Below, one piece after another: positions 1-38,279 of a stretch of 38,279 nt of DNA. Position numbers and translations under genes: made by a program. The stretch comes from a virus. The stretch is from positions 1-38,279 of the IMG/VR virus record IMGVR_UViG_3300020213_000058; one strand, given 5' to 3'. The notes under the pieces were generated by a model, which was given only the letters and a program-made list of their open reading frames with translations, did no database searches and was not told the DNA's origin. Within the stretch, counting starts at the first letter, position 1, and each line of letters begins with the position of its first letter.

Positions 1-168
1 CGCTAACTCACAAGCACCATTCTCCCGCAAATGGAAAGATGCAGTCCGCAAGGCAGCTATATACGGCTCAGTGCCTGTTATTACCCTATTCGTTAAGCGT
101 GGTGAATACACAGGCTCAGACTTTATTATTGCTCAACCTCAAGATGTTACCTTAGAGCCTGGTAAAGT
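1..168. repeat. Terminal direct repeat (circular closure), left copy
   Basis: The first 168 bases recur at 38112-38279 with one difference (C at 91, T at 38202). Both copies lie inside the portal reading frame and join its two halves in frame, so this is the overlap left by assembling a circular or circularly permuted genome rather than a biological repeat. The mismatch suggests strain variation or a read error at the join. Confidence 0.93.
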
Positions 169-1813
169 GTCAGACTACGACTCTGATGTTATCTTTTGGG
201 ATGTCTACTACACGAAACTTCAACTAGAGAACATGATTGAGGAAGCCAGAGAAGAGCTGAAAGAGAACAAAGACGGTTATAATAAATGGAACATACCAGC
301 ACTTGAGAAAATCCTTGCTACAAACAACCAAGAGGAACGCTCAAGCCTTGACTCACCAAAGCAGGAACAAGACAAGCAAGTTCGAGCTAAAGGTTTTAAG
401 TTCTGTATTGCTGTCCAGCGTGGCGTAGAAGCACCATTCTATATGTACCACAAAGCCACTGATGAGACTGTTCGTGAGTGGAATAACCCAGACCCAACAG
501 GTGATGTACCCATTCACTTCCTCTACTGCTACCAAGACTTTATCAATCCGTATGGTATTGGTATCGTTAAGCTTGCAGGTGGAACACAGAACGTGCTTGA
601 TTATATGCGTAAAGCTGACGTACTTGCTACCCAACTAGGGTTACGACCACCTATTGCTATTGAGGGCGACCAAGATAGTGTTGACCTTGACTCGATTGTT
701 TATGCAGAAAATGCCGTATGGTTCACAGGTAACGCTAAGGTACAACGTCAAGAGCTTGCTAACGGTGTCTACACTCAACTACCAGCACGTATGAGTATGT
801 ACAAAGCGTCTCTATCAGCCTTAATCCCTACAGGTGATACATCTACGTCTCAAGGCGAAGGTGGCGATCCTATCGGCTCACGCACACCAGCGGGCGTAAA
901 GTTCCAAGCTGCATCTCTCTCTATTGACGATGAGGACTTCAAAGATAACTTATACATTACATACGAAGCAGTTGCTAAGTCTATGGTTAACACTCACTTT
1001 GCTAACATGGAAGGCACAGACCTGATGAAACTATCAGACGATGAGCGTGAAATCCTTACTAAAGCAGGTATGGAGTTCCCAACAGGTGAAGATGGTGAGA
1101 TGACCAATCAACTCGAACTACTATGGGACGATGTACGAGCGCAGTTTAACTTTGAAGTAGATGCTGAGATTGACAAGACGGCTGATGACGCACAGAAACT
1201 AGAAGGACTCATGAGAGTTGCTGAACTTAAAGCATCAGACCCAACACTTGAACAAGAGCTTGCTAAATCTGGCAAGAAACTAAACATTGGTGAGTTATTC
1301 GGTGAGATTATAAAGCTGACTACTGATAACGAAAAGATTATAACCGACTCAAGCCCAGAAGAGACAGTTGATGAAAACGGTCAGCCAATTAACCCTGAAC
1401 AATCCCAAGACCCTATGGCTCAAGCTATGCCACAGATACAAGAAATGGTACAGCAAATGATACAAGAGGCTATGCAATCACAGGAAAAGCCTACTAAAGC
1501 CATGTCTGAATCTATCCGCTTTACACCAGCAGACCTATCGCCAGCCGAACGAGCGCAAGTATTAGCTCAAGGTGGCGTACAAGCCGATGCAGACCCAACA
1601 CTTAATGATGCTGAGCAGGTAGCCGATATTAACGCTACCATGCAAGAGGGTCAGAGCGACATGACTCCTGAGATGCAAGCAAACATAGACGGTGTTATGC
1701 AGGAGTACGGAGTTGACGAACAGACAGCGATTACAGCCCTTGCAGCAGAAGCGCAGGGACTAAACCCAGATGATGTGATTAAACACCTACAGGGATTACG
1801 AGGAGGTCAGTAA
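2..1813 (+). CDS. Portal protein (C-terminal part; 5' end lies at the other window end)
   Basis: Portal protein: the dodecameric ring at the capsid vertex through which DNA is packaged and ejected. The frame is open from base 2 and continues the gene starting at 37816; joined, the protein is about 702 residues, which fits portals of short-tailed phages. The C-terminal third is Gln/Met/Glu-rich and helical (many QEMVQQMIQEAM-type segments), as expected for the barrel or crown region. The assignment rests on position directly after the terminase genes and before scaffold and capsid, plus size and style. No catalytic motif exists to confirm it. The next gene starts in a TAATG overlap at 1813. 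Confidence 0.82.
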   Translation, partial: ANSQAPFSRKWKDAVRKAAIYGSVPVITLFVKRGEYTGSDFIIAQPQDVTLEPGKVSDYDSDVIFWDVYYTKLQLENMIEEAREELKENKDGYNKWNIPALEKILATNNQEERSSLDSPKQEQDKQVRAKGFKFCIAVQRGVEAPFYMYHKATDETVREWNNPDPTGDVPIHFLYCYQDFINPYGIGIVKLAGGTQNVLDYMRKADVLATQLGLRPPIAIEGDQDSVDLDSIVYAENAVWFTGNAKVQRQELANGVYTQLPARMSMYKASLSALIPTGDTSTSQGEGGDPIGSRTPAGVKFQAASLSIDDEDFKDNLYITYEAVAKSMVNTHFANMEGTDLMKLSDDEREILTKAGMEFPTGEDGEMTNQLELLWDDVRAQFNFEVDAEIDKTADDAQKLEGLMRVAELKASDPTLEQELAKSGKKLNIGELFGEIIKLTTDNEKIITDSSPEETVDENGQPINPEQSQDPMAQAMPQIQEMVQQMIQEAMQSQEKPTKAMSESIRFTPADLSPAERAQVLAQGGVQADADPTLNDAEQVADINATMQEGQSDMTPEMQANIDGVMQEYGVDEQTAITALAAEAQGLNPDDVIKHLQGLRGGQ

Positions 1814-2145
1814 TGTCAAGAGATGATAGTGCATTATATTCAGGCGTATCAAGTGCTAGTTTTGGTTCGACCAGAGAGCAACAAGTATTAAAAGATAAAA
1901 AAGAAACATCAAGCGAGAACCGAGCAAGATTAAAGCCGCACGCTGAGATTGTTATGGCTGAAATCCAAAAAGAGATTGACGACCTAAAGACCATGGAGAT
2001 AGTAGATGTTAAAGCTATCATCAGCAATACAGTAGACCCAGATAAGACTCTATCTATCATCATGTTTGGTCGTGAAGAAGCCCGTGAGCGTTTGGTTAGT
2101 GTTAAAGCACGACTAAGTAACATATTGAGAGATAACAAACGATGA
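1813..2145 (+). CDS. Small helical protein between portal and scaffold
   Basis: 110 residues, charged and mostly helical, no membrane segment. It starts on the TAATG overlap with the portal and runs into the next gene through an ATGA overlap, so it is translated with the head-assembly genes. Residues 25-100 are rich in Lys, Glu and Arg and could form a coiled coil. I do not recognise the family; a head-assembly accessory is inferred from position only. Confidence 0.7.
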   Translation: MSRDDSALYSGVSSASFGSTREQQVLKDKKETSSENRARLKPHAEIVMAEIQKEIDDLKTMEIVDVKAIISNTVDPDKTLSIIMFGREEARERLVSVKARLSNILRDNKR

Positions 2146-2363
2146 ACCCACAATCATACGCTGAACGCCAAGCCGAGGTGAAGTCTGAGCAAGAGGGACT
2201 ATCTAAAGATGAGGTATTAGACCAGATGCAATCAAAGTCTGAGTATGCCATTGACCTAGATAACCTGCCAAAGACTGACCACAACTGGATAAAGAGAGGC
2301 ATTAAAGTATCGTGCGAGGGAGCGAGACATCCACACCACAGTCATTTTCTAGTGAAGAGGTAG
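2142..2363 (+). CDS. Small hypothetical protein
   Basis: 73 residues. The N-terminal two thirds is acidic and the C-terminus is basic and His-rich (HPHHSH near the end). It starts by ATGA overlap with the gene upstream. No recognisable domain. It is followed by about 115 bases of structured leader before the scaffold gene. Confidence 0.6.
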   Translation: MNPQSYAERQAEVKSEQEGLSKDEVLDQMQSKSEYAIDLDNLPKTDHNWIKRGIKVSCEGARHPHHSHFLVKR

Positions 2364-2386
2364 CGACAAGTCATCCTATATGGATG

Positions 2387-2464
2387 GTTTATCATTACCC
2401 CCTTCGGTAATAAGCGTCGTGGCTATAACATTGAGGCTCGTCACCTATATAACGACAGATAAAC
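2387..2464 (+). other. Structured leader upstream of the scaffold gene (three-helix fold)
   Basis: GTTTATC (2387-2393) pairs perfectly with GATAAAC (2458-2464), enclosing two hairpins: ATTACC/GGTAAT (2394-2399 with 2406-2411, loop CCCTTC) and GTCGT/ACGAC (2416-2420 with 2452-2456). A further CATCC/GGATG hairpin sits just 5'. The structure ends a few bases before the ribosome site (AAAGGAG) of the scaffold gene. It may tune scaffold translation or mRNA stability. The pairings are read directly; function is inference. Confidence 0.5.
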
Positions 2465-2478
2465 AAAAGGAGAGAAAA

Positions 2479-3273
2479 ATGGATGAAGATAATTCACCAG
2501 TAGCAGATGAACCTACACAGGTTGCGGACGCACCAATCGAAACCGATAATGACACAGGCGACCCCGAAGCTGACCTAGAAAGCATCGAGATTGACCTAGA
2601 AGCACTTGAGGCAGCAGAAGCTAAAGAAGAAACTAAAGACGATGAGTCGGAGGATGAATCTGAGGATGATGCAGCGATTGAGCCAGAGGATGAAGAAGCA
2701 GAGGTTGAAGAACCAGAAGCTGAACAACCAAAGGAACTGTCTGACTTGGACAAGAAAAAAGCCTTTAATAAACAACAGGCTGAACAGCGAATCCAAGAAC
2801 GTCAACAACGAGCCGCATCACTCAAGGACTCACAACAACAATTTGTTGCTGATGCCGAGGATGATAAAGACCTTGTTGATAGACAGCTACAAGTCCAAGT
2901 GTACGACATGAGGATAGAAGGAAACACTAACAAGCTCACGAACGGTTACGAAAAAGCTATTAAGGACTTTGAAGTTCTTAGTGATAGTTCGCCAGCGGTT
3001 CAGGCTGAATTAGACAAAGCATTGGATGATTTCCAAGCATTGTACGTTTCCATTGATGCCTATGGCAATCCAATAGAAGTACGTGGCGATTTGTATTCAT
3101 ATTTACAAAACAAAGCAGATTCTATCTCAAACCTTACGAGTCTCGGTGTCCGCAAGCAGGAAAAAAGCAAGAGTAAAGAGAAATCTAAAACAATTGTTAC
3201 CCCCTCACGTGCGCCAAGAGAGCCAAAGGTCGATCCCGACCTAGCCGCTTTCGACGAGGAAGCCTACGGATAG
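2479..3273 (+). CDS. Probable capsid scaffold protein
   Basis: 264 residues from the ATG at 2479, which has a strong AAAGGAG site. An upstream in-frame ATG at 2380 is discarded because it lies in the structured leader and lacks a site. The first ~90 residues are extremely acidic (runs of Glu, Asp and Ala); the middle is charged, Gln-rich and helical; the end is basic before a final acidic tail. This composition and the position immediately before the major capsid gene are typical of scaffolds. No protease signature is visible, so it probably exits or is cleaved by an unknown route. Confidence 0.75.
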   Translation: MDEDNSPVADEPTQVADAPIETDNDTGDPEADLESIEIDLEALEAAEAKEETKDDESEDESEDDAAIEPEDEEAEVEEPEAEQPKELSDLDKKKAFNKQQAEQRIQERQQRAASLKDSQQQFVADAEDDKDLVDRQLQVQVYDMRIEGNTNKLTNGYEKAIKDFEVLSDSSPAVQAELDKALDDFQALYVSIDAYGNPIEVRGDLYSYLQNKADSISNLTSLGVRKQEKSKSKEKSKTIVTPSRAPREPKVDPDLAAFDEEAYG

Positions 3274-3290
3274 ATTGAAAGGATAATTTA

Positions 3291-4151
3291 ATGGCTATTA
3301 ACCTAGCAACTAAGTTTGAAGCTAAGACTTCAGAACTTCTAAAAGCAGAAGCAAAGACAACAGGGATAGTCAACCAGAGCTGGTCATGGGACGGTGTAAA
3401 CGCAATTAAGATTTACACACTAACAGACCCAACAATGGTTAACTACTCTCCAAGCGGTGCTAACCGTTACGGAAACCCAACAGAAGTACAAGACACAGTT
3501 CAGACATTCACACTGTCTCGTGACCGTGGCTTTTCAAACACAATCGACATGAGCAACTACCAAGATACTTTGGAAATCCGAAAGCCAGCTAGGTTCTTAG
3601 CTCAAGCTACTAAGAACGTCCTAGTTCCTGAAGTTGACGCTTACCGACTAGCAACACTAGCAACTGCTGGTGCTTTGACTAACGGTGGTAACTACGGCAC
3701 AATCACAGCTCGCAACGCAATCGTTACGGCTGGTGCTACTACTGCATCAAACGCATACACTAACTTCCTAGTCCTTAATGCAAACATTACAGACAATGAA
3801 GCCCCTGAGAGTGGACGTGTTGCATTGATGACGTCAGCTTACTACCAACTCCTTAAACAAGGCGGTTTTGTACTAGACAGCGATAGCGGACAAAGCAAAT
3901 TGTCAAGCGGTAGCTTAGGTCAAGTCGATGGTGTATCAGTTGTTGTTGTTCCTAGTGGTCGTATGCCAAGTGCAACTGACTTGATCATTACGCACCCTAG
4001 TAACATGACAGCTCCCGAAAAGCTAAAAGAATATCAAGTTCACAAAAACCCACCTGGCGTTTCTGGCTACTTAATCGAGTACCGAATCCGTTACGATGCG
4101 TTCTTTGACCTGAACAAGATTTTCACATTGGCTATCCACAAAACAGCCTAA
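3291..4151 (+). CDS. Major capsid protein
   Basis: 286 residues, start preceded by GAAAGGA. Likely HK97-fold coat protein forming the icosahedral shell. Visible traits are an N-terminal helix (residues 1-22), a beta-rich middle with the DTVQTFTLSRDRGFSNTID segment, an A-domain-like Ala/Thr-rich stretch around 120-160, and a C-terminal strand-rich part. No long N-terminal delta domain is present, consistent with a separate scaffold gene upstream. The assignment uses position after the scaffold, size and this pattern. Confidence 0.83.
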   Translation: MAINLATKFEAKTSELLKAEAKTTGIVNQSWSWDGVNAIKIYTLTDPTMVNYSPSGANRYGNPTEVQDTVQTFTLSRDRGFSNTIDMSNYQDTLEIRKPARFLAQATKNVLVPEVDAYRLATLATAGALTNGGNYGTITARNAIVTAGATTASNAYTNFLVLNANITDNEAPESGRVALMTSAYYQLLKQGGFVLDSDSGQSKLSSGSLGQVDGVSVVVVPSGRMPSATDLIITHPSNMTAPEKLKEYQVHKNPPGVSGYLIEYRIRYDAFFDLNKIFTLAIHKTA

Positions 4152-4169
4152 TAATTAGAAAGGTTCATT

Positions 4170-4328
4170 ATGGAAACAGTTAAATCTAAAATACTTCAAG
4201 AAGTCGAGAATGATGCAATCCGTATTCAGACACGACGCTTTAACGAGCAACTTGAAGATATAGAATATAAAAAGTCTCAAGCTGTGGTGGAAGCCGCAGA
4301 CGCAGACAAGAAAGGAACTAAAGTATAA
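4170..4328 (+). CDS. Small helical protein after capsid
   Basis: 52 residues starting at ATG 4170, with TTAGAAAGG 7 bases upstream, ending in a TAATG overlap with the next gene. It is wholly charged and predicted helical, with no Cys and no membrane segment. Unrecognised; it could be a minor head component. Confidence 0.65.
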   Translation: METVKSKILQEVENDAIRIQTRRFNEQLEDIEYKKSQAVVEAADADKKGTKV

Positions 4329-4705
4329 TGGCTATTGACACAGCAGGTGTAAACATTCGTGGCTTCGGTTACCAAACCAAAGAAGACATTAGTGCAGCAA
4401 CACTAACAACAGACATAAACGACAGTGGTAAGGTCATAAACTTTACTGGCGCAACTTGTGTAGTAACCCTACACGCAGTAGCAGCTGGTGAGAACATGAC
4501 TTTCCGAGTCGGTGCTAACCCACAAGTCCTAACCCTAAGCCCTGACGCAAATGACGGCATTAAGGGCAACGACCTAGCTGGTGTAGACAACAAAGACCTC
4601 GTATTCACTAACCAACCAATCGGAAGCTTTGTTACCCTACAGGGTGGCAACGCGACTGCATGGATAGTTACTGCAATAAGTGGTGTTACAACTACCGAAG
4701 CCTAA
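4328..4705 (+). CDS. Possible head decoration or fibre protein, copy 1
   Basis: 125 residues, Thr/Val/Ala/Gly-rich, predicted beta sandwich, no catalytic residues. It resembles the next protein (4811) in layout: short N-terminus, a strand-rich core with a hydrophobic-strand plus AG(E/L)xxTF segment, and a Trp-containing end (TAWIV here, TNWVM there). Position directly after the capsid gene suggests a decoration protein on the capsid surface. It could also be a short tail fibre. Confidence 0.6.
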   Translation: MAIDTAGVNIRGFGYQTKEDISAATLTTDINDSGKVINFTGATCVVTLHAVAAGENMTFRVGANPQVLTLSPDANDGIKGNDLAGVDNKDLVFTNQPIGSFVTLQGGNATAWIVTAISGVTTTEA

Positions 4706-4724
4706 ACATTAACAATTGAAATCT

Positions 4725-4780
4725 ACCTAATATATCACTGACTTTGTAGCCATTGGCCAGAACAGAGCGATATAACGGGT
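4725..4780 (+). ncRNA. Structured RNA leader motif, copy A (upstream of 4811 gene)
   Basis: Nested stem-loop. Outer ACC/GGT (4725-4727 with 4778-4780) and TATATC/GATATA (4731-4736 with 4769-4774), then unpaired ACTGA (4737-4741) opposite C (4768). Next is CTTTGT/ACAGAG (4742-4747 with 4762-4767), then A (4748) opposite CAGA (4758-4761), capped by GCC-ATT-GGC (4749-4757). A second copy precedes the 5378 gene with the same layout but different stem sequences. Both are followed by a CATAATCAAAGAAAG-like ribosome-site stretch. Confidence 0.7.
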
Positions 4781-4810
4781 CATTCATAATCAAAGAAAGT
4801 AGAAAATATC

Positions 4811-5278
4811 ATGCCAAAGTTCGTAAGACAAGGGGACAACACCCTTATCGGAAACAACACATTTAGTGGAACAAACACTTTTAGTGGTGCAACTACCATC
4901 TCAGGCGTATTGACCACTACAGGTGGAACATCTCGTGTCGTAACACAGAGCGCTTTAGTAGGCGCAACAGTTGTACTAACAGCCGCTAACTCAGGTAGCG
5001 TAAACATTAACCGTTCGACTAGTGGTACTCCTTCATGGACACTACCAACTAACGTAGCTGGTTTGACTTACACCTTTGTAGTAGCTAACGTCACGGCTGG
5101 ATTCACTGTCACAGGTGGAACTATCAAAGCTAAGGCTAATGCAGCTGGTGCAGCTATCTCAGGTACTACCTTGACTAATACTCAAGGTACAGCAGTCGTG
5201 GGTGACACAATCACTCTCGTAGCTGACGGTACTAACTGGGTAATGGTTGCACAAAGCGGAATCTTCGCAGCAGCGTAG
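4811..5278 (+). CDS. Possible head decoration or fibre protein, copy 2
   Basis: 155 residues, nearly free of charged residues beyond the first ten, and Thr/Gly/Ala/Val-rich. The N-terminus carries imperfect repeats (NTLIGNNTFSGTNTFSGATTISG) typical of beta-helical or trimeric fibre stems; the rest is a beta domain resembling the 4328 product. Probably a capsid decoration or head-fibre protein. It is preceded by a 105-base untranslated region holding structured RNA motif copy A, so its expression is probably set separately from the genes before it. Confidence 0.65.
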   Translation: MPKFVRQGDNTLIGNNTFSGTNTFSGATTISGVLTTTGGTSRVVTQSALVGATVVLTAANSGSVNINRSTSGTPSWTLPTNVAGLTYTFVVANVTAGFTVTGGTIKAKANAAGAAISGTTLTNTQGTAVVGDTITLVADGTNWVMVAQSGIFAAA

Positions 5279-5289
5279 AGCTAACTAAC

Positions 5290-5351
5290 GGTGGTCTAAC
5301 GCCACTGATTACAGAGCCATAGGCAAGACTGTAACGGCAAAATAGACCGCC
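5290..5351 (+). ncRNA. Structured RNA leader motif, copy B (upstream of 5378 gene)
   Basis: Outer GGTGGTCTA/TAGACCGCC (5290-5298 with 5343-5351, one G-U), AC opposite AAAA, GCC/GGC (5301-5303 with 5336-5338), then ACTGA (5304-5308) opposite C (5335). Next is TTACAG/CTGTAA (5309-5314 with 5329-5334), then A (5315) opposite AAGA (5325-5328), capped by GCC-ATA-GGC (5316-5324). Loops and internal loops match copy A while every long stem differs with pairing kept. It lies 26 bases before the next start codon. Confidence 0.75.
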
Positions 5352-5377
5352 TCCATAAATCAAAGAAAGGAAATACA

Positions 5378-5815
5378 ATGCCAACAACCATAGACAAGCG
5401 AAGAAAAAACCACCCGATGTATAAGTCGTGGTGTCATATCAAGCAACGTTGCGGTAACCTCAACGACGCTGCTTATGAGAGCTATGGGGGCAGAGGTATT
5501 ACCTATTCCAAAGATTGGGAAAATTTCGAAGGGTTTTACAAGGATATGGGTTCGAGCTGGGAACTCGGACTTTCAATTGACCGAGTAAACAACGACGGGG
5601 ATTACTGTAAAGAAAACTGTCGCTGGGCAACTCGCAAAGTGCAGAACAACAATACTCGGAGAAATCGTTACATCAAGGTTAACAACATTTGTAAAACGCT
5701 CTCCCAGTGGAGCGATTATACAGGGCTAAAGTCAAGTACTATTCGTCAGAGAATCGATGCTTACGGCTGGTCTGTAGAAAAAGCTCTTAACATTAACCAG
5801 AAAGAAGGATATTAA
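5378..5815 (+). CDS. HNH homing-type endonuclease
   Basis: 145 residues. The HNH core is around residues 66-86, with SIDRVNNDGDYC then KENCRWAT, the hallmark of phage HNH homing enzymes; Cys25, Cys77 and Cys81 may bind zinc. Residues 103-135 look like a helix-turn-helix DNA-binding tail (NUMOD-like: LSQWSDYTGLKSSTIRQRI). It sits between two structural genes, so it is probably a selfish free-standing insertion rather than part of virion assembly. The start has GAAAGG upstream and follows RNA motif copy B. The next gene begins one base after its stop. Confidence 0.85.
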   Translation: MPTTIDKRRKNHPMYKSWCHIKQRCGNLNDAAYESYGGRGITYSKDWENFEGFYKDMGSSWELGLSIDRVNNDGDYCKENCRWATRKVQNNNTRRNRYIKVNNICKTLSQWSDYTGLKSSTIRQRIDAYGWSVEKALNINQKEGY

Positions 5816-5816
5816 A

Positions 5817-6329
5817 TTGCCAACAATTGGAGAACTACTCAACTCAAAGTTCAACAAGTCTTTCAAAGACCAGACCCTTACAGGTAACAACACGACTGTA
5901 TCTACACCTCTATTCAGAGTAACGGGAACAGTAAAAGTAACACAGCTATATTCAATAGTAACTACCGCACTAGGTTCAAACCTTACCGCAACACACTGGC
6001 GCACAAACGACCAGACTGCACAATTACCAATATCAGCAGCAGCAGGTACAGTCATCTCTAGCTTTGCAGTAGGTTCAAAACTTACAAGAAACAGCGTGGT
6101 AGCTGTAGCCCTTACAGCCGACAACTCATCAGCCGCTAAGGTTATTGACCCAGTTGCAGCAACAGCTCCAGATGTATACATGCCATTTGAGGTAGTACAA
6201 AAGACCGCTGCCGTTCAAACTGACATAGAGTTTACATATACGACTACAAACGCACCAACATCAGGTGTTATTCGACACTTCGTTGAATGGCAACCAATGA
6301 GCGATGGCGCAGCCCTCGTAGCAGTCTAG
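5817..6329 (+). CDS. Structural protein, possible fibre or decoration (TTG start)
   Basis: 170 residues from a TTG at 5817, one base after the HNH stop; the ribosome site AGAAAGGA lies inside the HNH gene's end. No ATG exists upstream in frame. After ten residues resembling other structural N-termini here (MPTIGELLNSKFNKSF), the protein is beta-rich and Thr/Val/Ala-rich with a final EWQPMSDGAALVAV. Probably a virion surface or fibre protein. The rare TTG start may be a side effect of HNH insertion replacing the native start region. Confidence 0.65.
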   Translation: MPTIGELLNSKFNKSFKDQTLTGNNTTVSTPLFRVTGTVKVTQLYSIVTTALGSNLTATHWRTNDQTAQLPISAAAGTVISSFAVGSKLTRNSVVAVALTADNSSAAKVIDPVAATAPDVYMPFEVVQKTAAVQTDIEFTYTTTNAPTSGVIRHFVEWQPMSDGAALVAV

Positions 6330-6364
6330 TATCAGTAGCGTAATTTGATTATAATGGAGTAAGA

Positions 6365-7396
6365 ATGCAACCAAGTAGACTAGGCCAAATTAACAAGGCA
6401 AGAGCAGACAGTGACTTAGCAGACTCACGTCACAGAGAGTTGCTTGCCTCTGGCTTAAAGGTATCAAGCACAGTGCTTTCTTCAACGGAGGCACTGATAC
6501 GATATCTAGAGGGGCATACCACTAAAACAGAGGTAGTTAATCAACTAAACTCTATTAGCACTCCTGATGTTAAGTTTGTTGTCCAGGCACTAAACATCCT
6601 TGACAATACACTTAAAAATCAGGAAACTACTGACCTTACTGAAATCACACAGGTTATGCAAGCTATCCTAAACGAAGCTAAGCAAATCCCTAAAAGCAAC
6701 ATAGAGATACCCGAACACGAGGATATTGACTATTCTAAACAGTTCGATGGACTTACTAAAGCGATTCAAGCAGTGGAGGAAGTAGTCAAAGCCCAGAAGC
6801 TTATAGCAGAAGCACCTATCGTCAACGTGCCAGAGACGACAGTTAATGTAGACGCTCCTGACCTTAAACCACTCCAGGACAGTATTAAAGCAGTTGTAGA
6901 GGCTGTTACGTCGATAGTTATCCCAGAGTACAAAACAGACAACACGGGCGTAGAGAAGCTCTTAAAGACCGCAAACGTAACATTGACTAAGCTACTTCTT
7001 AAACCTGTTGGAGGAGGTGGAGGGGGTGGTTCGAGTTGGCCAGCCATCGGCACTAATGGTCAAGCCCAGCCACTAAACTTAGATGCAAGTGGCAACCTAA
7101 AGACAGTTGGATCAAGCGTAACAGTATCCAGCGAGGCAACAACCTCACTCTCTAACTCAATTACAAATGCAACTGCTCTTGTAGCTAATAGCTCACGACT
7201 GATGGCAACATTCTTTAATGATGATACTGCTGCATCTGTATATCTTAAATGTGGCATAACTGCATCGGCTACAAGCTATAAGATTAGAATAGCCCCAGGT
7301 GGTTATTATGAATTACCATCTCCTGTCTATAGGGGAATTATAGACGTTATTGCCACAGCTGCAACAGGTTCACTACGCATCACGGAGACAATTTAA
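6365..7396 (+). CDS. Tail-fibre-like protein with coiled coil, Gly linker and beta head
   Basis: 343 residues. Residues ~1-210 are charged and helical with several coiled-coil stretches and Val/Pro-rich segments (APIVNVPETTVNVDAPDL). A run of eight glycines interrupted by Ser-Ser follows near 216-226. The C-terminal ~115 residues form a beta domain with NLDASGNLKTVG and a YKIRIAPGGYYELPSP segment seen in phage appendage proteins. A rod-linker-head architecture suggests a fibre or connector. The start has TGGAG upstream; the stop overlaps the next ATG. Confidence 0.65.
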   Translation: MQPSRLGQINKARADSDLADSRHRELLASGLKVSSTVLSSTEALIRYLEGHTTKTEVVNQLNSISTPDVKFVVQALNILDNTLKNQETTDLTEITQVMQAILNEAKQIPKSNIEIPEHEDIDYSKQFDGLTKAIQAVEEVVKAQKLIAEAPIVNVPETTVNVDAPDLKPLQDSIKAVVEAVTSIVIPEYKTDNTGVEKLLKTANVTLTKLLLKPVGGGGGGGSSWPAIGTNGQAQPLNLDASGNLKTVGSSVTVSSEATTSLSNSITNATALVANSSRLMATFFNDDTAASVYLKCGITASATSYKIRIAPGGYYELPSPVYRGIIDVIATAATGSLRITETI

Positions 7397-7563
7397 TGCC
7401 ATACGTTCCACCTGCAAGCTCAGGCGGAGGTGTATCAGACGGTGACAAAGGCGACATCACGGTTATGCAAACTGCGGGCGTGCTAGCGTCTAATGCGGCA
7501 CTTACACCAGTTACTTCTGTACAGTTGGGTATTAACCGTATTTATGTAGAAACAGATTACTAA
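7396..7563 (+). CDS. Short structural peptide, Gly/Ser-rich
   Basis: 55 residues, start in TAATG overlap with the fibre gene at 7396. The sequence begins MPYVPPASSGGGVSDGDKGD and ends with a short beta-like segment. This is the style of a fibre N-terminal or collar segment, so it may be the remnant or stand-alone head of a fibre gene. Downstream is the convergent reverse-strand peptidase gene. Confidence 0.6.
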   Translation: MPYVPPASSGGGVSDGDKGDITVMQTAGVLASNAALTPVTSVQLGINRIYVETDY

Positions 7564-7582
7564 ACCACTATAGCTTTTATAG

Positions 7583-8137
7583 CTAACGTGTTAATACAAT
7601 CTTAGAGCGATCAATATACTTGTTACAGTCTTGTACAATAGCTAACATATAACTATCGGTTGATTCTGTGCAATAAATACTAAACAATTCGCTATCGTTG
7701 AAAATACCATTTTGTATGTATACATCCATGCGTCTTTGCATATCAGGGTCTTTGGCATAGGCAGCATTAAGCGCATCACTAAGCCGAGTACGGTCTGCTT
7801 TTGTCATAACTTCAAACCATACAAAGTGTAGGTATTCATGTGCAAGGGTTCGTCTTGACTCATCTATACTGAGGTCGTTACGGATAGTTATATTGTAATA
7901 GAAATATCGACCTGTACCGTCTACAAGGTTGCCAAAACTAAGCTCTAAGTATTCGATATCAACATCACCCGTTCGGAGCGTACCAAGTAGGTCGTATATT
8001 TGTCTCTCTTGTTTTATTACTGGCTTAACATACTGAACAACAGGAGGTTGAACATAAGGGAATAGATAAGGTATAGCGAATATAAGGGCATTGCTAAGTG
8101 CGAGTAATGTGAGGATGATTGATAGTATTATCTTCAT
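7583..8137 (-). CDS. Membrane-anchored HExxH zinc metallopeptidase, reverse strand
   Basis: 184 residues from the ATG at 8137. N-terminal hydrophobic segment (residues ~3-29) acts as signal anchor, then a Pro/Val linker and an extracellular catalytic domain. HEYLH at 100-104 gives the two zinc His and catalytic Glu101; Glu150 (NDSELF) is a candidate third ligand, as in gluzincins; Cys156 and Cys171 may form a disulphide. A longer frame from 8173 is unlikely because its first 12 codons overlap the promoter. It is the only minus-strand gene in the structural block, with its own promoter and probably a leaderless mRNA. Cell-surface modification or host-derived cargo are the likely roles; lysis is another option. 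Confidence 0.75.
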   Translation of the reverse strand: MKIILSIILTLLALSNALIFAIPYLFPYVQPPVVQYVKPVIKQERQIYDLLGTLRTGDVDIEYLELSFGNLVDGTGRYFYYNITIRNDLSIDESRRTLAHEYLHFVWFEVMTKADRTRLSDALNAAYAKDPDMQRRMDVYIQNGIFNDSELFSIYCTESTDSYMLAIVQDCNKYIDRSKIVLTR

Positions 8138-8143
8138 GCCATA

Positions 8144-8173
8144 CTTATACCATATGCTAATGGTTAAAGTCAA
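8144..8173 (-). promoter_or_regulatory. Promoter of the reverse-strand peptidase
   Basis: On the minus strand: TTGACT (8173-8168), 18-base spacer ending in TGG (extended -10), TATAAG (8149-8144). The ATG at 8137 follows six bases after the -10, so transcription would start at or within a base of the initiator A, leaving no room for a ribosome site. Confidence 0.65.
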
Positions 8174-8184
8174 GTATAAAGTTG

Positions 8185-8213
8185 TTTACTATTTAATACA
8201 TAAGTAGTATAAT
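8185..8213 (+). promoter_or_regulatory. Promoter for the 8306 virion-protein genes
   Basis: TTTACT (8185-8190), 17-base spacer, TATAAT (8208-8213). It is back to back with the minus-strand peptidase promoter. The ~85-base leader contains hairpin TCAATTC/GAATTGA (8242-8248 with 8265-8271) whose loop holds ACCAAAATGAGGA, a 13-mer shared with the leader at 35434. Confidence 0.65.
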
Positions 8214-8305
8214 GCGACTAGATAACTGCATTGCCAGACTCTCAATTCCTACCAAAATGAGGACGAATTGAAATCAACTAGATTTTAATTTAACGGAGTA
8301 CTTCT

Positions 8306-9427
8306 ATGCAACCTACAAGTCAATATAGCTACCAACTTAAACCAACGGGCGGTATTAACTACTTCCAAGGTGACACGCCAATAACAAACACACAATTTGG
8401 ACAAGGGACGGGTGCTGACTACGCCAAATTAGAAAGCAATGCTACTAGGACAATTAGTGGCGCACAGGACAATCTGCTTAATAATGGTTTTTCTGATCCG
8501 TCTATATGGCAAAGGAATGTATATGACCCACAGATGTATTTGGCTAGCGGTGCTTTTGGCACTAGCAGGGGTAACAGCAATCTTTCCCTAGTAGACCAAC
8601 AAGCAGCACAAAACGCACAAGCTCAGTCTGACACACTTGCCTCACTTGCCGACCAACGTAGCCAACTACAAGGCTTACTAGGACGAACGGATGTTGGTCT
8701 TTCACAAGGGCTTACACGTAACGAAAACGACTACAATACCGAAGTAGGTGGTGCTAATGACGCAAAAGCTTTACAATACGGCAATTTTGCTGACAAACGA
8801 GTAAGCAACAATGAAAACAAACAATCAGCTTTTGGGACGATTAACCGTAACGCCAACGCTGGCTACCGTTCACTTGCCCAGATTATCGGACGAGCTTCTG
8901 GTACTGGTTCATCAGCATTTCGTGATTTACTTCCTAATGTTATTGGACAAGACACCTCTAGCAAGCGCAGTGCCGCTAATGAGAACTTTGGACGCAACCT
9001 ACAAGGTATTGATAAAGCACAGGGTCAATATGATATTAGCTTTGAAAGCGTCCTTGCCGACCTCCTAAGACAGAAGAAAGATAATGAAGCTACTCTCCGC
9101 ACAGGCGTAGAGGGACAACGACAGGGCATAAACAGCCAACTTGCACAGAACGCAGCACAAGACGCACAAGCACGAGGCGGTGGATTCGCAGCGGTTAGGG
9201 CAGCATCTCAACCCTTCCAAGACTCAATCAATAGCTCACGAGATACAGTACAGTCATTCTTTGACCAATTCCGCACACCGTTTGCTCAGAAGCAAGCTGT
9301 CGCACCTACTCCTGAGCTGTCTCAGTACACAACTGACCGTTCAGTAGTAAACCAACAAGCGCAAGGTGGAGGCGATGCTTCTAACCCTTACGCACAACTA
9401 CTCCGTAAAAGACTACAACAGGCGTAA
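8306..9427 (+). CDS. Gln/Asn-rich helical internal virion (ejection) protein
   Basis: 373 residues, very rich in Gln, Asn, Ala and Ser, predicted largely helical after a short N-terminal strand segment, no membrane helices, no enzyme motif. It is cotranscribed with the 1374-residue protein next to it. Such pairs upstream of adaptor and nozzle genes are usual for internal or ejection proteins of short-tailed phages. The N-terminal motif GGINYFQGDTPITNTQFGQGTG is echoed in the next protein (GFDFFKGNNKITIEDFTRGTG), so the two share a virion-targeting segment. Confidence 0.65.
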   Translation: MQPTSQYSYQLKPTGGINYFQGDTPITNTQFGQGTGADYAKLESNATRTISGAQDNLLNNGFSDPSIWQRNVYDPQMYLASGAFGTSRGNSNLSLVDQQAAQNAQAQSDTLASLADQRSQLQGLLGRTDVGLSQGLTRNENDYNTEVGGANDAKALQYGNFADKRVSNNENKQSAFGTINRNANAGYRSLAQIIGRASGTGSSAFRDLLPNVIGQDTSSKRSAANENFGRNLQGIDKAQGQYDISFESVLADLLRQKKDNEATLRTGVEGQRQGINSQLAQNAAQDAQARGGGFAAVRAASQPFQDSINSSRDTVQSFFDQFRTPFAQKQAVAPTPELSQYTTDRSVVNQQAQGGGDASNPYAQLLRKRLQQA

Positions 9428-9461
9428 CCACAATGGGTTGCTCCATAATTAGGAGAGCAGA

Positions 9462-12400
9462 ATGGATTTAAGGAAGCTCTTGCAAGGCAATAATACGTTC
9501 GGCACAGCCGTGCGTCCTCAAGCCACACCTCCAGCAAGTACTTCTCAGTTCCGTCAAGTTCAACGTGCAGATAAAGGTTTTGACTTCTTTAAGGGCAATA
9601 ATAAAATTACCATCGAAGATTTTACTAGGGGTACAGGGGCAAACGGCAGTAACCTCAGACAGTCACTTGCTAGGCAGGGTGATCAAGTATCTCAAAACAT
9701 GATTGCAGAACAGAAAGCATATGAAAATAACCCAACTGTTAAAGGCTACAATTTGTTAAACGTAGACCAACAACGAATAAAACTGGCTGATATACAAGGT
9801 CTGGCTAACCGCAAAGACTTTAATACTGTTAATGACCTTAATAACCAACAGTGGGCGCAACAACAATTATTAGCTTTACAAAAAGCGGGTAACGCAAAGA
9901 AAGGCAACTTATTAACATTTGGACAAGATCTTGTTGGTGGTTTTATTGCTCCAGCTCAACAGATTGGTAACACAATAGGGGACTCACTTAACCAGGCAAC
10001 TCGTGGAAACAAGCTACAAAACCTATTTAATCTAAATGAAATTAACAGTGACCAGTACAAGGCAGGACTAGATGCGGTCTTGCAGAACAGTGTTGATACA
10101 AAAGCAACACAAGATGCTCAAGGCAATGTAGGCACAGAGCGAAAGACCCCGTTAGAGTTTGCACAAAAGTTTGGGGCAGAGGGCGCAAATGCTGGTGTTA
10201 CATATCTTCCTATCGGTGCAGCTTACGGGAATGTTGCAAAGCTAGGACTGAAACCTGCCGCTGGTCTCGTTGCGGGCAACATAGCAAAAGAAGGGACAGC
10301 CTACACAGTTGCTAATACTGTCAATGACGCTTTACAGGGTCGCCAGATAACTCCAGAAAGCATTGCAATGAACGCTGCTCTTAGTTTTGGTGGTGCTGGT
10401 GTTGGCGCAAGCACAGCACTTATAAGACCTGGTGTTGCTCAGGCTGCTAGAACCACGACTAAACTTGTTAAAGATACTGGCAGAGCAATCGAACAAGTCA
10501 ACCCTCAAATAGCTCAAATAGACGAAACCCTCGGTAATTACAAGAGGGCGTATGACGTTGAGACGAATCCAGTACTGCGAGAACAGATTAACAGAGGTAT
10601 TACACAGTTAAATGCTGAACGACGCAATATACTACAGCGTGGTTCTGTTCCTGCTTCTAACTTTGACCCGACGGGAAAGCTAGGTAACGTAGACCCTACA
10701 CTACCTACTACACCAAAGACAGGCAAGTCTTATAAGATTATAAAACAAGAAGGTATTGTTGATGTTACGGGCGAACCAGTAAAGGTAGCCAAAGGTGTAG
10801 ATACCTTTATACACGCAGGTGATAATGGGTTTGTAGTCAGTGAAGCAACGACAGGTAGGTTTCTATCGAGTAGTAGAACTAAAGAGGGCGCAATCGCAAA
10901 AGCAAAATCCAATATAAATGACGTCGGTAGTGCCAAGTTCAAAGAGTTAATATCTCAAAATCAATTACCTACCGCACCAAAGACAGAAGTACCTACTCGT
11001 GCAGCAACTCGTGTCGCTAAAGCACTAGACCCTAATGACCCACTTAAATATGGACAACTTGTCCCTAAAGAACAGGCTTTGTTTAAGGCTACTAAATCAC
11101 CAGAGGCTAAGTCATCGTTTGCAAATAAGACCGTACAAGGCTCAAAAGAAGTAAGCGATGAAGTAAAGACACAAGTCAAGGCAAGCAAACCCGTATACAC
11201 ACCAACAAGCGATGTAGATAGGATAACAATATCAGATGCTTACCTCAAGAAGCAAGGAGTTAGTAAAGCCGCTACCGACGTAAGAGAACGTCTAAATAGC
11301 AAGAACATAGACGACCAAACAGTCTCGGATGCCATTGCTACCGCAAAAGCACTTGACGCAAAAGGAAGCAAGCAGTCTCTTGTGGATGCTTCAGACATTT
11401 ATGAAAAGTTATCCGAGAAACTAACAAAAGCTGGTCAAACAGTTCAGGCTGCATCGTTGCTGAGCAACCGAACACCACAAGGTCTTCAGTTCAGCGCAAT
11501 CAGAACGATAAGGAAAGAAGGCGTTACACTTACTAATGATATTAAGCAGGAGATAACAAGACTCATTGGTGAGGTTAAGAATACTCAGCCTGGCAGTTAT
11601 GAGGACGGACTTGCTCGTTTTAGGGTTCAACAATACGTGTCTAAACAAATACCGTCGGCTGGTTCAAGTAAAGCTATCCAACTATGGAAAGCTGGGTTAT
11701 TAACTTCCCCACGTACAACTGCAGGAAACCTACTTGGTAACACTTCAGAAGCTATATTCGCCAAAGGTTACGTTGACCCACTTGCAAACGTAGTAGACAA
11801 GTTATTTTCGTTATTCTTAGGTAAAAGAAGTCGTAGCTATACATTACGTGGGTTAGCGAGTGGTACTGGTGAGGGCATTAAAAAAGGTATTAGTTATTTC
11901 AAGACTGGTTATGACCCACGTAACCCTGCACAGAAGTTTGATGTAAGACAGATACACTACTCAGACAAGCCACTTGGACGAGCTGCCGAGGTGTACACTC
12001 AGACTGTATTTAAGTTAATGGGAGTAGCCGACCAACCATTTTACTATGCCAGCCTTAGAAACTCGTTATACGATCAGGCAATAACATCTGCCAAAAACAA
12101 CAAACTACGGGGCGCAGAAAAGCAATCTTTTATAAACAAGTTTGTAAGCGAACCAGACAAAAAAGCAATGCAACTTGCAGACGCAGAGGCTCGCTATACC
12201 GTGTTTCAAAACGAAACGGCACTTGGTACTGCTGCATCACGTATTAAAAGCATGGAAGGTATACCAGGCGATGTTGCAGAGTTTGTTATACCTTTCTCTG
12301 GTGTGCCATCATCTATTGCTACACGAATGGTCGAGCGTACACCTATAGGTACTGCTATAGAGATTGTTAAGCAAATAAGAAGTAAAAAGTTTGACCAACG

Positions 12401-13586
12401 TGCTATGACGAAAGCTATAGCGAATGGTACAGCAGCTATACCTTTAATTGGTGCTGGATTTGCACTTGCAAGCAACGGTGAGATGACTCTTGGTTTCCCA
12501 ACAGATAAAAAAGAGCGTGATCTATGGGAGGCAGAAGGCAAACAGCCGTATTCTATCCGCATAGGCAACCAATGGCTTTCATTAAATTATATGCAACCTG
12601 CTGGGAACTTAATGGCGGCTGGTGCGCAATACGCTGGCGAAAAACTAAAGGGCAAGTCAGATCAAGAAGCATTTAATACTGCACTGGCTGGTGCTGGCAA
12701 GGCGTTCTCGGAGCAGTCCTTCTTAAAGGGGGTGTCTGGTATTGGTAATGCCATATCAGACCCTACAAGATTTGGACAAAAGTTTGCTGAACAAACCGCT
12801 GGCAGTATAGTTCCTAACTTTATACGTACTTCTGCACGAGCAAACGACCCATTTGCACGAGAAACAAATAACATAGGAGATGCCGTATTATCTGGTATTC
12901 CTGGGGCTAGGGAAACACTGCCCATAAAAACAAACATACTTGGTAAGCCTGTTGAACGACGAAGCTCGACATTAGATGAAACCATCAACCCCTTTAGGCC
13001 ATCAGATGTAAAAAACGAAGATAACCCAATTATAAAAGAGTTGCGAAGATTACAAGATACTCAGAACGGGATAACCCCTACGGAAGCCACAAAATCTTCC
13101 ATTGAGGGAATAGACGACCAAAGCCTACGAGAACTTAATCAGAAGGTAGCAAGCGGTGTATCGGGTGAATGGGGTAATGTAATTAAAGATTTAAGATACG
13201 CACAACTATCAGATCAAGATAAAAAGAGAATACTTGACAGAGTAAATGACACAGTATTTAACGCCAAAAAATCAGACTATAAACTAGACACTAAACTTAC
13301 TCAACGATCCCTTGCGTATAAAAATGGTCAACCGATTGATTACTTTGACGGGTTTGATAGCTCTACGGGTGTTGCAAAAACTACCGACAAAACTTCAACT
13401 GCTAAAAAAATAACAAAAGCTAAAGGTTCAAGAACGGCAAGGAGGGCGAACGGTAGGTCGGGTAAAGGTAGTAAGTCCGATTATGCAAGCCTAATATCTG
13501 CAACAAATAAGACAGCATTTGCAAACCAACAAGCATTACAGAAGCTCATAAAAGGTAAGAAAATAACAAGGAGAAAAATAGCATGA
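9462..13586 (+). CDS. Large internal virion / ejection protein
   Basis: 1374 residues, the largest product. The N-terminus (~35-65) resembles that of the 8306 protein. Residues ~145-175 and ~260-310 have Gly/Ala-rich amphipathic or membrane-active segments. A helical middle is followed by a segment around 740-900 containing WKAGLLTSPRTTAGNLLGN, a style I associate with large polyvalent or internal proteins of phages. Residues ~970-1100 include hydrophobic IPLIGAGFALAS. The C-terminus is Lys/Arg-rich, suited to DNA contact. It probably travels in the capsid and forms the DNA conduit on injection. It overlaps the adaptor gene by 4 bases. Confidence 0.65.
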   Translation: MDLRKLLQGNNTFGTAVRPQATPPASTSQFRQVQRADKGFDFFKGNNKITIEDFTRGTGANGSNLRQSLARQGDQVSQNMIAEQKAYENNPTVKGYNLLNVDQQRIKLADIQGLANRKDFNTVNDLNNQQWAQQQLLALQKAGNAKKGNLLTFGQDLVGGFIAPAQQIGNTIGDSLNQATRGNKLQNLFNLNEINSDQYKAGLDAVLQNSVDTKATQDAQGNVGTERKTPLEFAQKFGAEGANAGVTYLPIGAAYGNVAKLGLKPAAGLVAGNIAKEGTAYTVANTVNDALQGRQITPESIAMNAALSFGGAGVGASTALIRPGVAQAARTTTKLVKDTGRAIEQVNPQIAQIDETLGNYKRAYDVETNPVLREQINRGITQLNAERRNILQRGSVPASNFDPTGKLGNVDPTLPTTPKTGKSYKIIKQEGIVDVTGEPVKVAKGVDTFIHAGDNGFVVSEATTGRFLSSSRTKEGAIAKAKSNINDVGSAKFKELISQNQLPTAPKTEVPTRAATRVAKALDPNDPLKYGQLVPKEQALFKATKSPEAKSSFANKTVQGSKEVSDEVKTQVKASKPVYTPTSDVDRITISDAYLKKQGVSKAATDVRERLNSKNIDDQTVSDAIATAKALDAKGSKQSLVDASDIYEKLSEKLTKAGQTVQAASLLSNRTPQGLQFSAIRTIRKEGVTLTNDIKQEITRLIGEVKNTQPGSYEDGLARFRVQQYVSKQIPSAGSSKAIQLWKAGLLTSPRTTAGNLLGNTSEAIFAKGYVDPLANVVDKLFSLFLGKRSRSYTLRGLASGTGEGIKKGISYFKTGYDPRNPAQKFDVRQIHYSDKPLGRAAEVYTQTVFKLMGVADQPFYYASLRNSLYDQAITSAKNNKLRGAEKQSFINKFVSEPDKKAMQLADAEARYTVFQNETALGTAASRIKSMEGIPGDVAEFVIPFSGVPSSIATRMVERTPIGTAIEIVKQIRSKKFDQRAMTKAIANGTAAIPLIGAGFALASNGEMTLGFPTDKKERDLWEAEGKQPYSIRIGNQWLSLNYMQPAGNLMAAGAQYAGEKLKGKSDQEAFNTALAGAGKAFSEQSFLKGVSGIGNAISDPTRFGQKFAEQTAGSIVPNFIRTSARANDPFARETNNIGDAVLSGIPGARETLPIKTNILGKPVERRSSTLDETINPFRPSDVKNEDNPIIKELRRLQDTQNGITPTEATKSSIEGIDDQSLRELNQKVASGVSGEWGNVIKDLRYAQLSDQDKKRILDRVNDTVFNAKKSDYKLDTKLTQRSLAYKNGQPIDYFDGFDSSTGVAKTTDKTSTAKKITKAKGSRTARRANGRSGKGSKSDYASLISATNKTAFANQQALQKLIKGKKITRRKIA

Positions 13587-14461
13587 TTGTAACAACCCTT
13601 TTCACACAAATTAACGGAGCTTATAGGGGTACTGATGATGACGCACCTGCATCTGGTACACCAGACTTTACGCTATGGCTTGCAACAGCTAACCGCAAGA
13701 TAAGCGAATGGGCAACAGACGACAAAAGCACATGGGGTTCTAACTTCTACTACAGTGAGCCAAGTGAGCCTGGGACGGTAGCTACAACAGCTACAACAGC
13801 TCTGACGGGTACAAGTACAAACTTTACTGACTACCGTGTAGGGGATAAAATTACCGTGAGTGGCGAGACTGTACGCACTATCGCAACTATCCCTAGTGCT
13901 ACAAGCCTGACTGTTACGGTGGCATTTTCTAGCACTACAACCTCTGCAACATTCACACACAGATCAATCATTGCAACAGGTGTGCAATCATACAACCTGC
14001 ACCGTAACTTTAACTATCCGTCAGATAAGACACTTGTCAGTACAACCGCACAGAACTACGAGTATGTACTTGGTGAGCCACAACAGCGTGAAAGATTCCA
14101 GAACGAAGTCTACATATCTGGTATGAACCCACAAGTTATTACTTTCCAAACAGCTATCGCCTCAACCGACCCGATAGTAGGCGGAACTTTAATCGTGCCT
14201 GGCTACTTCTTGCCACCAGACCTCACCAGTACAAGCGATGTCGTACCAGTTCCCGACCCATACTGGCTTGTATATGCAGTAGCCTCTGAGCTTTCATTTA
14301 ACGACCAGTCATACAGCGATAAATCTCCCGACCTGAACGCAAAGGCTAATAACCTTTATTCGCAGATGGTTAGCAAGAACCGTCGTGGAACATCTGAAAA
14401 CCCTCGAACTGTCCCTACGTCTGTTTCTAGGATAACTAATACCGAAGTTGAAAGCCTATAA
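13583..14461 (+). CDS. Head-tail adaptor (tail tubular A-like)
   Basis: 292 residues. The start is an ATGA overlap and the stop shares a base with the next ATG. The N-terminal helical part (LFTQINGAYRG..LATANRKISEWA) is followed by a beta-rich insert of about 80 residues (Thr/Ser/Ala) and a C-terminal helical segment (VYAVASELSFNDQS..NNLYSQMVSKN). This helix-beta-helix plan and position before the nozzle fit adaptor or tail-tube A proteins. Family identity is inferred. Confidence 0.6.
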   Translation: MIVTTLFTQINGAYRGTDDDAPASGTPDFTLWLATANRKISEWATDDKSTWGSNFYYSEPSEPGTVATTATTALTGTSTNFTDYRVGDKITVSGETVRTIATIPSATSLTVTVAFSSTTTSATFTHRSIIATGVQSYNLHRNFNYPSDKTLVSTTAQNYEYVLGEPQQRERFQNEVYISGMNPQVITFQTAIASTDPIVGGTLIVPGYFLPPDLTSTSDVVPVPDPYWLVYAVASELSFNDQSYSDKSPDLNAKANNLYSQMVSKNRRGTSENPRTVPTSVSRITNTEVESL

Positions 14462-16473
14462 TGCCATACCAAGTAAAGGGTCAGCGAGCCAAGAAGCACC
14501 AAGTGCCTATAGATATTCACCAAAATGAGTTTTCTAAGGGCTATATCTCTACCTACGCTGCCTCACGTCGTCCACGTAACTCTGTATCAGACGCTACTAA
14601 CATGGAGCTTGTACAGGACAATATATGGCGTCCTCGACCACCTCTCGTGCGTTATGGCACTCAACCCTCAAATACAGTCATTGGGCGTGGCGCATACCGC
14701 TACAACGGCTCTAGAGGGCTTCTGTTCATGATGAACGTAGCAGGAGTTGGCAAAATCTACAAACAAGTAGATGGAGGTGCTTTTACTCTCATAGGTGGTG
14801 TTAATGCCTTTAGCATAACTGCTGCGTGGACTGGATTCGTACAATCTAAAAGCCGTGTCTATATATATAACGGTGTTAATAATCTAGGCTATATTGACCT
14901 TGTTACAAGTGCGACGGTGGAGTATACTGCTCTCGCTACACCAGCAACTCCGTCGGGTGTGGGGTCAACTAACCTTATCTCAGGCAGTAAACCTTATAAC
15001 TATTACTACAAAGTAACTGCTAATAACGCAGTCGGGGAAAGTACCGCCTCTAATGCGTCAGCGGCTATAAATGTCAATGATGTACGTGATAACTGGTCTG
15101 CTACCGCTGCAATCGCTAAAACGGTTGCTGTATCATGGTCAGCAGTTGCAGGTGCTACGTCATACACACTGTACGGAAGTGACAACAACACAGACTTTTA
15201 CGAGATTATAACTCTCTCGGGACTTACCACTCTTACCTACACAGATGACGGGTCACAGACATTTAATCCGTTTAAGACAGCACCAGCGTCAAACTCTACG
15301 CAGGGGGCGATATTTAGCTGGATGTATGTAGATGCTCGTAACGCTCAGGTATTCGGGGTAACATCTTCTAACCAACTCTTTTACTCAGCTCCAGGAACAG
15401 GTGACTTTAGCTCACTCAACGGAGGTGGGTTTACGACTATTGACGAGGGCGGTGACACACTCTTGAACTTCGTAGACGGCTTTAGGACTGGTAAAGGCGA
15501 CCCTGTTATTACAACCTCGTCAAGAGGTGCAGCGGGCAAAGGTAAGTTAAACCACGTTACATTTGAATCGGTCACATATGGCGACCAAGTTATCTTTTAC
15601 CCTAACGTGATAGAAGCTAACGGACAATCTGGCACATACGCACCACGAGCGACTGTCAAAGTAGGGGACTCACTAATGTACCCAACTGGTGATGCGTTCA
15701 AATCAACTGGAACATCTCAGAACATTGTAAATATCCTAACAACTTCGACGCTATCTACTCTCATTCTCCCCGACATAAACACGATTACACTTGGAAGCTT
15801 AGATAAAGCCGTCGGTGTGGAATATCAAGACAAAGTATATTTTGCTTTACCTATCGGGTCTACTGAGAATAATGAAATCTGGTATATCGACCAATCACGC
15901 AAGAATGCGTGGGTGCTACGCTGGCCTGTTGCTGCTAAAGACCTATGGCTGTACGAAGATAACACAGGCACGAGTCATTTGTGTGCTTTAGTGAACAACG
16001 TCATCCTAGAGTTTACTCGTGCTGGTTCACGCAACACGACTGACGACGGAGTAGCGTGGCGATCACGACTTGCCTTCTCATCTCTCGTATGGGACGAGGA
16101 CGGTCTGAGTCTTGGTAATATACGCCACCAGTATTTCAAACTATTAAACCCAGCAGGTGTTATCGTGGCAAACTCTTATGGGCTTACAAAACGTGGCGCA
16201 ACAAGTTCGACTGGTTCAGATACATACTCGATTGAAGTAACTTTTACAGGTATTGGGCAATGGGATTATTCAGGCAACTACAGGTACGGTGACGAGCCTG
16301 GAACTATTGGAACGTTTGCCAAATCTGTTGCGGTACTCGATATTCGTCCCAAAGGTTTGTTGAATCAAGAGGATTGGGAGCTTGTTACTACTCAAGCAGG
16401 ATGTGATTATTTGCTAAGTGCCGTATCAACAAGAGGCACAGCAAATATAGACCTCGTTTATTCGGGATTATAA
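14461..16473 (+). CDS. Tail nozzle / tail tubular B-like protein
   Basis: 670 residues, almost all beta. The opening (FSKGYISTYAASRRP..SDATNMELV) and a repeated pattern of strand-rich propeller-like segments fit nozzle or stabilisation proteins that plug short tails. Residues ~155-270 look like one fibronectin type III domain (PYNYYYKVTANNAVGES, then a second strand set with SWSAVAGATSYTLY). No tape measure is present, supporting a short tail. It is likely part of the tail tip that opens for ejection. Confidence 0.68.
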   Translation: MPYQVKGQRAKKHQVPIDIHQNEFSKGYISTYAASRRPRNSVSDATNMELVQDNIWRPRPPLVRYGTQPSNTVIGRGAYRYNGSRGLLFMMNVAGVGKIYKQVDGGAFTLIGGVNAFSITAAWTGFVQSKSRVYIYNGVNNLGYIDLVTSATVEYTALATPATPSGVGSTNLISGSKPYNYYYKVTANNAVGESTASNASAAINVNDVRDNWSATAAIAKTVAVSWSAVAGATSYTLYGSDNNTDFYEIITLSGLTTLTYTDDGSQTFNPFKTAPASNSTQGAIFSWMYVDARNAQVFGVTSSNQLFYSAPGTGDFSSLNGGGFTTIDEGGDTLLNFVDGFRTGKGDPVITTSSRGAAGKGKLNHVTFESVTYGDQVIFYPNVIEANGQSGTYAPRATVKVGDSLMYPTGDAFKSTGTSQNIVNILTTSTLSTLILPDINTITLGSLDKAVGVEYQDKVYFALPIGSTENNEIWYIDQSRKNAWVLRWPVAAKDLWLYEDNTGTSHLCALVNNVILEFTRAGSRNTTDDGVAWRSRLAFSSLVWDEDGLSLGNIRHQYFKLLNPAGVIVANSYGLTKRGATSSTGSDTYSIEVTFTGIGQWDYSGNYRYGDEPGTIGTFAKSVAVLDIRPKGLLNQEDWELVTTQAGCDYLLSAVSTRGTANIDLVYSGL

Positions 16474-16524
16474 GGTAGACAGATATGCATAACATAAGTA
16501 TTATAAAGAAAGAAGGAAAATAAG

Positions 16525-17940
16525 ATGCCAGCACTCGCAACAGACTATTTCACTAAAGTAGGAAGCCCAGGTTCAGCAACAACTTTAAGTGCGCCTGGAC
16601 ACACTATTGGAGCAACGTCTTGGACGGTTGGCGCAACAACTAACTGGCCTACAGATACAGGCGCAATCTTTGCCGTAGATACGGTGACACTTGTAAACGG
16701 AGTAGAAGTCCGTAACGTAGGCTCGTACACAGAGTGGGAGGGTGTTGTTGCAAGTGCAACCTCTGTTACGGGTACGGTATTAAGATACGGTACAGACCAA
16801 GACTATCCAGCTAACTCGCTGACACGTGTGTACATACCAGTAGCATCAAGTGAGCGAAACCGCTCAGTGGACGGTCTTTTAATATCTCATAAGCAGGATG
16901 GGACTATGATTACAAGTCTACCTCTTACTACGCCTAATATTACGACGTCTATCAACGACTCAGCAGGTAACGAGATAATCATCACCCCTGCTACGGCCTC
17001 GGCAGTAAATGAAATTACAGTTACCAATGCTGCAACGGCTACTGACCCTAGAATCTCTGCCAGCGGTGGTGATACTGCAATAAACCTTAACCTCCGTGGA
17101 AAAGGGCTTGCCAAGACAGTTACTATTGGTGCTGGAGCTACAACTATCTATCCGTTCGATTATGTCGCTCCGGGTTGTATATGGACTGCTGATAACGTAG
17201 GAGTAAATCTTAATGCTTCTGGCACGGCTGGTGTTGTAGTCATAAACGGCAACCCTATCACTGTAGTCGCAGTAACCGCTAGAGCCTTCACACTAAACTT
17301 AGACACTTATGTTGATGTACTGGACAACGGAAACGGCACAGGGCTGTATGTTTACACAACCGCTGCGACTAACGCCGCTTCACCAGCTTTAGCAGCCAAC
17401 TCAATTCGCATAGGTATAATCCAAGCTGCGGCAACAATCACCGCCACAACCAAAGTGAACCAAGGGCAAGAAGATAGAGTGTTTCCTATTGCCTCGTCTA
17501 TCCCTTATGCAGTTACAGACTCTCTCGGAAACCTTATATGTCCACGTGACCCCAACCGTAAAATATTAGGTCTAAGACAGATTATTGCAAATGCTACAGT
17601 TACTACACAAGCCCAAATAACTGGATTATCAGTACCTATTATTGGTATCATTGGGCGTAAAGTTAGAATACGAGTAGTATTTCCTGAAGCACGTAACTCA
17701 ACTACCACACAAGATATAACAACTACTATATGGGATGGAGCTGTTGCAGGGACTAGGATTAATTATAAACTATCTACTGTGCCAGTAGCGGCGGGAGCAA
17801 TAAATGCTGATTGCGAAGGCACTACCACGCTATCAGTCGCTTCTAAAACTTTTAACATTAGTGGGGCAACTACGGGCGGAACTGCCACTTTTTCGGCTTC
17901 CGCTACTTCACCAGCTTACGTCATAGTAGAACAATTTTAA
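16525..17940 (+). CDS. Tail fibre / spike protein
   Basis: 471 residues, beta-rich, Thr/Ala/Val/Asn-rich. It has an N-terminal domain (1-120), a short linker RSVDGLLISHKQDGTMI, a segment of the type SGGDTAINLNLRGKG common to fibre proteins, then a C-terminal beta domain. The ribosome site GAAGGAAAA precedes the ATG. As the last structural gene before lysis, it is the best candidate for host receptor binding. Confidence 0.65.
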   Translation: MPALATDYFTKVGSPGSATTLSAPGHTIGATSWTVGATTNWPTDTGAIFAVDTVTLVNGVEVRNVGSYTEWEGVVASATSVTGTVLRYGTDQDYPANSLTRVYIPVASSERNRSVDGLLISHKQDGTMITSLPLTTPNITTSINDSAGNEIIITPATASAVNEITVTNAATATDPRISASGGDTAINLNLRGKGLAKTVTIGAGATTIYPFDYVAPGCIWTADNVGVNLNASGTAGVVVINGNPITVVAVTARAFTLNLDTYVDVLDNGNGTGLYVYTTAATNAASPALAANSIRIGIIQAAATITATTKVNQGQEDRVFPIASSIPYAVTDSLGNLICPRDPNRKILGLRQIIANATVTTQAQITGLSVPIIGIIGRKVRIRVVFPEARNSTTTQDITTTIWDGAVAGTRINYKLSTVPVAAGAINADCEGTTTLSVASKTFNISGATTGGTATFSASATSPAYVIVEQF

Positions 17941-17989
17941 TGGACGGCTACCTATAGGAACTAATGATGACTAACAAGGAAACAATCTA

Positions 17990-18355
17990 ATGGACGGAGT
18001 AGCAATCGCAGCAACATTTGGTGGTATCGCTACTATTATTGGCTTGTTCATGAAGTATATCTCATCGAGAGATAAGAGTCAGGAAAAGCGAGACGAGATG
18101 TTTGTCAAAGCCCTTTCTGAAAGCACCAAGGCTACTATCGACATGATGGAATCCCAAAAGAAGGACTCAAGAACAGCACTCAAGCAAAACAAAAAAATAG
18201 GCGACCAAGCCGAACAACGTAACGGACACATAGTCGAGGTATCGGTAGAGGGCAATCTTAAAATCCTTGAAGCCATCGCCAAACTACCCTCCGTAGTAAT
18301 AGCTAATCAATCCGTTGATACCCAGACTGTAAAGAACCAAACCGTAAAGGAGTAG
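17990..18355 (+). CDS. Small membrane protein with coiled-coil tail (possible holin or lysis accessory)
   Basis: 121 residues. One N-terminal hydrophobic helix (residues ~4-23, Ala/Gly/Ile-rich) is followed by a highly charged helical tail (Lys/Glu/Gln). It sits 3 bases before the endolysin gene. Candidate pinholin or antiholin, or a membrane tether; position supports a lysis role but the family is not recognised. Just upstream are two tiny frames (17939 and 17964) that repeat the TAATGGACGG start context and are probably not genes. Confidence 0.6.
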   Translation: MDGVAIAATFGGIATIIGLFMKYISSRDKSQEKRDEMFVKALSESTKATIDMMESQKKDSRTALKQNKKIGDQAEQRNGHIVEVSVEGNLKILEAIAKLPSVVIANQSVDTQTVKNQTVKE

Positions 18356-18358
18356 TCT

Positions 18359-19288
18359 ATGCGTCCAATCTTCCCAATGAAATACCTGAACATTACACAG
18401 GGGCATAGAGGGGGTACGCATAAAGCTGGGTTTCCTATTGATATAGCAGGTAAAGATACAGGCATAGATGATGTGTTCGCTCCGTTCGATGGCATGATTA
18501 ACAAGATATATGAACCTAACAATTCTGCTCTTGGTCACACAGTATGGCTAGAAAGCACATCACCTGTGACGTATGCAGATGGTACGGTAGACTTCGCCAC
18601 TATTATGCTGACACACGACAATGCAGTAACAGACCTCCGTGTAGGACAGATTGTCAAACAAGGGCAAGTATTCTATCAAGAGGGTACGGCTGGGTTCGCT
18701 ACTGGCAATCATGTACATTTAGAGGTTGCAAGGGGCAAGATGGCTGGTTTAGGCTGGCAACAAGTAAACGGCAGCTGGATAATTACCAATCCGTATGAAC
18801 CACACAAAATGTTTTTTTTAAGTGATACAATAATAATAAATGGATTTGGTTATCCATGGAAAGAATTAGAGACTGAAATGATTATACAGAATGCACCTAA
18901 CTGGCGAGGACGATGCAATAAAACAATGTATCAAATGCGTGGTCGCAACCTTAGCGACGAGGAGTTTGTTAAACACGCTGTCGGAGCTGAGTTTCTTCGC
19001 TGGGTGGAAGCCGTCTCTGACAACGCTGAGGCAGATACCGCTACTAACTGGCAGGAAGTCGGCAAGGTTGCTGTGACTGACGGTTGGGCTGCTCACATAA
19101 CAGACCTCACAAAACAATTATCCGCAAAGCCTAAAGAAGTGATTGTGACCGTAGAAGTACCAGTAGAGATTATCAAAGAAGTGCCTGTTGAGATCATCAA
19201 AGAAATTAGAATGCCCGTTGAGATAGATGGCTTATCGGTGGGTGAGTTACTATCGGCTATATGGGCTAAGCTGTTCAAGATTAAATAG
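18359..19288 (+). CDS. M23-family peptidase endolysin
   Basis: 309 residues. N-terminal LytM/M23 domain (~1-150): His21 and Asp28 in HKAGFPIDIA are zinc ligands, His86 is a candidate catalytic His, and His118-Val-His120 (GNHVHLEV) completes the site. M23 enzymes cut peptide bridges of peptidoglycan. No signal peptide, so export depends on a holin, supplied by the gene at 19389. Residues ~150-260 are an unassigned domain that may bind the wall. The tail repeats VEVPVEIIKEVPVEIIKE before the end, a feature seen in phage lysins and spikes. AAAGGAG precedes the ATG. Confidence 0.85.
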   Translation: MRPIFPMKYLNITQGHRGGTHKAGFPIDIAGKDTGIDDVFAPFDGMINKIYEPNNSALGHTVWLESTSPVTYADGTVDFATIMLTHDNAVTDLRVGQIVKQGQVFYQEGTAGFATGNHVHLEVARGKMAGLGWQQVNGSWIITNPYEPHKMFFLSDTIIINGFGYPWKELETEMIIQNAPNWRGRCNKTMYQMRGRNLSDEEFVKHAVGAEFLRWVEAVSDNAEADTATNWQEVGKVAVTDGWAAHITDLTKQLSAKPKEVIVTVEVPVEIIKEVPVEIIKEIRMPVEIDGLSVGELLSAIWAKLFKIK

Positions 19289-19388
19289 GAGGATTATGAA
19301 AAGTTGAAGAGAATACGAGCTAACACCTCAAATGCGAAGTTCAATCAATCTAATCATTAAAAAGGCGAGAGCCGAAAGGAAATATCAA

Positions 19389-19625
19389 ATGTCAGACCTA
19401 ATCACCAGTTATATCAGAACAATAATCCCACTCATCGTAGGGGCAATCGTAGCGTACTTTGCACAAAAAGGGTTCAATATACCACTTGAGCTTGTAACAG
19501 CAACCAGCGGCTTCCTAACAGCCCTAGCGGCGTTCACATACTACGCTATCGTTCGTAAACTAGAAACTAAACACCCTAAAATCGGCTACTTTCTGGGTAT
19601 ACCGAAAGCACCTGAGTATAAATAA
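19389..19625 (+). CDS. Holin (two transmembrane segments)
   Basis: 78 residues from ATG 19389 with GAAAGGAAA upstream; a longer frame from 19332 adds 19 basic residues over the ribosome site and is rejected. Two hydrophobic helices, about 10-25 and 35-55, then a basic tail (KLETKHPKIGYFLG). Size, topology and position right after the endolysin fit a class II holin that opens the membrane for the M23 enzyme. The stop overlaps the next start. Confidence 0.78.
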   Translation: MSDLITSYIRTIIPLIVGAIVAYFAQKGFNIPLELVTATSGFLTALAAFTYYAIVRKLETKHPKIGYFLGIPKAPEYK

Positions 19626-19801
19626 TGGAACAAAAGAGATACTCAGATATAGTTGAGAAGCTATCTGATAGTCTTAGCGACGAACAGTGTCGAAAACTAG
19701 GCGACCTTGGGCTATACAGTGCCGCACAAGATGGTACACCAGACGCACCAAACCACGACGACGAACAATGGCAAACTGACTTTAGACGGACAGAAGGCTG
19801 A
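19625..19801 (+). CDS. Small acidic hypothetical protein
   Basis: 58 residues, start in a TAATG overlap with the holin stop. It begins with a helical segment (YSDIVEKLSDSLSDEQCRKLGDLG) and ends acidic and polar. The stop is followed one base later by the likely GTG start of the HNH gene, suggesting translational coupling. Unrecognised. Confidence 0.6.
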   Translation: MEQKRYSDIVEKLSDSLSDEQCRKLGDLGLYSAAQDGTPDAPNHDDEQWQTDFRRTEG

Positions 19802-19802
19802 T

Positions 19803-20144
19803 GTGACTATCGGGGAATGCTTAGTATCACATACTGAGTGTCCCTGGTTTAATAGACCGCCTAAGTATAAAGGCGCAGAGAATGGATGTTTTAGTGACAC
19901 CGATCACATAGTCCCACAAAGACTCGCTCAAACAGCACTGTCTAAACTGTACATACATTCACCAGAAAACAAACAACAACTATGCCGTGAAGCACACGAC
20001 GATAAAACAGCCGAGGGCGATGAGCCACTCCCAGAACGAGAAACTATGCTTAGTAGTGTATTAGGTCAGATTACAACTGGTGAACTTGCTGTTAGCAAGA
20101 ACATCAAACGTCGATTACTAAAAGGCAAGTATGGAGCTGTATAG
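19803..20144 (+). CDS. HNH endonuclease
   Basis: 113 residues from GTG 19803, chosen because it abuts the previous stop and has AGAAGG upstream; an in-frame TTG at 19707 would add 32 residues overlapping the previous gene. HNH core: Asp34-His35 (SDTDHIVPQ), Asn57 (PENKQQLC) and His65 (CREAHDDKT); Cys13, Cys29 and Cys61 could form part of a zinc site. HNH enzymes next to packaging or lysis genes often assist terminase cleavage, but a homing role is equally possible. Confidence 0.75.
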   Translation: MTIGECLVSHTECPWFNRPPKYKGAENGCFSDTDHIVPQRLAQTALSKLYIHSPENKQQLCREAHDDKTAEGDEPLPERETMLSSVLGQITTGELAVSKNIKRRLLKGKYGAV

Positions 20145-20334
20145 TGAAAAATACGATAAGCTTCCTACGCCAGACCTGCTTAATCATCTACTGGAGTTTG
20201 AGGCTAACGATTACGCTATTATTGTTACTGATACTATCTGGTTTTCGTATAATGCGCTCCGTAGGGAATTACAGAAGCGTGGTGAGTGGACAAAGACATG
20301 GCAAGAAGAACATCATAACCCTCATAAAGAATAG
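20131..20334 (+). CDS. Small hypothetical protein
   Basis: 67 residues, mixed charge, overlapping the HNH gene by 14 bases. It contains aromatic-rich DYAIIVTDTIWFSYNALRREL and a charged tail. A second frame over the same bases (from GTG 20144) reads as a hydrophobic-basic shadow and is rejected. The stop is immediately followed by a promoter for the next gene. Confidence 0.55.
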   Translation: MELYSEKYDKLPTPDLLNHLLEFEANDYAIIVTDTIWFSYNALRRELQKRGEWTKTWQEEHHNPHKE

Positions 20335-20337
20335 TGA

Positions 20338-20366
20338 TTGACATAAGCGGTATGGTGTGCTTTAAT
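20338..20366 (+). promoter_or_regulatory. Promoter directly abutting the DUF5664 start codon
   Basis: TTGACA (20338-20343, consensus), 17-base spacer ending TGTGC, TTTAAT (20361-20366), then six bases and ATG at 20373. The predicted start point is the A of ATG, giving a leaderless mRNA. The TGTGC plus -10 box matches the boxes in the small-RNA array at 22.5-22.9 kb. Confidence 0.6.
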
Positions 20367-20372
20367 TACAAC

Positions 20373-20675
20373 ATGAAGGCAAAACGGTTCAATGAATCAA
20401 AGCCAAAACTTAGTATATTATTAGAAGCGTCACACGCACTTAATGGCGCAACAAGGGTGCTAGAATACGGCACGAAGAAGTATGCTCGTGCTAACTGGAA
20501 GAAGGGTTTACCTGTTACAGAGATATCCGACAGCCTACTCAGACACCTCATGGCATATACCAATGGTGAGGATTTAGACGAAGAGAGTGGCTTACCCCAC
20601 GTAGACCACGTACTTGTAAATGCCCTGTTTCTAGCTGAGATGGCGCACTATAAGGAATGGGATGACCGCATCTAA
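20373..20675 (+). CDS. dATP/dGTP diphosphohydrolase-like protein (DUF5664)
   Basis: 100 residues from ATG 20373; a longer frame from GTG 20334 would run through the consensus promoter and is rejected. The signature of the DUF5664/MazZ-like family is visible: KPKLSIL at 10-16, then YGTKKYARANWKKG, LLRHLMAYTNGEDLDEESGLPHVDHVLVN. All-alpha enzymes of this group hydrolyse purine dNTPs; in some phages they serve 2-aminoadenine genomes, but no PurZ homologue is seen here. The protein probably adjusts dNTP pools or removes damaged nucleotides. It overlaps the exonuclease gene by 14 bases. Confidence 0.75.
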   Translation: MKAKRFNESKPKLSILLEASHALNGATRVLEYGTKKYARANWKKGLPVTEISDSLLRHLMAYTNGEDLDEESGLPHVDHVLVNALFLAEMAHYKEWDDRI

Positions 20676-21453
20676 AATCTTTGTGTACGACCTTGAGGTA
20701 TCACCTCTGTTAATATGGGCGTATGGGACGTATGACACAAATGCACTAAAGGTTGAGAGACAATCGCATATCTTCTGTTTCTCGTATGGGTGGCTTGACG
20801 TAGAACACCCTGAGAAGTTTAAGGTTAAATGCGTGGCACAGTCCGACTTTCCTGCAAGGTTCAAAGCAGACAAGTATGATGACTATGACGTTGTTAAAAG
20901 CCTACACGGACTTATGGCACAGGCAGATATTACTATCGGATATAACGTAGATGGCTTTGATGATAAAGTCTCAAATACTCGTTTTCTCTTTCATGGGATG
21001 AGTGTTGTTAATCACAAGTCAATTGACCCTCTAAAGACCGCTAGGGGTAGACTTAAACTACCGAACAACAAGCTACAGACAGTTGCCGATTATTTTGGTC
21101 TAGGTAGCAAAACAGAAGTTACCCACGGTAGTCTCTGGTATAGTTGTATACAGGGCGATAAGAAAGCATGGAAAGCTATGAAGATATATTGTGACCAGGA
21201 TGTTGTGCTTGTAAAAAATGTCTATACGAAACTCCTACCATACATTAGGGCGCACCCTAACCTTGCTACGCTCACGCAACGACCAGATGCCTGTCCAGTC
21301 TGTCTACATCCTGAGTTTGGCTCATACGGCATTAGGACAACGAATGTGATGACATATAGACGGCTATACTGTAAGAGATGTGGCACGCCAATCCGTGAGC
21401 GATTAGAAGATAGGGACGCTGGTTTTGAAAAGCCAACGTATGTAAGTCTATGA
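20662..21453 (+). CDS. DnaQ-like 3'-5' exonuclease (RNase H fold) with zinc ribbon
   Basis: 263 residues. Exo I: Asp10-x-Glu12 (YDLEVSP); Exo II: Asn94..Asp99 (GYNVDGFDDK); Exo III: Tyr175..Asp179 (IYCDQDV). These carry the acidic residues for two-metal catalysis. A zinc ribbon follows with two CxxC pairs (CPVC near 210 and CKRC near 236). It cleaves DNA or RNA 3' to 5'. With no phage polymerase visible, it may act as stand-alone proofreading, recombination or scavenging nuclease. Confidence 0.8.
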   Translation: MTASKIFVYDLEVSPLLIWAYGTYDTNALKVERQSHIFCFSYGWLDVEHPEKFKVKCVAQSDFPARFKADKYDDYDVVKSLHGLMAQADITIGYNVDGFDDKVSNTRFLFHGMSVVNHKSIDPLKTARGRLKLPNNKLQTVADYFGLGSKTEVTHGSLWYSCIQGDKKAWKAMKIYCDQDVVLVKNVYTKLLPYIRAHPNLATLTQRPDACPVCLHPEFGSYGIRTTNVMTYRRLYCKRCGTPIRERLEDRDAGFEKPTYVSL

Positions 21454-21665
21454 GTGAAAAGTTTATACAGGGTGCATACAATCCAACAGAACATAGTCAC
21501 GTTGAATGGTCTGACGAGCGTCTACATCAAGAAGCAGAGAAAGTAGCAGAACTACGCAAAGCAGTCCCATACGTGGGTCAGAGAGCCGTACAGATGGCAC
21601 TTAGGGCTGATTTAATAATGCACGAGCAAATCTGGCGTTACGCAGAGAGGCATAGAGATGAGTAA
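21450..21665 (+). CDS. Small helical hypothetical protein
   Basis: 71 residues, ATGA overlap with the exonuclease gene, helical and charged from residue 20 on (ERLHQEAEKVAELRKAV). No recognisable domain. The HIT gene starts inside its last codons. Confidence 0.65.
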   Translation: MSEKFIQGAYNPTEHSHVEWSDERLHQEAEKVAELRKAVPYVGQRAVQMALRADLIMHEQIWRYAERHRDE

Positions 21666-21996
21666 AGATTGTATATTTTGCGATTTAATAAAAAACGGAA
21701 CTGCCCATAGCGTAAACGCTGGTGTCTACAGGATTGAGCCGTTAAACCCCGTAACAAAAGGACATATGCTTTTCGTGTCAGAGACACACTCAGGAAATGC
21801 TAGCGCAATACCAATTATTACTGGTGTTGTCTTTCAGGTTGCGTCTACTTGGGCAGGTTTAGGAGAGTACAACCTTATAACATCAGTTGGTGCAAACGCC
21901 ACCCAGACGGTTAATCACCTACACGTTCATTATGTCCCAAGAACCAAAGACGACGGGCTAACACTTCCTTGGACGGGGCAGGTAAGAGATGAGTGA
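21658..21996 (+). CDS. HIT-family (histidine triad) nucleotide hydrolase
   Basis: 112 residues. The triad is clear: His87-x-His89-x-His91 (NHLHVHYVPR), with the last His as nucleophile. Cys5-x-x-Cys8 starts a zinc site typical of HIT proteins, and NPVTKGHMLFVSETH matches the family strand. HIT enzymes cleave nucleotide phosphoramidates, Ap4A or adenylates. Presence in a phage suggests nucleotide salvage or removal of a host alarm nucleotide. The length is usual for the family. Confidence 0.88.
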   Translation: MSKDCIFCDLIKNGTAHSVNAGVYRIEPLNPVTKGHMLFVSETHSGNASAIPIITGVVFQVASTWAGLGEYNLITSVGANATQTVNHLHVHYVPRTKDDGLTLPWTGQVRDE

Positions 21997-22354
21997 ACCC
22001 ACAGGAGAGCTAGAACCTAAAATCACTTTACAAGTAGGCTCACAAGAGTTTGAGCTGCGTCGTAGTAATGCCGAGATATTTCATTACATGGGTTCGCTGG
22101 CCGTGTGGAATCACTTGTTTATTCTTGATAATGAAGATGACGAGATACAACGAGGGACGTTCGTGCCACAGCTCAGGATAGGTGAAGAAGCCTTTACCGA
22201 GATTATGGTTGCGATGTTGAAAAATGAATACCCTGCACGACTCAATCAGCGTCACGTTGCGCCTGGTGACGTAGAGATCCTCACAAAAATGGCAAGAGGC
22301 GGTGAGATACCTGACGAAGTACCAGAGGAATGGTTTAATGAAGATAACAGTTAA
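21989..22354 (+). CDS. Hypothetical protein
   Basis: 121 residues, acidic, overlapping the HIT gene by 8 bases. It begins with a strand-rich segment (KITLQVGSQEFELRRS), then helical parts, and ends acidic. The ending EVPEEWFNEDNS could be a partner-binding tail. Family not recognised. Confidence 0.65.
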   Translation: MSEPTGELEPKITLQVGSQEFELRRSNAEIFHYMGSLAVWNHLFILDNEDDEIQRGTFVPQLRIGEEAFTEIMVAMLKNEYPARLNQRHVAPGDVEILTKMARGGEIPDEVPEEWFNEDNS

Positions 22355-22541
22355 ATCAGTTAGAGATAACGACAGTATAGATATGCACTGTCTGTATTGT
22401 GGTGGCTATGTCTACTTTGATAATGGATGGTTATTGCTACCAGACTCTAACCAAGCCCTACACGCAGAGTGTCTACAGCAATCAGGTGATATACGAGATG
22501 ACCAGATAGAGTTAATCTTTAGAGACTCCGATATAGAATAG
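22338..22541 (+). CDS. Small CxxC protein
   Basis: 67 residues from ATG 22338 (GAGGA upstream, overlapping the previous stop); a longer frame from 22302 is rejected. HCLYCGGYVYFDNGW and HAEC suggest a zinc-finger-like fold using two CxxC-type pairs. It is the last gene before the non-coding control region: its stop is 5 bases before the -35 of the first small-RNA promoter. Confidence 0.65.
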   Translation: MKITVKSVRDNDSIDMHCLYCGGYVYFDNGWLLLPDSNQALHAECLQQSGDIRDDQIELIFRDSDIE

Positions 22542-22545
22542 TGTG

Positions 22546-22574
22546 TTTACTTATTTATGTGGCTGTGCTACAAT
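22546..22574 (+). promoter_or_regulatory. Promoter of small RNA 1
   Basis: TTTACT (22546-22551), 17-base spacer ending TGTGC, TACAAT (22569-22574). First of four units that share a TGTG(C/G)TAYAAT box; the only one with a good -35. Confidence 0.65.
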
Positions 22575-22580
22575 AATTAG

Positions 22581-22636
22581 TAGATATCTTTGGTAACTGC
22601 CAAACACAATAGAACTCTGTCGGGGGTTCTATTTTA
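22581..22636 (+). ncRNA. Candidate small RNA 1 of tandem array
   Basis: About 56 nt from the predicted start near 22581. It has a 5' hairpin TTTGG/CCAAA (22589-22593 with 22600-22604, loop TAACTG), then an intrinsic terminator (22608-22640). No start codon follows a ribosome site. The next promoter box begins within ten bases of the terminator. Confidence 0.6.
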
Positions 22637-22640
22637 ATTT
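22608..22640 (+). terminator. Intrinsic terminator of small RNA 1
   Basis: AATAGAAC (22608-22615) pairs perfectly with GTTCTATT (22626-22633), followed by TTTTAATTT. Confidence 0.7.
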
Positions 22641-22641
22641 G

Positions 22642-22650
22642 TGCTATAAT
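22642..22650 (+). promoter_or_regulatory. Extended -10 promoter of small RNA 2
   Basis: TGC-TATAAT (22642-22650) preceded by TTTG; no convincing -35 because the preceding terminator occupies that position, so it probably depends on the extended -10. Confidence 0.55.
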
Positions 22651-22656
22651 AAACTC

Positions 22657-22780
22657 AACTGGTTTAGTCCCCAGGCATTTGATAGCGAGCTACGACCGTG
22701 TATGCTGTGACCTATAAGATGTTAAGATACAGATGACCACTGGTTCACGGTGATTAGACGCCTCTCCACGGGCGTCTTTT
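22657..22780 (+). ncRNA. Candidate small RNA 2 of tandem array
   Basis: About 124 nt. It starts with a CTGG/CCAG hairpin (22660-22675), has a less structured middle, a repeated CTGGTT at 22660 and 22740, and ends in a strong terminator (22756-22780). The longest of the four plus-strand RNAs. No recognised family; it lacks tRNA and tmRNA features. Confidence 0.55.
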
Positions 22781-22785
22781 CGTTT
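22756..22785 (+). terminator. Intrinsic terminator of small RNA 2
   Basis: AGACGCC (22756-22762) pairs with GGCGTCT (22771-22777), loop of eight, then TTTTCGTTT. Confidence 0.75.
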
Positions 22786-22786
22786 G

Positions 22787-22795
22787 TGGTATAAT
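22787..22795 (+). promoter_or_regulatory. Extended -10 promoter of small RNA 3
   Basis: TTTGTGGTATAAT, with TGG-TATAAT at 22787-22795. The same 13-mer is repeated exactly at 22891-22903 for small RNA 4. Confidence 0.6.
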
Positions 22796-22801
22796 ATACA
22801 T

Positions 22802-22893
22802 AGATTCGAAGCTAAATAGCATAGGAAGTAACGGAAGGTTTTAATCTAGGTTGATAATCGCTTGACCGTTACACATCCTGTGCTATTTTATTT
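22802..22893 (+). ncRNA. Candidate small RNA 3: long rod-shaped RNA
   Basis: About 92 nt. A 13-base stem (22814-22826 with 22876-22888, one G-U) and a 7-base stem GTAACGG/CCGTTAC (22828-22834 with 22866-22872) enclose a 31-base apical loop. The closing helix ends in TATTTTATTT and so doubles as the terminator. The near-perfect rod, its own promoter and the lack of an ORF argue for a functional RNA. Confidence 0.65.
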
Positions 22894-22894
22894 G

Positions 22895-22903
22895 TGGTAT
22901 AAT
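22895..22903 (+). promoter_or_regulatory. Extended -10 promoter of small RNA 4
   Basis: TGG-TATAAT (22895-22903) within TTTGTGGTATAAT, identical to the small RNA 3 promoter box. Confidence 0.6.
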
Positions 22904-22909
22904 AAAGCT

Positions 22910-22957
22910 AGTGGACGTCTGCAAAGCAAAAGCCCTCTTAAACAGAGGGTTATTTTG
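22910..22957 (+). ncRNA. Candidate small RNA 4 of tandem array
   Basis: About 48 nt, with roughly 20 unstructured bases then the terminator hairpin at 22933-22949. This is the shortest unit. It ends facing the minus-strand operon that starts at 23467. Confidence 0.5.
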
Positions 22958-22959
22958 TT
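22931..22959. terminator. Bidirectional intrinsic terminator
   Basis: CCCTCT (22933-22938) pairs with AGAGGG (22944-22949), loop TAAAC. Plus strand continues TTATTTTGTT; minus strand continues CTTTTGCTTTG. It can stop small RNA 4 and the convergent two-gene minus operon. Confidence 0.7.
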
Positions 22960-22989
22960 GCGTTTGAAACTCTTTGTCTAGTATACACC

Positions 22990-23151
22990 TTACTGACATC
23001 CCTCACAAGTAAGCAAGTCAGCAGGGTCAATAGGTACATTATACCGTTCAATACTTTTAAGTTTAGTAATAGCTTCCTGCATGGCACGATCAATAGCTTC
23101 TAGTTTCTCATCTAAGGTCATAGAGTCATTGATTATAGTGTTTGCGTTCAT
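22990..23151 (-). CDS. Small helical protein with C-terminal CxxC
   Basis: 53 residues on the minus strand (ATG at 23151, stop at 22990). Charged helix (DEKLEAIDRAMQEAITKLKSI) followed by VPIDPADLLTCEGCQ, where a terminal CxxC may bind metal or be redox-active. It lies 46 bases after the 89-residue gene and just before the bidirectional terminator, so the two form one operon. In a control region, a small regulator is a reasonable guess but not shown. Confidence 0.6.
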   Translation of the reverse strand: MNANTIINDSMTLDEKLEAIDRAMQEAITKLKSIERYNVPIDPADLLTCEGCQ

Positions 23152-23197
23152 TGTATCTAGTATAGTCTTTTATAAGCATGAGTAGTGTTGTAGATTA

Positions 23198-23467
23198 TTA
23201 CAAATACCGTTTACATAGCCAAGTAAAATAACGCTGCGGATTGTTGCCTTTTAGTGCAGTCTCAAGATTATCATTTATCATTGACTCGCTTAACTTCCAT
23301 GCAACCTTATAATAAAAGTTAATACTGTCATCATCTGCGTTTAGTTTCTGTTTGATACGGTCTGCTATTGTATTGACCTGATTTTCCGTCTTATTAGACT
23401 TAACATTGTCATTGATATTGTAGTTTCTATTGAACCTAACATTGTCATTGTTACTCGGTGAACCCAT
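23198..23467 (-). CDS. Hypothetical regulatory-region protein
   Basis: 89 residues on the minus strand; GGGG lies 8 bases upstream of ATG 23467. The N-terminal ~30 residues are Asn/Asp/Ser-rich and disordered (SNNDNVRFNRNYNINDN); the rest is a helical, aromatic domain (TIADRIKQKLNADDDSINFYYKVAWKLSESMI..RYFTWLCKRYL). This resembles small replication or plasmid-associated proteins in style but no family is recognised. First gene of the minus operon. Confidence 0.65.
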   Translation of the reverse strand: MGSPSNNDNVRFNRNYNINDNVKSNKTENQVNTIADRIKQKLNADDDSINFYYKVAWKLSESMINDNLETALKGNNPQRYFTWLCKRYL

Positions 23468-23531
23468 TATTTACCCCTTATTTTTAGATGCCCTTAATAG
23501 TCCTATCTACTAGGTCAGAACACGTTTATGG

Positions 23532-23560
23532 ATTATCGGATGTCATACTTTCGATCGAAA
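23532..23560 (-). promoter_or_regulatory. Possible promoter and palindromic operator of the minus operon
   Basis: A perfect 12-base palindrome TTTCGATCGAAA (23549-23560) lies 82 bases upstream of ATG 23467. Its right half would serve as a -35 (TTTCGA on minus, 23560-23555) with a 17-base spacer and GATAAT (23537-23532). A dimeric repressor site overlapping the promoter is plausible. Confidence 0.4.
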
Positions 23561-23582
23561 AGCTGACTTGTATTTGAGAGCC

Positions 23583-23629
23583 AAAAAACAGCCATATTTC
23601 AGGCTGCCTTTGGTTACTACGTCTATCTG
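23583..23629 (-). ncRNA. Candidate minus-strand small RNA 5
   Basis: About 47 nt from the start near 23629. It contains GATAGACGTAGTAA (the minus strand of 23614-23627), then hairpin CAGCC/GGCTG (23606-23602 with 23593-23589) and six T. The 14-mer is exactly complementary to a segment of the next minus-strand RNA (23732-23719). Confidence 0.55.
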
Positions 23630-23635
23630 CGTATA

Positions 23636-23664
23636 ATTATAGCAAAGATAGCGAGCCAATGCAA
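23636..23664 (-). promoter_or_regulatory. Promoter of minus-strand small RNA 5
   Basis: Minus strand: TTGCAT (23664-23659), 17-base spacer ending TTTGC, TATAAT (23641-23636); TGC extends the -10. Confidence 0.6.
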
Positions 23665-23693
23665 GCCTGAAATTAGGTTTTTATAACTAATAC

Positions 23694-23738
23694 AAAAACT
23701 CCTAGGGCTTACTACATTGATAGACGTAGTAAGTCCAT
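23694..23738 (-). ncRNA. Candidate minus-strand small RNA 6 (complementary to RNA 5)
   Basis: About 45 nt if it stops at the T5 run (23698-23694). Hairpin CTTACTAC/GTAGTAAG (23733-23726 with 23715-23708). Nine bases separate the stem from the T run, so termination is uncertain and read-through into RNA 5 is possible. Its loop and 5' stem arm contain the 14-mer complementary to RNA 5. Confidence 0.45.
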
Positions 23739-23744
23739 AGCTCT

Positions 23745-23772
23745 ATTATACTTGAAAATAAACTTATTACAA
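23745..23772 (-). promoter_or_regulatory. Promoter of minus-strand small RNA 6
   Basis: Minus strand: TTGTAA (23772-23767), 16-base spacer, TATAAT (23750-23745). Confidence 0.5.
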
Positions 23773-23803
23773 TAGCCATAAGTGGCATGTGCATAACCTG
23801 TGC

Positions 23804-23840
23804 AAAATAAACAGCCTCCAAGTGTGAAGCTGAGAGGCTG
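23804..23840 (-). terminator. Intrinsic terminator of RNA 7
   Basis: Minus strand: CAGCCTC (23840-23834) pairs with GAGGCTG (23818-23812), 15-base loop, then TTTTATTTT. Confidence 0.7.
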
Positions 23841-23933
23841 AGTGGTTAGTTAGATAGCTAGGGAGGTAGCTACTATCACGTAAGGGGTATTTGACCCAAG
23901 GTGCGATCGTACTGACAAGCACGATATAGCTAC

Positions 23934-23985
23934 ATACTAGCACAAGCGGTATCACAAGTAAATAGACCTCCGTTAGAAAGGATTA
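23934..23985 (+). repeat. Degenerate fourth copy of the early promoter cassette
   Basis: Plus strand carries TACTAGCA, a weak -10 (TATCAC 23950-23955) and TTAGAAAGGATT (23973-23984), the same order as in the three intact cassettes, but with longer spacing and no ATG. This is where RNA 7 acquires its complementarity to the leaders. Confidence 0.45.
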
Positions 23986-24026
23986 TTCTTATAAAAGAGT
24001 AAATCACACGGAAGTCTATTTGCCTA

Positions 24027-24055
24027 ATAATACCATTATAGAGGTTAGTTGTAAA
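24027..24055 (-). promoter_or_regulatory. Promoter of RNA 7
   Basis: Minus strand: TTTACA (24055-24050), 17-base spacer ending TGG, TATTAT (24032-24027). It is back to back with the recombination-operon promoter at 24061-24089. Confidence 0.6.
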
Positions 24056-24060
24056 TATAG

Positions 24061-24089
24061 TAGACAAGCACTAGCAGGTGTGGTACAAT
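24061..24089 (+). promoter_or_regulatory. Early promoter cassette 1 (recombination operon)
   Basis: TAGACA (24061-24066), 17-base spacer containing CACTAGCA (24069-24076) and ending TGTGG, TACAAT (24084-24089). Eleven bases later comes AATCAGTAGAAAGGATT (24101-24117), which supplies the ribosome site for ATG 24120. The spacer box is shared with cassettes 2 and 3. Confidence 0.72.
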
Positions 24090-24119
24090 TAGGGTATATC
24101 AATCAGTAGAAAGGATTGT

Positions 24120-24719
24120 ATGAGCAGAGATATACAAGACGCATTATTGCGACAATTAAAAGAACCATTTAGTGCTGACTACGTCAAATGGCGTATAGGC
24201 CAAATAAGTAGAGACTGCACTAAAGCAACAGCCTTTGCATATCTTGACACACGAGAAGTCTACAAGCGTCTTGATGATGTCTGCGGTATTGGTGGATGGC
24301 AAGATAAAATTATAGAAATAGACGGTGGATTTATATGTGAACTATCACTATTAATTGATGGTGTATGGATTACTAAATCTGACGCAGCAAACTATACTGA
24401 TATTGAGGCTATCAAAGGTGGTGCATCATCAGCTCTTAAACGTGCAGCAGCTGTTTGGGGTATAGGACGATATCTATACTATCTACCTGTTATATGGGTA
24501 AAAACAAAAGTCTTATACACAAAAAAAAACGGAGATCCTGTATATGGACTTGCAGAGCAACCGCAACTATCAGAAATGTTTACACCTAGTCATAATATTG
24601 AACGCTGGGAGCATGTGTTAGAACTTGAGCTAGCTAAACAAAAAGAACTTGAGGACGACACATTATCAAAAGACGAAAAAAGACAAGTTATAAAGGATAA
24701 ACTAAATGCAGATAATTAA
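24120..24719 (+). CDS. Rad52-like single-strand annealing protein
   Basis: 199 residues. N-terminal Rad52/Rad22 domain: FSADYVKWRIGQ, then AFAYLDTREVYKRLDDVCG-GGW (residues ~38-60) and GASSALKRAAAVWGIGRYLY (101-120), the family signature. Anneals complementary ssDNA for recombination-dependent replication or end repair. Working partner is the YqaJ exonuclease immediately downstream (14-base overlap), the usual two-component recombinase. The C-terminal ~60 residues are charged and probably contact partners. Transcribed from early cassette 1. Confidence 0.88.
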   Translation: MSRDIQDALLRQLKEPFSADYVKWRIGQISRDCTKATAFAYLDTREVYKRLDDVCGIGGWQDKIIEIDGGFICELSLLIDGVWITKSDAANYTDIEAIKGGASSALKRAAAVWGIGRYLYYLPVIWVKTKVLYTKKNGDPVYGLAEQPQLSEMFTPSHNIERWEHVLELELAKQKELEDDTLSKDEKRQVIKDKLNADN

Positions 24720-25386
24720 ACTATCACAGACAACAGACCGAGATGGATGGCTAGAAGAGCGCAAGGGTGTGGTCACAGGCACTAAAGCAAGTAAGGTTGC
24801 TCCATCAAAAAGGGGCAACGCCACACCACAAGGCGTTTTTGAGTTACTTGCTGAAAAAGTTGCTATCCAAAAAGACGGTGAACCAGAGCGTGATCGTGGA
24901 CTACGGCTTGAGAATGAAGCCCTATTAAAGACACAAGAGAAATACAAACTAGACCTAGACCTAGACCCTGGTATGTGGCTGTCAGACGATGGCAAACTAG
25001 GTGTCAGCCCTGACGCTGCACAAGTAGGTGACGCACCGACGTATGCTGCCGAAGCAAAATGTCTTGATAGTAAGAACCACCTGCAAGCTATTATTAACGA
25101 CGTGTCTAACAAGAAACTACCACAGTATAACCCACTAGACAGCCTAAAGATTGCAACATCAGACTTCACCGCACAAGCTATCCAATACTTTGTACTTAAT
25201 AAAGACCTACAAATACTATACTTCACGCTGTACGATGACCGTGTAGCCCTAGACAATGTAGTACACTATGTCATAGAGATTAACCGCAAAGACGTTGCAG
25301 AATACATTGACGGTCAAGAAACATACGAACGAGACGCACTAGCAAAAGTTGATGAGATGATTAAAGTATTGAAAGGGATTAAGTAA
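24706..25386 (+). CDS. YqaJ-family (lambda exonuclease-like) recombinase nuclease
   Basis: 226 residues. Visible motifs: W15..R19 and G25 in the N-terminal part; RGLRLENEA (~64-72) with the conserved Glu; SPDA (101-104) with Asp; and EAKC (116-119), the E-x-K of the PD-(D/E)XK core. A 5'-3' exonuclease that makes ssDNA for the Rad52-like protein. AAAGGA precedes the start inside the upstream gene; the stop overlaps the next ATG. Confidence 0.88.
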   Translation: MQIIKLSQTTDRDGWLEERKGVVTGTKASKVAPSKRGNATPQGVFELLAEKVAIQKDGEPERDRGLRLENEALLKTQEKYKLDLDLDPGMWLSDDGKLGVSPDAAQVGDAPTYAAEAKCLDSKNHLQAIINDVSNKKLPQYNPLDSLKIATSDFTAQAIQYFVLNKDLQILYFTLYDDRVALDNVVHYVIEINRKDVAEYIDGQETYERDALAKVDEMIKVLKGIK

Positions 25387-25652
25387 TGGGTAGAGCTAAA
25401 GGTGCTTATCACGCACAGCTACGCAAAGAACACATACCTACAATAAAAGCCTTTTGCGATGACCTAGGATTAACATACGAGTTTATACATGGATTTGAAT
25501 GGCACATACGAGTACAGGATATAATGGACGTATTCCCTACAAGAAATCGCTATCATTTATTAAAGACTGGTGAGCGTGGTGCATTTAATGATTACGAAGA
25601 ATTAGGGCAGGTATTTCAAGAATATGTAAATCAAGAGGAGTTTAACTGGTAA
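25386..25652 (+). CDS. Small phage protein in the recombination operon
   Basis: 88 residues, TAATG overlap upstream. FEWHIRVQDIMDVFPTRNRYHLLKTGERGAF is a pattern I have seen in small conserved phage proteins of unknown function. Its place between nuclease and a beta-rich protein suggests a role in recombination or replication; not shown. Confidence 0.7.
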   Translation: MGRAKGAYHAQLRKEHIPTIKAFCDDLGLTYEFIHGFEWHIRVQDIMDVFPTRNRYHLLKTGERGAFNDYEELGQVFQEYVNQEEFNW

Positions 25653-25960
25653 TGAGTGAGCAAGACGAACGTAGAGAAGCAAGGGCAATAGTCCGAACAT
25701 ACAAAGATAGTGACGGCAAAGATAAAAACGTATACCAAACAGTTGGTACAGCCTGGGTAAGCCCCCACGCATCCACAATTACAATCCAACTTGAAACAAT
25801 ACCAATCGGCAAAGACTGGAACGGCAAGATTTACATTAACAAGCCATACGAAAAAAACGACAAAGAGCTAACCCATGACTTTAACAAACAAATAACCCAA
25901 GACGTTATATTAGAAGATATTGACGACAAACCAATCGACCTTAGCGTAATACCATTTTAG
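25652..25960 (+). CDS. Small beta-rich hypothetical protein
   Basis: 102 residues, start overlapping the previous stop. The central segment KNVYQTVGTAWVSPHASTIT is strand-rich with a conserved Trp and is followed by an acidic C-terminus. Style resembles small phage or plasmid proteins that could adopt an OB-like fold; an ssDNA-binding function fits the neighbourhood but has no motif support. Confidence 0.65.
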   Translation: MSEQDERREARAIVRTYKDSDGKDKNVYQTVGTAWVSPHASTITIQLETIPIGKDWNGKIYINKPYEKNDKELTHDFNKQITQDVILEDIDDKPIDLSVIPF

Positions 25961-25974
25961 AGGAGCAATAGAGC

Positions 25975-26469
25975 ATGGCTAAAGTATGTTTGACTTGTGG
26001 CAAGAGAGCCTACTCAGACTATTGCGTATCTCACAAGCCACGTAAGCCCCTTAAACGTACAGCAATTAAAAAGACAGTAAGTAAAGCACCTGTAAAGAAG
26101 AAAAACAAAACGGTACTTAAAAAGAAACTTGAAAAACTTGTAAAAGACTACATTAAAAAGCGTGATGATTATACTTGCCAGCGTTGCGGATTAGTCGTCG
26201 AGGGTTCTAACTGTCATGCGAGTCACGTTATACCAGTATCAAGAAGTGGCTATTTACAGTTTGAACCGCTTAATATGAAAGTACTTTGTTATCACGATCA
26301 CATGAATTGGTGGCATAAACATCCAGTAGAGGCAGGTCAATGGTACACAGACACATTCCCAGACCGCTGGAAGTACCTTAGCGAGCTACATATACAACGC
26401 TTAAAACCCATGAACGAGGTTCAGTTACAAGAAAAAATAGATTATTATAAGGGGTTACTAAAAGATTAA
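25975..26469 (+). CDS. NinG-like HNH recombination nuclease
   Basis: 164 residues. N-terminal CLTC..Cys17 cluster, a Lys-rich linker (~25-60), then the HNH core: CQRC (68-71), CHASHVIPVSR (80-90), Asn100 in EPLNMKVLC and HMNWWHKHP. Zinc ligands Cys68, Cys71, Cys105 and neighbours plus His81/His84. This matches lambda NinG-type proteins, which act in recombination and support Red-like systems, consistent with the two genes upstream. Confidence 0.82.
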   Translation: MAKVCLTCGKRAYSDYCVSHKPRKPLKRTAIKKTVSKAPVKKKNKTVLKKKLEKLVKDYIKKRDDYTCQRCGLVVEGSNCHASHVIPVSRSGYLQFEPLNMKVLCYHDHMNWWHKHPVEAGQWYTDTFPDRWKYLSELHIQRLKPMNEVQLQEKIDYYKGLLKD

Positions 26470-26481
26470 ACCACTAGCCTA

Positions 26482-26510
26482 TTGCAAAGCATTAGCAAGT
26501 GTGCTATTAT
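26482..26510 (+). promoter_or_regulatory. Early promoter cassette 2
   Basis: TTGCAA (26482-26487), 17-base spacer with CATTAGCA (26490-26497) ending TGTGC, TATTAT (26505-26510), then after 11 bases AATCAGTAGAAAGGATT (26522-26538). Here the leader is not followed by a start codon; instead GTTAATC/GATTAAC (26519-26525 with 26535-26541) folds it into a hairpin. Confidence 0.68.
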
Positions 26511-26516
26511 GAATAC

Positions 26517-26646
26517 AAGTTAATCAGTAGAAAGGATTAACCGAGGAGCATTCAAGTATAGTTCGTCATAGACAACTTAACTCCTAAGCAGAACATTAAC
26601 AATTCGGGTTCAGACTACTGGTTAGCGAGAAAGTGAGAAATCACAA
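26517..26646 (+). ncRNA. Structured 130-nt leader or small RNA after cassette 2
   Basis: From the predicted start at 26517 to ATG 26647 no coding frame is credible. Hairpin 1 (7 bp) buries the AGAAAGG element. Helix 2 pairs AGGAG with CTCCT (26545-26549 with 26581-26585) around AAGT/ACTT. Hairpin 3 pairs GAAC with GTTC near 26592-26612. The leader could act in cis on the 26647 operon or be processed as an RNA that mimics the cassette ribosome sites. Confidence 0.45.
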
Positions 26647-26835
26647 ATGAGTACAATACGAGAATATCTAATCAGCCAAGAAGCTAGTGATTTAGCAGAG
26701 CTTGCAGAAGCTGTTACTTATAACAAAAATGATAAGTATCGAAGCGAAGCAAGCGAACTGATATACCGAGCTAGTGAGTTGGTTAGCCAAGCAGATCAAC
26801 TGATTAAACAGTCAGACGAGTTAGAAGATGAGTAA
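26647..26835 (+). CDS. Small acidic coiled-coil protein
   Basis: 62 residues, acidic, almost entirely heptad-like helix (repeats of SEASELIYRASELVSQADQL). First gene after cassette 2. Its stop overlaps the next gene. No family recognised. Confidence 0.6.
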   Translation: MSTIREYLISQEASDLAELAEAVTYNKNDKYRSEASELIYRASELVSQADQLIKQSDELEDE

Positions 26836-26986
26836 CATCACAATTACACTAACAGACGACCAACGACTATTCGTTAAGTTCATACTTGAAGAATATGTTA
26901 GAGAACATGAAATAACCGATGAACAGCTTGGACTACTCAATAGAGTATATAAGCGAATCGTTAGTTATGCAGAGTTAATTAAATAG
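26828..26986 (+). CDS. Small helical hypothetical protein
   Basis: 52 residues, begins inside the upstream gene (8-base overlap). TDDQRLFVKFILEEYVREHEITDEQLGLLNRVYKRI is predicted as two helices. Unrecognised; last gene before a ~320-base non-coding stretch. Confidence 0.6.
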   Translation: MSNITITLTDDQRLFVKFILEEYVREHEITDEQLGLLNRVYKRIVSYAELIK

Positions 26987-27041
26987 CTAACTAATTAAAT
27001 AATACCGCTAACCAGTAACCTGAATCCGAGTTGCACATTAA

Positions 27042-27171
27042 CATCAACAGCCCCTACCAGGGCAACCAACCAAGCAGAACGTGTAATCCGTTCCAAGCTA
27101 CACACACTCATATACCTATACACATAAGAGTAGCAAAATTGGTCAAGGTGCTTTGGTAAAGGCTGTTGATG
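27042..27171 (+). ncRNA. Candidate structured RNA closed by an 11-bp perfect helix
   Basis: Within the 26987-27310 gap, CATCAACAGCC (27042-27052) pairs exactly with GGCTGTTGATG (27161-27171). Inside, ACCAAGC (27069-27075) pairs with GCTTTGGT (27150-27157, one bulge), and GAACG/CGTTC (27077-27081 with 27089-27093) makes a hairpin. No long frame with a start exists on the plus strand; a 96-codon minus frame looks like a shadow. I see no promoter, so it would be cotranscribed from cassette 2. Confidence 0.45.
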
Positions 27172-27218
27172 AACCAAATTAACAATTAAGCGTAGTAGTG
27201 CCGGACAGTAATGAAGAT

Positions 27219-27293
27219 ATGCCGAAACCGTATAACGAAGTAGGTTGTAATGCTTGCAAGCCATGTAGTTACTGTTTAGCACCATACGCTTAA
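27219..27293 (+). CDS. Possible Cys-rich micropeptide (CxxCxxCxxC)
   Basis: 24 codons from ATG 27219 (31 from GTG 27198), ending GCNACKPCSYCLAPYA with Cys at 10, 13, 16 and 19, the spacing of a 4Fe-4S or zinc cluster. The ribosome site is weak. It may be real, or the tail of a decayed gene: the same frame is open upstream across one stop. Confidence 0.2.
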   Translation: MPKPYNEVGCNACKPCSYCLAPYA

Positions 27294-27310
27294 TAAAACG
27301 AAAGGACTAT

Positions 27311-27517
27311 ATGTCTAAAAAAGTAGAGGGTGAACGCCCACAGAAAGTACCAAAAACAATTAAAGTATTCACATTAGTAAAAGGCTTTGCAGTAGTTATT
27401 GCTATTGTTGTTGCTTTTATAAGTGGATGGTTTGTGCAGAAGTACGATCAAGGTCGTGTAACAGCAGAAGCATACCAAATTGTTGAACAAGCCCAAGAGT
27501 TAAAAGAAAACCAGTAG
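27311..27517 (+). CDS. Membrane-anchor ORF, probable N-terminal part of a frameshifted transglycosylase
   Basis: 68 residues, AAAGGA upstream of ATG 27311. A basic N-terminus, one transmembrane helix (residues ~20-42, VFTLVKGFAVVIAIVVAFISGWFV) and a short helical stem ending at TAG 27515. The -1 frame is open from 27487 and encodes a Pro-rich linker plus transglycosylase domain with no start codon of its own. A ribosomal -1 shift within 27487-27517 would yield an anchored 201-residue enzyme. Alternatively this ORF acts alone as a small membrane protein. Confidence 0.65.
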   Translation: MSKKVEGERPQKVPKTIKVFTLVKGFAVVIAIVVAFISGWFVQKYDQGRVTAEAYQIVEQAQELKENQ

Positions 27518-27918
27518 TTACTACAGCCGTACCTACTGAGCCACCCCAGGCTGTTGAAATTAAAGTACCTGAACAAGTTGTCGCATCAGCACCAATAACC
27601 CCACCTGTAGCCTCACAAGCGGTCACAGGGGATATTGAGGGCATAGTACGACAAGCTGCACGCAAGTATGGTATCAGCGAGGACTATTTTGTGAAAATTG
27701 CACGTTGTGAGAGTACCTTAAATCCAAGTGCGGTCAATTACAACTACTATGAAAACGGACACCCTAGCGGACTGTTCCAGCACATCAGTGGTTATTGGCC
27801 TGCAAGAGCAGCAAAGTACGGTTACGCAGGTGCAAGTGTCTTTGACGCTACAGCTAACGCAAATGTAACCGCCCAGATGTTCCGAGATGGAGCAAGCAAC
27901 CTATGGGAGTGCAGATAA
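27487..27918 (+). CDS. Lytic transglycosylase (SLT/lysozyme-like) domain lacking its own start
   Basis: About 143 residues in the -1 frame relative to the upstream ORF. A Pro/Val linker ([15 protein letters not shown]) leads into the catalytic domain: [22 protein letters not shown] with the catalytic Glu in CESTLNP, then [18 protein letters not shown]. This resembles compact wall-cleaving domains. The only in-frame start (GTG 27691) lies inside the domain and would remove its first helix, so the protein is best read as a frameshift fusion with the membrane anchor. It likely works at the cell surface in wall turnover or lysis. A sequencing error or pseudogene are alternatives. Confidence 0.7.
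27501..27538 (+). promoter_or_regulatory. Candidate -1 frameshift site and stimulatory hairpin
   Basis: A-rich TAAAAGAAAAC (27501-27511) precedes stem CAGTAG/CTACTG (27512-27517 with 27533-27538), whose loop contains an inner TAC/GTA pairing (27522-27524 with 27529-27531). The zero-frame stop TAG is inside the stem. The heptamer is not a classical X-XXY-YYZ, so slippage may rest on one tRNA-Lys at A-AAA. Confidence 0.4.
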
Positions 27919-27935
27919 CTAATAAGGAGAATACA

Positions 27936-28613
27936 ATGACCAAATTAACAAAAGAACAGGCACTCGCTAAAATCAAAGAACTAAAACAATACGTTGACCA
28001 AGTAGACAATAAGGTCGAAAAAGTAGTTGGAATAGCTATTAAATCACGATTTGGAGGCGCTACTATTCTTTACCAATCCACTAAAACCACGATTAGAGAA
28101 GCGGTTGAGGAGGCGGTTGCTAGTGGTGCTAACCTGAGTGATGCTAACCTGAGTGATGCTGACCTGAGTGATGCTAACCTGCGTGGTGCTAACCTGAGTG
28201 CTGCTAACCTGAGTGATGCTGACCTGAGTGATGCTGACCTGTTTGATGCTAACCTGAGTGATGCTGACCTGAGTGATGCTAACCTGCGTGGTGCTAACCT
28301 GAGTGCTGCTAACCTGAGTGATGCTGACCTGAGTGATGCTGACCTGTTTGATGCTAACCTGAGTGATGCTGACCTGAGTGATGCTAACCTGCGTGGTGCT
28401 AACCTGTTTGGTGCTGACCTGGGTCGTGCTGACCTGACTGGTGCTAACCTGTTTGGTGCTAACCTGAGTGATGCTAACCTGTTTGGTGCTAACCTGAGTG
28501 ATGCTGAATTACATAATGCCAAGTTTTATGGAAAAGGCGGAACGCAAATACTCAAACGCTCACAATTACCCGCTTTTCTAGGCGCACTAGGGTTCATAAT
28601 CGAGGAATCATAA
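27936..28613 (+). CDS. Pentapeptide-repeat protein
   Basis: 225 residues from ATG 27936 (AAGGAG upstream); a longer frame from 27903 is rejected. Residues 1-60 are a helical N-terminal domain ([34 protein letters not shown]). From ~64 to ~195 it is a run of A(N/D)LSX repeats, which fold as a right-handed quadrilateral beta helix resembling B-DNA; such proteins can inhibit gyrase or shield DNA. A C-terminal ~25-residue cap follows. The DNA has a perfect 105-bp tandem duplication, and array Leu codons are all CTG, unlike neighbours (CTA, CTT, TTA), suggesting recent expansion from a foreign seed. Confidence 0.85.
28158..28403 (+). repeat. Perfect 105-bp tandem duplication in the pentapeptide array
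   Basis: 28158-28262 and 28263-28367 are identical over 105 bases (35 codons, seven pentapeptides), and a third partial copy runs to about 28403. The identity implies very recent expansion or an assembly-sensitive, length-variable tract. Confidence 0.92.
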
Positions 28614-28632
28614 CTAATAAGGAGAACAAGTA

Positions 28633-28845
28633 ATGCGACCACACATAACTAACATTGATATGAAACCAGACTGGCAAACATTCTACGACCCTAGACAAGT
28701 AGGGGAGTACATTAACACCCTAGAGCTTAGCTATGGCGAACCAGGACAGGTCATAAAATTAGAACCGGGTATGTACTTTCCGCCATCACCAAAACCAAAC
28801 CTTAACGACTTCTTGTCGTGGGTTGCTAATCAGGAGAACAAGTAA
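28633..28845 (+). CDS. Small hypothetical protein
   Basis: 70 residues, start with AAGGAGAACAAGTA upstream, an almost exact copy of the ribosome site of the pentapeptide gene before it. No domain recognised; MKPDWQTFYDPRQVGEYINTLEL and Pro-rich FPPSPKPNLNDF are its notable segments. The stop overlaps the next ATG. Confidence 0.65.
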   Translation: MRPHITNIDMKPDWQTFYDPRQVGEYINTLELSYGEPGQVIKLEPGMYFPPSPKPNLNDFLSWVANQENK

Positions 28846-28958
28846 TGACTAACTGGCTAGACGATGCCCTGCTTGACTACTACATCTTTGGACTAAGATT
28901 AGTTGGCCGCAAGCACTTAACACAAGAGCAAATATGGAAACGCTGGATAAGGTCATAA
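28845..28958 (+). CDS. Micropeptide, 37 residues
   Basis: TAATG-coupled to the upstream gene. Helical with an amphipathic aromatic face (WLDDALLDYYIFGLRLVGRKH) and a basic end. Last gene before early cassette 3. Unrecognised. Confidence 0.55.
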   Translation: MTNWLDDALLDYYIFGLRLVGRKHLTQEQIWKRWIRS

Positions 28959-28963
28959 TCCTC

Positions 28964-28992
28964 TTGTAATAAACACTAGCACATGATACTAT
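28964..28992 (+). promoter_or_regulatory. Early promoter cassette 3
   Basis: TTGTAA (28964-28969), 17-base spacer with CACTAGCA (28974-28981) and an extended TGA, TACTAT (28987-28992), then after 11 bases AATCAGTAGAAAGGATT (29004-29020) and ATG 29024. It drives the long operon of small genes. Confidence 0.72.
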
Positions 28993-29023
28993 AGAGGTAG
29001 AATAATCAGTAGAAAGGATTACC

Positions 29024-29212
29024 ATGAGAATCAAAGTGAACTACCAACCGTCATACCAGAAGATAGCTGTATACAACAACTACTTCTTAAACCCTCGTAC
29101 ATTCTTTGAGGGCGCACAAAAGATACGTGATGGCTACAGCCCAGAGAGAAAACTACGTCTAGCTATGTACGAACGCCAAGCAACAGTAGACTATGGAAAG
29201 TTGTATAAGTAA
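29024..29212 (+). CDS. Small basic hypothetical protein
   Basis: 62 residues, first gene of the cassette 3 operon. Basic and aromatic (NYQPSYQKIAVYNNYFLNPRTFF). No family recognised; first position in an early operon would fit a host-takeover protein. Confidence 0.65.
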   Translation: MRIKVNYQPSYQKIAVYNNYFLNPRTFFEGAQKIRDGYSPERKLRLAMYERQATVDYGKLYK

Positions 29213-29373
29213 TGGACGACGATCAACTAGAAGATTTAGACCAAGCAGACCTCATTGACTCAATGGTTGAGGGGTTCATACAAGATGTTAGCTATCAGTT
29301 CAACCTAGCAACTGACCCCCAGGCAGTATTTATGATTAAAGAATCCTTAGCAAGACTAGGAGTTACGAAATGA
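29212..29373 (+). CDS. Small acidic protein
   Basis: 53 residues, strongly acidic N-terminus (MDDDQLEDLDQADLIDSMVEGF), helical. TAATG overlap upstream, ATGA overlap downstream. Acidic early phage proteins can mimic DNA, but nothing here proves that. Confidence 0.6.
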   Translation: MDDDQLEDLDQADLIDSMVEGFIQDVSYQFNLATDPQAVFMIKESLARLGVTK

Positions 29374-29582
29374 TTTCTCAAGAGGCACGTATACTAAACG
29401 CAATCAAAGACTCAGGCAAGAGAGGCATAGCAAACTATAAACTCTCTCGCTACGCCTTGCAGTACAACCGAGCAATCCACGACCTACGAGCAGAGGGACA
29501 TAATATCGTCTGTGAGCGTGTCTACAACTGGCGTGGTAAGGCAACTGGAACATTCAAGTATTTCTTGAGAGACGATACATGA
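29370..29582 (+). CDS. Winged-helix DNA-binding protein
   Basis: 70 residues with a compact winged helix-turn-helix: ARILNAIKDSGKRGIANYKLSRYALQYNRAIHDLRAEGHNI, then a beta wing (VCERVYNWRGKATGTFKYFL). This plan is common in small phage regulators. Candidate regulator of the early cassettes or of the RNA locus. Confidence 0.65.
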   Translation: MISQEARILNAIKDSGKRGIANYKLSRYALQYNRAIHDLRAEGHNIVCERVYNWRGKATGTFKYFLRDDT

Positions 29583-29728
29583 TAATCCTTGACGATAAAC
29601 AGGAACGCACCGTACAGATAAAGATGCGCAAACTAGAGCTTTTAACAAAAGACCTAGACGAAGAGATGCTGATATACCTTATCCAAGCAGCAACATACCA
29701 GCTAACTATACGACAGGAGAAACGATAA
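29579..29728 (+). CDS. Small helical micropeptide
   Basis: 49 residues, ATGA-coupled, charged helix (RTVQIKMRKLELLTKDLDEEMLIYLI). Unrecognised. Confidence 0.55.
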   Translation: MIILDDKQERTVQIKMRKLELLTKDLDEEMLIYLIQAATYQLTIRQEKR

Positions 29729-29943
29729 TGACAGGAAGAATTAACACCGCATGGAAAACGACAATGCTTGCTAAGTTCAACGGAGACGAAAAAGCACTGA
29801 GTGCATACATGGCTGCACGTGGAGCGATTGGTGGTAGCGTAAAGACCCCTAAAGGCTTTGCAACGATGAGCAGAGAGAAACGAGCAGCAGCAGGACACCT
29901 CGGAGGCACTAACTCTAAAAGGACAAAGAAGGTAGTATTATGA
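29728..29943 (+). CDS. Small basic protein with KGG-like motifs
   Basis: 71 residues. Two glycine-centred motifs, ARGAIGGSV and AAGHLGGTNSKRTKK, with the preceding helices suggest DNA or RNA contact, as in small stress-type (KGG) proteins. Basic C-terminus. TAATG-coupled to the previous gene. Confidence 0.6.
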   Translation: MTGRINTAWKTTMLAKFNGDEKALSAYMAARGAIGGSVKTPKGFATMSREKRAAAGHLGGTNSKRTKKVVL

Positions 29944-30356
29944 CCACACCAGAAATATATTACTGCGCTGAATACGAATGTCTAAGAAAGATATTTGAGC
30001 CACACCTATATTGTAACGCCCACGAAGATAGCAACTCAACGCCACCAACAGCCAGCTCTATGACCACACCAGAAGATATCGACCATGCCGACATACTGTT
30101 TGCAATAGCTATGACTCTTGCGAGCCAACATACTACTGGGCTTATTAACAAAGAAAAAGCCATAGAGAGTATTAAAGAACACGCCCAATCTCTCATCACC
30201 CTACACACCCAGAAGGCACGACTTGATGAAGTTAAGCAATATCGCAAGTCTTACCCAAAGAAAAACGGCAGAGATAACGACCTTAGTAAGATGACAAGGG
30301 CAGACGTAGACCGTAGAATTACACAGCTCACCAACCCCACAGAAAGGAGTGAATAA
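29940..30356 (+). CDS. Small protein with N-terminal zinc-finger-like segment
   Basis: 138 residues. N-terminal Cys8, Cys14, Cys25 and His27 (YYCAEYECLRKIFEPHLYCNAH) could bind zinc. An SSMTTPED linker at ~40 repeats the protein's own start (MTTPE), so an internal start at residue 41 may yield a shorter product. The C-terminal half is helical and basic. Family not recognised. Confidence 0.6.
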   Translation: MTTPEIYYCAEYECLRKIFEPHLYCNAHEDSNSTPPTASSMTTPEDIDHADILFAIAMTLASQHTTGLINKEKAIESIKEHAQSLITLHTQKARLDEVKQYRKSYPKKNGRDNDLSKMTRADVDRRITQLTNPTERSE

Positions 30357-30357
30357 G

Positions 30358-30573
30358 ATGATTAAATGGATAAGTGAAGAGATGGACGGAACGTATGTGA
30401 TGGACTTTTTGAATAAGCACTCTAACATTTTAGTTCCCGAAAGCGTAAAGATTACACGCATAGAACCAAAAGGTTATGCAAACGTACTTGTTACTTTTAT
30501 GCTTTATAAAGCACTTGAAAACAAAGCTGAATATAGAGCCTATAAAGACCCCACAGAAGCAGGAGAGAAGTAA
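30358..30573 (+). CDS. Small hypothetical protein
   Basis: 71 residues from ATG 30358 (AAAGGAG 8 bases upstream; a GTG at 30349 is less likely). Mixed alpha/beta, with the segment ESVKITRIEPKGYANVLVTFML. The stop overlaps the next ATG. Unrecognised. Confidence 0.6.
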   Translation: MIKWISEEMDGTYVMDFLNKHSNILVPESVKITRIEPKGYANVLVTFMLYKALENKAEYRAYKDPTEAGEK

Positions 30574-30767
30574 TGTCATTTGATAATAAACAATACACGA
30601 TAGACGGTGAACCAGTTAGCGCCGCAGAGCTAATTGATAGAGCAGGAGAGTTAAACGACATATTTGAGTATGGTCAAATTAAGTTCACATCTGTAGCCGC
30701 AGCTATTTTAAGAAAAAACGGACTAAGGGTAGAAGAGCTAGCACTATCAGAAGCAGGAGAACTATAA
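30573..30767 (+). CDS. Small helical hypothetical protein
   Basis: 64 residues, TAATG-coupled on both sides. Begins with KQYTIDGEPVSAAELIDRAGEL, then a helix ending LRKNGLRVEELAL. This is a pattern I have seen in small phage proteins; function unknown. Confidence 0.6.
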   Translation: MSFDNKQYTIDGEPVSAAELIDRAGELNDIFEYGQIKFTSVAAAILRKNGLRVEELALSEAGEL

Positions 30768-31003
30768 TGAACCTATATCAAATCAGAGCATTCAAACATT
30801 ACTGGGTTGAAAGCGACCCAGTGCCTGTGCCACACACGAAAGACGTTCGTTATTACACCATAATGGCAAAGTCGGAAAAAGAAGCAATTAAAAAGGTTGA
30901 AGCCGATTATGGCAGTGGCGAACGAGTCGGTAAAGACGGTAACTATATTAATAACCCAGACGGTTCGTGGACATTGATAAACGTGGTAAAGGTGGAACTA
31001 TAA
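30767..31003 (+). CDS. Small hypothetical protein
   Basis: 78 residues. Strand-helix-strand design: YQIRAFKHYWVES, YYTIMAKSEKEAIKKVEADYG, then SWTLINVVKVEL, suggesting a small alpha/beta fold. TAATG overlaps on both sides. Function unknown. Confidence 0.6.
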   Translation: MNLYQIRAFKHYWVESDPVPVPHTKDVRYYTIMAKSEKEAIKKVEADYGSGERVGKDGNYINNPDGSWTLINVVKVEL

Positions 31004-31659
31004 TGTCAGAAACATCAGTAAACTTTTTACAAGTCGAACGCACCTGCGACGACTGCAAAATAGGTCACTTTGGTAACTGTCCCAAAATGAAATCAACACT
31101 AACCACCTACACACCTATAATGTCAGACCAAGACAAACTACTAGACTTTGTAAACGACCCAGAAAATATTAAAAAAGCAGTCGAAGGCTCAATGGAAAAG
31201 CGACAGAAGATTATCGACCAAGCGTCAGACCAAACTATTGAACAGCGATTAGAGGAGATAGTAAGTCTACTGAGCGGTACGTCGTATGATATTGGATCTG
31301 GAGAAGGAAACGTAAGTGATTTGTTAAAAGCTGATAAAAACGCCAAGCAAGCCCTTCTACAGCTTCTAAACGAAGCACGAATAGAAGTGTACAAGTCAAT
31401 TATGCAAGTAGCATCAACAACAGAGATGCAACGTTACGCATACGACTATTCTGCAATGAAGCTAAACGAAATTTCCAAGGAGAATAAGCAAATGAATGAA
31501 ACTATTGAACAGCGATTAGACCGCATCGAAGTAATAGATGAAACAGGCAGGGTTTACGTCAAGGGAGCTATTTACGGAGCACCTGTACATATTCATCTAA
31601 GCTACCAAGACGACGGCAGGACACTAAAGGTATTTGTAACCCCCAAGGAGAAACGATAA
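31003..31659 (+). CDS. TIEQRLDEI-family protein, two-domain member
   Basis: 218 residues from ATG 31003; a longer frame from 30967 overlaps the previous gene and lacks a site. N-terminal Cys14, Cys17, Cys25 form a zinc-like CDDCKIGHFGNCPKM. The family motif appears twice: TIEQRLEEIVSLLSG followed by AKQALLQLLNEAR, and again NETIEQRLDRIEVID with a beta tail (GRVYVKGAIYGAPVHIHL). It looks like a fusion of two family members; the next two genes encode shorter ones. Confidence 0.65.
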   Translation: MSETSVNFLQVERTCDDCKIGHFGNCPKMKSTLTTYTPIMSDQDKLLDFVNDPENIKKAVEGSMEKRQKIIDQASDQTIEQRLEEIVSLLSGTSYDIGSGEGNVSDLLKADKNAKQALLQLLNEARIEVYKSIMQVASTTEMQRYAYDYSAMKLNEISKENKQMNETIEQRLDRIEVIDETGRVYVKGAIYGAPVHIHLSYQDDGRTLKVFVTPKEKR

Positions 31660-31964
31660 TGAGTGACACTATTGAACAGCGATTAGATGAGATAATAGAC
31701 AAGTTAAACCCATTCAATATAAGTTACAATGACTTTTTACGAATAAAGCCAGTAACCAAGCAAGCTATTCTACTGCTCATAAACGAAGCACGGAACGACA
31801 GCTTGCTAGATTTAGAGAATTGGGCAAAACTCCACAACTTAGACGCTGAGATGATACTTGACGGCATAGAACACATGGTAATAAGCAATCTACAAGTACC
31901 CAATCAACCTAGACGAGATAATTCAGAGCGCATAGCCCAACTAACCCCCAAGGAGGACAACTAA
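31659..31964 (+). CDS. TIEQRLDEI-family protein, copy 2
   Basis: 101 residues. MSDTIEQRLDEIIDKL start and KQAILLLINEARND centre match the neighbours on either side, with a different variable middle and tail. DNA for the first 20 bases of the motif (ACTATTGAACAGCGATTAGA) is identical in all four copies, pointing to recent duplication or gene conversion. Confidence 0.65.
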   Translation: MSDTIEQRLDEIIDKLNPFNISYNDFLRIKPVTKQAILLLINEARNDSLLDLENWAKLHNLDAEMILDGIEHMVISNLQVPNQPRRDNSERIAQLTPKEDN

Positions 31965-32234
31965 ATGAGTGAAACTATTGAACAGCGATTAGATGAGATA
32001 CTTATAAAGTTAGAGAATGAAGTCTCTTACGATACAGCAAAACGCATACAGCAACATTCAAGCGGTAAATCACCAAAGCAATCTCACGCAGAAGCCAAAC
32101 AAGCCCTTCTACAGCTCCTAAACGAAGCAGAAAAAAACCTTCTACAGGAATTGTTGCTGACCTCTGGTGTAAATATTGATGTTAATGATTGGTGTGTAGC
32201 TCGCCTATCCCAACTAAAGGAGAATAACCAATGA
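31965..32234 (+). CDS. TIEQRLDEI-family protein, copy 3
   Basis: 89 residues. MSETIEQRLDEILIKL start, then AEAKQALLQLLNEAEK. Starts one base after the previous stop and shares the ribosome site type CCAAGGAGGACAAC. Likely oligomeric helical adaptor; function unknown. Confidence 0.65.
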   Translation: MSETIEQRLDEILIKLENEVSYDTAKRIQQHSSGKSPKQSHAEAKQALLQLLNEAEKNLLQELLLTSGVNIDVNDWCVARLSQLKENNQ

Positions 32235-32335
32235 AAGACAAACTATTCCTAATAATTGTCATCACCACCTGCATACTTGGTACAGCCTTATTGCTATTAC
32301 CGTTTGTGAATATGTTTGGAGGGGTGAGGCTATGA
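32231..32335 (+). CDS. Membrane micropeptide
   Basis: 34 residues: MKDK then one hydrophobic helix (LFLIIVITTCILGTALLLLPFV) and a short tail. ATGA overlaps both neighbours. Similar tiny single-helix proteins recur at 34083, suggesting membrane-directed host-interaction peptides. Confidence 0.55.
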   Translation: MKDKLFLIIVITTCILGTALLLLPFVNMFGGVRL

Positions 32336-32676
32336 CAGACGAAGAAATCCTAGAACAAGCCATCCGCAAAGCCCTAGCTAACGGTTGGGAGCAGGACTTG
32401 GTATACATCCACGGTAACACCAAAGACCGCACCAAGGCATTCTTAGGAGCCATCGACATTTGCTATGACTCCATATTACTATCATACTCTGACCAGATAT
32501 CACACGTTGACATCATCTACCGACACGACTTTGCTAAAGCACTGTGGAACACTCCAATGCACTCGACCACGGAAGTAAACTTTTACACCGCCAACGGGCT
32601 ATCTGAGTGGCAACACCACCTACAACAAATGGTCATATCCGACGACCCAATCGCCTACCTCGGAGCCAATCTATGA
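32332..32676 (+). CDS. HLQQMVISDDPI-family protein, copy 1
   Basis: 114 residues. Begins MTDEEILEQAIRKALANGW and ends WQHHLQQMVISDDPIAYL, both shared with the 35027 product (MTDKEILEKAIQKAIDGGW ... WKHHLQQMVISDDPIQYL). The middle of the two differs. Family members with conserved ends and variable middles suggest specificity variation. Function unknown. Confidence 0.65.
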   Translation: MTDEEILEQAIRKALANGWEQDLVYIHGNTKDRTKAFLGAIDICYDSILLSYSDQISHVDIIYRHDFAKALWNTPMHSTTEVNFYTANGLSEWQHHLQQMVISDDPIAYLGANL

Positions 32677-33011
32677 GCCTACACACCCTACTCACCAAGC
32701 ACCAAATAGTCCACGGGCTAGAAAACGATCAGGCTCACATAGATGCGTTTGTGAAAGAGCTGACAGAGTTACAATTAGATGCTTTACCTAAAGAGAAAGA
32801 GAAGGCACTCGAAGCCTTCAATGCTATGATAAAACCCCTGGGAGATGTTTACTTTGCCGTTGTTGATTTTAAGGACGCTAAGAAACGTAAACGTCTAGGT
32901 GAGGCTTTCAACGTCTTTTCATACGCCGCATATGATATTTATCTAGCAAAGATAGACGAAATTAACAGACGACCAACAGCTATTAAACTAATGGGAGGTA
33001 ATGATGAGTAA
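32673..33011 (+). CDS. Hypothetical protein
   Basis: 112 residues from ATG 32673, ATGA-coupled; a longer frame from 32607 is rejected. Helical with Lys/Glu-rich centre (ELQLDALPKEKEKALEAF) and Phe/Tyr/Ala segment near the end. Its last 21 bases (CAGCTATTAAACTAATGGGAG) recur at 33251, indicating a small duplication that carried a ribosome site. Confidence 0.6.
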   Translation: MSLHTLLTKHQIVHGLENDQAHIDAFVKELTELQLDALPKEKEKALEAFNAMIKPLGDVYFAVVDFKDAKKRKRLGEAFNVFSYAAYDIYLAKIDEINRRPTAIKLMGGNDE

Positions 33012-33219
33012 TATAATCAACAAAAAACAATTAGAAAAAGAACTAGTTTCAATCTTGGAGTCTAATGAAATGATTAAATCAGCGGCAAGTATGGTGGGCT
33101 ATGACGTTGACTCTGCTACTGATGCCTTTTTAGAGGGTGTTGACAAAAGAATTAGGGTAAATATTCACCAAAGAGGCAGAATAAATACACTCAAAAGCCT
33201 ATTAGAGGACTTAGCATGA
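33004..33219 (+). CDS. Small hypothetical protein
   Basis: 71 residues from ATG 33004 (GGGAGG 5 bases upstream; ATG 33001 is too close). Helical: KKQLEKELVSILESNEMIK and RINTLKSLLEDLA. Unrecognised. A 16-codon frame follows at 33216, TGA-coupled, and probably only spans the duplicated ribosome site. Confidence 0.6.
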   Translation: MSNIINKKQLEKELVSILESNEMIKSAASMVGYDVDSATDAFLEGVDKRIRVNIHQRGRINTLKSLLEDLA

Positions 33220-33279
33220 CCCCAAACCCCAAGCCATATCAGAGATTCAATCAGCTATTAAACTAATGGGAGAGAAGTA

Positions 33280-33462
33280 ATGTATAAATACTTAAAGGTG
33301 GACGGTAATACAATCAGAGGTGAAAATACACTTACTAGAGAAATGCTGATAGCGGTTAAAAACAGATATTTTGACACTATTATTAACACAGAGGATGCTA
33401 CTTACTTTGACGCAAACAAAAACGAGTGGGTGCAAATCGAAGGCACAGAGGAACAGCTATGA
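33280..33462 (+). CDS. Small hypothetical protein
   Basis: 60 residues; ATG 33280 follows TGGGAGAGAAGTA, part of the duplicated 21-base block also present before 33004. The sequence is a small alpha/beta protein (KYLKVDGNTIRGENTLTREMLIAVKNRYF). ATGA-coupled to the next gene. Confidence 0.6.
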   Translation: MYKYLKVDGNTIRGENTLTREMLIAVKNRYFDTIINTEDATYFDANKNEWVQIEGTEEQL

Positions 33463-33629
33463 GTAAAAGGTATGAAATCTTCAAAGCAAAAACACTTGAA
33501 GCCGAAGCTATCGTAACAAAGTCTGAGGCTATGCAAATTATAGACGAAAGTTTTGCAAGCGGTTTTCACAAAGCAATGCGGGAAGCTAGAGAGATATATA
33601 TGCGTCAAGAAGATGAGGAACAGCTATGA
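33459..33629 (+). CDS. Small helical hypothetical protein
   Basis: 56 residues from ATG 33459 (ATGA overlap). Predicted helix from residue 6 to the end (KAKTLEAEAIVTKSEAMQIIDES..FHKAMREAREIYM). It ends EEQL, like the gene before it (EEQL), a sign of repeated junctions. Confidence 0.6.
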   Translation: MSKRYEIFKAKTLEAEAIVTKSEAMQIIDESFASGFHKAMREAREIYMRQEDEEQL

Positions 33630-33841
33630 GTAATACAAGTGAACCAAAGTATAGCCATTTTAGAGGTTTTGAGATTATAGAAGTAATAAAGATTACGGTA
33701 AATGAGGGAGAGGGTGTTAAGGGAGACCCAGTGCGGAGAGTAACTTATTGGTACGAAAAAGACGGCAACCTTATATCGCACGATGACCACGAAATTAGAC
33801 AGTTTGTACCGCAGACGAGAGAAGACCAATCTAATGAGTAA
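33626..33841 (+). CDS. Small hypothetical protein
   Basis: 71 residues, ATGA-coupled. Beta-rich centre (HFRGFEIIEVIKITV..RRVTYWYEKDGNLISHDDHEI). Unrecognised. Confidence 0.6.
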   Translation: MSNTSEPKYSHFRGFEIIEVIKITVNEGEGVKGDPVRRVTYWYEKDGNLISHDDHEIRQFVPQTREDQSNE

Positions 33842-34082
33842 TACACTAAACCAAATACTTAAAATCGAAATCAAAGACGTAGGCAGTAAAGTATTCAAGT
33901 TAATCGACATCAACGAGGCCAACGATGCCCTCTACCAACTTATCCTGACGGAAGTAATAGGGGAAGATGATCACCCACGAGTAGAAGGACACGATCTTGC
34001 GGTTATATTCCTGACAAACGATATGCTACGAGCAGAACAACGCCAAACCCTAGCAAAACTATTTAATAAGGAGAAAGAGTAA
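33834..34082 (+). CDS. Small hypothetical protein
   Basis: 82 residues from ATG 33834, 8-base overlap with the previous gene; a longer frame from 33783 is rejected. Alpha/beta composition, with LKIEIKDVGSKVFKLIDINEANDALYQLI. Function unknown. Confidence 0.6.
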   Translation: MSNTLNQILKIEIKDVGSKVFKLIDINEANDALYQLILTEVIGEDDHPRVEGHDLAVIFLTNDMLRAEQRQTLAKLFNKEKE

Positions 34083-34196
34083 ATGACAAAGCGACACAAA
34101 GTAGAAGCAACAGTCGTAATAGGTGTAATAGTATGGACAGCCCTTATACTATCAGCATTTATTGGCACTATAATACTGTTAGCGATTAAGCGATGA
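34083..34196 (+). CDS. Membrane micropeptide
   Basis: 37 residues, starting right after the previous stop with GGAGAAAGAGTAA upstream. Basic N-terminus (MTKRHK), one hydrophobic helix (~9-34), basic end. ATGA-coupled to the next gene. Same style as the 32231 peptide. Confidence 0.55.
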   Translation: MTKRHKVEATVVIGVIVWTALILSAFIGTIILLAIKR

Positions 34197-34471
34197 GTGA
34201 TATTGATCTTACTATGAGCTACTATAACCCATCACTGTTAGATTATGATAGCAAGGAAGCCTCTCTGATATGTCAGTTGGTAGCAGACAAAGTAAAAGCC
34301 TGTGGCTATCCTATGTGCAATAAAGAAGTGGTTGGCTGCGCTGTGCATGAAACTATAATAAAAACAAAAGCGGGCTACAAAGATGGCATTCAGTTCTTGC
34401 CTGTGTGTAAACGTCACAAAGCATGGGAGTTAGAAAAAGTATCTGGCGTTGAAGCCTGGGGGTTAGCATGA
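34193..34471 (+). CDS. Small Cys/His-rich protein
   Basis: 92 residues. Cys-x4-Cys (CGYPMC) and later C..H pairs (CAVHE, CKRHK) could form a zinc site. ATGA-coupled on both sides. CKRH near the end recalls zinc-binding phage proteins; function unknown. Confidence 0.6.
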   Translation: MSDIDLTMSYYNPSLLDYDSKEASLICQLVADKVKACGYPMCNKEVVGCAVHETIIKTKAGYKDGIQFLPVCKRHKAWELEKVSGVEAWGLA

Positions 34472-34683
34472 AACAACTACAAGACATAGAGCTACAAGTC
34501 TTTAATAAAAGCAAACGTCACTCTCGTGATAGGTATATGCTCTCTGCAACAATAGATGTAGACGGCACGAATACTTATGGCATTATGCTTAGGGGTAACG
34601 ACCTTAAACAACTTGTATGGTGGATAGAGTGGAAACTAAGTCACGACCTCACAGACGGTGAAGTTAACATGGACGTACAATGA
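34468..34683 (+). CDS. Small hypothetical protein
   Basis: 71 residues, ATGA-coupled. Beta-rich with TYGIMLRGNDLKQLVWWIEWKL. Unrecognised. Confidence 0.6.
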   Translation: MKQLQDIELQVFNKSKRHSRDRYMLSATIDVDGTNTYGIMLRGNDLKQLVWWIEWKLSHDLTDGEVNMDVQ

Positions 34684-34868
34684 CCGACATAACCAAAGGG
34701 CTAGACCCAAGGATTAAGAAAGCACTGTCTCTTATGCAACATAAATGCGATGCTCCAATCCAAGTATATGCACGGTTAAATACGGATGTGTATTGTGAGG
34801 TGCAGGTTACGTGTGAGAAATGCGATGATAGCAAAACTATAACGTGGTCCATGGGGGAGGATAATTAA
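34680..34868 (+). CDS. Small CxxC protein
   Basis: 62 residues. Cys23 and Cys39 plus CEKC suggest a zinc ribbon (HKCDAPIQVYARLNTDVYCEV..CEKC). ATGA-coupled to the gene upstream. Confidence 0.6.
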   Translation: MTDITKGLDPRIKKALSLMQHKCDAPIQVYARLNTDVYCEVQVTCEKCDDSKTITWSMGEDN

Positions 34869-35030
34869 ATGAGTGACAAAGAAATACTAGAGCGAATCAA
34901 AGTTGCCCTCGCCACTGGTGGCTTTAAACACACTGGCCGCAAAAGCCTTGAGATATTAGCACTAACGGACGGACTTGATAAGCCAAGCACGGTGTCAATA
35001 GAAGTCCAGTGGAAAGTGAAGCCGTTATGA
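34869..35030 (+). CDS. Truncated relative of the MTDKEIL family
   Basis: 53 residues starting one base after the previous stop. MSDKEILERIKVALATGG matches the start of the 32332 and 35027 proteins, but the conserved C-terminal HLQQMVISDDPI block is absent, so this is a short or degenerate member. Confidence 0.55.
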   Translation: MSDKEILERIKVALATGGFKHTGRKSLEILALTDGLDKPSTVSIEVQWKVKPL

Positions 35031-35386
35031 CCGACAAAGAAATACTAGAGAAAGCAATACAGAAAGCGATAGATGGTGGGTGGGCAGGAGCATACCCTAA
35101 TCAATCAGACGTATCTCATCTGGTGCTTTGGGCGGAGCTAAACAACTGGAAAGTTATTAAAGTACTTTTTAGTAGCATAGTAGGTGAAACTACTAAAGAT
35201 GTAAGCTCCGTTATCTACAATCACCAATTTACTAAAGCACTATGGGGCGAGAAGTTTATTAACCCTGAATACACTGACGATACTGGCAGTCAAGTTATAG
35301 GAATGCACAGAACGGCATGGAAGCACCACCTACAACAAATGGTCATATCAGACGACCCTATACAATACCTAAAGGATAACATCTAG
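35027..35386 (+). CDS. HLQQMVISDDPI-family protein, copy 2
   Basis: 119 residues from ATG 35027; a longer frame from 35009 is rejected. Shares both ends with the 32332 product, with 25 identical bases in the CACCACCTACAACAAATGGT region (35329 and 32618). Variable middle. Last gene before the late promoter. Confidence 0.65.
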   Translation: MTDKEILEKAIQKAIDGGWAGAYPNQSDVSHLVLWAELNNWKVIKVLFSSIVGETTKDVSSVIYNHQFTKALWGEKFINPEYTDDTGSQVIGMHRTAWKHHLQQMVISDDPIQYLKDNI

Positions 35387-35387
35387 C

Positions 35388-35417
35388 TTTACAACCACAA
35401 GTACTATACTGTATAAT
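35388..35417 (+). promoter_or_regulatory. Promoter of the packaging genes
   Basis: TTTACA (35388-35393), 18-base spacer, TATAAT (35412-35417). The leader carries ACCAAAATGAGGA (35434-35446) and a downstream CTAGAT...ACTT.TATG, shared with the 8185 promoter leader, so the two late promoters probably respond to one signal. Confidence 0.65.
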
Positions 35418-35457
35418 AACTACAGACATAGTAACCAAAATGAGGAGCTAGATACTT

Positions 35458-35637
35458 ATGATTGAAATAAAACTCAAAACAGCTGTGCTTAGGGGCATTA
35501 ACACTCAATTGATTATAGAAGCTAGAAATCTTGAGACTACAGAAGCTAGGATGTATATGTTCCCAAAAGGCAATGGCTCTACATCACTTGAGGATTTACT
35601 AGATAAAGCAGAGCAACTGAGAGCTGAGTTATCATAA
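35458..35637 (+). CDS. Small hypothetical protein upstream of terminase
   Basis: 59 residues from ATG 35458 (GAGGAG upstream). Beta start (MIEIKLKTAVLRGI) then helical end with EDLLDKAEQLRAEL. TAATG-coupled to the small terminase. Packaging accessory by position only. Confidence 0.6.
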   Translation: MIEIKLKTAVLRGINTQLIIEARNLETTEARMYMFPKGNGSTSLEDLLDKAEQLRAELS

Positions 35638-36137
35638 TGACACGTGCAGACGGTACAAGGGCAACAGAAGGCAGACCATCAATGTACACAGAGGAACTAG
35701 CCGACAAGTTCTGCGAGCTACTATCTACAGGTAGCTCACTACGTTCAGCATGCCAAGAAGAGGGTATGCCAGCACCAGTTACTATTTTCCAATGGATTAG
35801 GAAGCATGAAGAGTTTGCAAAACAATATGCGCGCGCGTGTGAGGAAAGAACAGAGGCGATGAGCGAAGATATACTTGATATATCAGACGATGGTTCAAAC
35901 GATTGGATGGAGAAGAGATTTGGTGATACCGAAGCATGGGTGACGAATGGTGAGGCACTACAGCGATCAAGGCTGAGAGTTGATACTCGCAAGTGGCTCA
36001 TGTCCAAAATGAAACCAAAGAAATATGGGGACAAGCTAGACCTGACAGCTGAATCAACCGTAACCCACAAGTTTGAGGAATTAGATGACGAACAACTTGA
36101 CCAAGCTATCAAGGCAAGACAAAATAGACTATCTTGA
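35637..36137 (+). CDS. terS: Terminase small subunit
   Basis: 166 residues. An N-terminal helix-turn-helix region (~17-60, MYTEELADKFCELLSTGSSLRSACQEEGMPAPVTIFQWIRKH) is characteristic of terminase small subunits; a central helical segment and an acidic C-terminal part follow. It recognises the packaging site and recruits the large subunit, whose gene overlaps it by 53 bases in another frame. TAATG-coupled to the 59-residue gene. Confidence 0.83.
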   Translation: MTRADGTRATEGRPSMYTEELADKFCELLSTGSSLRSACQEEGMPAPVTIFQWIRKHEEFAKQYARACEERTEAMSEDILDISDDGSNDWMEKRFGDTEAWVTNGEALQRSRLRVDTRKWLMSKMKPKKYGDKLDLTAESTVTHKFEELDDEQLDQAIKARQNRLS

Positions 36138-37518
36138 GTTGACTGCTGAACAAGAGCGACGGAAGGTGGACAACCCACTTAAATACGCCAAGCGTCACCC
36201 TAAGCAACTACAAGCATACATGGCACAAGAAGCCATTAGAGCATTGTTCTGGGGCAACCGTGTAGGCAAGACTGAGTGGGGTGCAGAAGAAGTATCAGAG
36301 TACGCCACGGCTCATCATGAGTACCGAGAGATAAGTCCACCATTTGATATATGGGCTATCTGTCCATCCTTTGAAGTGCAGGAAAGCACAACACAAAAGA
36401 AGCTACTAGCATATCTACCGCCTAAAGACATCGCACACATTGACTACATCCGTGGTCGTATTATTCGCAAGATAACACTAAAGAACGGTGTAAACATTAT
36501 CTTCAAGTCATACGAACAGGGGCGTGAGAAGTTCCAAGGTGCTGGAGTACGGTTGATATGGTTTGACGAAGAGCCACCAAAAGATATCTGGGAAGAGTGT
36601 TTTGTCCGTGTTGAAGCAGGGCAACAACTAGACGTTATCCTTACTATGACGGCTATTAAGGGCATGACGTGGGTGTACGATGAGATATATCTTGCAACAG
36701 ACAACAAAGACCTATATGTCTCTGAGGCAGGATGGGACGACAACCCCTATCTCACAGAAGACCAAAAGGAACAGATGAGCCGTGGATTATCGGCACAGGC
36801 ATTAAAGGTTCGTCGTGAGGGGAAGTTTGTTAAACGTGTTGGACTTGTATGCTCATGGTGGAATAGAACAATACATTTGCGACACTACGATAGCCTCGAC
36901 CCAACGTGGACATGGTACGAAGTCTTAGACGGTGGATATTCAGACCCCGCAGCGTGGTTACTAATGGGTGTTGATAACGATAACAGTGTGCATATTGTAA
37001 ACGGTTATAGACAGTCGCATCTTGAGACAGCACGAATTAAAGAACTACGAGACACCAAGGTTGGAGGTGTCATGATTAGTCATGGATGGACAGACAATGA
37101 TAACCCACGTATGGTAGAAGAGTTAAGCAAGCTCGGTATGCGCCTTTCGCCTGTAGAGAAACTACCTGGCGAGACGGGCAATTGGGATGAGACACTTGCG
37201 AGTAAGCTAGAGGAGTACGGACATATACAACCAGGTACAGGAAAGCCCCGACTGTACATATCAGACTCGCTTATTGAAGTAAACGAAAAGTCTGGCAAAG
37301 AGCAGAACTGGATGGTTCAAGAACTAGAGAACCTTGTATGGCAAGAGAAAACATCGAAACAGGGTGAGCAAATCATACCCAAATGGGACGATCACCGACG
37401 TTTTGGACATCACTTTGACGGTATGAGGGCATTGTCCTATTTTCTTATGAGTTACCAGAAGCCCAAGGCAGTGCGCAGGAAACAACCAACACCAGTTAGG
37501 TTAAAGTTTCATGTCTAG
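36085..37518 (+). CDS. terL: Terminase large subunit
   Basis: 477 residues. N-terminal ATPase: Walker A GNRVGKT (57-63); Walker B RLIWFDE with Asp161-Glu162; coupling segment near ILTMTAIKGMTW. C-terminal nuclease: Asp282 in DGGYSDPAAW starts the RNase H-like fold, a middle acidic site around 340-360, and Asp near the end in HHFDGMRAL. This pairs ATP-driven translocation with headful or site cutting. Length is usual for the family. The long overlap with terS is compact but normal. Confidence 0.93.
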   Translation: MTNNLTKLSRQDKIDYLELTAEQERRKVDNPLKYAKRHPKQLQAYMAQEAIRALFWGNRVGKTEWGAEEVSEYATAHHEYREISPPFDIWAICPSFEVQESTTQKKLLAYLPPKDIAHIDYIRGRIIRKITLKNGVNIIFKSYEQGREKFQGAGVRLIWFDEEPPKDIWEECFVRVEAGQQLDVILTMTAIKGMTWVYDEIYLATDNKDLYVSEAGWDDNPYLTEDQKEQMSRGLSAQALKVRREGKFVKRVGLVCSWWNRTIHLRHYDSLDPTWTWYEVLDGGYSDPAAWLLMGVDNDNSVHIVNGYRQSHLETARIKELRDTKVGGVMISHGWTDNDNPRMVEELSKLGMRLSPVEKLPGETGNWDETLASKLEEYGHIQPGTGKPRLYISDSLIEVNEKSGKEQNWMVQELENLVWQEKTSKQGEQIIPKWDDHRRFGHHFDGMRALSYFLMSYQKPKAVRRKQPTPVRLKFHV

Positions 37519-37744
37519 TCCCATGCACGGCAAGACAATCGCTACTGTCACCTATTACGAGGGTGATATTATAAACACTAAAAACGAAATAGAACAAAGT
37601 CTGTATAGTACCAAAGAGAATCTGCTTAAAGATATTATTGATGCACTACTTGTCTTAAACAACAAAGAGTCTAACAAGCTTGATTTAGAGATATGTATTG
37701 ATAATAAAGGAAGATACAGAATTATAAAGAAATGGGTTGTATAG
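37511..37744 (+). CDS. Small hypothetical protein between terminase and portal
   Basis: 77 residues, 8-base overlap with the large terminase. Beta start (KTIATVTYYEGDI), a helical middle (LYSTKENLLKDIIDALLVLNN) and a strand-rich end. No family recognised. Confidence 0.6.
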   Translation: MSSPMHGKTIATVTYYEGDIINTKNEIEQSLYSTKENLLKDIIDALLVLNNKESNKLDLEICIDNKGRYRIIKKWVV

Positions 37745-37782
37745 CTAAACAACTTATGCTAATGTACTAATATAGACAGAGG

Positions 37783-37840
37783 TCTGCCACTGCGCGAACT
37801 GTAAAAGGTTTACAAATGGCATACATCAACAAAGCAGACC
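37783..37840 (+). promoter_or_regulatory. Portal translation-initiation hairpin
   Basis: AGGTCTGC (37783-37790) and GCAGACCT (37833-37840) are perfect 8-base complements flanking the portal ribosome site and ATG 37816. A TAAA/TTTA arm directly flanks the AGG ribosome site. Portal needs only 12 copies per virion, so a structure that lowers initiation is plausible. Confidence 0.45.
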
Positions 37841-38279
37841 TCAAGACTTTATACACAGACAGCAAGACGGCAGCGCACACCTGGCGTGAGGATTACCCAT
37901 CATACGAACGACTTGCTGATAACGGACTGCTTGAAGGACTTGACCCCAACCTCCCCGAAGTAAACGATGGCTCACTTGCCGCTGCACTCTTTAAGTTACC
38001 TAAGCGTATCGTATCATCTAAACTATCAGGGACTATTAAAGCAATAGACCGTGACGAAGCGTGGCTATCTGAACTTGCCAACTTACAATGGCGTAATAAC
38101 ATCATCCCCAACGCTAACTCACAAGCACCATTCTCCCGCAAATGGAAAGATGCAGTCCGCAAGGCAGCTATATACGGCTCAGTGCCTGTTATTACCCTAT
38201 TTGTTAAGCGTGGTGAATACACAGGCTCAGACTTTATTATTGCTCAACCTCAAGATGTTACCTTAGAGCCTGGTAAAGT
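37816..38279 (+). CDS. Portal protein (N-terminal part; continues at base 2 of the window)
   Basis: First 154 codons of the portal from ATG 37816, cut by the window end. The N-terminus (ADLKTLYTDSKTAAHTW..YERLADNG) is helical and includes KLPKRIVSSKLSG, followed by the overlap. Joined with the segment at 2-1813 the protein is about 702 residues. The frame check is exact: base 71 corresponds to base 38182. Confidence 0.82.
   Translation, partial: MAYINKADLKTLYTDSKTAAHTWREDYPSYERLADNGLLEGLDPNLPEVNDGSLAAALFKLPKRIVSSKLSGTIKAIDRDEAWLSELANLQWRNNIIPNANSQAPFSRKWKDAVRKAAIYGSVPVITLFVKRGEYTGSDFIIAQPQDVTLEPGK
38112..38279. repeat. Terminal direct repeat (circular closure), right copy
   Basis: Matches bases 1-168 except at 38202 (T, versus C at 91), a synonymous difference (both Phe). 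Unique genome length is therefore 38,111 bp. Confidence 0.93.

Follow-up and report, generated by a model that had tools for sequence, protein, structure and literature searches.

A programmed -1 ribosomal frameshift, at a conserved A_AAA followed by an H-type pseudoknot, very probably joins a small membrane anchor to a cell-wall hydrolase in the phage studied here, and would hold the tethered enzyme at a low and constant share relative to the anchor peptide. The window analysed is virus record IMGVR_UViG_3300020213_000058 of IMG/VR, 38,279 nt in length. Directly readable in it and in its relatives are the layout of the locus, the slip codon, a co-varying pseudoknot, their conservation and the exchangeable enzyme domains.

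Anchor and enzyme lie in overlapping frames

Re-reading of the sequence gave exactly the coordinates that an initial annotation had assigned to the two frames, which overlap by 31 nt in the -1 direction (Table 1). The stop codon of the enzyme frame is at 27916–27918. The N side of the anchor carries a charge of +4 and its C side is neutral, so that, by the positive-inside rule, an N-in/C-out topology is predicted, with the C side and the enzyme facing outward.

Table 1. Coordinates of the features of the anchor-enzyme locus in the window.
Feature	Position	Strand	Remark
Shine-Dalgarno-like AAAGGA	27301–27306	+	upstream of the anchor ORF ATG; read from the sequence
Zero-frame anchor ORF, 68 aa, ATG start	27311–27517	+	single TM segment at about residues 19–37; counterparts in 17 relatives
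-1 enzyme frame	27487–27918	+	45-residue linker, predicted disordered, then SLT transglycosylase domain; without upstream start codon
Shift site G_TTA_AAA	27499–27505	+	conserved element A_AAA, 27502–27505, zero-frame in all loci
Spacer, shift site to pseudoknot, 6 nt	27506–27511	+	4–9 nt across the 16 perfect cases
Stem 1, 5' arm CAGTAG	27512–27517	+	holds the zero-frame stop TAG, 27515–27517
Stem 2, 5' arm ACAGCC	27523–27528	+	within the stem 1 loop
Stem 1, 3' arm CTACTG	27533–27538	+	
Stem 2, 3' arm GGCTGT	27549–27554	+	
Predicted catalytic glutamate codon, CES motif	27709–27711	+	invariant in 11/11 sequences of alignment A1; role inferred from the SLT family

The enzyme frame matched Pfam family SLT (PF01464, E=5e-7, 29.7 bits against a gathering score of 21.3), and the best PDB matches of its profile were to the lytic transglycosylase MltC. 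An AlphaFold model was of moderate quality (pLDDT 65); the top Foldseek matches were MltC and MltE, all lytic transglycosylases, with weak E-values. The frame is best read as an SLT-type wall-cutting domain, presumably muralytic. It resembles the MltC/MltE-like enzymes in domain and fold matches, but would reach the membrane by a TM anchor joined through frameshifting and not by a lipoprotein tail. Two cysteines, Cys 72 and Cys 140 of alignment A1, are invariant, one before the catalytic glutamate and the other at the C-terminal WEC. They likely form a disulphide, which would fit an extracytoplasmic location.

The frame relation is conserved in 17 further loci

Three kinds of search in IMG/VR (with the enzyme, an enzyme profile and an anchor profile) yielded 17 distinct further loci (L002–L012, L029, L036, L037, L067, L069 and L070); L067 has the same sequence as L068 over the stretch examined and was counted once. 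In all 17, a short ORF that encodes a single hydrophobic segment is followed, with a short overlap, by a wall-enzyme frame in -1. The mean Kyte-Doolittle (KD) value of the best 19-residue TM window is 2.70 in the window and 1.49–3.07 in the relatives, and the joined products, computed for 14 loci, measure 188–214 aa. A second scan with the anchor profile gave nothing new, searches with the enzyme domains of L029 and L012 gave no further members, and the phage and genome collections held distant SLT homologues only; L036 DNA had zero matches among phage records. Codon-position counts between close relatives were too few, or too disturbed by indels, for a test of selection.

In a single metagenomic contig, an indel from assembly or sequencing, or a decaying gene that has recently acquired a frameshift mutation, could give the same picture. 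However, the 17 other contigs, nearly all from other metagenomes, have this -1 relation with the same junction, and their invariant SLT residues are intact at protein identities as low as about 50%. Sequencing error, which the initial annotation had named as a danger to its reading, is therefore excluded, and the probability of an indel or a decaying gene is negligible.

One of the 17, L002 (IMGVR 3300020195_000004), is a near-identical phage: its capsid and terminase are 100% identical to those of the window, and its anchor and linker are the same. The second half of its SLT domain has diverged, and similarity also breaks in the M23 gene. To judge by this pattern, the differences between the two phages are a mosaic exchange inside wall-enzyme genes.

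Both kinds of relative that the initial annotation had suggested looking for exist, since besides the 17 loci with the same -1 relation, four homologues (L015, L017, L018 and L034) are fused in frame. In L017 a TM segment, a coiled coil and the SLT domain follow each other in one frame, and in L018 and L034 a signal-like segment precedes the SLT domain. What the in-frame relatives have in common, to judge by their sequences, is that the enzyme is exported or anchored, and the fused forms bear out the proposal that anchor, linker and enzyme joined make a coherent protein. L017 and L018 have two in-frame A_AAA codons each, neither followed by such a pseudoknot as described below, and L015 and L034 have none.

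The common slip element is A_AAA

A zero-frame A_AAA is found near the anchor stop in 18/18 loci, as TTA_AAA, TCA_AAA or GTA_AAA. Across the long ORFs of the window, this context occurs at 39 of 4703 codons. The slippery tract TAAAAGAAAAC proposed at first thus stood in part: its A_AAA at 27502–27505 is conserved, but the later AAAAC is not conserved in the relatives, and the slip element is therefore A_AAA and not the whole tract.

The accepted -1 motifs are of two classes, the heptamer X_XXY_YYZ and the tetramer Z_ZZN (PMC4066793). Among the 18 loci the canonical heptamer is absent except in L037 (T_TTA_AAA), the rest belonging to the tetramer class. Heptamer slippage with re-pairing in the P site was accordingly rejected as a general rule, the P-site codon being TTA, TCA or GTA. 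Because A_AAA is all that the loci have in common here, slippage of a single tRNA-Lys is likely. After re-pairing at the site of the window, the next codon would be AGA (27505–27507).

Sharma et al. found six motifs to be active in E. coli when combined with the IS3 pseudoknot, in a range of 0.26–5.6%, and A_AA.A was the weakest among them (PMC4066793), so the rate of frameshifting could be very low. By analogy, if the host of the phage decodes like E. coli, the enzyme would account for a small part of the output.

A co-varying pseudoknot follows the slip site

The stem CAGTAG/CTACTG that the initial annotation had noticed is present, and it is part of a larger structure: ACAGCC in its loop pairs with GGCTGT downstream, which makes the whole an H-type pseudoknot. 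Since each pseudoknot came from a search of the individual sequence, shuffled and background controls were needed. With one fixed search, a perfect-stem pseudoknot was found in 16/18 loci versus 4/3600 dinucleotide shuffles. The same search was positive at 32 of 1861 other AAAA sites (about 1.7%) across the viral loci collected up to that stage, at least one of these being a duplicate fetch of a family site. Across loci the spacer measures 4–9 nt, stem 1 5–9 bp and stem 2 5–8 bp. The two exceptions are L070, with one mismatch in stem 1 (by eye), and L010, where this geometry was not found and the hairpin geometry differs. As the window and L002 share their signal, and likewise L008 and L009, there are 16 distinct signals, 14 of them with the pseudoknot.

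MAFFT alignments of the signal and of the stem cores put gaps into the stems, and pairs were therefore counted by a script on the structure itself. For each stem, 13 sequences contained 10 different 5' five-mers, whose complementarity to their own partners was 100%, versus 45–49% to those of others. A clean compensatory change from A-T to G-C separates stem 1 of L037 (AATAACG/CGTTATT) from that of L067 (AATAGCG/CGCTATT). By these counts the signal co-varies as an RNA structure. Rfam contains no family at this signal.

Slippage of RNA polymerase, and not of the ribosome, on the A run at the junction would also give a shifted product. Known polymerase slippage tracts are far longer than the four A's that are conserved here, and a pseudoknot at 4–9 nt is a ribosomal signature, which makes this explanation extremely improbable.

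The enzyme frame has no conserved start codon

Alternatively, anchor and enzyme could be two separate genes, the second starting by itself near the anchor stop by coupled re-initiation or at a rare start codon. Overlapping genes are often coupled, and a GAGGA stands 7 bases upstream of GTG 27691. This GTG is the only ATG, GTG or TTG ahead of CES in the enzyme frame of the window; it lies inside the SLT domain, 5 residues before CES, and a start there would delete the first helix, just as the initial annotation had remarked. Of the 13 SLT-type loci compared, just 4 have a GTG at this position, and none of the 13 has an ATG more than 3 residues before CES. Positions of GTG and TTG in the -1 frame vary between loci, the linker lacks a conserved start codon, and in L010 there is no ATG, GTG or TTG at all before CES, which excludes independently started genes as a general explanation. 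Separate starts would moreover leave the conserved A_AAA and the co-varying pseudoknot unexplained. We consider them very unlikely, and the comparison of start codons over the relatives did not turn up the pairs of independent genes against which the initial annotation had warned. A -1 frameshift joining anchor to transglycosylase, which it had called probable, is by far the best reading, given the layout in 18/18 loci, the co-varying pseudoknot and the in-frame fusions.

Different enzymes behind the same anchor and signal

The anchor-plus-signal is followed by enzymes of three classes. Besides the SLT type, an aggregation-promoting-factor C-terminal domain (AggPromo_Cterm, NCBIfam NF052397, E from 5e-16 to 8e-25) follows the frameshift in L029, L067 and L069, and SLT_3 (E=4e-17) in L070. 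L012 has the anchor and linker type of the window with a different lysozyme-like domain (weak SLT_3). Homologues of the major capsid protein of the window were found in 6/20 carrier or in-frame records and those of its terminase in 2/20, some of the records being fragments. Because capsid and terminase homologues are few and the domains differ, the anchor-plus-signal can be said to occur in otherwise unrelated phages, with exchange of enzymes. Apart from one near-twin, 16 further phages, most of them unrelated, have the same arrangement. It is a conserved and apparently mobile recoding module that would limit the amount of a membrane-tethered wall hydrolase.

In about 12 loci (by eye) a NinG/HNH-like gene stands a few hundred bases ahead of the module; the window's copy of that gene has HNH/NinG matches. 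The anchor and SLT products of the window are encoded among middle genes. The same phage has a separate M23 endolysin-like gene (18359–19288) followed by a holin-like gene (19332–19625), which makes it improbable that the module is the main endolysin. No tRNA genes were found in the phage.

Directly downstream, at 27903–28613, a pentapeptide-repeat protein is encoded (PF00805, E=4e-39; DNA period of 15 bp, 25 registered copies). Two further ORFs lie among the structural genes: one on the minus strand among plus-strand genes (7583–8173), with a signal/TM start, a HEYLH zinc-protease-like motif and weak Pfam matches only, and a small HNH/AP2-like, homing-endonuclease-like one (5378–5815, by eye). 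A 650-bp non-coding region between divergent genes (23468–24119), with an inverted repeat (tactacgtcta/tagacgtagta) and several direct motifs, is a possible origin or transcription control region. The contig has a direct terminal repeat of 168 bp with 99% identity (1–168 and 38112–38279), and is probably a complete phage genome, circularly assembled or terminally redundant.

Discussion

We propose that translation begins at ATG 27311 and gives a single-pass membrane peptide of 68 aa. On reaching G_TTA_AAA, ribosomes would meet the pseudoknot 6 bases ahead, and a minority of them would slip one base back, tRNA-Lys re-pairing from AAA to the overlapping A_AA, and continue in the -1 frame. The shifted product would have 202 aa and consist of the membrane anchor, the disordered linker and an SLT-type wall-cutting domain outside the membrane, while the remaining ribosomes would terminate at TAG 27515–27517. 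The signal may thereby keep the tethered hydrolase a small, fixed fraction relative to the anchor peptide. From the sequences we infer that frameshifting occurs, its rate, the topology and selection for a fixed dose. The likeliest role is that of a tethered accessory or early wall-cutting enzyme, its dose capped at translation, beside the M23 endolysin and the holin-like gene. Control of wall damage through the ratio between the anchor-only and the full-length product, as first suggested, is plausible.

The frameshift may be real and the anchor-only peptide nevertheless the main, self-acting product (holin-, antiholin- or spanin-like), with the fusion secondary. A small N-in peptide with a single TM segment does resemble small lysis proteins, and there was one weak PHROG match to an Rz-like spanin (E=0.002). 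The anchor is however poorly conserved, with one invariant residue in its alignment (A3) versus 32 invariant columns in that of the enzyme domain (A1), and the in-frame relatives yield the fused form only. We regard a main role of the free anchor as rather unlikely. We tentatively suggest, as a possibility with less than an even chance, that the N-in TM anchor, the A_AAA and the H-type pseudoknot form a portable cassette that is passed between unrelated phages. It would fix a low dose of whichever hydrolase domain it carries, and the anchor-only peptide, made in abundance, would be a partner of the tethered enzyme or a brake on it.

The signal is like the -1 signals of the IS3/IS1 family in its tetramer-type slip site, a pseudoknot within about 5–8 nt and its two-protein output (PMC4066793). 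That family uses A_AAG, A_AAA and heptamers with a hairpin or pseudoknot (PMC4066793), whereas here the gene is that of a phage wall enzyme, the slip element is always A_AAA, never A_AAG, and the structure is an H-type pseudoknot. For tail chaperones G/GT and Ig-domain coat extensions of tailed phages, a -1 shift likewise yields two forms of a protein, one short and one extended, in a certain ratio (PMC5009743). Unlike these, the present gene is neither structural nor a chaperone, and it has a strong conserved pseudoknot; it encodes a TM anchor and an SLT domain, and not G/T-like proteins upstream of a tape measure gene. As in SAR endolysins, an N-terminal TM segment precedes a putative muralytic domain that would lie outside, but the segment appears strongly hydrophobic and the linker long, and membrane release is not indicated. 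Overlapping frames are involved in the expression of a phage lysin cited as ref 35 in PMC10885494; the likeness, of phage lysin and overlapping frames, is drawn from this citing mention. Reviews of phage frameshifting, in the parts consulted, treat tail chaperones and coat and tail extensions and mention no lysin (PMC5009743). Thus -1 frameshifting is known in phages, and a pseudoknot-driven anchor-hydrolase module looks undescribed in the literature found, some of it seen in part.

Gene callers would split such enzymes and miss their membrane anchors. The many natural variants of the pseudoknot may serve the study of bacterial frameshifting. In tailed phages, tail chaperones and coat extensions are the main known cases of a protein ratio set by frameshift. 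In the present loci it would concern a membrane-tethered cell-wall hydrolase, under a strongly structured, co-varying signal, and the case can be used to test why phages should control the dose of such an enzyme during translation.
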